Positions 1-64,000 of a DNA stretch of 64,000 bases are shown here, one piece after another (the first letter of the stretch is position 1; every line of letters begins with the position of its first letter). The notes under the pieces are model-generated. The model had not been told where the DNA came from. It worked only from the letters and a program-made list of their open reading frames with translations, and made no database searches. The DNA lies in NCBI RefSeq assembly GCF_028502605.1, contig NC_079236.1, forward strand, positions 434,001-498,000. Direction: 5' to 3'. The translations under genes were made by a program, and so were the position numbers. This DNA comes from Trichoderma breve. Its lineage: Eukaryota; Ascomycota; Sordariomycetes; Hypocreales; Hypocreaceae.

Positions 1-2829
1 CGCCTATAAGTGGAAACCAAGCTGTGATATCAGAGCTCTTGAAGAGATTCCAGTGGGAGCAAGGGTCATCTGCTATTACTTCCCTGTTAGAACGAGCTGC
101 ATATATGAATGGGCCTCCACTGCTGATACAGACTGCTGCCGACCAACTTAAACAGCACCACAGTGGTTTAACAGTTCACCTACAGCCGGCTTTGCATGCC
201 GCGATCAAAGTGGGCAACAAGGCCGCGGCAAAGATTATACTTGACTTGAAGTCTTTAGGAACCAAGGCCAGTAAAACAGCTACGGATGAAGAAAGCCAAA
301 CACAAAACTCCCCAAGCAACTTATTACACTTGGCCGTTGCAAACGGAAACGTTAACTTGCTATCGATGCTCGCCTCGGAAAACTTATCAATCGATATGAG
401 AGATAAGAAAAACAGGACTGCACCTCATCTTGCTGTTATGCTGAGCTATCAAAGCATGGTCCGTCACTTGATCTTGATGAAAATAGATGTCACTGCGAAG
501 GATATTCTCGGTCGTACGGCTTTACATTACGCGGCTCTTATGGGACACCTTGAAATCGTCAAAGAGCTACTTTTACAAGAAGTCATTGAGATTGATGAAA
601 TGGATCTTGCCGGAAATACTCCACTACTGTTGGCCACCAAAATGCGACAGAGAGAAGTGGTAGAAGAGCTACTGGAGGAAAAAGCATCCTCTAGGAAGCG
701 GAATAAGCTCAAGGAGACGGCCCTTCACATTGCCGTCCGTAATGCGGACGAATCCATTGTTCAATTGATAGCCGCAGCAGAGGATGTGAATCTAGAGGCG
801 AAGACGAAGGATTCTTGTACACCCCTTCTCTTAGCTGCTGAAAACGGTCATTTGGATATATTCAAGCACCTTCTCAGCCGAGGAGCAGAAAAGAACGTTG
901 TCGACGCTGATGGATTGACACCTCTGCATCTGGCAGCGAAGAATGGTCATGTAGCCCTCGTCAAGATGCTTCTTCAGTACAATGCAGACATCGAGAGCGA
1001 AAATTTCTGGAAACGGACTCCGGTCATGATTGCTTGTCAAGCTGGTAATGTGGAAACCGTGAGGTGTCTCGTAAACCACGGAGCGAGACCAGACCACGGA
1101 GATTACTATGGCAAGACGCCATTAAGTGATGCTGCTGGGCGGGGCTATCGACAAATAGTCGAGATTCTTCTTGAAGCTGTTCAATCTAATGATAAGTTGG
1201 AATCGAAGGGAGCTCTCTTAAACCAGGCACTGCAAGCAGCCATTGAAGGGAATCATCGGTCTATTGTTGAGCTAATTTTCAAGACGGGGCCTGACATTAG
1301 AAGCGAAGATTGCCATGGAAACTCTCCTCTTTGTCATGCTGTGCGTTTCAAATCAGATGAGATGGTTATCTTTATGATTGAACGCGGTGCGGATGTTAAT
1401 CACATTAACATGGAGGGGTGCAGTGCTCTTCATTTGGCTATCGCATCCCGATTTGACGAGTGTGTCAAGTTACTTGTTGGAGCTAAAGCCAATTTGAACA
1501 TCTCAAGCCACTGGATTGTACCTCCTCTGTATTATGCAGCAACTCGCGGCACCCTTACATCTTTCAGTATACTTCTTGACGCAACGGCGGACATTGAATT
1601 TCGCTCAAGAATCGACAACACTACTTGCATGTATGCGGTGTGTGTGGGAGGCGAGAATATAAGCTTCTCGGGAAGCGAGGACACCGTGGAGAGGATCAAA
1701 CTACTCGAGAAAAAGGGAGCGAATGTCAAAGCTCTCGGTGGAGATTGGGGTTCTCCTTTGCATGCTGCTATAGCAATGCGTCACGAATACTACGATTATC
1801 AATCTCTGGATGTTGTGGATTACTTACTTTCACGAGGGGCTTCAGTAACGGACGAAGATGAACAAGGCAGAAGCGCCGTTCATATTGCCGCCTCCACAAA
1901 AGGTAGCCTGGACAGCTTCATCAAAATACTTGGCCGAGATCCGAACGGCTTGACACGACAAGACAAACAGGGCAGGACTGTCTGGCACCATGCAGCAACT
2001 GCAGGGAACCTGCATGTTTTGGGATACATATTGCGGCTCATTCGCTCCCATGATTGTGAAAATGAAGAATCATCTCAAATACCCAAGGATCTACGCATCA
2101 AAGACGCCATCTCACAGGGTGATAAACATGGTTGGACTCCACTCATGTGGTCTTGCAAACAGGAAAACCGCGAAATTGGCTTCTTTCTTGTTCATTATGG
2201 AGCTGATGCCAACCACATCTCCCAGATGGATTGGAAAGCGGATGATGTTGCAACGTATCATGGGCAAAAGACCGTGACATGGCGAATGGCGCAGGCGAAA
2301 CGGAGGGCGGACCGGAAGGCGAAGGCGAAGGCGAAGGAGACACTGATGGAGTCACAGAGGCACAATCCGGGCGTGGAGGCAGATGATGATGATGATGACG
2401 ATAGCGAGTTATCCCCTTATTCATCCTCTGATGATGATGCCTATGATGTCAAGGTGCTTGTTGACGGTAAACCCGTACGCAAAGCCACTTGGAGAAGAGT
2501 GATCTGCGGCGGGTGTGCGACGGTATGTACCTGGATCTTGCATCTACCTGCTACAAGGCCAGGCCCAATCTAACAACTTTGCTCTCTAGGTGATATATGG
2601 ACCATATTGGATGTGTGAGGATCGAAGACTCTATTTCTGTTTCAAGTGTTCTTGGACACGACAAGAAACACACCCCGGACTGACGTTCGAACTAAATGAC
2701 GAACGCTGCACTCAAGGAGAGATGCCGCCTGCTCCTGGTACAGATTCGGCGCAAGTGGTCTGCACTGTGCCATTGCTAGCCACTGATGATCTAAACGACT
2801 CTGTTAGGGACTTGATGTTTAGCTCTTAA
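1..2829 (+). CDS. Ankyrin-repeat protein with C-terminal ZZ-type zinc finger (5' end outside window)
   Basis: The reading frame is open to the left edge, so the N-terminus lies outside; about 919 residues are visible. Exons are 1-2522 and 2590-2829. The intron 2523-2589 starts GTATGT and ends CTCTCTAG, in phase 0. Most of the protein is a long run of ankyrin repeats, recognisable by motifs such as GRTALHYAALMGHLEIVKELL and GLTPLHLAAKNGHVALVKMLL. A basic KAKAKAKE stretch and an aspartate run follow. The spliced C-terminus reads CGGCAT-VIYGPYWMCEDR then CFKC, the cysteine pattern of a ZZ zinc finger. Ankyrin arrays and ZZ fingers are protein-binding modules. In filamentous fungi such arrays often end NLR-like proteins with a NACHT or NB-ARC core, but no nucleotide-binding domain can be seen here. 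Without the intron the ZZ domain would be lost, which supports the splice. Confidence 0.8.
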
Positions 2830-3313
2830 TCGCCATGCGTGGGATCATTGCGCTGTATGTTACTTTATGTTGTTTTGTCTGGAAGCACAGCTGATATGGG
2901 AGAGTGGACAAATACCAAAAATATTACGAAATAAATGTTGCTGGAAACACGAACTATGTCCAAGTTTGAGATCTCCGTGACGACTATATAGGAGACGAGG
3001 TTGCTGTTCAGAAATTAGCTGTTGAGCTCATGTTTAGATCTGACAAGGCCTAAACAATTCGGCGTTTCTATGTACTCTAGATGATATTTAGAAGACTGAG
3101 TTAATGTTGATGATCGTGATGAGAGTCTCAAAGACACTCAACTTTGGAAGTTCCTTTGTGCCCCTATTACATGACTTTTATCTGCGAGGATTGCAAGAAA
3201 CAAGAACAAAACCTTACTACGGTAGCAGCAATAATGAATAGTCGAGAGAACAAAGAAAAAATAAACAAAAAAAGAACCGCCTAAATCTCAATCGAATGAC
3301 TTTGTATAGGAAG
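2830..3313. other. Intergenic, 3' of ankyrin gene
   Basis: This AT-rich spacer lies between the ankyrin gene and the tRNA. It contains short A-rich tracts near 3240-3280 just downstream of the tRNA. I see no coding region or repeat in it. Confidence 0.5.
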
Positions 3314-3407
3314 AGCCCGATGCGGGGGTCGAACCCGCAACCTTGAGATTGCATTCAGAACGTGTGCTCATAAGAGTCTCACGCTCTACCGATTGAGCTA
3401 ACCGGGC
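3314..3407 (-). tRNA. tRNA-Lys (anticodon CTT), with intron
   Basis: Read on the minus strand it begins GCCCGGTTAGCTC and ends GCATCGGGC plus discriminator T. The seven-pair acceptor stem GCCCGGT/ATCGGGC closes with one G-T pair. The D-arm and B-box (GGTTCGACCCC) fit the consensus. The anticodon stem TGAGA/TCTCA encloses the loop CTCTTAA, so the anticodon CTT lies at 3372-3374. A 21-base intron (3350-3370) sits directly after position 37, the usual place for nuclear tRNA introns. The mature length is 73 bases. This is a standard RNA polymerase III gene with internal promoter boxes. Confidence 0.95.
3350..3370 (-). other. tRNA-Lys intron
   Basis: These 21 bases interrupt the tRNA one base 3' of the anticodon. 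Removing them restores a five-pair anticodon stem and a seven-base loop, which is the basis for the call. Confidence 0.88.
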
Positions 3408-4061
3408 AAGTGCAGAGCCAACGACGCCCGGATATCACCCGGGTGCCATTGGCCAATCACGAATCACCGATTGAGCCCTAGGCGGCTTGTTGAAACGGGT
3501 TGATTTATTATGCTTTATAGACTATTGGAAACTCACACAGAACCCTCTCAACGACGTGTAAGTAATTCGCTGGATCAAGGCGTGTTAATGAAGGAGATTG
3601 AACAATTTGTTCAACATATTGGGTCCAGGATACAATTCCGTGAGGATGAATGAGCACAAGAGTGCAGTATTTGTGAAAGTGATGGTGATGATGGTGATAG
3701 TGAGGGGTTTGTACAGCAGCAACTACACGCAGAGTAACTATTGGTATCATTGGCTGGATGGGCGGCGATGCTTCATTTCCCGCTCTTCTATTCGACTGAC
3801 GTTATCAGTCAATTAAGCTGTCTACTTAACGTGCCGCCTTCTTTGATCTGAGTGAATGTCTTGTCTCACCTTGTGAACCACGTGTGTCCACACGTGATGC
3901 TATGCAGCAAGCCGGACCACCTACCAATGAACCTCACCTCCGTTTGCCGTTGATATCGTCGTCTTTCCCCATTTCTTCTTCTCCCTTCATAACTTAATCA
4001 CTTGATTGGACGATATTTGTGTCTTTTCATCACAAATAATCCATGCTCTAGAGAGTGCAAC
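3408..4061. other. Intergenic / promoter of MYND gene
   Basis: The spacer runs from the tRNA 5' end to the start of the MYND-finger gene. The last 120 bases are pyrimidine-rich, as is common in fungal 5' UTRs. The short frames in it look like chance frames. Confidence 0.5.
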
Positions 4062-5396
4062 ATGGCCAACTCCACACCTTCTGCCAGCGATTACAAGGGC
4101 ATTGTAGGGCCCCTCCTCCATCGCTGCTCTCACTGCCAAGTTGCTGGCCCAAAACTCCTTCGATGCAACGGATGTCTCGCCGTTCGTTACTGCAGCCGCG
4201 AGCACCAGGCCGCTCACTGGCCGAAGCATAAGTCTGCTTGTTCCAAGATCAAGAAAGCTCGCGCCAAGCTTGCCCAAGAAGACCATGCCGTCCGCAACGC
4301 CGAAGAGAACTTCATGACTCCTGCCAATGCCTTTGAATCGCATGCTGGCCACTTCTGGGGTATGGTGAACACACGAGACTACATGCGAGCGCGGATGGCG
4401 CTGGCCTTGAAGCTTCTTCACCAGAGGACGCTGGGTAGCGTTAGTGAGGCCTACGAGCACATGCGCGACATGCTGCGATTGAACCGTAGCGACAACATGG
4501 GGATACGAGAGATGGTCCCGGCTCTGATGCTGCGATTGGATCTTGACCAGGAGTGCTATGATTTCGTCAAGTGGTGGGCCACCTGTGATCCAGACGGCCG
4601 ATACGACTGGGGCGATATGGACTTGCCGTACCTTGATCTTCACGGTGCCGACGTCTTTGAGAAGCCAGAGTTTCTACTCGTCGAACATTCAGATTTAAAC
4701 TCACTCGTCGCTCTTCTGCTGTTGAATCTGAAGCTGCTCGTCGATATTCATAACCTAAAGATCACTCGCAAGATCCTTTCCCGTACCCGACTCCCTACTG
4801 AGCTACGGGATAAGATAGAGCTGGCCGTTGTTCGGATTCCCCTCTCCACAAAGCTTCAGAAAGAAGCGCCCGGATCTCTTCTCCAAACCCAGTCAACTCT
4901 GATGAACCATACCCGCCTGCTGGGCGCTGCCCTGAACAAGACTAACGACCAATTCATGTTCAATCTCTTTGATCCCGATGAGGCACTCTGTAGCAGGCCT
5001 GAGGCATATTCACGTGGGTCTTGGGAAGAAATGGCTTACTCAATCCAACATTCGTACGCCGCATGGTGGGAAACGGAGGGCGTCTTGGACCTGCTGAAGG
5101 ATGCGCGCATGTGCGCAGCGCGGGACTCGGAGGATGAGATTGAGGATATCATGGGCACCAAGACGTTCAAATCGAGCGCAGGACCGAATCGCACGGCCGA
5201 GGAGCTCCTAGAGGACGTGAGCGTGAATCGAATTTGGGGATATTTGGATTATGCAGCCGAGAACGCCTGCTACTTGGGCCCCTGGTCTGAGCGACCCTCT
5301 GAGCAACATACAAGGGTGAGTAAGGAAAATTGGGCGAGAGCCGAGGAGGAAGATGACGAGGAATGGAGCGACGATGAAGATGAGGTGGCATTCTAG
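4062..5396 (+). CDS. MYND-type zinc finger protein
   Basis: Intronless, 444 residues. The start is the ATG at 4062 (context GCAACATGG); the upstream in-frame codon at 4002 is TTG. Near the N-terminus a MYND finger is visible, with CSHC, CNGC, YCSREHQ and HWPKHKSAC in order giving the C-x2-C, C-x2-C, C-x3-H, H-x3-C ligand set at about residues 20-60. The rest is helical and lacks a recognisable SET domain. The C-terminus is very acidic (EEEDDEEWSDDEDE). MYND fingers bind proline-rich partner peptides, so a scaffolding or regulatory role is likely, but no specific function can be given. It converges on the hexokinase-like gene, leaving 160 bases between stop codons. Confidence 0.85.
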   Translation: MANSTPSASDYKGIVGPLLHRCSHCQVAGPKLLRCNGCLAVRYCSREHQAAHWPKHKSACSKIKKARAKLAQEDHAVRNAEENFMTPANAFESHAGHFWGMVNTRDYMRARMALALKLLHQRTLGSVSEAYEHMRDMLRLNRSDNMGIREMVPALMLRLDLDQECYDFVKWWATCDPDGRYDWGDMDLPYLDLHGADVFEKPEFLLVEHSDLNSLVALLLLNLKLLVDIHNLKITRKILSRTRLPTELRDKIELAVVRIPLSTKLQKEAPGSLLQTQSTLMNHTRLLGAALNKTNDQFMFNLFDPDEALCSRPEAYSRGSWEEMAYSIQHSYAAWWETEGVLDLLKDARMCAARDSEDEIEDIMGTKTFKSSAGPNRTAEELLEDVSVNRIWGYLDYAAENACYLGPWSERPSEQHTRVSKENWARAEEEDDEEWSDDEDEVAF

Positions 5397-5556
5397 AGCG
5401 ACTTTTTGTAGCTAGGTGTACGGAAAGTGAGGCAAGGCGGTGATCTCTCACAATTGGATGAAAAGTCTCTCTGTGGTGACTTTCCTCGTGTCTTGTTCAT
5501 TATACAAGTACAAGTAAATAGACGTATAATTGCTAAACTTCCATTTTATACAGCTT

Positions 5557-7459
5557 CTATGTAGTCAATCCCGTACATGCTAGTATACCAGCACCAACTA
5601 GAGAAAGATTTAGTTCAGGCACTAGAAGGGTTTCATCTTTCTGAGTACTTACGAATGCCCCCATCAACAACGGGTATAAATTCGATGATTTGTGAAGATG
5701 AATTGATGTCGTCTGTCAATCGATCAACCCAACTCTGCACTTCGTCCAAGTACTTTGGGAAATGCGAGATACCTACAGCACCACAGCATTAGCGATGTGT
5801 CTCTGGAAGAAGAGATGGCAGCTTACATCCGCCCGTATAGCCGACAAGCAATGGCTCCTCTTCTGCTAGGGCCTCAGCATCCGACGATTGGACTTGTTTC
5901 GATGGCGCTGTGCTATGGCTCGAAAGTAACTCAGGATCGAGCAACTTGTCGCATTTTAGAGCTCTGATGCAAAGCAGCATGGCAATGATGGCACTGCCTG
6001 TTAGCATTGTCGCACGCTTTCTCACTCTGATTGAGATTTCGCGCAAGACATTTGCACTTTCATAGTCCCATTTCCACTTGCTGCTTGATGTAGACGGTAA
6101 TTCCGTCTCGCACATCACAACAATCGGGTCTTTTTCATCACGACTACCAGATGTGGTGGTCTCGGCAAGGGTTCCAATAAATGCTGTTGCTAAAGAATTT
6201 CGCTGCCGAAGCCGCAATGGTAGGTCGACTTCAGAGATATGCCATTGGCTTGTGAAGAAGTCGACCGCCATTAGACGAGCCAGCTCGCCAAGATATCTCC
6301 CGGCAGCTAGAGAAACCTGTTAGCCATGTTTACTTCTCGATAGATGGAAATATGTACTCATGTAATCGTACGGCTGTTGGCCGGGTATAGGAAGGTCTTT
6401 GTCAAGTAGCAAATCCCACTTTGTTATATAAGATTGGAGTGGTCCCGATGCTCCCTTCATCTCCCATTCAGTGTTGATAATGAACTCGGTAGAATTTGAA
6501 GAAAGCTCTCCCAGATCCATATGACGAGGGAGTTTAAAGCTCCCAAAGCTGCTCAACGGCATGGTTACAGTAGCATTAGTGCCTGTTGCGCAGATGAAAC
6601 TCTGCATTCTGGTGTCAGCGACAAGAAACTGTAAGGGGAGGTGACTTACCATAGGCACTGGTTTACCGCACGTGCTTTGGGCGTTGTAATTTGCCGTAAT
6701 AAAGGTCGCTACCGCATCGTTGACAATGGCGGCAATCTTCAAATCTGGCAACTTGGTTTCCAGCTGATCACCAAGTTTGACTCTGTGAGTCTCATAGCCT
6801 TGGATTAGAAGATGCCCCAGATCCATATCAGTAGCAAGAGTGAACCCTTTGGACAGTGCCATTATTTTAGCTTCCTGTAATGACTCTTGACTGTATATAG
6901 GATTGGTGTTAGCACCGTAAACGTTGCATATCTGCAACAGCGTTGACTTGTCTTACATCATAGGGAAGGAAAACGTGATGCCGACTGGCAGAAATTCTTC
7001 GTCATAGCCTTCCGGGAAACTCTTTTTATTGCTCATCACATCAATAATGCAACTTCCAATCCAGTTGAAGATCTTTTGTGGATGTTCCTTTTTAAGATCT
7101 TCGTCGATATACCAAGACTTTTCGAAGGACTTATGAAGCCGACTCCTATTTGAAGCATCCTTGCCGCTCTCAGCCACGCCATCATGATCTCCCTCCTTAC
7201 TTGTGTCGAGAAATTCGATGATGCCTACTCGGAGATTTGTTCCTCCAATGTCGACGGCTAGGCACTTCCCTGTCTGATGTCCTGTCGACATGTTCTGCTT
7301 CAAAAGCGGTGTTGGAATGAACTGATCCGATGAAGTCATTGCTAGGCTACGAAAAGTAAGCCACAAATCTCTGGCTAGTGACCAAGGTTCCAAAGAATCG
7401 GGTGGCTCGACAGGGAATTGGTCTAAGAATGACTCTAGCGACGTGCTTTCGGATCCCAT
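5557..7459 (-). CDS. Hexokinase-family protein, possibly non-catalytic
   Basis: Six exons give 542 residues: 6957-7459, 6650-6890, 6358-6601, 5827-6306, 5653-5772 and 5557-5597. All five introns are GT-AG, 48-66 bases, with phases that join exactly. The start is the ATG at 7459 (MGSESTSLESF). Family motifs in order are VDIGGTNLRVG (phosphate 1), FSFP plus a restored Q across intron 1 (sugar loop), NDAVATF (usual NDTVGT; catalytic Asp kept), ATGTNATV (usual GTGTNA), NTEWEMKG (Glu kept, usually EWGAFG), TAGRYLGELARL, and GYTGGC near the C-terminus. The departures resemble the regulatory hexokinase-like proteins of fungi (the XprF/HxkC group in Aspergillus) more than standard hexokinase or glucokinase. 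Sugar phosphorylation is therefore uncertain; a carbon-sensing role is inference. Confidence 0.85.
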
Positions 7460-8935
7460 TTTGAAGTTGGTTTGCGCTCTTTGTTGGTAAGTTTTCGAAG
7501 TGGACGTGGGTAAGTGATGAAGTAAATCAGCTACTTTTAATAGCACAGTCACTTTTATGGCTGAATGTTATTGAAATATCCGAAAATTGTCCCCAGAGCT
7601 TGACAAGATATGTATCAAGTGGCTTAATAGTCGTCAAAGGTTTCACTGAGGTCGTCTTGGTGAGGAGGGGAAGCAGCTCAATTGGCGGCTGAATGCGCCT
7701 TAGACCCTCTAGCTATGACAAACTACTAACACAAGCTCTAATAAAGAGGCACTGCCTTAGCCGTCTTCGCATTCTTGGCAACGGGCGATAGCTCAACAAT
7801 TATTTTCTTGAACTAGATTGTGGAACATAAGTAAGAAATTAGTACTATGAAGAGTCAATAGTATCAAAGGCCCCATCTCACCCGCTATTCCCCGGCTGTA
7901 ACATTTCATCTGAACGCCTCTCCCGTCAGAGAGAACCTAGCCTAGAGATTGGAGCACAGCCAGCGGGCCACCCCAGGTAAAGGGCGCTGACAAAGTCCGC
8001 GATTCCCCGCTTACATAGTCTGCTGAACAATGGACTTGCTTAATGAGGTTGTCTGACTCGTGACCACTCCCAATAAGCTACGTGCATGAGCAGTCAAGAC
8101 AGACCATGTTGGCTTACCTTTCGGAATGAAATTTCGGAACGGAACAAGTTCCTCACTCTGCCAAGTAGATATCTCCATATGCCGACAAGAACCAGGGCGG
8201 TACTTGGTTTCTGGCTCCTAGCGGAGAAGCTGCCGACTTGAAATTAGAGTGGCCCGAGTATAAACACAAAACAGACTCGTGCCTGGCTTAAGCTGTTCCG
8301 TGGAGGTCGGAATAGACGAGTATCCGACATTCAAAGCGCCAGGTGGCTCGATAGTGTCAATGAGCGAAGATTCTAACTTTAGACTCTATGCTTAGAAGGT
8401 CGCCAAATTTTCAAGAAAAGGACATTGAATTGCCGAGCAAGGCTATTACCATGGGAGTGTGCATGATGCTAGATGCAGGGGAAGTCATTATTGCCACTAG
8501 CTTACATTCAGCTCGTATCATAGAGATTTGTATCGGACACGGGGTCGACCATTGTGGACTGCTAGTACCCTGCAGCTTCACAAATGCTCTATAATAGTGG
8601 CCGATAACTATGCAACAGAGGAGCTAAAGACGAAAACAGATGGATCTCATTCAGCTTATATACAGCTGAATTTTTAGGTATGAGCTATACAGACTTAATA
8701 TTCGACATTTAAAGATTTAAGATATCTTCTTTTCTTTCTACCTATATAGAGATTATACTTATTGTAGCTGCAACTAAGACTAATGATTAAGAACTAATAT
8801 AACTATAAATTTAGATGTATCGAAGAGAGGTATACGATGCTAATTTTTTCACTAATCATGGCGCCCTGACGTTCCAATAGTCAATCTCTTTCTCATGCCA
8901 CAGTGGGACCTGATAGTTATGGAATGCCTAACCAC
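7460..8935. other. Intergenic upstream of hexokinase-like gene
   Basis: This 1.5 kb stretch holds the promoter of the hexokinase-like gene at its left end and the 3' flank of the hemerythrin-like gene at its right end. The part around 8640-8830 is very AT-rich. I see no gene in it. Confidence 0.5.
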
Positions 8936-9740
8936 TTAGCTCTTAGAATCTCCAGTAAATGCCAACGGACGCTTGACCCCCCAAGTCGTCGATGGCGAGA
9001 ACCTCCAAGCACCCTGATGCTTCCTTTCAAACCAATAGTGCACAAGAAGCCTCACCGGCCCGGGAACTTCGGGCCAGTCGCCCGCTCCTTCAAACTCTCC
9101 ATCAGAACTTCCAAAGACGATGGGAAAAATGATGGACTAACAAGTCAGCTTACTTTTCATGGGTAGCCACAATGGAAAACATGCTCACCTTGTCTCCTTT
9201 CCGCATCTCCAGATCGAACACGTTCCAGGCGTCCCTCAAAGCTTTCCCGTCGTATGCTGTTAGATCCAGAAGCGTCTGGATCTCTTCTGTGAGATGCTGA
9301 CTCAAAATCTTGCCGAAACCGTCGATTGAAGCTCTCATTTCCTTGCCGTCGTAGCTTTCGGGTTTGCAATTATTCAACCATGTCTCAAACTCTGCCAGCC
9401 CGGAGTCGAAAGCGTGATGTTGAGCGACATTACGCTCCATCAGGCCCTTTTCACCTGTAATCTTCTCTATTTGAGGAAAAAACAAATCTTCCTCGCCTTG
9501 GTGATGCTCGCGAATCCATTGGCACCAGAATTGTGCGTATTTCAGCAGGTCGGCGATGTCGATGGAGGCGGAGACGTGGATGCATTGCTGATAGATGCTG
9601 TTTAGAGCTCGAATCATGCCATTGTGCGCAAATGCCATTTCTCGAGCGACGTATACGGATCCATGGACTTTGGAGAGGTCCACACCGCGGCCAGGTATAG
9701 AGATAAGGGTGAAAGGCTCATCAGCCCAAGGTGCAGCCAT
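8936..9740 (-). CDS. Hemerythrin-like (HHE cation-binding) domain protein
   Basis: Two exons, 9189-9740 and 8936-9136, give 250 residues. The 52-base intron (9137-9188) starts GTGAGC and has a GCTGAC branch-like site and a TTAG acceptor. Unspliced, the frame would stop at VATHEK and lose the conserved tail; spliced, it reads FPIVFGSSD, HYWFERKHQGAWRFSP and TTWGVKRPL, typical of the fungal family. Likely metal ligands are the H in AFAHNGMIR, the H/E set in REHHQGEEDLFFP, and the H in AQHHAFDSG and SQHLTEE. Such domains bind a di-iron or similar centre and may sense or bind oxygen or nitric oxide; the substrate here is unknown. It is a soluble protein with no signal peptide. Confidence 0.87.
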
Positions 9741-12134
9741 CGTGGAAGATGTAAGAAGAGAAACTATGGTTCAAAACGGGTTCTAGACAGTGAGATAATT
9801 ATCGACGTGTGACAATTGGGATAAGATTACATGAATTGAAAAGAAAATGGGAATTCATGTCAAGCTGAGTGGAATTACGTCGTGTTATATAGCATTCGTT
9901 GTGAGGCGGTTCGTTTAGGGCTGACTGCGCTGTAAGAACCTTTGAAGCTTGCAAAGTGCCGTGATTGGACTAGGATGCGCTAGGACAAAGCCAATATAGG
10001 AATCAATATTCGTATCAGCGGGTGAGCTTGTTCAGCTGCATCTCCGTCCCACAGTGTTGTGCTTGCATGACTCTTGCTCTTCGGGCCACAACTATGGCGC
10101 AGCAATAAACCCGCAATCGCTATTGCATTCCCCCACATGCTATCAGAGGATGAGATACCTTAAGCTAGAAACGTACGAAACCTAGTTGCAGCCATATAAG
10201 GACTATAGTGCGCTATAGCGTAACAGCGGAAATACTACAGCACAGAGATCAATGTCGAGTCTTTCGGTTAAGTCAGGTTGACAACGGGTTGTCATGTATT
10301 ATGGAGTACTTAACCCGCAACTCCCTGCCCACAACCCCATTGTGGTAATCCATGGGAATAAAACTGGTGGCTAGCCAATGAACATGGCCCCATGTTTAAT
10401 AATCGGCGTAAGCTGCTATGAAAAGGGGCGTTTCGGACATAAGGGCTATGCCTAGTCGGGTTTTCTGTCTAGGGTCTTGTCAACATAAAATAGTCTATGG
10501 ATAAAGTCTATTCCGTAAAGGATAGTGTAATTAGATTCAGATGTATAGGGAATCCATGTATAATATGGCCTCTTAATCGTATTACATGACTCTAACTATT
10601 GACTCAAGTTTCGCATTTAGATGCTTAATGTTCTAACAACGAGAACATTGCGGCATGAAACTCTGACATAAAGTGTTAATGTATATAGAGCGGGATACGT
10701 GTACCATTTCTATGCTGTGGTATTCTATAGGCTTGGAATACGGCGAGCGATGTAGTAGGGTACTAGATAGATGTAGCTATAGTATTAGATATAAGTAGAT
10801 GCACTTTTTACTTTATGCTGGGATTGATCTAGACCTTGCCAAAGCAATGTAACTGCTTCACCGGTCTACCAAGAATACTAATTCATAGATGAGGAACATC
10901 AAACTTTCTCGCTGAACCAGTAGGTAGTCCTCATAATAGCAGTGAAAGCTGCTAGGATATCTTACAAGTCGACTGGTCTATCGTCTCCGACATTCTCTTA
11001 ACAATAGGGTAGGCGTCGATACAGGCACCCTTGGTTTTCATGATTCCCAGATCGAAGCACTCAAACGTTATATAAGAAGGGCAAAAGCCACACTCTTAGC
11101 GTAGCGTCACATTATTAGCATTGAAGGATTGGTAGTCCATATAGATACTATCAGAAAAGCCAGACTTCTTAGCACTTGGTGGCAAGTGACTGAGTTTTAA
11201 TTCTTGGACATCTTTTGGCTGTTAGTCAGCTACACTTAACCACGTACATACCTACATGTAGAATGCATTGTGTTAGTATCTACTCAGAAATGCCCATCTC
11301 CAAATCTTACATACGGTAACCCTCGATCGGGATTATTGCAGCCATAAAATTCTAAGACTCGTGAGGCCTTGAACAATTAGGCATCAATTGATCCATCTCC
11401 TGCGGCCGCAGCTACGCCTAACCCCTCAATCTCCGTCAGATCTCACGTGGTTTCGAAGGCCACCTGAAAACAACTGAATATGTACCTCGTATTCAGTCGA
11501 CTGCAGGGCGAAAGTGTCTCATCCTTCCTACATAAAAGTGTCATGTTACCACCGCCTCACCGCATCTTGGTTTACGTCATTAGCTTCCATATCTAGAATT
11601 ACAATATGTGCTGATATACGGAGTACATAAAGGCATGAAACAAAGTCCTGTCTCTTCTGTACAAGTCTCAACAATCACCTTAGAACATTCACAATAATAG
11701 CTTTGTTAACCAAAAAGCGTTCACACTGGCGGCGGTACCGTTCCAGAGCCCCAAAACCTACAAGTTTCTGTTTCTGGATCCGGAAGATTGGCGCATCTCT
11801 CGATCAGTCACCAGCCGCACGTCGTACAAGTCAACGAAGGAAGGCCCTTAGACCAAAGTAGCGGTCTCTCTTTTCTTTTTGCAGTAGCGTTTCTAATGGT
11901 GATAAAGACTGGCAGTGCCGAATTAGTAGAGGATTGAGTGAGACATGTGGTTACAACAGAAATCCCTCGAGAAACTAAGACTTATAAATGGCTCATTATC
12001 CCCTCGTCGTTCCATCGTCTAACTCGTCTTCATCTCCAATTCCCGTCTTCGTATCTATTACTGCTGATATTATAGGTCTTAAACGTCCTTTCCATATATA
12101 TATCTTCCTAATTAACGTACAAAAAGCTGTCACG
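9741..12134. other. Long AT-rich intergenic region
   Basis: This 2.4 kb between the hemerythrin-like and cerato-platanin genes has many short AT-rich words and frequent stops in all frames, with no conserved coding fragment I can recognise. The last 150 bases are the cerato-platanin promoter and leader. It could be an old decayed element or just spacer; nothing in it decides. Confidence 0.5.
11983..11989 (+). promoter_or_regulatory. TATA box of cerato-platanin gene
   Basis: TATAAAT lies 146 bases upstream of the ATG, followed by a C/T-rich leader. This is the position expected for a strongly expressed secreted-protein gene. Confidence 0.5.
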
Positions 12135-12621
12135 ATGCAGCTCACCAGCCTCTTTACCGCTACTACCCTCTTCATGGCTTCCACTGCCACTTATGGTATG
12201 CTAACGATCTCCAAAATTGATTCACGAGATCATGTATTTAACTAGATATACAGTTTCCTGGGACACTGGTTATGATGATCCTTCTCGTCCCTTGGAAGAT
12301 GTGTCTTGCTCTGACGGCCCCAATGGCCTCATCACCAAATACCATTGGCAAACCCAGGGTCAAATCTCCAACTTTCCCTACATTGGTGGCGCCCAAGGCA
12401 TTACTTGGAACTCTCCGCAATGCGGAGCCTGTTATAAACTGGAGTATGGAGGTCGCAGTATCCATGTCTTGGCTATTGACGCCGCTTATAATGGCGGCTT
12501 TAACATCGCGCTGAAAGCCTTGAATGAGCTTACTGACGGCCATGCTATTGAGTGGGGTCATGTGGATGCTATAGTTACGCAGGTTCCTACAAAGGAGTGT
12601 GGATTGAATACCGTGGAATGA
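12135..12621 (+). CDS. Cerato-platanin family secreted protein
   Basis: Two exons, 12135-12195 and 12254-12621, give 142 residues. The 58-base intron (GTATGC...ATACAG) falls just after the signal peptide. A hydrophobic signal (MQLTSLFTATTLFMASTATYG) precedes VSWDTGYDD. The family core is clear: CSDGPNGLITKYHW, PYIGGAQGI, WNSPQCGACYKLEYGG, and a C-terminal ECGLNTVE. The four cysteines match the two conserved disulfides. Cerato-platanins (Sm1/Epl1 group in Trichoderma) are small secreted double-psi-beta-barrel proteins that bind chitin oligomers, form surface films and are sensed by plants. No coding neighbour shares its orientation nearby. Confidence 0.95.
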
Positions 12622-12914
12622 GGCATTGGAAGTTCAATAGTCTTTAGAATCACAAATGCTAGGGCTTATTATTCAGGGTGACATAGGAAATATGGAATTT
12701 CATAGTCTCATAGCTGGATAGTTGTATCTATTTACAAAATAGTCATTCAATGACTGTTGGGCCATGAGATAATAAACCTAAGATCTGTCTTAGCTATCTT
12801 GACTATTCTTGGTACATAAATCTCCCGTAGACTGGTTGGTTAGAAATTTGGACGAACAATCTAACCACAGAAGCCAGTTATCTGGATAGAGTGAGACTTC
12901 AAGAAGAAAGGATG

Positions 12915-13416
12915 TCTGTTGTCTTTGAAACGGTGACTGTACGGCCCGTTGTCGCGACTATAAGTGTTGGGTCGTGACAATAACTTCATTATAGCAAGTG
13001 CGCGATTCTGGTAAGCTATTTAAAGCACATCTCTCTAAACTACCCTCTGTTCATGCTTCACGACATCCTTCGGACAAGCCTCTACCATGCCAAACTTCTG
13101 GCCAGGTTTGAAAACGTGGCTGTTGGGCCATCTTTGCCCAGGGTAGCCATGTTGACGACAATTTCCGCACCAGCCTCTGGCGTAGAGCCGACGGAATTGA
13201 TTCGATCAACTGAGCAAGGTTGCCGAGGAGGATCCCAACCCGCAAAGCGTCTTTGCTTTGCTTCTGTCTACGATCTTTGGAGGCTTGTTCAGTGCCCACT
13301 ACGAGAAGGTGGACAATGAGCTTCTCGGTCTGGAGCTGGGCTCCGCTGCGGATTTGGATGCGGTGGTCGCCCGGGCCTCCAAGTGATGAATTTCTGTTGT
13401 CTTTGAAACGATGACT
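12915..13416 (+). repeat. 24-base direct repeats flanking a relic fragment
   Basis: TCTGTTGTCTTTGAAACG followed by GTGACT occurs at 12915-12938, and the same with ATGACT at 13393-13416: 23 of 24 bases match. The copies are 478 bases apart and bracket the decayed coding fragment at 13053-13386. They could mark a local duplication or the edges of an inserted block. Confidence 0.6.
13053..13386 (+). pseudogene. Decayed coding fragment, family not recognised
   Basis: Three coding-like runs follow one another in shifted frames: MPNFWPGLKTW, then IFAQGSHVDDNFRTSLWRRADGI, then QLSKVAEEDPNPQS continuing to LGLELGSAADLDAVVARASK and a TGA at 13384-13386. The codon use and the absence of stops in the last run (about 60 codons) look like a former gene. 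At least two frame changes separate the runs, and I see no splice sites that would join them. I cannot name the family. Confidence 0.5.
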
Positions 13417-13599
13417 TTACTCGAAGCATATGAGCATGTTATAAGATGTTATATAGCTCAAAATTATATATAAAGAGATGTTGGAAGGATATCACAATCA
13501 CGTGATAACATTTGCACGGATGCATTCCATATGTTCAAAGTTGTTTGCCTTGCCATGTCTTTGTTGGTTCACTCTTCACCGACGTTCCCATGCTCGAAA

Positions 13600-13992
13600 A
13601 TGGGGATCCAATTCTGCGGGCCATGTGGCAATACTCTCGACATCTCTTCGGCTTTAATTGTTCGGTGTGATTGTTGTGGATCCATGAACAAGAATAAGTT
13701 GATAGATCATCTTAACACTAGATCTGGATGAAATATTCACTAGTGCGCCCTAGATAACTTATTCGACGGCATTGTTACTGTTTCTTCGACTAACAATTTC
13801 CCTTCTGAGCTTCGGCAAAAACGAGAAACGACGCAGCAATTCCAGTATCCAGCACCTATAGATACTTGGGCTACGGCTGAGGAAACTTGTCGAAAGTGTG
13901 GTGCTAAAGAAGTGCGATATACGGCCCTTTAGTTGAGAAGTGCAGATGAAGGAACTAACTTGTTCTACTACTGTCCGGGATGCTCAGAGAGG
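13600..13992 (+). pseudogene. Relic of RNA polymerase I subunit A12.2-like (TFIIS-type zinc ribbon) protein
   Basis: The fragment opens MGIQFCGPCGNTLD, then RCDCCGSMNK, a first C-x2-C/C-x2-C zinc ribbon. After a gap with two in-frame stops (TGA at 13729 and a TAG near 13741) the same frame gives NNFPSELRQKRE, then CRKCGAKEVRYTAL, a TAG at 13930-13932, and LRSADEGTNLFYYCPGC. The RSADE acidic loop between C-x2-C pairs is the hallmark of the TFIIS/A12.2 C-terminal ribbon, and LRQKR plus the two-ribbon layout fit A12.2. The family usually has Q where the TAG stands, so the stop looks like CAG to TAG. The stop gap in the middle could be an intron with poor signals. The TAG makes it a likely pseudogene beside a functional copy elsewhere. 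Confidence 0.65.
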
Positions 13993-14093
13993 TGCGTGGG
14001 ATCATTTATATGCACGAATTCTCAGCGACTAGTGGGTATTGACAGAGTCGTAGATGGAACGAAGGCAACTGAGCAGCAGTCGTACAAGTACGT

Positions 14094-14313
14094 GGCCCGA
14101 CATTCACCGAGACCGAAGACTGCATCGTGAAGGCTGGTCGGATGCTTGGCTGGAAGTTCGTGAGGCCGTACTGATGTGGTGGTCGCATGGAAATCGTTAG
14201 CTGTCGAGACTTGGATGAAGAACACATGCGAAGGGGAGGTGAGTGGTGCTGCCGAAGATCAGTGGAAGGAAGCTGTCATGCTCCTCTTGTCCATTATAGT
14301 AAAAGTCATGTGA
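14094..14313 (+). pseudogene. Two short coding-like fragments, unrecognised
   Basis: Positions 14094-14174 read GPTFTETEDCIVKAGRMLGW then KFVRPY and a stop. Positions 14179-14313, in another frame, read VVAWKSLAVETWMKNTCEGE and on to VMLLLSIIVKVM and a stop. Both have protein-like composition and end cleanly, but neither has a start or a partner exon I can find. They may be pieces of one decayed gene. The family is unknown. Confidence 0.3.
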
Positions 14314-14392
14314 ACTCGAAATATACTGAGATCTTTCAGCTCCACATATTTCTTCTACATGCTGGATGTGTGGCTACCTATAGAAAGTAGTA

Positions 14393-14527
14393 TCACGGTA
14401 TCACAGTGGCCCTCCAGGCTCGCCCAGCAAGCGGATGCCCCATCAACTGCCGGATGATCTGGCAGTAGATATTCTCCAACGTGGTGACATCAGTAGCTAG
14501 AGCATAGAAGTCGTGAAATCTCTCTAC
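14393..14527 (-). pseudogene. Short coding-like fragment, unrecognised
   Basis: On the minus strand this reads VERFHDFYALATDVTTLENI, then IIRQLMGHPLAGRAWRATV and a TGA. Just upstream RLQVADKVDP reads in a different frame, so a frameshift near 14530 is likely. No intact start, and no family recognised. Confidence 0.35.
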
Positions 14528-14866
14528 GGGTCAACTTTGTCAGCGACCTGAATCTTGCAAATAACAGCGCATGTTATTAAAGATGATGTAGATGGAAATG
14601 GAGCTTTTCAGTCAAGTAGTAGTGTCGGCTTTGGAATTCGTCTATCACCACTAGGTATCTAGATACATGTATATGAGAGATGGATGCGCCGCCACCACTA
14701 CTATTTGCCTCTACACTTTCGTTACTTCATCTTGATTTGAGTTCCTACCTGTCTATGCGACTATCTAAGCGGGTGTTAGGAAAAAAACCGCAAAATAAAT
14801 ACATGCGTCCACTGGAGCAATAAGCGCACCGGTAAAAGGCAGAAATATTGCCACTTTCTGTACGTG

Positions 14867-17458
14867 CTACCTGAGGTTGCGTGCTGAATGTTTGAGAACT
14901 CTCGGTTTTTTTGATATCCGCTTGTCATCCTTCTTCTTCTGCCAGTATTGTTGAAGAAGAATATCAGAAAGGGAATTCTTGAAGGCACGTGTGCCAGGAT
15001 GCTCAGCTCCCAGCACTCTTATATGTACATCAAGTGCCTGCCGGTTTATCTGCTCAGCTTCTTTATACCGACCTTGCGCATAAAGAATCAAGCAGAGACA
15101 ATACATGCTCCTAAGTGTCTCCGGATGCTCGGCCCCCAATACTTCTACCCGTAGCTCGAATGTTTGCCGGATTATCTGCTCAGCTTCCTTGTAATGAGCT
15201 TGGTAATAAAGAGCCGTAGAGAGTCTGTACATGGTCGTAAGTGTAGTGGGGTGCTTAACACCTAGCACTTGTATAGCTAGATCAAGTAGCCGCCGGCTCA
15301 TCTGCTCAGACTCCATAAACTGGTCTTGTTGCAAGAGAACAAAAGAGAGGTGGGACATATTGTCAAGTGTGGACAAATGCTCGGCCCCTAATACTTCTAC
15401 CCGTAGCTCCAATGTCTGCCGGCTTATCTGCTCAGCTTCCTTATAACGACCTTGGGAATAAAGAGCTGAAGAGAGGGAATCCATACACTTCAGTGTGTCA
15501 GAATGCCTAAACCCGAGTTTTTTTATCAGTGATTCAAGGGCCTGCCGGCTTATCTGCTCAGCCTCCTTATAGTAGCCCTGTCCATCAAGAGCGCGAGAGA
15601 GAGTACACATAGTCGTAAGTGTCCCACAATGCTCAGCACCTAGCACTTCTCTTTGTAAATCAAGTGCCTGTCGGCACATCTGCGCAGCTTCTTCATAGTG
15701 TTCTCGTTTATTGAAAGCCACGGAGAGTCTCTGCATGGTACACAGTTTGCGAGGATGTTCAGTGCCCAGTACTTTATTCCGCAGCTCAAGCAGTCTCTTA
15801 CCTATCTGCTCAACTTCCGCATGCTTGTTTTCAGAGGCGGCAATCAACATGCTCGTTTCCACGACCTCAAGCGTACTGGGATGTTCTTCACCTAGTACTT
15901 CAATATGCAGATCAAGCGCCTGTTGATACATTTCTTTGGCATCCCTAGACTTTCTGAGAACGTAGAGGCCGTCCGCCGCCTTTTGTAAAATGGACGACAA
16001 AAGGACTTTGTCTACCACGTGATTCTGAAACTTTAACGCCATTGTCATGTGTGGTAAATATCTTGCCCATTTATCTTTATTCGAAAATAAAGGCAAAGGG
16101 ACTACTTCATTGAAGCACTGCATGACTGTTGTGATATTTGTCTGCAATTCCCCTTTATTCTCTCTTATCCAGTTTTGCATCACCAGACGGACAAGCCTGT
16201 GCATATCATATGCATCTCCACACTCTCGTTCGTTAATGAATCCGTATGCTTTCAGCATACCAATCGCGTCAAATGCATCTGATTCATCACTGGCTGGTGG
16301 GTGGAGATCTTTCGGAATGTCCTTTTCAGCAAGAAAGGACATAAATCGCAGGTAGCTCGCTGCAAGTGGATTATCTCTAGAAATGGCCTCGAATGATATC
16401 ATTCAAGTTGTGGCAACTGGATTTTGAGTGGTCTCGTAGCGTGTTCGATCGTCAAAGTTTTTGCTTAACAGCCTAATTAAGGCCTCGTCGCTGGAATGAC
16501 AATACTCAAGATATTGAGAAATCGCGATCCCAGTCTTTATCATGTATGCAGACGCTTGTTTAATAGCAAGCGGCAAATTGGCCAAAAACTCAAGCAAGCT
16601 CTCTAAGCTCTGCGCATCACTCATTTGCTGTGGACCTAAACCGTTCTGCAGCATATTGGTCGCTTCTGATTGACTCATCCCCGTAAGATGGACAATATTA
16701 TTTTTCCGGATGTCAAGCTTTTGGCTGACTTCGACATTTCGGGTTGTGAAGAGGATGGACCCTTTGAGGTTAAAGGGGAGGTAACCCCCCAAGGATGTGA
16801 CTTCGCTAGTTTCTCCGAATAGGGTCGCTTCGTCAGCGTTGTCGATGATCAGGAGCCAGTTATCAGAGCTTTGGCTTAATGCTGCTTTAACAAGTAGCTT
16901 GATGTCTGTTTCATCATCTTTATCAATTTGTATGTTCAGCTCCCGACCGATTTCATGGTAGGCATTCACGAAAGTGGTGGTATTAATAGCTGGAACCCAG
17001 AAGACATGACAATCTGGGCATCTGGCGCGGACGCGAAAGGCAGCTTCAAGGGCGATTTGGGTCTTTCCGACGCCGCCAAGTCCATTGATAACAGTCTGTT
17101 GGCAGTCATCTTTGTCTGCATTGGGAGGGATCATGTCGAGAAGTTGCTTCAGAATCGATTCACGGCCGACAAAGTCCTTGTTTCGGCCAAACGGAACGGT
17201 CCAACAAGGCGTCCTCGGTCGACCTTGGTGAGGGTAAGATGTTGGGCGGCTCTCCATGTGAGGTAGCGGACAGGCATAGTTGTTAGTGACATGGTGAAAC
17301 TGTTCTATGTTCATATTTTGATCTCCTTGATGTATATTGCTGTAGTCTCCCATTGTAGACCCGGTCAAAGTGGCACTGGAAGGCTGTGATCGCCCCGTCT
17401 GTCGCATGGGGTACATGTATGCCCATTGGCTTGTTGTATCATCGTAGCCATCAGCCAT
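14867..17458 (-). pseudogene. NLR-type protein (NB-ARC plus TPR repeats) interrupted by one in-frame TGA
   Basis: One continuous frame of 863 codons from the ATG at 17458 is broken only by TGA at 16403-16405 (codon 352). Upstream: a short N-terminus rich in G, N, Q and H (NIHQGDQNMNIEQFHHVTNN), then an NB-ARC ATPase with P-loop GLGGVGKTQIALE, Walker B NWLLIIDNAD, ILFTTRN and the GLPL-type LANLPLAIKQASAYM. Downstream: winged-helix-like RDNPLAASYLRFMSFLAEKD, a MHD-type DAYDMHRLVRLVMQ, then eight kinesin-light-chain TPRs of 42 residues, each opening near VLGxEHPxTL. The break falls in NPVATT-stop-MISFEAI, where related proteins carry a tryptophan or similar residue, so a TGG to TGA change is the simplest reading. 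Such proteins are fungal non-self-recognition NLRs. It could be a null allele, a readthrough gene or a base-call error; a second polypeptide starting at the ATG at 16402 is possible but lacks the ATPase. Confidence 0.8.
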
Positions 17459-18454
17459 GCTGGATTTTTCTTGAATAAGAATTAAGTAATGTAGCGATGT
17501 CTAGAATCGTGAGGTTATGATGACCTGAGCCCCGTTTGAGAAGATTCTGGATAATGGTATGATGTAAAAGAAGTCGTGCTTAGTAGGTAGTTAATCAAGG
17601 AAATTTGTCTCGCAGCTGGAATTAAGGCGTCTTTAAATGCTGAAGATAATTGTGACATAAATAGATTTTAGCAAGAATGAATGGGAGTTAAAAGTGAGAG
17701 TAGATGCATTCTCCCGACAGCCTGATGATACGGGGGCGGTTGTTTCTGTCTCACGACACCGAAGGTCGTCTACTGGTTGAGCGTTTACGCCGCGTTTCTT
17801 GTCCTACCTGTAGTGATCAGGTTTGCCGCTAGTACGACTGTACGACTGGGCATGATTGCTTACGAGGGGAAAGTTGTGGTTGGCGCCAGTAATGGTTCCC
17901 TCTGTGATCTTCTGTAGTACCAACATCACTCGGATTTATCAAAACAATTTCTATTATTAGCATGTAACACTTTCTTCGGTGAGCGAATACGCTTTAGTTC
18001 AGTAACCAACTCTCTTTCCTCTTGGCCCACTCATAGATTCAATCAGCATTTGCCCTGTTGGCGCCACGATATGACAGATCGTAACGTGCTCATAATTCAC
18101 TGTTCGTTAGAAAGTCATTCCTACTATGCGGATGGTCAACACTGTCACCAGAACGTCACAATCGTGTGATTTTGACTTCAATATCCTATTGAAAGTCTAA
18201 AATTCTGCTCTGGGCGCCCTTCCCATAGCTTAGGAAGGACTCTCCAAATGTGCCTCGTCATGTATAAAATAACGGTTTACGAACGCCAAAGCATACGCTA
18301 TCAATCCTTCATCATTGACAACCGCCGGCCGGGGCGTTGAAAAGAGCATCATATGCAAATTTACAGAGAACCTATTCACAACATATTACGTTGTAATAAA
18401 CGTATTTTAACTCTCACCTCTTCAAGACTTCTCACTGCAACGCTCTGCCGCAAA
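17459..18454. other. Intergenic: divergent NLR and HSP20 promoters
   Basis: The region serves the 5' ends of the NLR-type gene (left) and the small heat shock gene (right). AGGGG, a possible stress-response element, is at 17865-17869. I looked for heat shock elements (alternating GAA/TTC spaced by two) and found no convincing array. Confidence 0.45.
18263..18269 (+). promoter_or_regulatory. TATA box of small heat shock gene
   Basis: TATAAAA lies 192 bases upstream of the chosen ATG and is the best core-promoter match in the spacer. Confidence 0.55.
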
Positions 18455-19030
18455 ATGGCTTTCCCCCAGCGTCACTTTTACACCCCCGAGACATCCTTCA
18501 CTCCTCTCTTCCGCCTTCTTGATGATTTTGACAATTATTCTCGTCCGATTAATGCTCAGCAACAAGGCCGCCGCTCTGGTCTGATGCACTGGCAACCAAA
18601 ATTTGACATGCGCGAGACGAACTCTGCGTATGAGCTCCATGGCGAGCTGCCCGGCACGAGCAAAGAGAATGTGAACGTTGAATTCACCGATCCTCAAAAT
18701 ATGCTCATTAGCGGTAAAATTGAGAGGACATACACTTCTGGCACCCCACCTGCTGGAACCCTGGAGGGAATTGCATCGAGAGGCAAGATCGCCGAGGGCG
18801 GCGAGGGACAGGCCAAGACATCTTCCCGCGAAGCAACCGCCGAGGATGCGACTGAAGATACGGCCAAGTACTGGCTCACTGAGCGTAGTATTGGCGAATT
18901 CTCACGCAACTTCAGTTTCCCTACTCGTGTCAACCAAGAAAACGTAACAGCAAGTTTTAAAGACGGCATCCTCAACATTACTGTTCCCAAGGCTGCTAAA
19001 CACGAGTCACGCCGCATTACCGTCAACTAA
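18455..19030 (+). CDS. Small heat shock protein, Hsp20/alpha-crystallin family
   Basis: Intronless, 191 residues from the ATG at 18455 (MAFPQRHFYTPETSF, context CAAAATGG). An in-frame ATG at 18353 would add 34 residues without family character, so the later start is preferred. The alpha-crystallin domain begins at WQPKFDMRET with YELHGELPGTSKENVNVEF and closes with SIGEFSRNFSFPTRV, VTASFKDGILNITVPK. A hydrophilic linker with E, A, T and G between the two halves is usual for fungal Hsp30-type members. It is an ATP-independent holdase in the cytosol that keeps unfolding proteins soluble during heat or other stress. Confidence 0.93.
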   Translation: MAFPQRHFYTPETSFTPLFRLLDDFDNYSRPINAQQQGRRSGLMHWQPKFDMRETNSAYELHGELPGTSKENVNVEFTDPQNMLISGKIERTYTSGTPPAGTLEGIASRGKIAEGGEGQAKTSSREATAEDATEDTAKYWLTERSIGEFSRNFSFPTRVNQENVTASFKDGILNITVPKAAKHESRRITVN

Positions 19031-19104
19031 ATGAGGTTTACTAATGGAGGAATCAATTCCGAATTATTACGGCAATTCTAATCGCATTCTTCAGTTAAAA
19101 ACTA

Positions 19105-19105
<1 letters not shown>

Positions 19106-19135
<30 letters not shown>
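19106..19135 (+). repeat. Poly(A) tract of 30 bases
   Basis: An uninterrupted run of 30 A residues starts 76 bases after the HSP20 stop codon. It may be a simple homopolymer in the 3' UTR or the tail of a retro-inserted copy. The gene being intronless is compatible with but does not prove the latter. Confidence 0.9.
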
Positions 19136-19140
<5 letters not shown>

Positions 19141-19368
19141 GGAGTAGCTAATGAGTCTTAGTTTTTCGCTCGGGTCACAATTGTAATTACTTGAGTAGTT
19201 CATATTACCTACCTAAAAATTCTTCACCAAACAAAAATGTATCGACAATGTTTCACTTAGAAGAGTAAGCTCAAATAGAGATGACGACAATTATAACAAC
19301 TAATTCGACATTCTTCGATAAGGAAATAAATAGGGGAATAATAGCAGAGAGGACTGAAGTAATCCTGA

Positions 19369-19462
19369 AATTATTACCAATTATTAGCCCCTGTGATAAC
19401 CGCTATCCATGTGATGAGCAGCTTAAGCTATGAGCTTAATAGTACGACAATTGGTAATAATT
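19369..19462. repeat. 14-base perfect inverted repeat (hairpin or MITE-like)
   Basis: AATTATTACCAATT at 19369-19382 has its exact reverse complement at 19449-19462, separated by 66 bases. The interior contains the palindrome AGCTTAAGCT. No transposase and no clear target-site duplication are visible. Confidence 0.6.
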
Positions 19463-19580
19463 GCGTAGAGGCGCAGAGCCACTCGTACGAGTACAGCGTT
19501 CACGCCTTTTATGTCTGCACTGTAGCCTTCTAAGCAGTTAGATTAAACTATACAGGTATATTCACTAACTGCTACTAATA

Positions 19581-19620
19581 GTTCTGAGGAGTTAAACTTA
19601 GTTCTGAGGAGTTAAACTTA
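19581..19620 (+). repeat. Perfect tandem duplication of a 20-base unit
   Basis: GTTCTGAGGAGTTAAACTTA occurs twice head to tail with no mismatch, so the duplication is recent. It lies in the spacer between the HSP20 gene and the CoA-disulfide-reductase-like gene. Confidence 0.9.
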
Positions 19621-20039
19621 GACTTCAGTACTGTGACACACCCGAGTCTTGTGTGGTGGCTTCCGCCATCGCATGATGTAAAGCCACATTTACGCACAAG
19701 CTTAAATGCCGAGGAAAGCATATGACAACCCATCGAGTTCACGATGGGTGTTTGAACAGTATCGCGATAATAGCCGCCGTCGAAAATGACCCCATCACTG
19801 GTTATGGCGTAGAGACTAGCATCTGATTAAGTCTCTTCTGCACGGCAATCAGACCACCGTAGTCTTAACCACTTGTCCGGGATACGCATAGATAATGATG
19901 GACGCTTCGGTGTTTGGCGAAGGAATTAAAAGGAATAATGAATCCGAAGACCATTAGAGTGGCACAAATATTGATCTATCAACTTTCACTTACTCTCGAA
20001 TATTTCTCCTCGGGGTAATAGCTTTTGAAGTCTTTCATA

Positions 20040-21683
20040 ATGTCCAAAAAGGTGGTCATAGTCGGCGGTGTTGGCGGAGGCATGTCCGCTGCCACCCGCT
20101 TGCGTCGTCTGGACGAATCAGCAACCATTACCGTGTTTGAGAAAGGACCTTACGCTGGCTACGCAAACTGCGGTATACCTTATGCTCTGGGTAAGGTGAT
20201 CAAAGATGATGAATCTCTGATTTTGCACACACCAAAGTATTTCAAGGAATATTTCAACATCGATGTTCACCTCAACACCGAAGTTGTTGAGATTGACCGT
20301 ACAAACGAGCAAGTGTGCACATGAACCGTTGGAGAGGCTGAGGTTCGACGAGTCGGCTATGACAAGCTCATCCTTTCTCAAGGCGCTGAAGCTGTGCTTC
20401 CGCAGATCGTTGGAGCGGATCAGAGCCATGTGGTCACTCTACGGACCATCTCCGATCTACAAGCTATTCGATCTATCATGGTCGAACGATGCGTGAGGGA
20501 TGTTTGCATCATTGGAGGCGGATTCATCAGCCTTGAAGCGGCCGAAAATTTGAGAAAGATGAAGTTTGGAGTCTCAATTGTCGAACAATGGACCCATGTC
20601 TTGCCCTCAATAGATGCCGATATCGCGCAGTTTCTTCACACAGAACTGAAGCGCAATGGTGTGAAGTTATACCTGAATGATACTGCAAGAAGAATCGAAA
20701 CTTCTCATGTCGTCTTAGCCAGCAATGGAAGAGAAATCCCTGCCGAATTGGTCATTCTAGCTGTGGGAGTAAGGGCAAGAACATCACTGGCAAAGATGGC
20801 GGGTCTGGAAGTGGGAACACAAGGAGTCAAGGTTGAATCACACATGGAAACATCCGATGAAGACATCTACGCTGTAGGTGATATGGTTGAGACAAAACAT
20901 ATCATTCAACAGCAGCCAAAGGTAGTTGCTCTAGGGGGGCCAGCAAATCGACAAGGCCGACTCGCCGCAGATGATATAGCCGGCAGACCGGTGCACTATC
21001 GGGGCAACATTGGCACAATCATCTGTCAAGTCTTCGATTTAACGGTCGGTTTGGCTGGCCTGTCCGTCTCGGCGTTGCGTGACTTGGGACAGGAGCCGCT
21101 CTGGGTTACAGTGCATCCTCCACACCATGCTAGGTATTATCCCAACGCCCATCCAATCACGATCAAGACTGCGCTCGAAAAAGGCACAGGTCGTATTTTG
21201 GGGGTGCAGGCAGTGGGAATGACTGGCGTGGACAAGCGAATAGACGTACTGGCGACGGCGATGCAAGCCAGGATGACAGTCTTTGACCTGGAACATCTCG
21301 AACTGAGCTACGCACCGCCCTATGGCTCGGCTAAGGATCCTGTGAACATGGTCGGATTTGTTGGCTCGAACTTGCTTCGCGGGGACTATCAGATCGTACA
21401 CGCCGAAGACATCAACATCAAGAATCTTCATGCCTGGCAAGTCGTGGATGTTCGCTCCCCCGAGGAGTTTGCGAATGGCCACCTCCCGGGCGCAATCAAC
21501 CTACCAATTGCAACACTGCGCAATCAGAAATTGGAGCTTGATCAATCCATGCCGGTTCTTGTGTACTGCTATGTGGGCTACCGGGGATACTTGGCTTTCC
21601 GTATCCTCAGTCAGAGAGGATTCAGCGTAGTAAACCTTGATGGCGGACTGAAAACAGTAGTCGAGGGGGGAACCAGGCTTTGA
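20040..21683 (+). pseudogene. CoA-disulfide reductase / NADH oxidase-type flavoprotein fused to rhodanese, with one in-frame TGA
   Basis: An intronless frame of 547 codons runs from the ATG at 20040 (MSKKVVIVGG) to the stop at 21681-21683, broken only by TGA at 20322-20324 (codon 95). Motifs in order: FAD-binding VGGVGGGMSAATRLRR, active-site Cys in YANCGIPYALG, NAD(P)H-binding IIGGGFISLEAAE, second FAD motif DIYAVGDMVE, dimerisation domain, then a rhodanese domain (VVDVRSPEEFANGHLPGAINLP) with catalytic Cys in VYCYVGYRG. This fusion is common in bacteria, where it reduces CoA or related disulfides and handles sulfane sulfur. The break lies in the first FAD domain, between VCT and TVGEAEV, with frame and similarity continuing directly. 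No intron of workable size removes it. CGA to TGA or TGG to TGA would explain it. Confidence 0.8.
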
Positions 21684-21816
21684 GGGTTTGTTCTTGATGT
21701 TTTTAAATCTTAGTCATTCGGATGTATAGTATGTGAGGGTAACTCAACTGCTTTAATTATATATGTACTTTCCAACTATCTTATAACATTCGATCTTTTG
21801 AACATCGTGAAATATG

Positions 21817-23514
21817 TTATTTATCTTTCGCAGGGACGCGGGAGTTTGCCGCCGCAACAAAATGCCCCCAGGTAATCAGCTCTCTACTGCAATCATCTTG
21901 ATGGATACTACACTCAATCAGTGTTGGCCCATCTTTATGCGCTATTGCTCTCTTGAGCGCTTCGGAAATTTGCTCTGCAGTATGAGCTTTAAGACCAAGC
22001 GCGCGTCCTCCTCCCTCTTCAGAATTAAACGCTTCGACCAGAAGCGCATAATTCCAATTCTGAATACGATTGTACAGTCCATCGTGAATCTCTACCTCAA
22101 TTGTATAGCCCCTGTTGTTGATCAAAAGAATAATGATGGGAAGGCGGCATCTCACCATTTGCGAAACTTCCTGGGCAGTCATCTGGAACGCGCCATCTCC
22201 TGTCATGAGGATGGTCCTCCTCTCTGGTTTTGCCAAAGCGTAGCCAAAGGAAGCAGGTATCGTCCATCCAATATGACCCCATTGCATCTCAATCTCAAAC
22301 TCTGCTCCTGGTGGAAGGCATAGTTGAATTCCATTGAACCACGAATCGCCCGTTTCAGTGAACACTGTCGTCTCTGGAGTCAAGAGTAGTTGCGTCTGTC
22401 GAGCAACCTCCTTTCTAGTTAACCTCTCCTGCCCGCGAGAAGCCTGTCCGAGAGAAGGATCGGGACGAAGTCGATCGTACTCAGTCATTGTGCAGCTGTT
22501 CCAACTGACTCTTTCGGCAAGTCTGATCAGAAAGTCTTGCAACTGGACGTGGCTAAAGTACATATTTGGATTAGGCAGGGCGACGCTGTCTATATCCGCA
22601 ACTAGTTGTGGAACACTTGGCAGAGCCGTCCAGCCGACCGTACTGTAGTCTGTAAATACAGTGCCGATGCAGATGAGGACATCAGCCCAATTCACTATAG
22701 TGTCAGCTGCGAGGGTGCTGACCTGGCCCCAAAAGATGCCCGCGAACTGGGCGTGGTCCTCGGGAAAAGAGCCCTTTGCCGCTGGTTGAAGGACCACGGC
22801 GCATCCGATGGCCTCTACCAGCTGGAGTAGAGCCTTTTCAGCGCCGACTCTTCGCACTTTCGGCCCGACAAGAATTACGGGCTTCTGCTTGGAACGAAGG
22901 AATTCAGAGGCGCCGGTAACAGCAGCATCAAGGGCTGGGGCATCACTCGGAAACGGCTTGACTACAGCACTGATAGGTCCGGGTTGCGCACATGCCTCGC
23001 CGGATAAGTTCGTTGGCACTTCGATGTAAACCGGCTTCCGCTTTAGAAGCGACGTTCGAATAGCGCGATCGATCAACTCCGGGGCATGAGCCGCTCGTCG
23101 GATGGCTACGGCGCAGCAAGTGATTCTCTTGGCCATCTCAAGCTGGTAGATAAAGTCATGCTCCCCGAGCGTATGGTGCAGTAGATGTTGATCAACATCA
23201 TTCGTGTTAGGTGCTCCACTGACTAGGATAACGGGGAGGTTTTCTGCATACGCGCTGCCGATGCCGTTGAAGGCTGAGAAGGCGCCTACGCTGTAAGTGA
23301 CAACACAGACACCTACGCCGCAAGCGCGTGCATAGCCTTCGGCGGCCAGAGAACAATTGAGTTCGTTTGTACAACCAACCTCAGTTAGTGCTGGGTGCGC
23401 CTCAAGCTTGTCGAGGAGAATGAGATTGTAGTCGCCCGGGACGATGAAATGATGGCGAATCCCAATTTGGGCGAGCCTTTCGGCAAGATAATCTCCCACT
23501 GTGAAGAGGACCAT
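21817..23514 (-). CDS. Thiamine-diphosphate pyruvate (2-oxo acid) decarboxylase, bacterial type
   Basis: Intronless, 565 residues, ATG at 23514. Catalytic landmarks of the decarboxylase family are all present: the Asp in FIVPGDYNL, the Glu in NELNCSLAAEGYAR, the His pair in DQHLLHHTLGEHD, the ThDP motif from GDGAFQMTAQ to LLINN, and the Glu in GYTIEVEIHDG. Stretches such as MQWGHIGWTIPASFGYA and DGPTLIECSIHQDDCSREL resemble Zymomonas/plant-type pyruvate decarboxylases more than the usual fungal Pdc1. The likely reaction is non-oxidative decarboxylation of pyruvate to acetaldehyde, though other 2-oxo acids are possible. No signal peptide; cytosolic. It converges on the CoA-disulfide-reductase-like gene with 133 bases between their stops. 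Acquisition from bacteria is plausible but untested. Confidence 0.9.
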   Translation of the reverse strand: MVLFTVGDYLAERLAQIGIRHHFIVPGDYNLILLDKLEAHPALTEVGCTNELNCSLAAEGYARACGVGVCVVTYSVGAFSAFNGIGSAYAENLPVILVSGAPNTNDVDQHLLHHTLGEHDFIYQLEMAKRITCCAVAIRRAAHAPELIDRAIRTSLLKRKPVYIEVPTNLSGEACAQPGPISAVVKPFPSDAPALDAAVTGASEFLRSKQKPVILVGPKVRRVGAEKALLQLVEAIGCAVVLQPAAKGSFPEDHAQFAGIFWGQVSTLAADTIVNWADVLICIGTVFTDYSTVGWTALPSVPQLVADIDSVALPNPNMYFSHVQLQDFLIRLAERVSWNSCTMTEYDRLRPDPSLGQASRGQERLTRKEVARQTQLLLTPETTVFTETGDSWFNGIQLCLPPGAEFEIEMQWGHIGWTIPASFGYALAKPERRTILMTGDGAFQMTAQEVSQMVRCRLPIIILLINNRGYTIEVEIHDGLYNRIQNWNYALLVEAFNSEEGGGRALGLKAHTAEQISEALKRAIAHKDGPTLIECSIHQDDCSRELITWGHFVAAANSRVPAKDK

Positions 23515-24179
23515 ATTGGTAGCAGTAAACCTGGTTGAGAGCTAAAGTTAAGTATTACATGTAAAACATTAGGCGACTTATGCAATCTGTCTGAACTTGA
23601 ATTGGACTGCACGAGGCAAAGCAAGCATTTAAATATTAGCATAAAGCTTAAGCATTTCTGGTTGTCCGAGTTGGTAGAGTAGAATAAGCTGGCAGAATTC
23701 ATGAAGTGATTTGGATAAGTGTAATCAACTATGTAATCGGCGTAGCAATACTCCAACATCTTTCATAACATGAAACTATCTCTACTTGATTCAGTCGTTA
23801 GCAGAGTGTAGCAATTGACTTTCTATGTTCAAATAGTGGCATGATCTTTCGGTAACATTTATATCAACAACCCCGCTATCGAAAGTGTTACACTTCCACT
23901 AACATCTAAATTACAGCCCCTCAGAGCGGGATGGATTGCTTGATCGTATGATCTTCAGCGGCTGTTGCAGCCACTTGGCATTGTACGGCAGAGTTTAAAT
24001 TTACAGTTTGTCTGTTCTTAGAGTAAATTAATCCAGAAGCGTCTCCCTAGTATCATAGTAGATGGAACGTTGAAAAACTTGAAAGCATTATATGTAGTCC
24101 CAGGTTTAACGGATATGCCCAATTGTAGTGGATATGCATTCTAGAACTCATAATCTGCATAGAGCAACTGTCTAGTTTG
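23515..24179. other. Intergenic, promoter of decarboxylase gene
   Basis: 665 bases, AT-rich, holding the decarboxylase promoter at the left. No gene, RNA or repeat seen. Confidence 0.5.
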
Positions 24180-25094
24180 CTAGTTCATCAATCGACGCAG
24201 GCCAGAGAGTCTAGTAGGTACCGGGCCGCCAGGTTGAATTGGAACTGGATCATAGTCCTTATATGCGTTCCCACCGAATACCGTATCCTTCAGCGTACCG
24301 TCCTTATCCCGTTCAAGTTCATAAAACAAGTAGGGGGTCTTGGAACGGGAGTCCACGGGCTTGACCCATTTCCATGCGCAGATACTAAAACCCCAATATT
24401 TGAACTGTGAGCGATGATTGAAGAAAAAAAGGTGGTGTACAAGCGGCGACGACTTACCTAGTTACACTCCTGAACGAGATCAGATCTTTTACAGACGTGT
24501 TTTTCGTCCATTTACGGTCATTAGCCCAAAGATAGACGACTATAAGCCAGTCTCCGCCCAATGTTCGATATTTATCGTTCCAATATAGCGAGATGAAATC
24601 TCGTCGGCAGCACGTCATTTTGGAGGGCGCCTTGTCATGCTCTGTACGGTCGATGACTGGCCCCATTCTCAGAGGAATTGTTCTCCATGATTTTATGGAC
24701 CGTTCATAGTTTTCCTGCCTCAGCTGTCTAGGAAGGTCTTTGAAGTATGTGCGCACAAGCATACGCCATGGTGCTCGCCCATCCTGATACCCTTCGGGAA
24801 CGTGGTAAGATGATACCAACCATCTGAATAATCGCACCTCAGGTATTCTCTCGGGATGACGCCTCATGTCGACAAATAGATTTTTGAGGGGACTGTCACA
24901 CGGCTCAGCATGTATATCCAACGCCGCCTCTTTCTTTTCTCAGCTAGGGCCTTGTTTGGGTCTTCGTCGTTGACAGGGCATAGGCCCCATTCTGGAGACC
25001 ACTCACCCCCCCGTCGAGGTCGCCGCGAGTACTCTGGGAGTAAGGGGCAAGGGCAGGGGCAAAAATGTGTGCATCGAGGCTTGCTGGCGATCAT
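24180..25094 (-). pseudogene. Unrecognised protein gene with a frameshift
   Basis: The 3' exon is 24180-24384, joined by a good 73-base intron (24385-24457, GTAAGT...TTTTAG) to an exon running up to about 24940. The splice gives VTSICAWKWVKPVDSRSKTP and ends LSGLRRLMN. Upstream, protein-like sequence continues to a possible ATG at 25094 but in another frame: GLCPVNDEDPNKALAE, then after an A-rich stretch near 24935-24945 KKEAALDIHAEPCDSPLKNL in the second frame. The shift corresponds to two extra bases or one missing base in GAGAAAAGAAAG. No intron of reasonable size solves it. The protein is W- and R-rich with no signal peptide and no family I recognise. A shorter functional start at MRRHPERIPEV is an alternative. 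Confidence 0.5.
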
Positions 25095-25466
25095 GGCTCA
25101 GACTTTTGCAGATGGTATTGATGATCAAGCGACTAGTTCTGGTCGAATGGAACATTATCTCATCTTACTGTGGGTGTATATCTTCTACATTTATATACCT
25201 GAAGGCATCGGTCCGTCCATAGAAGTAAGTTTACTCCCGTGGGGTGGCTGGCTTCATACTCTCAGTATTTCTCGGTGTGGCGGTATTTTAGGAGTCTATG
25301 TTCAAAGCGACACCTCTTGGGAGATGGAAGGGGGCCATAGGGAATAGGTGCATATCTATTTAAAATACTAGAGATACTGGAGATATTAATTAATTGCTTC
25401 TATATTTTGAGGAGCTAATTGGAGTTCTATGAGTCTGGATGGAAAATGGCCTCACAAAGCCGGACC
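25095..25466. other. Intergenic spacer
   Basis: This spacer lies between the 5' end of the unrecognised gene and the 3' end of the 7-LysM gene. The AT-rich part at 25360-25420 may hold the LysM gene's polyadenylation region. The plus-strand open frames crossing here look like shadows. Confidence 0.45.
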
Positions 25467-27390
25467 TCATATGAGGCCGATGCATACATAATAACCCAAC
25501 CAAAGCGAACTACAGGTACTACCAACACCAGGATTCCACTTCTCAAAGTTTGCCAGAGTAATTTTGGCGTTGGTGGCGATCGCTTGACACGAATCACCAG
25601 AAACCACTATTTGCTGGTCAGTATTCTCGAAGAATTAATAGAATCACAGCACGGCACTATTATGCGTGCAGGGTTATTGTCATAACTCACCTAAATGGAA
25701 CTTCTTACAGTTGGTCACCATACCAGCTTGCGTGGGTGTTGGTGTGGCTACACCATTGCCCGGGGTAGTCTTTGATGTCTTCATCGTCGTGGGAGTAGGG
25801 CCACCAACAATATTGACGCACACATAGTAACTAACCAACAGAGACGAGCAACCAGTTCCGACGGCAGGATTCCACTTATAAAAGTTATCAAGAGAGATAC
25901 CCTTTGCTGCAGCAACTGTTGCACATGAGTCTCCTGATTTCACCAGGTAGAAACTGTTGCAATTGCTGACCATGCCGGTCTGTGTAGGAGTTGGAGTCGT
26001 GATTCCATTTCCAGGTTTCGTTGTTGTAGAAGTGGGCTTGACTGTCGTCCCTCCCACAATACCTACACAGACATAGTCTCCCACGATGAGCGCAGTGCAG
26101 TCCGACTTCACAGCAGGATTCCATGCGTAAAAATTGGCAAGCGTTATGGCATTGCTCGAGGCCAGAGCAGGGCAACTATCACCAGAAACAACCAAATGGA
26201 ATTTATTACAACTGCCAATCATTCCAGTTTGAATTGGGCCAGGTGTAGAGATTCCGTTACCGGGCTTAGTAGACGTCGATGTAGGTTTGACTGTTGTTCC
26301 GCCTACAATGCCGACACAGACATAGTCTCCCACGATTAGCGATGTGCAATCGTTTTTTACTGCGGGATTCCATGCGTAAAAGTTGGCAAGAGTTATGGCA
26401 TTGCTCGTGGCAAGATCCGGGCAGGTATCGCCAGAAACAACTAGATGGAACTTGTTACAGCTGCCAATCATGCCAGTTTGAATCGGACCTGGAGTGGAGA
26501 TTCCATTGCCAGGCTTTGAAGAAGTCGACGTGGGCTTGACTGTTGTACCGCCGATGATTCCAACACAGACGTAATCACCGGCAAGAAGTTGAGTACAATC
26601 GCTCTTGACTGCGGGATTCCACGCGTAAAAGTTGTCCAAGCTGATACCGGCCTTTGAAGCAATGTCAGGGCAGGTATCGCCGGACACCACAAGATGGAAT
26701 GAGTTGCAGTTGCTAACAATCCCCGTCTGTACTGGGCCAGGAGTCGAAACCCCATTGCCTGGCTTAGTGGTAGTTGAACCACCCTGCGAGATGACACCAA
26801 CGCAGACATAGTAGTCAAGGATTAGAGATGCGCATGAGGTTCCCACTGCAGGGTTCCAAGAGTAAAAGGTATCCAGGCTGATGCCGTTGGCCGACGCCAA
26901 AACAGCACAAGAGTCTCCTGAGACTACTTTGTGGAACTTGTTACAGTTGCTGACCATGCCAGTCTGTGTAGGTGTTGGCGTGGTAACTCCATTGCCTGTT
27001 GTAGTAGTCGAAGCCGCCTTTGAGGTGGAAGAAGGCGGTGGTGGCACTCCAAAATTCTGCTCAACGCAATATGAGTCTCCCGCTATAATGGGACATCCGC
27101 TTTTAGCTAGAGATGGATTCTGTGAGATGGATTAGCTTTGTGTTATGGATAAACACTGAACGAGCGGAGTCGGCAATTGCTTGAAGGCTTTGACATACGT
27201 ATGCATAGAGTTGATCAAGTGTGATGAACCCAAAATCAGCTATGCTCTGGCAAGTATCTGAACTTGAAACAACATCCCAAGATGTACAGTCCTGTATGGT
27301 ATCACTTGGAGCTGTTGTAGGAGGATCAACGGTGTAGGCTGCGGCAAGAAGACCAGCTGCGCATAGCACAACAGCAAGTGACTGTCTCAT
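25467..27390 (-). CDS. Secreted protein with seven LysM domains
   Basis: Three exons, 27199-27390, 25691-27119 and 25467-25606, give 586 residues. Introns are 27120-27198 and 25607-25690; both joins fall inside LysM domains and restore them (YAY-NPSLAKSGC; KFHL-VVSGDSC). A signal peptide (MRQSLAVVLCAAGLLAAAYT) is followed by a first, divergent LysM, then six very similar units of the form C-N-x-F-H-x-V-V-S-G-D-x-C to WNPAV and YYVCVG. Units are joined by Thr/Pro/Gly linkers (KPGNGxxTPxPxQTGM). LysM modules bind N-acetylglucosamine polymers. Fungal multi-LysM secreted proteins (TAL6-type in Trichoderma, Ecp6-type in plant pathogens) bind chitin, shield hyphae or affect spore germination. Units 4 and 5 differ at only a few residues, so they are recent duplicates. 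It is divergently paired with the next LysM gene. Confidence 0.93.
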
Positions 27391-28097
27391 GTTTGCCTTG
27401 CTGCCTTGGCTTCGACGAAGAGGCTAGTTGAGAGAATGCCTTGCCATCAAAAAAGGAGACAGCTGCATCACTCGATATATCTCGTTTATTTATACCATCA
27501 TCTCCATCGTTATCGAAAGTTGCAGCTGCAAAAATTGCATCGTGACCAATGTCTCACCGAATCCCCTGTAGACATCGTATGTCATAGAAAACTCCGCGGA
27601 ATTAACAGGATCACGATCCTGAAGCTCAATACTTCCATGACGAGATGATTGTCAACGTTCCATCCTCCGGTTGAATGCATGTGTACGGCACAGTAAGGTG
27701 ATGTTGAATCCTTCACTGTGATGCAGGGGTTGTGCATGCCATGCATGCAATCCTCCCCCAACACCATTCCCGCTTGTGGGGTCAGATCACACAATGATGC
27801 GCCCACAGATTCCCTTTGTTGGTAAGACGAGCGAATCCTCATCGCCAAGCCGGAAGGAATATCGGTTGTTCAAGGCGGACCGTCGCTGACAACACGGACA
27901 TTTGTCGATTTTAGGCAATTGAGATCTTGCTGCACCAGATGAGGCCGATTCCAAGGCATTTGGATAAGGCATTTGGATAAGGCATTTGGACGTTGCCTGT
28001 TTTCTGTGTCTGTCTGGAAAATACCATTTCTGTAAAGCAAAGCTAAGCAAAGCTGTTGAACAGAACACCAGACAGAGTATCTCCATCAGTCTAGATC
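27391..28097. promoter_or_regulatory. Shared bidirectional promoter of two LysM genes
   Basis: 707 bases separate the divergent ATGs of the 7-LysM and 5-LysM genes, so their control elements must lie here. It contains a three-copy 13-base tandem repeat at 27954-27992 and a short AGCAAAGCT repeat near 28036-28055. No confident TATA box was chosen. Confidence 0.6.
27954..27992 (+). repeat. 13-base tandem repeat, nearly three copies
   Basis: AGGCATTTGGATA occurs at 27954-27966 and 27967-27979, then as AGGCATTTGGACG at 27980-27992. It lies 106-144 bases upstream of the 5-LysM ATG. On the other strand each unit contains CCAAATGCC, so it could be a clustered transcription-factor site. Confidence 0.85.
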
Positions 28098-30428
28098 ATG
28101 GGCTTCGCTGTAGGGCTTGCCTTGCTTTTGCAGGTCGTGGCTTTTTTCTGCAATACTCCTTTTGCTGAAGCCCAAGTTCAACTCCTCAATATCACAAATG
28201 CACCTGGTCTCTCTGCTACATGTATTGCTGTTCTGAACCAGGCGGTGAACTGCACAACTACAATTGCTTCCATCGGCAATGTTCTCGATGGCTCTCCAGT
28301 CTTTGGCACACCACTGTTTTTGACAAGCTCTCAGCTTAGCGGACTGTGCAACACTGCATGCTCAGCATCATTGACAACATGGGAAAGGCGAATAGCTGGT
28401 GCTTGCGGAGCGACACTTTATGATGCAGCAGACGGTGGCCAATACGCTCTGGCATTGTTTGCTGAGCAATATGTCGAAGCCTACAGTTCAGTCTGTCTGA
28501 TGAACAAGTAAGTAAATACTTATCGTCAGCACGAGGAGCACAGAAGCAGAACTTACGGTAAATATCAGAGCAGGGGCTTATTGTAATCGTGTGATTGGAG
28601 ATCTCATGCGCATTGATCCGGCCAACCAAAGGGCCACGGCGACGCCCGGTAAGTAACAAATTTTTCGAATATGAAGATTTTGTATTGACATTTGTTAGTT
28701 TCTACTGCATATTGTGATGATTGCTACCTCTCTTTGTTGTCTACCCAGTTAGCAATGCCGTTGGCCTCTACCGCTGACCTGAAGAGCTTATTTGTAACTT
28801 TGACATCCTCGTGTAAAAAGACAGGATGGAGTTTATCTGCTCCTCCAACAGCAACAACATTTACAGTTCCGTATGTATCCTCGGTAATATGAATCTTTGT
28901 AAATTCAAACTTATAAGTGCGACTAACATGGCAATACCAATAGGCCAACCCAGCCTCCGGCAGCTGTGTGCTCTGGTACTAAATACACAATCTCCTCAAC
29001 AGACACATGCGTGGGTATTTCCATGAACAAGGGAATAAGTACCGATGATTTACTCTCATACAATTACCTATCGTCTTTGTGCAAATACTTCCCCAAAGCG
29101 GGCACCTCTCTCTGCATTCCCGACTCTCGTGTCTGCAAGCCATATACGGTGCTGAAAGACGATACATGTTCTTCTCTGCAGAGTCAATTCAAGATTTCAT
29201 ATGCGCAACTTATCGCGTGGAATCCATCTCTGGGGTCGAAATGCTCCAATATTCAGCAATACGTCGGCTATGCGATTTGCGTATCAAATCCGGGAGGAAA
29301 CTATGTTAATCCCAGCCCAACTACCATAATTCCGTCTTCGACAGCGTGAGTGAAATCCCCCCTTTCACCAAAGACTATAAGAATATTAATACAAGACTCA
29401 AGGACTTCGTTATGGACATACTCTTTGCCAGCCATGACATCATACCCCAATGCTACATATGTAGCGTCCACCGCAGACGCTCCCTATGCAAACGGAACCC
29501 GCATGGACTGCACAAACTACTTCACTGCGCCAATCCTTACCAATTATACTGGAAATGGGACCACAAGCTTCAACTGCCAAGATGCTGTTTCTCAGTTTGA
29601 CATTGAAATGACAGATTTCTTGACCTGGAATCCATCTCTGAATGCTTCGAGCCCGTGTACAATGGCAAATAACACACAGTATTGCGTCCAAACGTACAGA
29701 CAAACGTCTAAAAATATTACCAGTTCTTGTGTGCAGAAGGCAATCGCTCCTCCGGGCTACGATTGCATCGGCTTCACATCAAGGCACGGCATAGACCAAG
29801 ACCAATTCGCACTTTGGAATCCAGAAGTGGGGAGTGACTGCGGGCAGTTCAAAATTGGCACTCAATATTGCATTGATGTGCTGCACTACCGACAGCCAGG
29901 TATCACTTCGAACTGCAATAAGTTTGCTGCGGCCAATAACACCAACTGTAAGTCACATAGCACCGCTGATTGTTTTCTACGATTTTCAAGCCACCGTACT
30001 AACTTGCGACAGGGGTTGAGCTTCCATGTCAGATAATTGAGACAGAATTTGGCATAAGCCACGCCCGCTTCATCGCATGGAACCCTGCTGTCCAAGACAA
30101 CTGTAAGTATTGGCCTTCTGTCAATTATCTTTGGGCATGAATATTTCAAAATTCTCACACTTCTGTGTCTTTTTTAGGTACTGGGCTATATCTTGGCTAC
30201 GATTATTGCGTTTCGATACCCAACTACAGGCCCACCTACACGTCAACCACGCCATTTGCTACCGCGCTGCCAAGCCCAGCAGTTTTGCCTGGCGTAAAAT
30301 CCAATGCGAAAAGTTCATCAAGTTCGTTGCCCAAGGGGAAAGCGACCGTAACTTCAGGTAGTTCCAAGTCTACTAAGTCGAATAGTCTGGATCGGCAAAT
30401 GACTGTTCCTACTCCCACTGGGAAATGA
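28098..30428 (+). CDS. Secreted protein with about five LysM domains
   Basis: Seven exons give 649 residues: 28098-28507, 28569-28648, 28699-28870, 28944-29345, 29403-29947, 30013-30102 and 30178-30428. All six introns (50-75 bases) are GT-AG with exactly matching phase. A signal peptide (MGFAVGLALLLQVVAFFC to AEAQ) is followed by a Cys-containing N-terminal region of about 230 residues without LysM (with CDDCY), then LysM-like units marked by TISSTDTCVGISMNKGIS, YTVLKDDTCSSLQSQFKIS, a divergent unit with FLTWNPSLNASS, FALWNPEVGSDC and FIAWNPAVQDNC. The tail is Ser/Lys/Thr-rich. The layout matches fungal LysM proteins that sit next to subgroup C chitinases. Predicted role: extracellular chitin binding. 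The third unit is the least certain. Confidence 0.9.
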
Positions 30429-30571
30429 CAGCAAGGCTACGGGGCGTCCAAATATTTGGATATCACATTAGGCTATTGAAATAGCATTTCAGATACAACT
30501 AGATAAATCTTATTTTAGAATCCATATCTAGAGATGATTTATAAATTGTGCTATGTTGTCAGAGAAGGCTC

Positions 30572-30866
30572 TCAAGTTTGTGAAAGGCCACGTTCATGAC
30601 CATCAATAACTTCTCCCACTGCCTGGTGACCATCCCTGTTGGCAATATATGTACCTAGCTGTCTGGCCCACTCCATCCCGGGAGTCCACTGTCGCTCCTG
30701 TCTCCAGCAGATATTTCACAGCCACTGCATTTCCTGAAAGCTGCAGCGTGCAGTGCCGTAAGGCGTCGGGATATAGGGGCCAGATGAATGCATAGAGCTG
30801 TTCGGAGTGGAATATTGGATCTCCATGACAAGGATTTTCTTCAGATGGAATTGTCAAGGGACCCAA
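30572..30866 (-). pseudogene. Relic of an ankyrin-repeat gene
   Basis: On the minus strand DALRHC then GNAVAVKYLLETGATVDSRD is a clear ankyrin unit. It continues as GVGQTA and then, after a frame change near 30660, as NRDGHQAVGEVIDGHERGL and a stop at 30572. Only about two repeats remain, with no intact start. The frameshift and isolation mark it as a remnant, perhaps of a larger ankyrin gene displaced by the LysM/chitinase block. Confidence 0.6.
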
Positions 30867-31046
30867 ATCCAGAATGTCATGTCAGCATAAGACGAGAATT
30901 TCACGGCACTTCGGAAATAGGCAGCAACGAATCCCAGCCCTAGTGATCTAGACTGGTTGCAAAATGCTCTCTTAAGATAAATTGAATAGCTTCCGAGTAA
31001 AGATATCTTTAATAGAGTACATCGAAAGGCGCTGATCCAACACACC
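30867..31046. other. Short spacer 3' of secreted-protein gene
   Basis: 180 bases that hold the 3' flank of the 360-residue secreted-protein gene. The minus-strand frame across it is a shadow. Confidence 0.4.
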
Positions 31047-32264
31047 CTAGCCAAACCAATCCATGTTGACTTCATAATCGAGATTGGCTTGACAATTGGC
31101 CCTGCTTTCCAAAGAAAGACGGACAAAATCAATATGGCCAGGATCACCTTTCTGCAGAGGAGTGGAATCGGCTGAAAGATCATCCCAGCTAATGTTCCAT
31201 TGCTCAGTATTATCTATCGCATTAACTGCCACCAGTTGCGTTGGCCTTCCAGCAGAAGCGCCTGAGTATCTTGCCTTTAACTCTGAAAACTCAGCGGCCC
31301 AAATATATTGGTACTTTGACAGTTGTCTTGGCTTGAGAGACATGACATCTAGAAGCTGCAAGTTAGCCCAGATTGGAGCACATGAAGAAACGGCTGAGTC
31401 AATGTGGATTGACTATATTCAACTTACAGACTACGCCGCCGCAGTGTCTAGCCATTGCGCGGGACATGTGTTCAAAGTAGGTGAAATACACTTGATTTGT
31501 TTGCAAAAAGGCGAGCCAGCTGCCGTCGACGAAGACTTCCCAGTAGTTACGATCCTTGGGGTTGTCGGGGTTTGGGTTGCTGATATCGTTCTTGCCCGAA
31601 TACAAATTCTGCGAGTAGGTGAGTATACACACAAGTAATTCTAGGCTATTCAATGATTATTTACCCATATAGACAACAATTTCTTTTTGCAAGCCCAATC
31701 CGTAGCGAACCATGAAAGGCCAGGGTGGTCGAGATGGCCCATTGTCTGTCGAAGGGCCCATTCTGCCTTGTCCTCGTTTTCCTTAGGGACAGAAGTGTAA
31801 AATACGCATCGGTTCATCAGCTGAGAGTCTGGTAAGAGTATCTGTTTTTCAAGCCATTCCGTCGTCAAGTCATTTATACTGGTGACTTTGCCTGCAGCCG
31901 CTTCTATGCATCCCAAACAACTGGGCAATTTGAACACTGGATCTCCAGGCTGACTACCAGGCGTGCGTTTGACGATACTTCTTTTGTCAAGGTTTGGTAA
32001 TGGTTGAATCCCCAGGGCCGCTTGTAGTTGTTTATTATTCCAGGAAAAATTAACTTGGTAGTTTTCATAAAAGATATGTTCAGGCAGGACATCATCGGAT
32101 AACTTCTTCTCGGTGCCTTCATGGCCACGAGCATTCACGGCCAGTGCTTTATTCGTAATTCTTTTTGGGGTTGGGAGTGTACGAGGAGCGACATTTTTTC
32201 CAAAGGCCAAAGAGAGAATCAAGGTGATGGCAAAGAATACTGGAAGTACTGCCAATCGACCCAT
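31047..32264 (-). CDS. Secreted protein of unknown function, 360 residues
   Basis: Three exons: 31665-32264, 31428-31608 and 31047-31348. Introns are 31609-31664 and 31349-31427; the second acceptor was chosen because it yields CGGVVYVMSLKPRQL in phase. The start at 32264 gives a clean signal peptide (MGRLAVLPVFFAITLILSLAFG); an upstream frame has no better start. Basic KRT/KR sites follow (LDKRSIVKRTPG), possible Kex2-type processing. The body has a CLGC pair, CVFYTSVPKENEDKAEWAL, a YWEVFVDG segment and FEHMSRAMARHCGGVVYVMS. I recall similar uncharacterised fungal secreted proteins with a FYTxG start and an MSxAMAxxxxGTVYVM centre but know no function. Its place between LysM genes and the chitinase suggests the same extracellular task. 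Confidence 0.8.
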
Positions 32265-33177
32265 ATTGAGAGAAGCAGGTCTTGCAGCAATGGCCGCTTC
32301 AAGATGCCTAATGAAATTGAAGACAAGACAAAAGGATATTGTCGAACCTTCTGCCATGAAAAGAAGGGAATGCATGAGTATCCTAAATTCACAACTGCCT
32401 TGCCCAAATCTACGAAGCATATCGGCTACAGTATCGGAGTTCCTCCAGTGATGGCGTGGGGTCGAAAATCCAATGGATCGAAGGAATCTATGCTTGTCGC
32501 ATTGGATCGAAAGACCTCGGTCGGATGTTACTCAAAGTAGACCAACTGGACAGTGCGGTATATACTGTAGAAAGAAGGTGGTTGGCCCTAATTTTTTCCC
32601 TTGCAGATTCCTCGATGCATGCAACCTTGTAGGTGGTGCTACTGATCTGCTGATTGGTGTAATCAGCTCTCATTGGCAGCAGATCAGATCCGAATAGCCG
32701 ACACCCTTGTAGCTGAATGTGGTTCGCAGGATCAACAGGTTAATATAAGCTGTAAGATGAGGTTTGTTAGAGTTAAACATAAGCGCAACCGACCTCCGGC
32801 GATCCGGCGGCAACGTAATATGCCTCAGCTTGTAGCTTTGTAAATCGTTGACAGAGCCAGAGCGTGACAATATCGAAGGATTGCAGTGTTGCATTGTAGG
32901 AACTCCGATTTATGGCCGTGAATGCTTGTTGGTGGGACTTTTGAGGCTGGCCTAAGGATTTACCCGGCTGGAGATAGCAGTATGCTGTTGATCATTCCCG
33001 TAGGATGCGCAACTCCGATATGCATCCGTACAGCAGGCCGAGGTTCTGCTGTGGAATTTTGGGTGTTGCTGTTAAAACTTTCCATAGCTCTGTCATGAAA
33101 CTAGACTGGGCGTTTCCTGCCGTTATAGAAATCTCACGTAGGACGTGAATCTCTAGCTGTGCGGACCTCAATCAACA
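32265..33177. other. Intergenic: divergent promoters of unknown secreted protein and chitinase
   Basis: 913 bases between two divergently transcribed secreted-protein genes. The short frames here look like chance frames. No TATA box or repeat was found that I would stand behind. Confidence 0.5.
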
Positions 33178-36100
33178 ATGAGGACCATGGCGATGCGAGG
33201 ATATCAGTTTCTTTCAAATCTTCAAATTATTACTTTTGTCTTCTGTTTCGTTATCATTTGCTTCAGCGGTGTTTCAGCACAGCATATTCATGCCCCAACC
33301 GTCTGGAATGAATCCCTAAGTACTAGTAAGCCGCGGGACTTCTCCTTGTTCCGGAGACAGACACGTACATGTTCCAAGACACAAAAGTGTTCAGATGGTT
33401 CATGCTGTAATGGACAAACGCAAGTATACAGAGGCCATATTGTTGTGGAATAAGAATGCTGACAATTGAACACCAACAGAGGCGTTGTATGTGTGACTCT
33501 ATCATGATACCACCTTCAGAAGGAACTTGTTGGGTCAATTCCCAATGGGTGGTCGCTTACTTACAAATATTTGCTTCTATAGTGCGGTCTTGATAAAGAG
33601 CATTGCGATCCCAGTGTCTGCATCTCAAATTGCGATGCCAAAGCTGAATGTGGTTCCTGGGGCGAGACCCCGGGAGAGCTGTGTCCTCTGAATGTTTGCT
33701 GCGGAGAATTTGGATACTGTGGCACAACAGCAGTAAGTTTGCCAGACCAATCCGGATCAAAGATTCGTTTGGTTCTAATGATCGGTTGCTAACGTCTGGT
33801 TCACCAGGACTTTTGCGGAAGTGGATGCCAATCCAATTGTAAACAGCCTCCTGCCAATAGCTTAAATAACGGTGATGTAACAAATCTGGTCATTGGGTAA
33901 ATAAGTTACAGTTGCGCTTTATATGCAACGGCGTATGCTGATGATGATGAACCTAGCTATTACGAAGCCTGGGCTCCGTATAGACGTGGCGCCTGTGAGT
34001 ACTATTTCCGGTTTCTATCTTCATCGGGGCATCATGAGACTTACAATGACGTGAACCAAATTACAAGGCCCAAATCGTCCTCCATCATGGATACGTACAG
34101 ACTCAATTACACACTTATATGTTGCTTTTGCATACATTGCACCTAAAACATACGAGATATATCCTATGAACGAAACCAGCGAAGAGATATTTCTTGAAAT
34201 TATGCAATTAAAGCAGACGGCCCCGGGATTAAAGATCTTTTTGTCCCTAGGTGGCTGGACGTACTCGGATAATGAAACGTATGACCCTATTTTCTACCTC
34301 AGTTGATATCTCACACGCCTGACGAACTGAAACGCTCAACACCTACAGCGACACCCAACCTGTCTGGGGCGAGCTTGCCAGCACGGCTGCAAACCGACAA
34401 AAGTTCATCGGAAATCTAGCCAATTTCATGAGTAAGTTCGGAACCGATCACAGAATTAGCTACCTAGTCTCCTAATACGCCATGCTTTTGCGCAGCAAAC
34501 TATGGGTTTGATGGTGTGGACATAGATTGGGAATATCCCGGAGCTTCTGATCGAGGGTAAGTTTCTCCAATGATCTCCTAAACACGACCTCAAAATCACT
34601 GACTCAATCTTTTATAGAGGAAAGAAGGCAGATACTGCAAATTACGTTCTTCTTCTACAAGATATCAGAACATTTTGGACCGCACAAACCAATGGCGTAA
34701 GTCTCTTACTGCGTGTTTCACTGTTTCATACGAATCACAAATCTTCTCATCATTTCTTCAACGATGGAAACTGATTTCTCGTCTTTTCATATTATGGTAG
34801 TGGGGTCTTTCATTCACGGCACCAACATCGTACTGGTATATGCGCTGGTTCGATATTGGAAATCTCACGCAGTATGCTGATTGGGTCAATCTGATGACAT
34901 ACGATCTCCATGGTAGTTGGGATTCTCCTGAAGACCAGATTGGTTCATATGTCTATGCACATACCAATCTCACCGAGATTTCCGACGCGCTTGACTTACT
35001 ATGGAGAAACAATGTGCCAGCCAACAAAGTAAACCTTGGTCTAGGTTTCTACGGCCGTTCATATACTCTGTCTGATCCATCATGCACCTTGCCCGGTTGC
35101 GAATTCTCAGACACAGGTGTGGCAGGGTCATGTACGGGCACCGGTGGGATTCTCTCTTATGAAGAGATCACTGCCATAGCCGATACATATAGCATCAAAC
35201 CGGTTGAAGACAAGAAGGCGGCTGCTATGTATTTTGCGTTTGACGAGGACCAATGGGTCTCGTACGACAATGTGGCCACGATCAAGGAAAAGGTAGACTA
35301 TGCCAATAAGAACGGTCTTCTCGGACTGTTTATATGGGCTCTGGATCTGGACAACGACAATTACGACGCTCTTGCAGCCGTTCTTGATGCAAAAGGCGGT
35401 CTTGGTGCATTCAAAGCTCAGAACGGCGTTGGACCTGCTGGCTCAACAGACTGGCAGCCAACTCAAGCATCCTGCTTCATGAGCGAATGCAGCACCTCAT
35501 CTGCTTGTCCAGGAACACACCGGAGCGTCGGACATTCCGTATCATGCGATGGCAAAGATCAATTCAGATGGGTCTGCTGCCCGCGCGATCGCGCACCTGA
35601 TGCCAGCACATGCGAGTGGAAGTCTTCTATTACTTCGTTTCTCGGCCTAAGCTTGGTCGACTGCAATAACGGTTGTCTTACGGATGAAGTGCTTATTGCT
35701 GAAAGCAAGTGGTACTATGACGATGATTCTCAATCCAGCAAGAAGTGTCTCAGCGGATATGCGCAATATTGTTGTGCCACATCTGAAGATGCCCGTAGCC
35801 TCTGTGGCATGTTGGACGGGTCGTGCATTTCCATAAAAGACGGCAAGCCTGATGGGGATGATCCTTGTGCCGCTAGCGGCCGTGTTTATGCGACATACTC
35901 GCAGGATACATGTCCCGATGGCTCATGGCGTCCATGGTGCTGTAATGAACAGGTTGATGTATCGCAATGCGCGTGGCAAGGCCCGAAGCAAGACATAGCC
36001 AGTGACGCTTGTATCAGAGCCATGTCTTGTCCAGCGAACCTGGTTAACATGGGCCACTCTAAGAACGGCGGTGGCTACGACTGTACGGAATTCAGTATAG

Positions 36101-38252
36101 CAACGGATCACAGTATATCATTGCCAATCGGAACACATGAGAGAGCGCTTTGCTGTGCGGCAGGAGATGTTGTGGTCTATAATCAGACGGCTCCAGTGCC
36201 TCTGGCGTGGCTGTTCATCGAAGACGTTCCAGATTCAGACAAACAGAAATACGAGATGAATGTCGAGACTGAAGCTACTGGAAACCAAGATCCTAACGAA
36301 AATGGCTTTGGTTGGGTTATCATGACTGGTCCTGAGGATCAGCTTGCTTCGTTGGATAAGCGAGATGGCTCTCATTGGGAGCTTTTTGACTGCCCTGATC
36401 GGGGGACTATCGCTGAGGATGACAGAATCACTGTTCGTGCCGTTTGTTCAGATGATTCCAGCGATAGTAACTGCGACATTATTTTCCGAGGCGGTGTCGA
36501 GCGTACCGTAGTCGAAATGCCTCCAGCATGTGGTATTGGTCGCTATGCGATGGCTGTCAGCATGGAATCAGCTGAAGACCAAACCGTGCCGAAGCATGTC
36601 TATCACAAACTCGTCAAACGTGGTGCCAACTTGAGAGCACGTCCACACGTATACAGCTTCACGTTCGACTATGATTTCTCAGTCTTACACGGAAGAGCCG
36701 ATAACACTGTCCAAATTCGCATTGACTACTCTGAAGATCCGGGATACTGGGCGGCCATTGTGGACAATGATCCTAAAAACACCAACCCAGTGAGGAAACG
36801 AGAAGTAGCAAGGGAAGTTGATCGCCGTCATGGCGGGTCTTGGAAGAGATACGCTGAACATCAGTTTCATACTGAAAGATTAGCTACACCGAAACACAAA
36901 AGGGATGAATTTGAAAAGCGGTGGTGGACTCTAGACCCAGCAATTTGGCTAGAGGTTATGGATAAGCTGAACGAAAAGGGATTCGAAGGAGAGATACCAC
37001 TCGCATCGCATCATCTTCAGGACACATTTCCTTTCTGGCTCTTTAACGAAAGACTACAATGTTCGCTGCTCGGCATCCCTTACGATGCTTACTTTACTGT
37101 TTGGGCGGATCTACATGTCGACATTCTCACATCGGCTCAACTAACACTAATTGTACGTTGCAGCATGATCAAAGAGCACCTGAACCGTGAAACTAACCAA
37201 CCATCTTCAGGGCCACCTTAACGATCTCACCAGCTGGAACCAATCGCACGTTTTGTTCCGTAACAAGGGCTCTATACAAGCAGGTTTGCATATGGAAGCC
37301 CAGGCAACCGTGCGCTTCTCAACTGGATCAGTTGAGCTGTTTGGTATGCAAAACTTCGGAGGCACGTTCACTGTGCCCGGTATAGTGACGATCGGACCAA
37401 ACTTTAGAGTGCTTGGAGTATGATATCTTCCCCTACTCGATTCCTCTCATGAAGAAATGAAAACGCTAACCTTGAGTAGCAACTGACCGGAGTCTTTACC
37501 GCACATACGTGAGTCAGCTTGTGAACATCCCAAGACAAGATTAGTGGCTGACCATTAACAATGATACAGCCAAGCTCATTACAACATGGACGTACTGTCC
37601 TGGGATTATTCACAGCGCTATCCTAATCCTGACAATGACGTTTTATCTGGACTTACTGACAACACAGAAAATCCCAAAGACCCCGGGATAGATGATGATC
37701 CCGACAAGCCGAGCAATTTCACCGCAGATGTTACCGTAAATGGTGACATTACCCTACAAATGTAAGTCATACACAATTGAGCGGCCAATAGGGTTATCAG
37801 AACTAATTACTCGCCAGAACTCCGTTGGTGGAATTTGGAGTCCGCTTCAATCCCAAGTACAAAGCTACCGACACAACAATCTCGCTACAGCTCAATACCC
37901 ATGCGACACTTTACGGAAGCGCTGGTGTTGGCACAGATACTGCAGCGAGTGTTTGTTATGGTGCTCTCGCTGGTGCTGAGCTGTTTGCTCAAGTCCAAGC
38001 TCCGTAAGTGCTCATTAGAAATTGAATGCCCATGCAGGCCTTGAACTGATAAATCCATGTAATAGATCCATTCTCGGGGTCAATCCCAATAGGCGATGGA
38101 GTTTCTATAAGCAAGATGTAAGTTCATGGAACAGGACACTTTACAAGGGACCACGATTTTCTGACAAATTATCTTTGAAGGTCGACATCCTCGAACAGAA
38201 ATGCTATGGGCTTAAAGATTTCTTCCCCTCTGATTGCCCAGACTGTGATTGA
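33178..38252 (+). CDS. Subgroup C (killer-toxin-like) GH18 chitinase with chitin-binding modules
   Basis: About 1,350 residues in about 16 exons: 33178-33423, a tiny exon near 33480-33490, 33583-33732, 33808-33896, 33957-33994, 34068-34278, 34349-34431, 34496-34556, 34618-34696, 34801-37152, 37211-37417, 37480-37508, 37570-37761, 37818-38003, 38066-38117 and 38181-38252. From 33583 onward all joins are GT-AG and in phase. A hydrophobic signal (QIITFVFCFVIICFSGVSA) is followed by hevein-type CBM18 sequence (CSDGSCCN, CGLDKEHC, then AECGSWGETPG, CPLNVCCGEFGYCGTT). The GH18 barrel has FLSLGGW and the catalytic DGVDIDWEYPG near residue 280. A long Cys-rich tail follows. No LysM was seen in this protein. 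It should cleave chitin outside the cell. The exon near 33480 is uncertain (see findings). Confidence 0.88.
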
Positions 38253-38479
38253 ACTTTGGAGAGTGGATTAAGGAGTACATTATATAAATACGAGATCAAA
38301 ATAAAATTATGTATATTAATCCATCTCAATAGTCTCTGGTAGCGAGATGATATTGAGGTTGTCTGCAGATTTCTCTGCTTGGCACTCTGCCATTGATGAC
38401 AAAATTTGCTACTGCGGTAGCATGTCTATGTAATTAATCCACCAGTTCATTAACAATGTAGAGAAACAACGACTGTTGC
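38253..38479. other. Convergent 3' spacer
   Basis: 227 bases between the stops of the chitinase and the solute-binding-protein-like gene, AT-rich, consistent with two overlapping 3' UTRs. Confidence 0.4.
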
Positions 38480-39695
38480 TCATGAGAACGCAGGGTCAGG
38501 TCCCTTGGCAAGTCCAATATAAGTTTCCATCTGCATTCGCCACCACTCGACATTCTCCCGATTGCCCATGAAAGTGATGTATCCGCTGGGCTGAGTATTG
38601 TTTGCCATGAACACATTGTTTGTGCCAGTCAGAGAAGTTCGGATAGATGGGCCTCCCGACGCTGAAAGAGTTGACTGCCATTCAGTGCTCAACAAGAAAG
38701 ACAAAAACAGCTTTGAACTCTCCGGGCGAGGTGTCGAGGCAAAGATAGCCGCCTGTTGAGCCCAGGTCATGAACTGGTCTGGTGCATCAGGTTGACGGAC
38801 TTGAAGGAAAGAAGTAGATGGTGTAAACCCGCCCAGCGCAGAAAAGGTCAAAACTCTCGAACCCTTGCCAGACGAATGGTTATCGATGATGGCACCGGTG
38901 GCAGCTGCTGCACCACGCACCCACATGACATCTTGCTTTAGAAGCGAGTCCAACCACTTGAAGCCATACCGCTCAATGATAAGAGAAAACAGATACAGAA
39001 CACCATCATCGTCGTTGGGATAAGTAAGAACAAGTTTGCTTTTCCAGTAAGGGTCTAGAATATCGGCATATGCCTTGGGCACCTTATTTGCGGGTACAAT
39101 TGTAGAATCGTAGTAGAATGGACCAAATTGATCTGGAGAAAACATTAGCATCAATCACCGGTTTCGAACGGTGATAATGGGAAGGACACGCACTGTAGTT
39201 GACAGGTAGATATGCTCCGTCAATATGCTTGATAGCCAGGTTGATGTCACTGAAATTGGGCGGCTTATAATGCAAAAGACGTTGCTGCTTATCCCATCGA
39301 GGGAAGTCGTGTACCGTTTGCAATAATGCCACGTCGATGAATGGCTTCCCTTCTATGTAGCTCCGATCAATGCGTGAGTCGGCATATTTCGACAAATCCG
39401 CGGTAATATTAATGGCGACATCGGGAAATTTTTTGCGGAATGCAGTTAGCATCGGAGAAGCAGCCGCTTGTGCTATGGCTAGTTAGTAACTATTCTCAAC
39501 TTTAGAGAAGAAATGCAATGCAATCTTACAGCTGCCGCCAAAATACACGTTCAAGGTGCCGTGTTCATGCTTTGCATTTTGGTAAATTTCATCCAAAGAT
39601 CTCGTCTCGATTTCTGTGCCATATGCAAGAACCTGGCTCGCGGAAAAAAGGCAAGCACCCAGGAGGGCAGACTGAATCTGCTTGAAGGACGGCAT
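38480..39695 (-). CDS. Secreted periplasmic-binding-protein-like protein (ABC solute-binding fold)
   Basis: Three exons, 39530-39695, 39194-39478 and 38480-39132, give 367 residues. Introns 39479-39529 and 39133-39193 join in phase, giving FGGS-SIAQAAASP and PVNY-NQFGPFYYD. A signal peptide (MPSFKQIQSALLGACLFSAS to VLA) precedes LNVYFGG, RKKFPDVAINITADLSKYAD and the second-lobe pattern KVPKAYADILDPYWKSKLVL, all typical of the iron(III)/small-anion type II periplasmic-binding family. Bacterial members feed ABC importers; fungi lack that periplasmic set-up, so the ligand and use here are unknown. It might scavenge thiamine-like or metal ligands outside the cell. It converges on the chitinase gene. 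Confidence 0.82.
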
Positions 39696-41295
39696 TATAA
39701 ATTATAAATAGATAGAATAAAGGATGGATATATACACTAGATGATTCAATTGCACTGGAGACCCGCTACCTGTATATGGTGATAGTATTTATATTCAACA
39801 TCACTCGAGGACATCGGATTCCATACGAAGCACGAGCCACATGCCGCAGATGTGTAAGAAATTATTAAAAGCCTCCTTTACTCAAGTTTGTCATCTACTC
39901 CTGTAACACGCCAGTTTGTGCCCGCAATTGCCGCATGAACTATTTAAGAATGTTCTATCTATAGGTAACACAGGTCAATATGCTGCCGCATTATCCGCCC
40001 CGGCTCTTTATAAAAATTATATAAGCTTATACTCCCCATAGAAATAGGGCACTAGCCATGTAGGTTGTTCAACTCAAAGCAGCTATAACTTGCGCATAGT
40101 ATCTAATTCTCATGGAACGATTGAACTGGCAAGGGTACGTATGCTTTGATTACAAATGCTGGGCATTCCACCAGGGGCTTGTTGGTGCAATTGTGGGTTA
40201 TCGTCACATACATACGCGTCATTTCAAGATCGGATGTAAATAACATCCGGACCTTGGTTTATGACGGCGATCATTGGAGAACTATATGATGAGATTGATA
40301 TCCAATTGGTAGCAATAAAGCTTATGGAGCCATAGAATCTGCTAGCAGAAGGATTCTGCCATAGAAGTCGGGCAGTCTTCTAACAGAGAATGAGATGGCA
40401 TGCCCCTTGCATATCGTCAGCCAGGGCTGCCGGCTACAACTACCGATAGCTGACTAGTCGGTGCCTGGTGACAGTTCGGCAGTAATGCCTAAATACGTTT
40501 AAGCTCACTATGGAATCGACGCAATAGGAAGTAGATTGTCAGCTCGCCCGGCGCAAAATCTTATCAGATCTTACCCTGCTCCACAAGCGCAAAAAGGACA
40601 TGCACCCAACGTTTGAGAAACAACCGCCGAAATATGCTACTACGAGTTCGAACAGCTTATATTCCATTGCTTTTCAGTAAAATCTTCATATGAAATTTTT
40701 ACTAGAGCTCCTACTTTGTAATTACACCAAACGGAAGCTGAAGTGTTGGAATCAACAGCAATAAATAGACGTTCCACACTGTTTCGCACCGCTTCGGCAG
40801 CACAGACGCCCCTTTCGATAGATCTCCCATTCTATATCATATTGTTTATATCAACATGGCTATACGCTATGCGCTCTCCAGGGGCTACAGAGCAGCAGGA
40901 AAAGTAAATCGCAATGGCTACGAAGACACTACCTCTCTTCTAGATCATTGAATCTTAACTGGAACCATGGGACGTTTCTATTTAACACGATTTAGAAGAT
41001 TAATGAGGGATATTAATCGTTATGAAGAGGTGATATAAACAGGAGGCAAAATCCAATAGTCGGAAACGTCATCCAACAATGTCCTCAAGGAAAGTATCAT
41101 CTAACACCTCACTGTATATCAAGCATCCATTCTGGCTTAAGTGACATCCAACAGTCGATTGTGCCTTGGTGGGGCTCGAAGGTTATGTTTTTCCGTCCCA
41201 CGTCCAATCTCAACGATCCACGCGTCAAATCTCAGGAAATACGCGTCGAATCGAAGCTATTCACAACCCATATTGAGACATCAACTCCCGGTATT
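39696..41295. other. Intergenic, 1.6 kb
   Basis: This region holds the promoter of the solute-binding-protein-like gene at the left and of the FAR1-type gene at the right. Mixed AT-rich sequence with no coding fragment recognised. Confidence 0.5.
39786..39793 (-). promoter_or_regulatory. TATA box of solute-binding-protein-like gene
   Basis: TATAAATA on the minus strand lies about 90 bases upstream of the ATG at 39695. A second AT-rich stretch directly at the ATG is too close to act as a core promoter. Confidence 0.5.
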
Positions 41296-41841
41296 ATGGA
41301 AGAGATATTTGGGCGCCAATTCCAATCTCCTGACGAGGCCAGGGCCGCCATTGACGCTGTCGCCCAACCCCTTGGCTACAACTTCGTCAAACACCGAGTG
41401 AGGCCCAATAGTATCGAATTCCGCTGCAGCAAGGGAAGAACCTACAAGGCTCAGAGAGATGCGAATGTCCCTGCCGCGAAACGGCGTGAGACGAGCTCGC
41501 AGATGACGGGCTGCCCGTACCGGCTTGTCGTAGGTCGGCAGCACGTATTGGCCCCTTGGATTATTCGCCACACTCGTGGCGAAAAGTCCACTGAGCACAA
41601 TCATCCAATGTTTCCCTCATCGGCACATTCACGATATCGGAACAAGGCCCTTGAAAAGAAAATGGATAAGGTCATGTCTTATTACGAACTCGGACTCAGA
41701 CCTATCCAGATTCTCGGTCAACTCCAAAGTGAACATGAAAATGACCCGGAATTACAAGGTCTAACACGTCATGACATTTACAACGCAATACGAAAGCACC
41801 GCCAACAAGAAGAACTTGATAAGTCTACAGAAAAGGAATAA
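41296..41841 (+). CDS. FAR1-type DNA-binding domain protein
   Basis: 181 residues from the ATG at 41296 (MEEIFGRQFQSPDEAR). An in-frame ATG at 41185 would add 37 residues of poor character. The core has GYNFVKHRVRPNSIEFRCSK, then MTGCPYRLVV and STEHNHPMFPSS, giving the C-C-H-H pattern of the WRKY-like FAR1 zinc domain. A helical tail follows (YELGLRPIQILGQLQ, LTRHDIYNAIRKHRQQ) that resembles the region just before the catalytic core of Mutator-like (MULE) transposases. The catalytic core itself is absent. It may be a domesticated transposase N-terminus acting as a DNA-binding protein, or a truncated element. No terminal repeats seen. Confidence 0.72.
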   Translation: MEEIFGRQFQSPDEARAAIDAVAQPLGYNFVKHRVRPNSIEFRCSKGRTYKAQRDANVPAAKRRETSSQMTGCPYRLVVGRQHVLAPWIIRHTRGEKSTEHNHPMFPSSAHSRYRNKALEKKMDKVMSYYELGLRPIQILGQLQSEHENDPELQGLTRHDIYNAIRKHRQQEELDKSTEKE

Positions 41842-42000
41842 TTCTATTATAGGCCCCAAGTTTCTAGTTCTCTATATATGATGAGAATTATCGGTTGTAA
41901 AAGTCAGCCAAATCGCCCAACCAAGCTAGGCGCAATCCGGATCGCGACAGGTCCGAGGAATTTTGCTCCTTGTTCTCGAAGGCGTTCATGCAACCAGAAG

Positions 42001-45000
42001 CTATGAACGGGCCCCGCTTACAGCCCACAGATTCTTGAACATGCTGCTCTCTTGTTGAACCAATTCGCGGGGACGTCCAGACTCCACGATTTGCCCGCGA
42101 TCCATGACAAGCACGCGATCAAAATCCATTACGGCATCCAGTCGGTGGGATATCATTATTGTGGTGTATTCCGCAAATTCCTCCCTGATGAGAGCCTGCA
42201 TCGTGCGCTCTGTATCTTTATCCACAGATGAGCCCACCTCATCCAACAGCAACAGGCCACCGATGTCGCCTCCCTTCTCAAAGAGACTATTCGGGTACTC
42301 ATCTGCGTCAAGGGTCTGGGAACGAGCAGCACTGCTGCGAATGCGTCGTCGAAGGATTGCTCGAGCCAAGCCAAACAACTGCCTCTGGCCATGGGAGAGC
42401 ATGTTGGTAGAGAGGCTGGAGTCTAACCCACCATTGTCTACAACGACCTGCCAAAGTCCCACTGAGCCAAGTACCTCTTTGCAGTCGCTCTCAGTCGATA
42501 GATTGGATGGATCGAGGTTTGTTTTGAAAGAGTGGCCATCTGGGAAGAAGACAGAGTCTTGTGGCACAGCGATAACGCGTTCTCGCAGAGAGGAGCGCTT
42601 GACCCGGCGCAACGGTATGCCATCAATGGTGATTCCATCAGCGGACCCAGCCAAGGGATCAAAAAGGCGAAGCAACAGGAGAAATAGGGAGGATTTACCA
42701 CTATTGTTCTGGTTAGCAACTCAAATATTAGGGGTAAAGGATATCGAAGCAGATTAGCTCACCTTCCACTACGTCCGCAAATAGCAATCTTCTCACCAGG
42801 CGTAGTGCTCATGTTAATATTTTTCAAGACCAAATCTGCAGGGTCTATACCCGAGTTTCCTGACTCTGTTGGTTGATCAGGTACACTGTTCGTAGCTATA
42901 TTAGCAATTCTGAACTTCAAGGAACCAAATTGCACTGCAATCCCCAAGTTTGACGTACCTATACGAAGCTGAGACGTCCTGGATATCCACCGCTCCACGC
43001 CATGGCCATAGCAAAGGCAATTCAGCGTCCTCTTCGGGGGTACTCTCCGGCACCACCGTATCGTGGAAGGATTTTAATCGGCTGACGGCCCCTAGGGATA
43101 TCTCCACCATAGTATACATGACAATCAGATGTGAGATGAAGTTTCCGAGTGACATGAGGGTCACCATTGAAGCTCCAGTTAATCCAGGACCTGTGACCGC
43201 CTTGACTTGGGTGGTTAGAGCTACGACCAACGTGGCTACCGCTGTGACAACAGAGGAAAGAATGAAGGTGAGGCAGTGCTGAACCATGGCGAGGAGATAT
43301 GCGGGGCGTTGAGAGTTGTCCAGGAGTTTCAGATTGAAATCAAGGCTCTCTTGTGTCCAGCCAAAGGCACGGAGAGTTGCCACGCCAGCAACCGTGTCTG
43401 TAAAGTGTGTACTAGCAATGGGTTAGCTTGGCTGATACATGATGGATAACGCTGCTTGCTTGGACTTACTATAGAGGGGCTTTGGTTTCCAAATCCAACA
43501 AACGAAGCTGTCGAGAGGTGGGCAGATAGAGCTTCTGAACCAACCACATCAGTGCAGCGAAGAAGGGGTAACTGGCGGCGATATAAGGCGAGGCTGTAGC
43601 AACAACCACAGCCATTCCGATCAAAATGAATAACTCTACCGTGGCATTGAGAAGGGACTGTGGGAGCTCCATATCTATAAGCGAAATGTCTTGGGAGAAG
43701 AGATTGATCACAATGCCAGCATCTACGTTTGTGAAGAACCGCAGAGGGGCACCAATAACAGCCCGTAACGTCTGATGATGAAGAGTAATGCCAGACTGGG
43801 CCGTCATGAAGATGAAAACAAGGAGGCAGATTATACCGATGAACATCAGACTGAGAAGGAGGAATAAAGCATAGATGCCTATCCAGTATGCCTGAGAGTG
43901 AGCCCTATGAGACGAAGCTAAGTCGACAGACCAAAAGTTCAGCCAGACTTGCGGGAAATTGTAGAAGACTGCCAATGCTACACAAGCCAGCAGGAACGAT
44001 ATAAGTGTAATTGGCTTCATGCTCATAGCATAGTGTTTATACACAGCCATGTCTCCGGTCTGCCTGCTGCGCTCATCTGCCGCAGCCCATATTGGTGGCG
44101 GAGGTTTCCGTGTTTTAGAGCGCGTCAAGTTCTCGTCATTTTCTTCGCTAGGAGGATCATTCGAAGAGTCCAAAGTCACGTCGTCTGTGGATTTATTGGC
44201 AGAGTGTATTTTCAGACTGTTCACATACCCGCCAAGAGCGTCGAGGTCATGAAAAGTCCCTTGTTCGGCAATCACTCCCTCTTGACTGAGTGCAATAATG
44301 TGGTCTGCAGACGGCAAATGCCGCACAGAGTGCGTGGACAGAATCGCCGTTGCGTTTCGACGGCGAATGAGACCGCCGGGAGCGAAAACTCGTCGGAACA
44401 CTTGCTCCTCAGTATCGGCATCCAGACCACTGAGCGAATCGTCGAAGATGAATAGGTTGGAATTTGAGTACAAAGCGCGTGCCATCGATACTCTCTGTTT
44501 TTGCCCACCACTTAACGTTACGCCACCGCTTCCTATCTTTGTACGGTCGCCCTGGGGGAAAGTGGCAAGATCCGGGAGAAGCATCGTTGCCTCAAGGACT
44601 TCATTATACCTGGCCTGATCAAACGGGACATAACCAAGAATGTTGTCTCTCACAGTTTCGTTGGTGAGAAAAGCAGTTTGGTCACAATAGCCGATTCCAC
44701 GGGTTTCGGGTCCTATGAGAACACGGCCGCTGTGAAAAGGAGTCTCGCCCAGCAGAACTTTCAGTAGGGTTGACTTTCCACAGGCAATAGGTCCAATCAC
44801 AATGGTAAGAGCTCGAGCAGGAATCTCGAGAGCAATGTTGGACAAGATGGATTTATCCTCCTCCCAACCAAAATCTCCCTTGGTAATCCGTATAAGGGTC
44901 TCGCTCTTTTCGCTGGAATCTACATCCGCGCCATCTGATGAGCCGAGACTCTCACGAAAGTCCTCACGAGGGTCCCGCTCCAGGAAATTCTGAATGCGTT

Positions 45001-46743
45001 GAACGCAAGAAAAAGCAGCCAGTAGTGGAGGGACGTATTGAAGCAGCTGAGATAGAGGATCCGTCAACAGGACTATAAACGACAACGCGGTGAAGATTCG
45101 AGTGGCATCAAGAGCCTTTCCTGTGACGGCAAATGTTATGAAGGGGCTTATCATGGACGGAGCGAAACCAATGATGGCCGCCATAATCATGGTCATCCGC
45201 CAACTGGAGCCAGCGCCAACTTCGGTCTCACGGAAACGCTGGAGCAGCGACTCGGCCGCGTCCGTCAAGCCGGCTATTTTGAAGGTTTTCATATTTGTGA
45301 CGATGTGAGAGAGGGCGCCGACTCTTTCTTGAACCTTTTGCATCCATATATTTTGCCTTGGGCCGCTGAGACGACCTACGATTGAGATGAAAGCGATGCA
45401 GACAAAACAAACAACAACAGGCGCGACAAAGGCGGCGCCAAGTTCTCGGTACAATAGCCACAGCGCAATGCCACTTTCGAGGACACTGGCCCAGAATTCG
45501 TGGATAAATGTGCAGCCAAGTCTGGCACGCTCGATATCGGTGCTCATCAGCGTCAGCACAGCGGAGTCACTGGTCACTGAGAGTTTGGATCGCATTGTAT
45601 GCTCGTACACGACGCTTGCTAGGGCACCGCGCATCATCCAAAGAGACCGTTCGCGCAGGTAATAATAAAACGAGGTTGAGAGAGCAATGCCAGAGTATAC
45701 AAGGAACACAGCACCGATCAAGCCATAGCCAGAGTTGACCGGCCTCTCAGATGCAGGTATCTCAAGATACGATAACAATGAGTTGGTGAGAAATGGCTGG
45801 CCGAATTTGAAAGCCGAAAGGGCAATTCTTGGCACAACGGGAAATAAGAAAGGTCCTGCTAGTGACTTGGCGAGGGCTTTGGCAAGTCCATTCTTCTGAC
45901 CTCGAGTTGAGGATGCATCTATAGCCTGTTGGAGTTTTCTTCTCAAGACATCGCTAGACATGTGGTGGTCGAGATGGAATAGATCATCCAAGCTCAACAC
46001 CTTTCTGCGGCCTAGAATAAAGAGTTTCCAAAGCCAGCTGAAGACGGCCAATCCCCAGAATCCCGTTGTCTCTTCTGGGCTGTGACTGCCTGTGCCCCAG
46101 AGAATCCATCTCGTCTTTGGATATGACTCTGTTAAAAAGATGACGGCCTTTAAGGCGACTGAGGCTGTGAAGACGCCTGCAAACGCATCTTCGGAGCGAG
46201 TCACGGCTACTAGCCAAAATGACCTAGCTCGCGCGATGTCGAAGAGCAGCGAAAGAGTCAAATAGACGCTCAATAGAAAAGACGGCCGTCGAGATCGAGC
46301 ATGTTCCGAAAAGGAGACCGGAAGTAGCAGTGCGCTGGCGATGACCTCTAATGTTGCAGATGATATGAAGAGAGCTGCTTGCTCGCCCCGCCAAACGATA
46401 CTCAAGATAAACGAGGTGAAGCGTAACGCGACATACGGCGCAATAAGGCCCTAGCACAGATTCTATTTAGCTTGACATTACTCGGATTTTCGACTTAATT
46501 CAATTGGTACGTAGAATCGGCTACACATACGAGTTTTGCAAGCTGGAACACACGGCCTTTTGCAATGACGGGCTCCCGCCTCAGCCAAACGAGACGAATA
46601 ACGGCAAGCAGAATAAAAATCGCTGCAGGAAGGATAGAGAAGAATATAGATTCAAACTTTAGAGTAAAATCAAAATCTCTACGGCGACAACCGTGAACTG
46701 AAGGCCCAAAGGAAGCGTCATCTGGGCAGCCTGAGTAGTCCAT
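42001..46743 (-). CDS. ABC-C (MRP-type) full-size transporter
   Basis: Five exons, 46531-46743, 43470-46450, 42959-43411, 42763-42909 and 42001-42700, give 1,497 residues. Introns are 49-80 bases, GT-AG, in phase; the last one falls inside the second Walker A, which is restored to GRSGSGKSS. The N-terminus has several hydrophobic segments (a TMD0-like region), then two cores of membrane domain plus ATPase. NBD1: Walker A GPIACGKSTLL, signature LSGGQKQRVSMARAL, Walker B LFIFDDSLSGLD (Asp where Glu is usual). NBD2: signature LSHGQRQLFGLARAIL, Walker B LLLLDEVGSSVD. One degenerate and one intact ATPase site is normal for this subfamily. Expected role: ATP-driven export or vacuolar storage of organic anions, conjugates or secondary metabolites. 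Substrate unknown. Confidence 0.92.
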
Positions 46744-49140
46744 TGCCCTCCAAGGGTGCGAGTGCCTCCACCGCCTTGCCAACTATCCGACAAAGTAATA
46801 TGTGTCGGACCTCAGTGGAGTTTTATATTCTGATTGAAAAGCTCTGACCGGGTACAGTAACACGTGATGGCGCATGTCTTGAGTGAATGTCTCGGGCTGG
46901 CATTATCGGTTTGGCGGTAGGAATGCTGGTTTTGCGCGGCCTAACAACTCATATCTATCGTTGAACAAAGACACGACACCAATGGGAGCAGACATACATA
47001 TTGGAAGCGTGTAGATTATCGTTGTTAGTCTGGAGGAATTATAAGCGGAGAAGACATTAGACACTAGGACGTAAGAAGCGGCGAAATCAAGGCCGAAATG
47101 TGTGGTCATCATTCTAACAAAAGTTCCCTTTTTTTTCTCTATGCCTCATATGACTCGTAGGCCGGCAAGCCGCGTACTCGTACTACCCGGATCTGTTCCC
47201 CAGATTGGGCGGTTGGGAAAAACACTGTTTCTGTGCGAGCTAGACATCAAAGTCTGACCAACAGGTTTTCCGCCAGGCTAGCAGTGACCGCGAATCCTTT
47301 CGTCGCAAGCAGTAGAACATTGGCTAACGCCTGCTCCACATCGCAATAATCACAAAAACGACATCAAATAAGGAGACGCGGCCGGAAACACCGTGCGCGT
47401 GGATGTGACGCATACCTCTGACGACACTTTGATAAACGTCGATGACAAGTCTTTTGCTGCCTACATGTAAATGCTTCGATAAAGAGGCTGCGATGGCAAT
47501 TTTAGGCATCCTTTGGACAGACGCAACATCTATGCCCCTCAATTCGCCTCTTCTCTTCCAATTACTTGTGCGCCCTCAGAATTCTGAAGAGATTGCTACT
47601 CATTCATTTGTTACAACCCACCTAGGGCCTGTTTAGCTCACTCATGACAAGAGGCTACATGTTTTGAGTGTTTCTATGGTTACAGTTACTCGCGAGGGTG
47701 ACATTATGCAGCTACTCCGAACAAGGTTCTCATCTGAGCGTAAATACCTGTATCTCAACTAGAATAAAATTATTACAGCCGTGATTTGTACAATGGCTAC
47801 TCGAAGTCGTTTCCAAGTTTGGCTGTACAAGGGGGAGATGTTGTACAGTACGGCTCCCATGGGAATTTATAGCCACGAGCCTGAAAATGCATATAAATAA
47901 ATCGCAGCTAACCACAAAGAGAGTCAATAACAACCTGGAGAACAATTCCAGAGCAAAGTTAATTGTTACAAGAATCATATCGCCAAGCCGCAGCTGATTC
48001 GGTGGCTTCGCTAGTGGCCGCTTTTCCCCTAGACTCCGTAACGGCGCCGCACCCGGAGCTGAAGGCCGGATTTCTCCACTGTTATCCGCCGTGCAACAAG
48101 GTCTCCGAGTATGGAATTTGCCAGGCCGGAAATATAGTCCTTTGCATCGTAGATTTTGCTTATAAAATGCCTATGGAAGGTGGATTACGTTGGTCTTTGG
48201 GTGAATGACGCAACTTGTTCTGTGTCGCAGCCGGCCGAGACACGCTCTACGCTAGACCACCGCCACCAACTTGTGGCAGATGATATGAGGCGGTCTGACT
48301 CATGCCCTTGAACTTTCCGCTGTTCTATTCTATGTAGACCACAGGTTCAATCATAGGCTGCTACATAGAGCTGCTAGTCAAGTCCAAGGCCAAATATGAG
48401 ACTTGACGTCGTGGGGCATCTCCCTGATGAAACGTCTCCATCGTATGCGCCTAATCAACTCAAAGCTAGCTGCTCCATCGTTTACTACTTGTATCAAATT
48501 CGTGCATTTTGGTTGTATTTCTTTGATTGGTAGTTGATTCTCGTAGTTTGCAGAGATGAGCGGCAAAATGCAATCGGAGTGCTATACCAAGATGCGGAGA
48601 GACACCCATTTGCATAGTGAATATATTTATCTCAAGATAATTGTTGTTTAGGTATTTGCTCTTCTTATTAATTTGTTCTGATACATGTTACTATTATTAT
48701 ATTTCTCTAGTAGATGCTACTATCGTCATCCTCTATAGTATTTCACCACGAAACGTCGAGTGTTTATGGCTAACCCGGTACACTATGTAACTACTTCTTA
48801 GATGCAAAAGTCTAAACGCTGAGCCATGAGTTGGCGTGGCTGAGAAGTTTCTCCTTGAGATAGCATTAACTTTCATCCGACTTCGGTGCATGTATATTTC
48901 GACTTATACTTGAGTAGAAGCTTGAGCCATTGGCGCAATTCTTGTTTACAGTTTGTTTACTCGGATTCTTCCACTTCCACCATAAATAAAGCACAATTCC
49001 TCTTCATCAAGAGCCAGGAGGCAGTTTTCAAAACTTCCACATCTCTCACTTCTCCAAAAGCAACACAAATCAACCTTGGTCGACAAGATCAGCGATTCAA
49101 CACCCTTTACCATTAAATTAGCCAAGAATACCAATCGACA
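46744..49140. other. Long intergenic region, 2.4 kb
   Basis: This region separates the divergent ABC transporter and GGCT-fold genes. AT-rich; small open frames (for example 47963-48208) show no conserved motif. The 200 bases before 49141 form a C/A-rich leader. No RNA gene or repeat recognised. Confidence 0.5.
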
Positions 49141-50139
49141 ATGAATTTCCTCGCAGCGTGCGAAGAACTTGCTGCCAATATTGTAGCAAGTGGCCCAGTT
49201 GAAACCTCTTCCCACAGCTCCAATTCTGATCAGTCGAGATGGCAAAAGCTATTCGGATTCTCCATTGACGAGGCAGCGAAAAGTATTCAAGATTGGAGAG
49301 CTGATTTCACTCGCCCAACAATGTCGCAGGAGTCTTGGCTCACAGTCAAAGACGCAAAAGTAGCCGAGGGATTCGACAAGGAGTCGTATGAATACAGCAT
49401 TTTCAGGGCAAAATTGGCATTTAGAGCAAAGAGCGGCGCGACGGTCAAGGATGAGGATGCCCAGTATCTTCTCAAAATGGAACATGAGGTTGATCGGTGC
49501 TCCAAAAGCGCTGATTTACTTCGCTATCTCCCGAAGAAGCCAAAGGTTTTCTCTGGCAAGGATGATGATGGAAACAAGACCTTGTTCTGTCTCTTGACTT
49601 GTAGCGAGAAGGCTGAATTTCTGAGTGCTCTTCCACCAGGACGCCCGCCAATGCTGATTCGCGTATCTATTGCGCAGAAGAATTTATCTGCGACATCACT
49701 CTATCCAACACTTGGCATTGACACTACCTTGCCACAGTTTCGACCCAACAACAGCGCGGTGTGTCCCGATTCACTCACATCTCCCTCCCATTTGGGACCA
49801 ACGCAAAAGGATTATCCAGTCTGGTACTTCTTTTATGGCACCCTTACTGATGCCAACATCCTCTCTCGTGTTATCGGTCTTGACAAAGATGCTATCGAAT
49901 ACAAACAAGCTTGTGTCTGCCGAGGCCGGCTCTCTACATGGGGTGAAAAATATTTGGGCTTGGTAGACGCAGACGAAGGATCAAAGGTCTACGGATGGGC
50001 ATACAAGGTGAAGAGCCAGAGCGAAGAGGATTCACTCCGAGTGTACGAAACGGGCAAGTATGAAGTGGTCAGATGCACCATGGAGTTTATGGATGGAGAC
50101 GGGGCCGTCATTCAAGGTCTCACTTTCAGATTGGTTTAG
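49141..50139 (+). CDS. Gamma-glutamylcyclotransferase-fold (AIG2-like) protein
   Basis: Intronless, 332 residues. The start ATG at 49141 (MNFLAACEELAANI) has context TCGACAATG. The N-terminal 215 residues are specific to fungi and lack a known domain. The C-terminal part begins with PVWYFFYGTLTDANILSRVI, the substrate-loop motif (Y-G-[ST/TL]-L-x-[DN]) of the GGCT/AIG2 family, and continues with CRGRLSTWGEKY and VYGWAYKVKS, EDSLRVYETGKYEVVRC. The family's catalytic acid is a conserved Glu; the E of RVYETGKY is a candidate. Enzymes of this fold cyclise gamma-glutamyl amines. The substrate here is unknown and it may act in peptide or glutathione turnover. Confidence 0.82.
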   Translation: MNFLAACEELAANIVASGPVETSSHSSNSDQSRWQKLFGFSIDEAAKSIQDWRADFTRPTMSQESWLTVKDAKVAEGFDKESYEYSIFRAKLAFRAKSGATVKDEDAQYLLKMEHEVDRCSKSADLLRYLPKKPKVFSGKDDDGNKTLFCLLTCSEKAEFLSALPPGRPPMLIRVSIAQKNLSATSLYPTLGIDTTLPQFRPNNSAVCPDSLTSPSHLGPTQKDYPVWYFFYGTLTDANILSRVIGLDKDAIEYKQACVCRGRLSTWGEKYLGLVDADEGSKVYGWAYKVKSQSEEDSLRVYETGKYEVVRCTMEFMDGDGAVIQGLTFRLV

Positions 50140-50597
50140 CTGTAGGCTGTCTTGGACATCAATCTTCAGCAGACGGATTCATCTTACATGGGGGTAAAAT
50201 ATGGCGAGGGGGCTATCACTTGCGACTTTGAGCCATATCTAAGGTAGAATTGTAACTCATGCTAATATTATTAGAATAGTAAAGAGTTATGAACATTGTT
50301 TTCATGAACATCTTCGTGTCCTTCTGCTGCATCCTCACCATAGATCTATTATAACTGCCACTATCGCCACATTCCTCTACCATTTGTTACTAGTAGTGTC
50401 CATCACTATCAATTATGGGACGCTCCATCTTGTGCATAAATTCCGCACTAGCCGCAGAACTTCCCCAGATTTAGAACCGCCACCCAAATTCTGCGATCGC
50501 GATACCGCGGCCCCTCAATTATTTTTCCAGTCTTCCACTCTCTCTTTGCTTCTCGTCTCTCTCCATCTTCATCTTCACCTTCACCACCGCCCTCGCC
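50140..50597. other. Intergenic, promoter of MDP-1-type gene
   Basis: 458 bases. The last 90 bases are strongly C/T-rich, a usual fungal leader. Nothing else recognised. Confidence 0.5.
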
Positions 50598-51389
50598 ATG
50601 CCTCGAAAATTCTCAATTCCAACCTCGTCCTCCAACCTCTCCCTCTCCTCCTCGCCAACCGGCACTCCCATCACACCGACCTTCAGTTCCACGCCGTCAG
50701 GCCTCTCATTCGCAACTTCGGCACCATCAACTCCATCTCCCTTTCCACGCCTCGATCTCCCCTCTTCAATATGCGATCCCTCGATACCATTCCCTCGCCT
50801 CATCGTCTTCGATCTCGACTACACGCTCTGGCCCTTTTGGGTCGATACACATGTCACGCCTCCGCTAAAGATCAACCCTGCGCATACCGGCGCAACAGAC
50901 CGCACGGGCGAAGAATTCGAGTTTTACAGCGAAGTACCCGAGATCCTTGCCGTTCTGCCGTATCTCAACCATCCCAACAAGATCAAGCTGGGCGTTGCAT
51001 CGCGCACCAGCGCCCCTGCCTTGGCCCGCGAATTACTCAAGGGCATCCACATCCCACCTACGGCGTCCTTTGCAGAGGATGACGGCAATAACAAGAAGGC
51101 GGCGGGGAAGAAGAAGGTTTCGATTGATGTTTTTGATGGTGGACTGGAGATATACCCCGGGAGTAAAATCAAGCACTTTGAGGCCTTGCAGAAGCGGACG
51201 GGGATTCGATTTGAGGATATGCTGTTTTTCGATGACGAGCCGAGGAATAGGGAGACGGAAAGGTTGGGACTGACGATGAAGTTGGTCCCGGATGGCGTGT
51301 CGTGGGAGGAGATTGGGAAGGGGATCGAGCTGTGGAGAAGCAGAAGGTTTCCGCAACAACAAAGGCATAAAGATGGAGAACAGGCATAG
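50598..51389 (+). CDS. Magnesium-dependent phosphatase-1 (MDP-1) type HAD phosphatase
   Basis: Intronless, 263 residues from the ATG at 50598. A Ser/Thr/Pro-rich N-terminus of about 65 residues precedes the HAD core. Motif I is VFDLDYTLWP (nucleophile and acid/base Asp), motif II is the S in GVASRTSAP, motif III the K in SKIKHF, and motif IV FFDDEPRN. The ASRT and DDEPRN forms are diagnostic of MDP-1. Mammalian MDP-1 dephosphorylates fructosamine 6-phosphate and protein tyrosine in vitro, so repair of glycated substrates is the likely role; the fungal substrate is unproven. A Lys-rich insert (NNKKAAGKKK) sits between motifs II and III. Confidence 0.92.
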   Translation: MPRKFSIPTSSSNLSLSSSPTGTPITPTFSSTPSGLSFATSAPSTPSPFPRLDLPSSICDPSIPFPRLIVFDLDYTLWPFWVDTHVTPPLKINPAHTGATDRTGEEFEFYSEVPEILAVLPYLNHPNKIKLGVASRTSAPALARELLKGIHIPPTASFAEDDGNNKKAAGKKKVSIDVFDGGLEIYPGSKIKHFEALQKRTGIRFEDMLFFDDEPRNRETERLGLTMKLVPDGVSWEEIGKGIELWRSRRFPQQQRHKDGEQA

Positions 51390-51955
51390 ACGGCAACATG
51401 CAGGTAGAGAGATATTTGTTAATTCTCAGCACATAGAGCGTGTCTTGGATACACCGCAGAATTGGATATATAGGACCCATTTAGAGCAAGATACAATATT
51501 GAGCAATCAGGTAAAAAGTCATAGACAATGATATCCATAAAAGAGATCCCATGAGCATTATTCATGCCATGTCCGTATATATAAAGCAAAAATATAAACA
51601 CAACTAATTCTCCGTAGATATTTGGTATATTCCAAGTCCAATTATATTCCCAACCCGGACAAAATACTCCAATTTCCAATTCTCATCTCTCGTTCTCATC
51701 TCGTCCAATTTCTCCTCCTCGTCCCCCGTTAAAAAAACCTCAGCAAACAGATTCACCAATGCGAAATAAAACATCTCCCGGTACCCTTTCCCAACAATAT
51801 ATAACTCGAAAATTGACGCGGGAGTATGAATGAGAAAGAGGCATTCTGTATATGCAATAAATCCAATGGCTCTAACCATATATAGAAAAAAGAAATTAAT
51901 GAAACAGGGTATGATATGCATTTTTCGCCGTTTGTTTTTGTATTATGTGGTCGTT
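51390..51955. other. Convergent 3' spacer
   Basis: 566 AT-rich bases between the stops of the MDP-1-type gene and the Sec14-like gene, presumably two 3' UTRs. No gene seen. Confidence 0.45.
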
Positions 51956-53376
51956 TTATGCAGCGGCGGTGGCAGCAGCCATGGGGGTGGGTACCTCGGT
52001 CGCCTTGGTATCAGCCTTTTCGTCAATCTTAAGCTTCTCGATGGCTTCGGCGGGTCCGTCGGTCTGGGTAGCATCGTCAAGGGTGTCTTCTGAGGTCTGG
52101 GTGCCCTCAGAAGCGTCGTTGATCGTCGTGGCAGCGGTGTTTGTGGTGGTGGCAGCTGAGCTCTCGGTGGCAGTCGACTCGTCTGAAGACTTCTCGGCCG
52201 GGCCGAAAGTCCTGGGCAGCGAGCAGATAATTTCCCGCTTCGTCTTGCCGTTCTCCGCGCCGAGACGGACACAGGCCAGTCTATCCTCGCCTGGAACGTC
52301 CTCCCAGAGCAGCGGGCCGCTAGGGAACGAGTTGTATCCCTTCTCCCACCGGATGACGCCGTCCCACGCAGGGTCGGGGATTCCCAGCTGGCCAAACGAG
52401 TAGTCGAGCTCGCCGCCGTACTTCTTGGGGATGTTTCTAGGTTCGATGAAGGCCTCGAGGGTGGGCTTGACCTCGTGGGGCGCAAGCACGAAGATCTTGG
52501 AAACGGTGATGGGATCAAACCAACGCTTCACCCAGCCCCAGACAGTGCTGAAGAAGATGGGAGCGCCAATGATGAAGATGCGGTCCAGTGTCTCCGGATA
52601 ATGCGCCGTGGCTAGCTGCGAGGCGGCCTGCATGTGGCCCTTGAGGTTCCAGAACTGCTTGAGGCCGACACCGGAGATGTCGACAATGTTGGTGCTCATG
52701 GTGACGGGCACATCGGCGTAGTCGCGGTCCGTCAGCTGCGTGCAAAAGGGCTGGTTGAAGCGCGTCAGGTTCTCGTAGAGGGCGAAGAGACGCAGCAGGC
52801 CGGGAGGGGTCTTGCCGTCCGTCTTGGCCTGTGAAAAGGTGCTGTTGGCGCCCTGCTTCTCATAGGTGGCGATAGTTTTGGAGTCGAGTTGGCGGATCTC
52901 GAAGACGTAAAGGGGGATTCCGCGGCGGTCACGGCGGCCGGTCCATTGGGGATACTATACAACGACATACGGTTAGTATACAATCTTATATAAACCAAGA
53001 TATCAAGATTTCAAAGACTCACCAATCGCCGGCTCTGCTCATACGCCTCCAGCTCAATGGTCCGGTACAGCGTGTCGATGTTGTTCGCCGCCCGCCATTC
53101 CTCGGTGTCTTTGAACTGGCCAAAAGCATCCTCCACCACCCACCGTCTCGCGCGCAGATACCGCAGCAGCGTCTGGTCATCGTGAGACGCCGGAGGGCCA
53201 GGACGCCACAGGCCCTTTTCCTGCAGCAGCGCCTTGAACTTTTCCAGCGCCTCCTCCTGGTGAGCGTTCAGATGGCCCAAGTGACCGTGCGGAAACATCC
53301 CCGCCTGTTGGCTGGCGGTCGAGCCCGAGGACAGAACTCGGCCCGCGGGGGCGGAACCTTCATAGTCGGTCGTCAT
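51956..53376 (-). CDS. Sec14-like CRAL-TRIO lipid-transfer protein
   Basis: Two exons, 53023-53376 and 51956-52954, give 450 residues; intron 52955-53022 (GTGAGT...GTATAG), phase 0. The CRAL-TRIO N-domain is seen in LNAHQEEALEKFKALLQEKG and DDQTLLRYLRARRWVVEDAF. The lipid-binding domain follows with YPQWTGRRDRRGIPLYVFEI, STNIVDISGVGLKQFWNLKG and the gate-region HYPETLDRIFIIGAPIFFST to WVKRWFDPITVSKIFVL, closing with EPRNIPKKYGGELDY. The C-terminus is a Thr/Ala/Glu-rich tail. Such proteins exchange phosphatidylinositol and phosphatidylcholine between membranes. Cytosolic or peripheral Golgi/endosome location is expected from the family. Confidence 0.93.
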
Positions 53377-56300
53377 GATAAGTCTTTTCGTTCGGGTTCT
53401 CTATTCCACCACGTCGAGAAAGAAAGAAAGCAGGAGTCACAAGAGACAAACAATGTAACCCGACCGAAAGGCTATAAGTAGATACGCGCTGTTGGCTGCA
53501 CAATAGGAGCGAATGTGGTAATCTCGGCTCCGGAAGTAAGAAAAAAAAGGAAAAAATCACAAAAAATAGCGTTTTCTGAGTGAGGATCCTAGTTCCAGCG
53601 CCCAGGCCAAAGACAAAGTCCGCAAGGCACACCCAACAAGGCGGTTAAAAGGGGGGCTGACGGAGTACAAGAAGAAAAAGCCAGCGCCTTATTAGTCCAA
53701 AGCTGCGAGGATTCAGACGCAGAAGAGCAGCTGTCCGGATGGTTAAATGGGTGTGTGTGTGTGGAGAAGGCCAAGAAGACAGATCCAAGTGACGGCAACG
53801 GCACCTTCGGAGGCCGATAGGATGCCGTGCTAGGAGGATCGGGCAGGGAAAAAGGGGGGCGGTTGGTTGGTAGCCGTGAATTCCCAAGGGCGAATAAAAC
53901 CTGTCTCGTGCCCAATGCTAGATTACGAGACACCGGGCGGTTGTTGTCATGATGCGAAAGACGGCGATGCTTACACTTGGGCCGACTTTTACAAAGCCCG
54001 GGCGGGAAGGGGTCTGGTGTTTATTATATCATCGCGCAGGCGGCGATGACAAGGATGGAATTACATTACTGGCGATTACTAAGAGCACTAATCCCAAAAT
54101 CCAGATCCCAACATGTTGGTAAACTCCAAAAGATTCCGACTAGGCGCGAGGTTTGTGTGCGCTTCCGTAAGGGACCCTCTCCGTATCCGTGGCGGCGAAC
54201 CTGTGACGGCAATGACAGCATGTGGGCTTACAGTATGTATTACTATTGTCTTCCTTTCCCATCGCCGCGAGCCGGTCCATGTGCAAATACTATACGGTTA
54301 TACGTTATTTATACTATATACTATATATATCCCGGCGTTGTGGTTGTGCGGAAGCCTCGGAAGGAAGCAAATTTCCGGCTCGCCCGACCAGCTGCTTATC
54401 GATCGATCACAGAACTTGGCCCAGCAAGCCGGTTATGGGCCATGCAACTCAATCTGGGGGGATCAATCAAGTTGCTGGAGATGCCGCAACTGCCACGGCA
54501 ATTCCAAACCTAAAATCCGTGTCAGACCGGAGCCACGAGGAGGCGAACAATTGCTGGCGATTAAGCTCTCGGAAGGCCGTCCATCTGACCTCCGTCATCT
54601 CCATGTGTCCAGATTACATGTAAATGCCATTGGTTCAAGGACTCTCGTAGCGGCAAGCCCGCCAAGCGTGGCCTAATCCCATGGGACGCCGTTGTCTGTC
54701 AGCCGGGACAAAGAGGAGGAGAGCGTCCGGGCTTATGGCTTGTTCGGAAGAGGCAGAAATGATGTATTGGAGAAAGCTAGAGTCACGTTTCTCTCGAGAT
54801 CATCTTGCTCAAATCCTAGCAAATCGGTCCCGGGCTCTAGGGTAGGTGGGATGAATTCCAGTGCTCTTTTTGTCAGCAAGGCGTCCTTGGCACACTTCTT
54901 GGAGGTTCGCCGATTTGCCACAGCTCTCGCCCGCCGAAGTTTTGTGTATGACGTTGTATCAAAGGATTTGCTCTTTGCCCATTAACCCAATATAGGACAT
55001 CTAGGGGTCTCATCAATTTGCCCTCCAGTGATGGGGAGCAGCTGATTCGCATCCGGATGCAAGGCACGTGTGCGTTTGGCCCGTCCTGGGATGAAAGTGT
55101 TGTCCCTGCTCCAGCGCCTATTGTGTATACAACAATGAGAGGATATCTCGCCTTCTGCAGTTTCTTTCCTCTTTGTCTCTATACTCATCCTCTCGCTCCC
55201 CTTCATGTCGCACAGAAAGAAAAACAGCCATCTGGGGTGCTAACTAACCCGATGGGGTCGTGACAGGACCAACATACTGTAGCCTTTCCAAATGTCTCGA
55301 ATGCCATGAAGTTGCTCTCCTGGTCTCCCGCGCTAAACAACGCCCCCCTTCGATCCCTTGGTCTAGCCTTGTCAAAAGAATCCCATTCACTGGCTGCTCC
55401 GTACTTTGTGCAAAGTTTAACAGATGCGGATAAGATGGCGCAGAAAACCCCCAATCAGGCTTCACATTTACTCCAGTCCTCTGCCAACCCCTTGGTAGCA
55501 CAGTGCACTCAATGCCACACCCATCCCTTTGTCTCCCGACTTCTTTCCCCGTCTTTTTGTCAAATCGACCGAGCAAAGAGACCTATCTCCCCCCACTGTG
55601 ATTTGAACGGCACCCTGCATAGCCGTCGGTCCGATCATACACCGGGCAGATGAGAGGAAGCTGGCCTATGAGTTGACAGCCAACGGAGCGTCGATCCGCC
55701 GTAGCGCTTCCGTGGGTTAACGGCACTCGGCTGCTCTGTTTTAGCGTGGGAGAGAGAAGACCAGATCGGGGCGGGTGCATCTGGAGGCCGTTGAGTGAGT
55801 GGATTCAATTCTTTAGTGACAGAACTGAGTGAGGGCGTTGGTGATGCTACTGCTGCTGCTGCATGCCCTCGGAGCGCTTGCAAACTTGTAGTTGATAGTT
55901 TCTTTGGTGAGTCGTACGAGTGGTAGGACCAAGGCAGAGAGAAAAGCACAAAGAGACATAGTCTGATATTGTTCAATGCTCCATGTAAGCTTGCCCTTCA
56001 CTAGCAATGCACTGCGCCATGGGGCTCGGCCAAAGGGGGGAAATTCCACCATCTTCATTGGCCACGCAGCTGACGAAGGAATCTCTGTGAGAGGTGCCTT
56101 GGGGGCTTTTTTCTTCTCTTTGTTCCTTGGACTGTTCCTTAGAATGCTTACAGTAGCATCGCGTATCTGATCGGAGAATCTATTTAGAGATTTGCCTTTA
56201 TCACGCGATCGGTCTTTTCATGGAGAGGCATTTGCCAGCCAGCACCCAAGATTGGTGATAAACAGCAGGTATCGGGAGAGCCAGCAATAACAACAGAACA

Positions 56301-56964
56301 CTGGGGAAAGATAATGATAGCACATGGTATTGACTGACAGCTGTGCCAGTATTGTAGCAGCCGCGGATCAAGAACCAGGGGGCGCTTAGGCCTGAAGGGT
56401 AAAAAGGTTGATTTGATTCGATGACTCTAAAGAGCCAGCAGAAAAGGTGGGATGGCCGCTCCCGAGTGATAGCATCATAGTTCACATGCACGGCATACCA
56501 TCGTTCGTTTATCCCATCTTCCCTGATTCTATCCATCTTCTCTTGCCTATTCCGTATTTGCTCTTGTGACTGCTCATTCTCTTCTTCATCATCGGTCTTC
56601 AAGACTTCCGTGTCGCTGTTGATTTGTCCCGAGCTACTGTGTTTGTCTGATCCAAAGATTCCTCCGTAGAAGCGCCTTTGCCCCCCCGTCCCCCTTGTCT
56701 TTTTGTCTCCCCTGGCCATCCAGCTGATTACCTGACTTGGACAGAAGCCAACCCGCAAGTGATCTTAGCACCTGGGGCTAAGCACACGCCACACCCCGCG
56801 ACAATCATCTTGTATCGAATCTGCAAAAGCATCTGCTACATAAGACTCCCAAACGTCTAGCTGTTCTGGAAAAACAAAACAAGACAAATTTTTGAAATAC
56901 AGCGAGATCTTCGCTCTTCTCCATCTCCCCGCCTCTCCGGGCGTCACAGCATGCGGCGGCCAAG
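53377..56964. other. Long region upstream of Zn2Cys6 regulator
   Basis: 3.6 kb separates the divergent Sec14-like gene and the Zn2Cys6 gene. It is not visibly AT-rich decay: much is mixed composition with several CT-rich tracts (for example around 56680-56710), a GT microsatellite (53751-53763) and a CTG run near 55848. A 185-residue minus-strand frame (56201-56758) lacks any motif and is probably chance. A long regulated promoter or a leader with upstream frames is possible. Confidence 0.45.
53751..53763 (+). repeat. GT dinucleotide microsatellite
   Basis: A 13-base run of alternating G and T about 375 bases upstream of the Sec14-like ATG. Simple repeat only. Confidence 0.85.
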
Positions 56965-59118
56965 ATGACCTCGAAAAGGCCGCAATGCTGGGAGTGTCAA
57001 CGCCGCGATTCGCCGTGCGACGGCAGGATTCCGATCTGCGGCAACTGCAGCGACGCCGGCATGGTCTGTCCTGGCTACAACAACGCCAGGCCGCTCACGT
57101 GGCTGCCCACGGGCAAAGTATCGCGGCTTCAAAAGGTCAAGAGTCGGAGCGCGGCGCCAGCGACAAGCAGGCGCTTCAAGCAGAGCCCAGCAGCTTTGAC
57201 GACGGCTCGAGCATCGTCGACGCCGGAACGGGGCGCCTCGGCTTCGGTGGCGAGCACGCCGCCGAGGGCGCGGAGGAGGAAGGGCAGCAGCAGCACTAAC
57301 AGCAATACTATCAAGGATGGTAAAGCCAAAGCCAACAGCAGCATTAGCGACACCAACGGTCCCAATACTAGCAGCAGCGGCAGCGATCGGAGCAGCGATG
57401 CCGGCACCATCTCGGAGGCGTCTCCGGGCGACTCGACCTCGAGCCTGGTGGCGGCCACCAAGAAGACGAGCATTCGCAGCGACGATGGCCATCACGAGGA
57501 CCAGAACGAGGATGGATTGCTCAAGGGAAAGGACTCGCAGCTCCAGCTCGTTGCCAGCAGGGCGCAATTCGGCTCTGCCAGCAGTTCTAGTTCCAGGCAA
57601 ATTCATGTGGCGCACATCCCGCCAGATCTGCGGCCAGAGCAGTGGGATTTCGTAGATGCCATCCAATACTGTACGTTGCCATTTCTACTATTCAACTTTG
57701 TGTTTTGTTTTCAATTTTTCCCTTTTCTAGCTTACTTCAGGCCTTGACACTGGCCCATGACCCCTGCTGCCCTCATGTACACCATCGTACGCCCCCGTAT
57801 AAGCCTCGCTGTTGTCTGACTTTGAAGCCTGCTCTCAGATAACAATCTGCTACTGCCAAAGATGCGAGCAAGGCAGATTGTCCAGAATCCCGCCTGGGGA
57901 GGCGAGCTGAGCGGTGAAGCTCTTCAGTCTCTCACAGCGGCAAACCGCCACTGCATTCTAGCTATAGCCGTTGGTTACCGCATCATGTGCGTGTCCATCA
58001 TCCACGGCTTGGATCTGGAGCCGTCGACTTCGGGCCCGGCGTCTCACCTATGGCAGGAATTCTACCGCCACATCGGCAAATCTATCCGGGCCCTCAACGA
58101 TGAGATTCAACAAAGCTACCCGGGGAACGTCTTCAACATATTCTCCAGCATGGCCCACTTGATGAGCGCAGAGGTGAGACCTAGAGAGAGGGTCCTTGAC
58201 TTGACTCGACGATGATGAACTGACTGCTTATGTTTGCTTATCTTTAGGTTCTCGTCTCTAATTCGTTGTCATGGCGGCTTCACGCTGATGGCTACCTTAT
58301 GCTGATCAAACACTGCGGGGGTCTACGGAAGCTGATGAACTCTTCCACCACTCCATTGTTAATGCAGAGCTTTGTCATGTAAATTGACCATCGTGATATC
58401 AACGAGTTTCAAGCTAACCATTTGTGTCTCGGTTTTACTCAGTGGCATTACTGTCTTCAACACCACCAGCCCTAGCCACTCGCAGATGGTCGATGCCTGC
58501 AACTTTGACGTTGACGATGTCATGGCCCTATACGAAATCGGCAGCACCCCGTTGTTTTACTGTCCAGCGCCCTTGTTTAGAGAAATATTCCTCATAAATC
58601 GCCTCAGACTAGATGCCGCAGTTTCCGACGGCTCCTCTGAGCCTAGTCTCTGTGATATACTTCACCGAGTCGACATGTTTTCCGTCCCACTTATGGACGA
58701 ATCCATAGACGAGACGAAAGCCAACGCTCTACTCTTCATCTCGCTTCTTTTCAAATCTTCAGTGGCTGTCTTTGCCGCCCTGACATTACCTTGTACTTCT
58801 CAATGCTCACCTTCCAGGCCATGTGCAGAGCTACAAAAGGTTCACCGAGCCAACCTCTTCCATCTTCTCGACACCACGGCTGAGTTCCTACCGCTGCTCG
58901 ACCATATATTGTGGCCTGTGGTAGTGGCTGGTACTGCCGCCGCAACGGGGACCGTCGAAAACCAGATGCTGGTGGAAATGTACCTGCTGAATGGCGTGCG
59001 AGATCCCTTTACTGGGGGCTGTACCGGCGCTGCGTTGGCGACAATGAGGAAGTTTTGGGCCTCGGGGAAGACGGAGTGGGATGAGTGCTTTGATCAGCCA
59101 CATGCGTGGATGATATAA
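56965..59118 (+). CDS. Zn(II)2Cys6 transcription factor
   Basis: Four exons, 56965-57670, 57839-58173, 58248-58378 and 58443-59118, give 615 residues. Introns are 168, 74 and 64 bases, GT-AG, in phase. The N-terminal binuclear cluster CWECQRRDSPCDGR then CGNCSDAGMVCPGY holds the six cysteines and starts at residue 8. A long Ser/Ala/Asp-rich linker (about residues 60-205) follows, then QWDFVDAIQYYNNLLLPKM across intron 1 and a helical fungal regulator domain with FYRHIGKSIRALNDEIQQ, HCGGLRKLM and ACNFDVDDVMALYEIGSTPL. It binds DNA as a nuclear regulator; its targets are not evident from neighbours. Intron 1 is long and could hide a small exon. Confidence 0.9.
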
Positions 59119-59892
59119 CATTTGCAGCAATTCGATCTCTACTACGGCTGCTTGTATCGACATTAGATGGACCTCTTCAACACTTGAATCTGAATAGCGG
59201 CTCAAGATACTCAACGATGACATCGACATTTACTTTGCTTGATAGAAATACGTTTCCACCTGGTAACCTGGCTATAGCGGTGTTTACATTCACAACATAT
59301 AGTTTCTCGAAATCACCTACATCCAGCCAAGCGACTTGTTGCATTTTACGGACAACCAAAAAGAAGAAAAACTGAAGGGAAAAGAAAGTATGATAATATG
59401 TCCATACAAATAATTAGAGTGTTTTTCATTCTATCGAAAACTGGATAAAGGAGCGGAATATTGATTCATGTTTTATCTTTTTGCAGCAGATACGGCTGGC
59501 TTATTCGCACCTAAATACGACATAATGCGAGCGTGACGGCCGATCTGTTTTTGTATTTTCTTCTTGTTTCATTCTTTGTTATTAGTGCAGGAAAAGCGCG
59601 TTTTGATGGAAAATATCCGGTCTTCGCATGTACACGTTCTGCACTTAGACAGCGTCGCATATTATAATGAGAATCATCCAAAGGATGAAATATTTTATCT
59701 CACGAAACCACGTTTGACAGTCACAATAACCTTGAAGAATAAAATCCCTCCCATGATGGTATAAAAGCCGCTGCTATACTATACTCCCTAAATCATATGC
59801 CGTATTTTTCCTGTCACAACTCATGCCATCCATCAAAAACAAACAACTCTGTCGTATTCCCTCTTGGCGTTTATGTACTTCACTTCAGTGTC
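59119..59892. other. Convergent 3' spacer
   Basis: 774 bases between the stops of the Zn2Cys6 gene and the PTEN-like gene, AT-rich, no gene seen. Confidence 0.45.
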
Positions 59893-61821
59893 CTAGTCCT
59901 TCTTCTCGCCCTCATCCAAGTCTTCTCCAGACGGCCCGCTGCGCTTCAAACCTTCCATTTCCTTGTCGGTGTCCGCTCCCTCGCCCTGAGTCTGGTTTAC
60001 TGTTCCATCAACGCTCTTGATGCTGCTGGCCCTGCTTATGTCTGCACTAAGAGGGCTTTGTTGTCGCAATCCAAGATCGCCCGGAGCCTTTGGAGCATCT
60101 GTCCCTTTCCAATCCGCCGCCTTAGTTTGCGGCACTGGCTCACCCTCTTTGGGCTCGACAACCACCTCTTCCGCCTTGGGTTCACCACTATCGGCAAATC
60201 TCCACACGACCGACATGCGGTCAAAAGCTCTTATTCCCTTTCTGCTGGAACCTTTGACACCATCCATGGCATCCCATTCGATTTCAAAGACACCGTTGCT
60301 GTCAGCCTTACCCTGCTTCTCGGGGCCATTCCCCTCGAAAAACACATTGAACCACACATAAGCAACGGCCGTGACCATTGTCAACCCCATCGATTTGTGG
60401 GTTCTATTTCGCCGTTCAACTGCGATGTTGACATCGCTATTAGGGATGCGGATAGGCTCTTTCGGCTTGAAGATGACGGCCATGCCGCCAGGCTCGGTGT
60501 CATCAGGGCTCTCCGTGCGGACTTCGGACGGGGAGGAATCTACCGGTGAAGTTGGTTCGGCAGTGAGCATGGCTCGGAATTTGTCGATTTTGGAGTGCGA
60601 CCCAGGCGGTGATACTCTTTCTATCAGCTTGGCGCTCTTCCGCCGCAGCAGCTGCTCTATCGAAGACTCTGAAGGCTGTGGTGAGGGTGAGGGAGGGGGG
60701 TCGAAAGCGACAGAATCCTTTTTCTTGGACTCATCACTCGATTCTTTCTTCTTTAACTCGTCGCTAGAATCCTTCTTCTTGGAATCATTGTTGGTTGCGT
60801 CCGCAAACTCCACCGCTTCAGGGACCTTGTCCTTTTGGGTTGAGTAACCTGCCAGATCCCATATTATCTCAGACAGACCACCGCCTTCGGGCGCATCTCC
60901 TTCGACCACGACCCTTTCGTCTTTTGTGAAACTGTGCACTGTCTCAATCTTCTTGCCTTCATCCGCAAAGGCTTCGACATCCATCTTCACGCCGTTGCGC
61001 AGTCCCCATACGTGGATCTCTACGATCTCGACGGGACGATCTGTGTATTTCTTCCCACCCTTTGTCCAGCGGTCAACGTAGCCGATCCACCGCAGTTGCG
61101 AGGGAATCGACACACCGGCGCCAAATTGAGGCCTCATGCGACGCTGGGTGAAGCGTGTCAGAGCATCTTCCGCCTTCCAGCCTTCCTCTGCGATGAGGTA
61201 ACTGCAGCTGGCGGTGCCGCTTCTCCCTTTGCCCGCCTTGCAGTGAACCACCACCACTCTCTTCTTGTTTCTTTCGGTCTTGGCTGGCTCCGAAAGAGTC
61301 TTTGAAACAGCCTCTATATTCTCTTCGTTCGGCGGATAGGAAGACTGCGACTTTGGCTTCTTGTCGTTCTCCGCGTGCGCATCAGCCGCGTCCCCGCCAT
61401 GAAGCCAATTCCGCATGCTTGCCATGATCAAGGGAATCAGCCTAAATGGCGGGGGATGGTGATCGGGCCATGGATAGTGCCATATCCGATTGTAGACGGC
61501 TTCATCTGGGTATCCTGTCCCTTCGGCTCGGAATTCCCATATGGCCCAGTCTTCGCCGTGTTTTGAATCTAGAAAACTGACGAGTTGGTCGAGAGGAGTT
61601 CGGTATGCTATCTGAGGGTACGTCTGTGAAGGACCGGATCTGGAATATGCACGACCATGGTTAGAGGTTTTGTCGAAGATGAATGAGGCTTTGAGCTGGG
61701 CACGATGGATCCTGTTGACTCACGTTGCAATGATAAAGTCCGTCACATAGCAAAGGTCCAGCCCAGCCTCTGGATGCCGCGCGCGCGGACCTGCAACAAT
61801 CTGCCGCAGTAACGAGGCCAT
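59893..61821 (-). CDS. TEP1: PTEN/TEP1-type phosphatase
   Basis: Two exons, 61724-61821 and 59893-61639, give 614 residues; intron 61640-61723 (GTGAGT...TTCCAG) joins ATT GCA AC to A TCC in phase. The N-terminus (ASLLRQIVAGPRARHPEAGL then DLCYVTDFIIAT) and YRTPLDQLVSFLDSKHGEDW match the tensin-type phosphatase start. The P-loop VVVHCKAGKGRSGT has the PTEN-specific HCKAGKGR, with RHPDH-type region HYPWPDHHPPPF upstream as the general-acid loop. A C2-like part follows (MAVIFKPKEPIRIPNSDVNI, WFNVFFEG, IEWDAMDGVKG). Expected action: removing the 3-phosphate of phosphatidylinositol 3,4,5-trisphosphate at membranes. An insert has imperfect KKKDSSDE/KKKESSDE repeats. The C-terminal tail is acidic and disordered. 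Confidence 0.9.
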
Positions 61822-63019
61822 GATCGTGTGTTGGGAGAAAAAGAGGCTGGGAAGAGGAGAGAAGGCTGAGAAGAAGCTGGTTGGAGGCCGTGGGGACTTG
61901 AGCTGCGTTTCTTTGAGGCTCTATCACCGTGAGACGGATAGTCAAATCCACTGCCGATCACTGCAAAAATAACATGGAAAGGAAATAATAGCTAGAGTCG
62001 TGACGTTGTGGCGATGCAAGGCCCAAAGCTTGTGTCAGGCTGCTGCATTGTGATCAACGCAGACAAGAATTGAGCCCGAATTCAATTGCTGACACTACTG
62101 TACAGGCAGGCCCCGCGCACATGGCGATAGGGATAGTGGCGCTACTTCAGTGGGTTCTGGTGCCTGTACGATGGCGGCTAGCGAGCATCTCAGGCGACGT
62201 CATCAGCAGGTCTGCTGCCCCACGATAGCAGTTCAGCTCAAGCTGTTAGTGCCACAGTAGCGTCACTAGAATGGATGACATCAAGACTGGCAATGACATC
62301 AACATCAGCAGCATTCATGTTATTGCAAAAAAAAGGTGAAGCAATTCGCGATACAGTATACTATAGAAGATGTTGCTAAACCAGAACACCACATCACAGT
62401 GCGTGATAATGACTTGCAATTGGCATCTCCAAGCTTAGATGTCTTCCTCTAAGCTCTTCAGCTTTTGCGCCAGGGGATCCAAGCACACACGTAGTAGTAT
62501 TTTGATACACTGTAATGCCGAGAGCTTGACTCAACATCAGCTTCCACAACCGCCATTAGAAAATTCCCACCGCACGCCAGTTCCATGTCCCGCTCCTACG
62601 TCCATGTCGCCCATCCAGATATACCCAGGATAAGCAATTCGCTGCACCGGTTCCCAATAACTACCCATGACCGGTTGAGATTCCCTGTCGGGTTGACCGG
62701 CCCTAGTTCCAATACTCGAAAGGAAATGCTGCATAATACTCGACTCCAGTTGAGCAAAGGTCCAGCATTGCAAGTTTGCGGAAATCAAGTTTCGTCGTCG
62801 ACACAAAGTCACAAGCGGCAAGCAAGCCTTGGCCATAGTAACGCGACCAGTTGCCGCAAGTGGTTTGCTAGTTCGCTCGTAAAAGGAACGAAATAATACC
62901 AGGATGACCAAATTCCAATTCCATTAACTGTAGAATCCTCGCACATCGCATGCCCAAGGCACTTCGCTCTGTTATCCGAGTTTGTCGCCGTGCACATGTA
63001 GAAAAGATGCGTTCGTTGT
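61822..63019. other. Intergenic, PTEN-like promoter and Pom33-like 3' flank
   Basis: 1.2 kb. The left end is the PTEN-like gene's promoter. The rest is unremarkable; short frames within are judged to be chance. Confidence 0.5.
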
Positions 63020-64000
63020 TTATGACGTCTTCTTGGCAGGGCCAGCGCCAACGTACTTGCTCACCTCGGTGACATCGTGGAACTTAATAGTAATGCCCTT
63101 GATAACGTCCCAGGCTTGCTTGAGCTGAGGCGGGGTTCCCTGGGCTCCGACAAAATGATCGGCCCGCGCGTTGACGTGGGCAAAGGCTGACTGGACGTGG
63201 CTGCTCTGGGCGTAGCGAGCTCGGACGAAGACGGTATACAGGCCAAGCAAAATCCACGACCTACGCTGGAAAAGGATGGCTGAGAGCAACACTCGAACCC
63301 ACAGAGCAATCTCGAGGTAGGCGACAACGGTCATAGAGAAGTCGTAGTACTCCTTGACAAAGTTTCCGATCTTATCGGCCAACGGGTTGGTGGTCTTGGG
63401 TCGAGAGACGCCATCGGCGGCAACTGGAGGGGGGCTGAAGACGGGGATCAGGTTGGCGCGAGAGTAGGTGGCCACATGGAAGATGGAGTAGACGGAATAA
63501 GGGAGCAGGGCGAGGGGGTACTGAGGAGAGAAGAGCCAGACGAGGGCCATGACTATTGAACCGTTAGTCGAGAGATACAGTACCCCTCGCCAGCAGCGCG
63601 ACGAGTCTAGGTGGACATTTGGGCTTACCCAGGTACTGGACGTTCTCGTCAGCAAGGAGGCCGAGGGCACCATTAGGGGCTTTGGTTCCGGTCTTTGCAC
63701 GAGCTCGCTGCGTCTTGTAGACAACGATTCCATAAGTCAGAGCGGCGGCGGCAAATGATGTCCGGTATGAGAACTGTGCCATGCGGCTATAGTAGTTCAT
63801 GAACAGCCATGACAGGGCGTATCGGGAGGTGGTAAGGATAAGAGTCAGGTGCCTGAGATGGACGAAATGTCAGTCGTGTGTCTCATGTCATGTTGCGGTT
63901 CTACCAATGATTTTTCCTCTCCCTCGTCCACGCTGTGTTCCCCCTGTGATGTATGGAGATTCTTGCTCGTCGTCATCGTCGGGTATCAGCGGAATGCGTG
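63020..64000 (-). CDS. Pom33/Per33 (TMEM33 family) membrane protein, 5' end outside window
   Basis: Two 3' exons are clear: 63629-63852 and 63020-63552, with intron 63553-63628 (GTAAGC...CAATAG) joining VQYL to VMALVWLF. A further intron 63853-63904 is likely, and the exon beyond it runs toward the window edge in a frame I could not fix, so the N-terminus is missing. The protein has paired hydrophobic segments (HLTLILTTSRYALSWL, FAAAALTYGIVVYK, MALVWLF to ALLPYSVYSIFHV, MTVVAYLEIALWVRVLL) and conserved NYYSRMAQFSYR, the pattern of TMEM33/Pom33. Family members sit in the ER and nuclear envelope and shape tubules and help nuclear pore placement. The C-terminus ends in a short basic KKTS tail. 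Confidence 0.78.

What the first reader, a model, noticed from the sequence alone, without database searches (positions are those of the whole stretch)
25467..38252. Compact chitin-directed module: two divergent LysM genes, an unknown secreted protein and a killer-toxin-type chitinase
Seen: four adjacent secreted-protein genes, two with multiple LysM modules (seven and about five) sharing one promoter region, one unknown, and a chitinase of about 1,350 residues with CBM18-type modules. Known: subgroup C chitinases resemble the Kluyveromyces killer-toxin chitin-binding/chitinase subunit and are often adjacent to LysM genes in mycoparasites. Inference: the group forms one attack or defence unit in which LysM proteins bind or protect chitin while the chitinase opens foreign walls, possibly to admit the unknown protein.
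Basis: partly seen in the sequence, partly recalled or inferred. Interest (0 to 1): 0.8.

Follow-up and report, generated by a model that had tools for sequence, protein, structure and literature searches.

The report
CD38-like secreted protein beside killer chitinase
Next to a killer-toxin-type chitinase and two chitin-binding LysM genes, a Trichoderma-like fungus carries a secreted protein whose predicted shape matches CD38-type enzymes that bacteria use as NAD-destroying toxins, which suggests, but does not yet prove, a toxin carried with its own wall-opening partner.

The parts
25467..27390 (-). LysM-A: secreted protein with seven LysM modules (Tal6-like), exons 27390-27199, 27119-25691, 25606-25467, 586 aa
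   Evidence: splice model; Pfam LysM E 4.4e-42, six passing stretches
27391..28097 (.). 707-bp intergenic region between the two divergent LysM genes
28098..30428 (+). LysM-B: secreted protein of about 640-670 aa, N-terminal cysteine-containing region without LysM, then about five LysM-like modules (two pass in Pfam)
   Evidence: splice models; Pfam
31047..32264 (-). The 'unknown': 360 aa, exons 32264-31665, 31608-31428, 31348-31047; signal peptide, pro-region with Lys-Arg at 94-95 and 99-100, mature CD38-like (ADP-ribosyl cyclase fold) domain, C-terminal DWFG
   Evidence: model; family; fold of homologues; single copy
32265..33177 (.). 913-bp intergenic region shared by the CD38-like gene (-) and the chitinase (+)
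33178..38252 (+). Killer-toxin-type chitinase, 15 exons, 1,348 aa: N-terminal hydrophobic segment, two CBM18 stretches, GH18 (residues 160-503), 845-residue C-terminal region with eight dibasic sites
   Evidence: model; Pfam; dibasic count

Best explanation
The unknown gene encodes a secreted pro-protein. Kex2-type cleavage at the Lys-Arg pair at residues 99-100 frees a mature domain with the ADP-ribosyl cyclase (CD38) fold. Most likely this domain consumes NAD(P)+ and is an antifungal toxin. It is made together with the divergently transcribed chitinase, which binds and opens foreign chitin so that the toxin can reach the plasma membrane, while the two LysM proteins coat chitin, probably the producer's own. 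The conserved pro-region would keep the enzyme silent inside the producer. Shown: genes, dibasic sites, fold by prediction on two homologues, single copy, divergent arrangement. Inferred: secretion and processing, NAD(P)ase activity, silencing by the pro-region, joint expression, wall passage, membrane entry and target.
Against: By motif order, the second catalytic Glu and the two Trp of the bacterial toxins fall on W200 (or N201), Y156/F155 and F245 here, so activity may be altered or lost; residue-level superposition was not available. No hydrophobic segment like that of zymocin beta was seen in the chitinase C-terminal region (best 19-residue mean 1.18). The three Lys-Arg/Arg-Arg pairs of the protein are not more than its composition gives (P 0.22). 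No immunity gene was recognised. No word of 9 or 10 bases recurs in four or more of eight intergenic regions. A shared fold does not show function.
Confidence: 0.5

Rival explanations
1. The protein is an ADP-ribosyl cyclase-fold ectoenzyme that acts outside cells: it removes or converts extracellular NAD+ (a danger signal for plants; recalled) or makes cyclic ADP-ribose, and is not delivered into other cells.
For: Same fold evidence; CD38 is a cell-surface enzyme; Tac1 with its second Glu replaced releases cyclic ADP-ribose (PMC12356396, passage), and that position looks substituted here.
Against: A pro-form with a conserved pro-region and Kex2-type sites suits a protein that is dangerous to its maker; the gene diverges from a killer-type chitinase; neighbours at other such loci are other kinds of secreted protein.
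Confidence: 0.2
2. The protein keeps the ARC fold but has no catalytic activity; it is a binding protein or effector, and its place next to the chitinase reflects shared regulation by chitin or prey only.
For: Three of four catalytic positions look substituted by motif order; one family member, P0024, also lacks the Glu and much of the pro-region.
Against: The candidate essential Glu is kept in 9 of the 10 rows that reach it; the mature part differs much less from P0001 than the first 100 residues. Most Tac1 variants with other active-site residues changed still inhibited growth (PMC12356396, passage).
Confidence: 0.15
3. Ordinary chitin-handling cluster: Tal6-type LysM proteins and a subgroup C chitinase, with an unrelated secreted gene by chance.
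For: LysM genes lie next to chitinases in most cases in Trichoderma (PMC3218866, passage). Controls for the neighbour pattern are few: a fixed signal-peptide script found 4 of 8 killer-type loci and 0 of 4 other GH18 loci, which is not significant by itself, and the script is insensitive (it missed two neighbours that I count by eye).
Against: Fold and pro-form of the neighbour; single copy; five of the eight killer-type loci have a non-LysM, apparently secreted gene diverging from the chitinase and a sixth has one in tandem before it.
Confidence: 0.15

Closest known systems
Tac1 (Streptococcus parasanguinis, PDB 9ouf) and ARCtox (Pantoea ananatis, PDB 9ro8), ADP-ribosyl cyclase toxins
   Same: Predicted fold of the mature domain; best structural matches; candidate essential Glu
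   Different: Secreted eukaryotic pro-protein with Kex2-type sites, no recognised immunity gene, longer, other catalytic positions look substituted; activity unknown. Neither paper contains a word beginning with 'fung' in its main text
Tox-ARC domains in fungi (Zhang et al. 2012, PMC3482391, passages)
   Same: That paper already lists ADP-ribosyl cyclase domains in ascomycetes and basidiomycetes and suggests that toxin domains acquired by fungi may serve in conflict like yeast killer toxins
   Different: The passages seen name no fungal gene of this kind; 'chitinase' does not occur in the held text; whether its fungal members include this family was not tested
Zymocin and related yeast killer toxins; D. 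hansenii elements with GH18, chitin-binding and NucA/NucB parts (PMC8472843, passages)
   Same: Chitin-binding GH18 carrier, Kex2 sites, separate or fused toxic part; the C6 chitinase of this genome has a DRDEYPP motif in its C-terminal part (by eye; no Pfam support)
   Different: Chromosomal, no linear plasmid, cargo candidate of CD38 fold and not a tRNase, no membrane segment seen
Tal6/tac6 of T. atroviride (PMC4392113, passages) and lysm2/chiC1 of Clonostachys rosea (PMC7176902, passages)
   Same: Seven-LysM protein next to a subgroup C chitinase; in C. rosea lysm2 and chiC1 are adjacent and co-induced on chitin
   Different: The passages seen mention no CD38-like neighbour; orthology of the loci was not tested

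Membership tests
ADP-ribosyl cyclase (CD38/Tac1/ARCtox) fold family | ARC core fold | tested here: met
ADP-ribosyl cyclase (CD38/Tac1/ARCtox) fold family | Essential Glu (CD38 E226, Tac1 E573, ARCtox E356) | tested here: inconclusive
   E280 fits by motif order and spacing (35 residues after F245; 33 from W323 to E356 in ARCtox, PMC12605009), kept in 9 of 10 rows; no residue-level superposition seen
ADP-ribosyl cyclase (CD38/Tac1/ARCtox) fold family | Second Glu and two Trp of the active site | tested here: inconclusive
   By motif order W200/N201, Y156/F155 and F245 stand there, so they look substituted; alignment across insertions is uncertain
ADP-ribosyl cyclase (CD38/Tac1/ARCtox) fold family | NAD(P)+ cyclase or hydrolase activity | not testable with these tools
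   needs protein
ADP-ribosyl cyclase (CD38/Tac1/ARCtox) fold family | Match to the Pfam model of the metazoan family (PF02267) | tested here: inconclusive
   PF02267 is not among the families matched by any of 22 members; the own-genome search with PF02267 was silent, and so were its controls
Zymocin-type killer toxin | Chitin-binding GH18 carrier subunit | tested here: met
Zymocin-type killer toxin | Kex2 sites in carrier and cargo | tested here: inconclusive
   motifs only: 8 in the chitinase C-terminal region, P 0.009; 3 in the CD38-like protein, P 0.22, though the arginines at 95 and 100 are invariant in A1
Zymocin-type killer toxin | Hydrophobic membrane segment of the beta part | tested here: not met
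   best C-terminal 19-residue hydropathy mean 1.18
Zymocin-type killer toxin | tRNase cargo | tested here: not met
   cargo candidate has the CD38 fold
Zymocin-type killer toxin | Linear cytoplasmic plasmid with immunity gene | tested here: not met
   lies in a 4.2-Mb contig of a 38.5-Mb assembly; no immunity gene recognised
Fungal subgroup C chitinase | GH18 with DxxDxDxE and CBM18, large protein with C-terminal extension | tested here: met
Fungal subgroup C chitinase | LysM modules inside the chitinase | tested here: not met
   no LysM in the 1,348-aa model; PMC8042737 (passages) says LysM does not define the C clade and C-I members often lack it, so this is not a defining feature today
LysM effector of Tal6 type | Secreted, several LysM, no catalytic domain, next to a subgroup C chitinase | tested here: met
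   secretion by N-terminal sequence only

The most novel reading that the evidence does not exclude
The eight killer-type chitinase loci of this genome form a chromosomal, polymorphic killer-toxin system of a filamentous fungus: a common chitin-binding chitinase carrier, often with LysM proteins for self-protection, combined with exchangeable secreted cargos (a CD38-like NAD-consuming enzyme here; a caspase-like protein, two HExxH-bearing proteins, a Lys-Arg-rich protein with a GLHGCT...AHYWE motif and an unnamed single-exon protein elsewhere; a possible NucA/NucB-like nuclease fused to one chitinase).
Probability: 0.35. Interest if true: 0.9.

Novelty: new variant of a known kind. Interest (0 to 1): 0.72.

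Why it matters
Killer-toxin-like chitinases are widespread in filamentous fungi, but what, if anything, they carry is an open question as far as the passages I saw tell. A candidate cargo with a testable chemistry (NAD(P)+ loss, cyclic ADP-ribose) makes the 'chitinase opens, toxin enters' idea directly testable in a group that includes biocontrol fungi, and would tie fungal antagonism to the same NAD-depletion strategy as bacterial toxins.

Tried and rejected
Paralogues of the CD38-like protein: none found with a single-protein search of the genome (next match E 0.57) or with a profile of A3 against stop-to-stop ORFs of six other loci (no hit at E up to 10). PDB by sequence profile: 0 matches at E up to 10. 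Pfam and NCBIfam: nothing relevant. Shared promoter words in eight intergenic regions (two of the window, one each of six other loci; C6 left out): 8-mers slightly above shuffles (6 in four or more regions against mean 1.44, maximum 6; 2 in five or more against mean 0.05, maximum 1), none of 9 or 10 bases in four or more; shuffles were of dinucleotide blocks only. NucA/NucB-like C-terminal part of the C6 chitinase: motif by eye, no support in Pfam (only SpoIVA_C, E 0.054). Caspase-like neighbour: PF00656 E 0.0037, below Pfam's cut-off. The two HExxH neighbours: no Pfam family, and only weak BLASTP pieces between them, E 0.016 and 0.95, so they may or may not be distant relatives. Controls for the neighbour pattern: 14 upstream regions were asked for (one, C4, later counted as killer-type), none given; 4 control loci of 3.5 kb were obtained; 8 more asked for were not given. 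That the 4 controls are not killer-type rests on no CBM18 match there. L056, the other side of the C4 locus, was fetched and not examined. A first automatic chitinase splice model failed and was replaced by a manual one. Earlier guesses at the second intron of the unknown gene were replaced by the one that agrees with P0001; the homologue search and the alignment used the earlier guess, which differs in three residues.
Full report
What is there. The window lies in a 38.5-Mb assembly in nine contigs. The unknown protein's closest relative, 94% identical, is named T. harzianum (P0001), so the source is probably a Trichoderma close to that species; this is inference. LysM-A and LysM-B diverge across 707 bp, the unknown and the chitinase across 913 bp.

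The known part. LysM-A has seven LysM cores, like Tal6 of T. atroviride, whose gene lies next to the subgroup C chitinase gene tac6 (PMC4392113, passages). LysM genes next to chitinases are described for Trichoderma (PMC3218866, passage) and, with co-induction on chitin, for Clonostachys rosea (PMC7176902, passages). The chitinase has GH18 with the catalytic motif, two CBM18 stretches and no LysM. Its 845-residue C-terminal part holds eight dibasic sites where shuffled composition gives 3.1 (P 0.009), but no clear membrane segment.

The unknown protein. It has a hydrophobic N-terminus, a pro-region, Lys-Arg at 94-95 and 99-100, and a mature part ending in DWFG. Three protein searches found 26 relatives, P0001-P0026 (17, 5 more, 4 more). 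The 11 of 26 with an organism in their name are Trichoderma (harzianum, gracile, chlorosporum), Annulohypoxylon (two), Apiospora (three), Xylaria, Pestalotiopsis and Rostrohypoxylon; no T. reesei, T. virens or T. atroviride is named, which hints at a patchy spread but does not show absence. Some relatives are fragments or carry unspliced tails. In the first alignment of 18 sequences H63, F65, Y66, Y69 and W75 of the pro-region, the arginines at 95 and 100 and four cysteines (C116, C119, C153, C192) are invariant; in the alignment of 22 that includes degenerate and partial sequences, most of these, not all, stay nearly invariant. Against P0001, 13 of the first 100 residues differ and 5 of the other 260. 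No Pfam or NCBIfam family fits, and no second copy was found in the genome.

Catalysis. In Tac1 only replacement of the Glu equivalent to CD38 E226 abolished activity completely, and the second Glu steers the product towards ADP-ribose (PMC12356396, passages). ARCtox needs W273, E299, W323 and E356 (PMC12605009, passages). By motif order and spacing, E280 of the unknown fits the essential Glu and is kept in 9 of the 10 rows of alignment A4 that have a residue there; the other 10 of its 20 rows stop earlier or have a gap, and the exception, P0024, looks degenerate. The other three positions look like W200 or N201, Y156 or F155, and F245. If so, activity may be lower, or cyclic ADP-ribose may be released; this needs residue-level superposition and an assay.

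The wider pattern. GH18 and CBM18 searches and the reading of flanks (part of the output was cut and re-read) gave eight killer-type loci. Six have a CBM18 match near their GH18 (the window's below the cut-off, above it in the spliced protein); the C3 subtelomeric and C3:260k loci were taken in by their architecture. Two CBM18 matches without a GH18 partner (C5:245309, C3:113585) were left out. Their neighbours: window, CD38-like, divergent; C3:258k, caspase-like with a signal peptide by eye (YGGHG and DACFAGG; PF00656 E 0.0037), divergent; C3:6074k, secreted with HELSH, divergent; C3:18k, Lys-Arg-rich protein with GLHGCT...AHYWE, divergent, first exon and secretion uncertain; C4:3400k, secreted single-exon protein without a known family by eye, divergent; C8:601k, secreted with HELIH between a LysM gene and the chitinase, same strand; C3:3496k, LysM only; C6:2068k, no secreted neighbour seen, but a DRDEYPP motif in the chitinase C-terminal part. 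So six of eight have an apparently secreted non-LysM neighbour, five of them divergent, of about five kinds (the two HExxH proteins may be distant relatives). Four of these neighbours were searched and each was found once in the genome, at its chitinase; the C3:6074k protein was not searched. A fixed signal-peptide script finds 4 of 8 killer-type and 0 of 4 control GH18 loci; with so few controls the excess is suggestive, not proven.

Reading. Zhang et al. (PMC3482391, passages) list Tox-ARC in fungi and liken yeast killer toxins to polymorphic toxins. D. hansenii elements join GH18, chitin-binding and NucA/NucB parts, with predicted Kex sites (PMC8472843, passages). In Podospora a 1,350-residue gene with Hce2, chitin-binding and GH18 parts is up-regulated about threefold in incompatibility (PMC3689799, passages). 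The window's module fits between these: a chromosomal carrier with a separate CD38-like candidate cargo. Searches for 'ADP-ribosyl cyclase' with 'Trichoderma' (5 papers, none on this by title and start of abstract) and with 'killer toxin' (3 papers, 2 listed) showed no report of it; (171 papers with three of four terms) the term 'ADP-ribosyl cyclase' does not occur in the 15 listed. The library lacks most subscription papers, including the original papers on subgroup C chitinases of T. atroviride, so this does not show absence in print.

Limits. No expression data, no DNA of other fungi, no assay. Delivery, target and immunity are inference. The zymocin membership test fails on three features, so 'works like' is claimed, not 'is'.

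Noticed in passing
L052 (C3:3499000-3508999), local 5497-6267, minus strand: Secreted precursor with six near-identical repeats separated by Lys-Arg sites (TECSAVT..DGTVTKR..NIPWTKNYGEYDEKR), like a Kex2-processed repeat peptide, about 2 kb downstream of a killer-type chitinase.
   Followed up: no
L047 (C6:2058000-2067999), ORF at local 6727-7923, minus: C-terminal part of a LysM/CBM18/GH18 chitinase with a DRDEYPP motif reminiscent of NucA/NucB nucleases; Pfam does not support it.
   Followed up: partly
L053 (C3:251000-260999), local 6807-7871, minus: Caspase-like protein with signal peptide by eye (His/Cys dyad motifs, PF00656 E 0.0037) diverging from a killer-type chitinase.
   Followed up: partly
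C3:17863-18824 (L046), plus: Lys-Arg-rich protein with GLHGCTMLAVIS..AVYMAHYWE, Cys and His spaced as in CNF/CheD-type deamidases (recalled pattern, untested), diverging from a subtelomeric killer-type chitinase.
   Followed up: partly
window 38480-39154, minus: Open frame matching bacterial extracellular solute-binding proteins (SBP_bac_6, E 1.1e-6) just after the chitinase; not examined further.
   Followed up: no
window 30603-30881, minus: Short open frame resembling a piece of an ankyrin repeat (by eye) between LysM-B and the CD38-like gene, perhaps a gene remnant.
   Followed up: no
P0024 (Rostrohypoxylon terebratum): Family member without most of the pro-region and with Ala in place of the candidate essential Glu; looks degenerate.
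   Followed up: no
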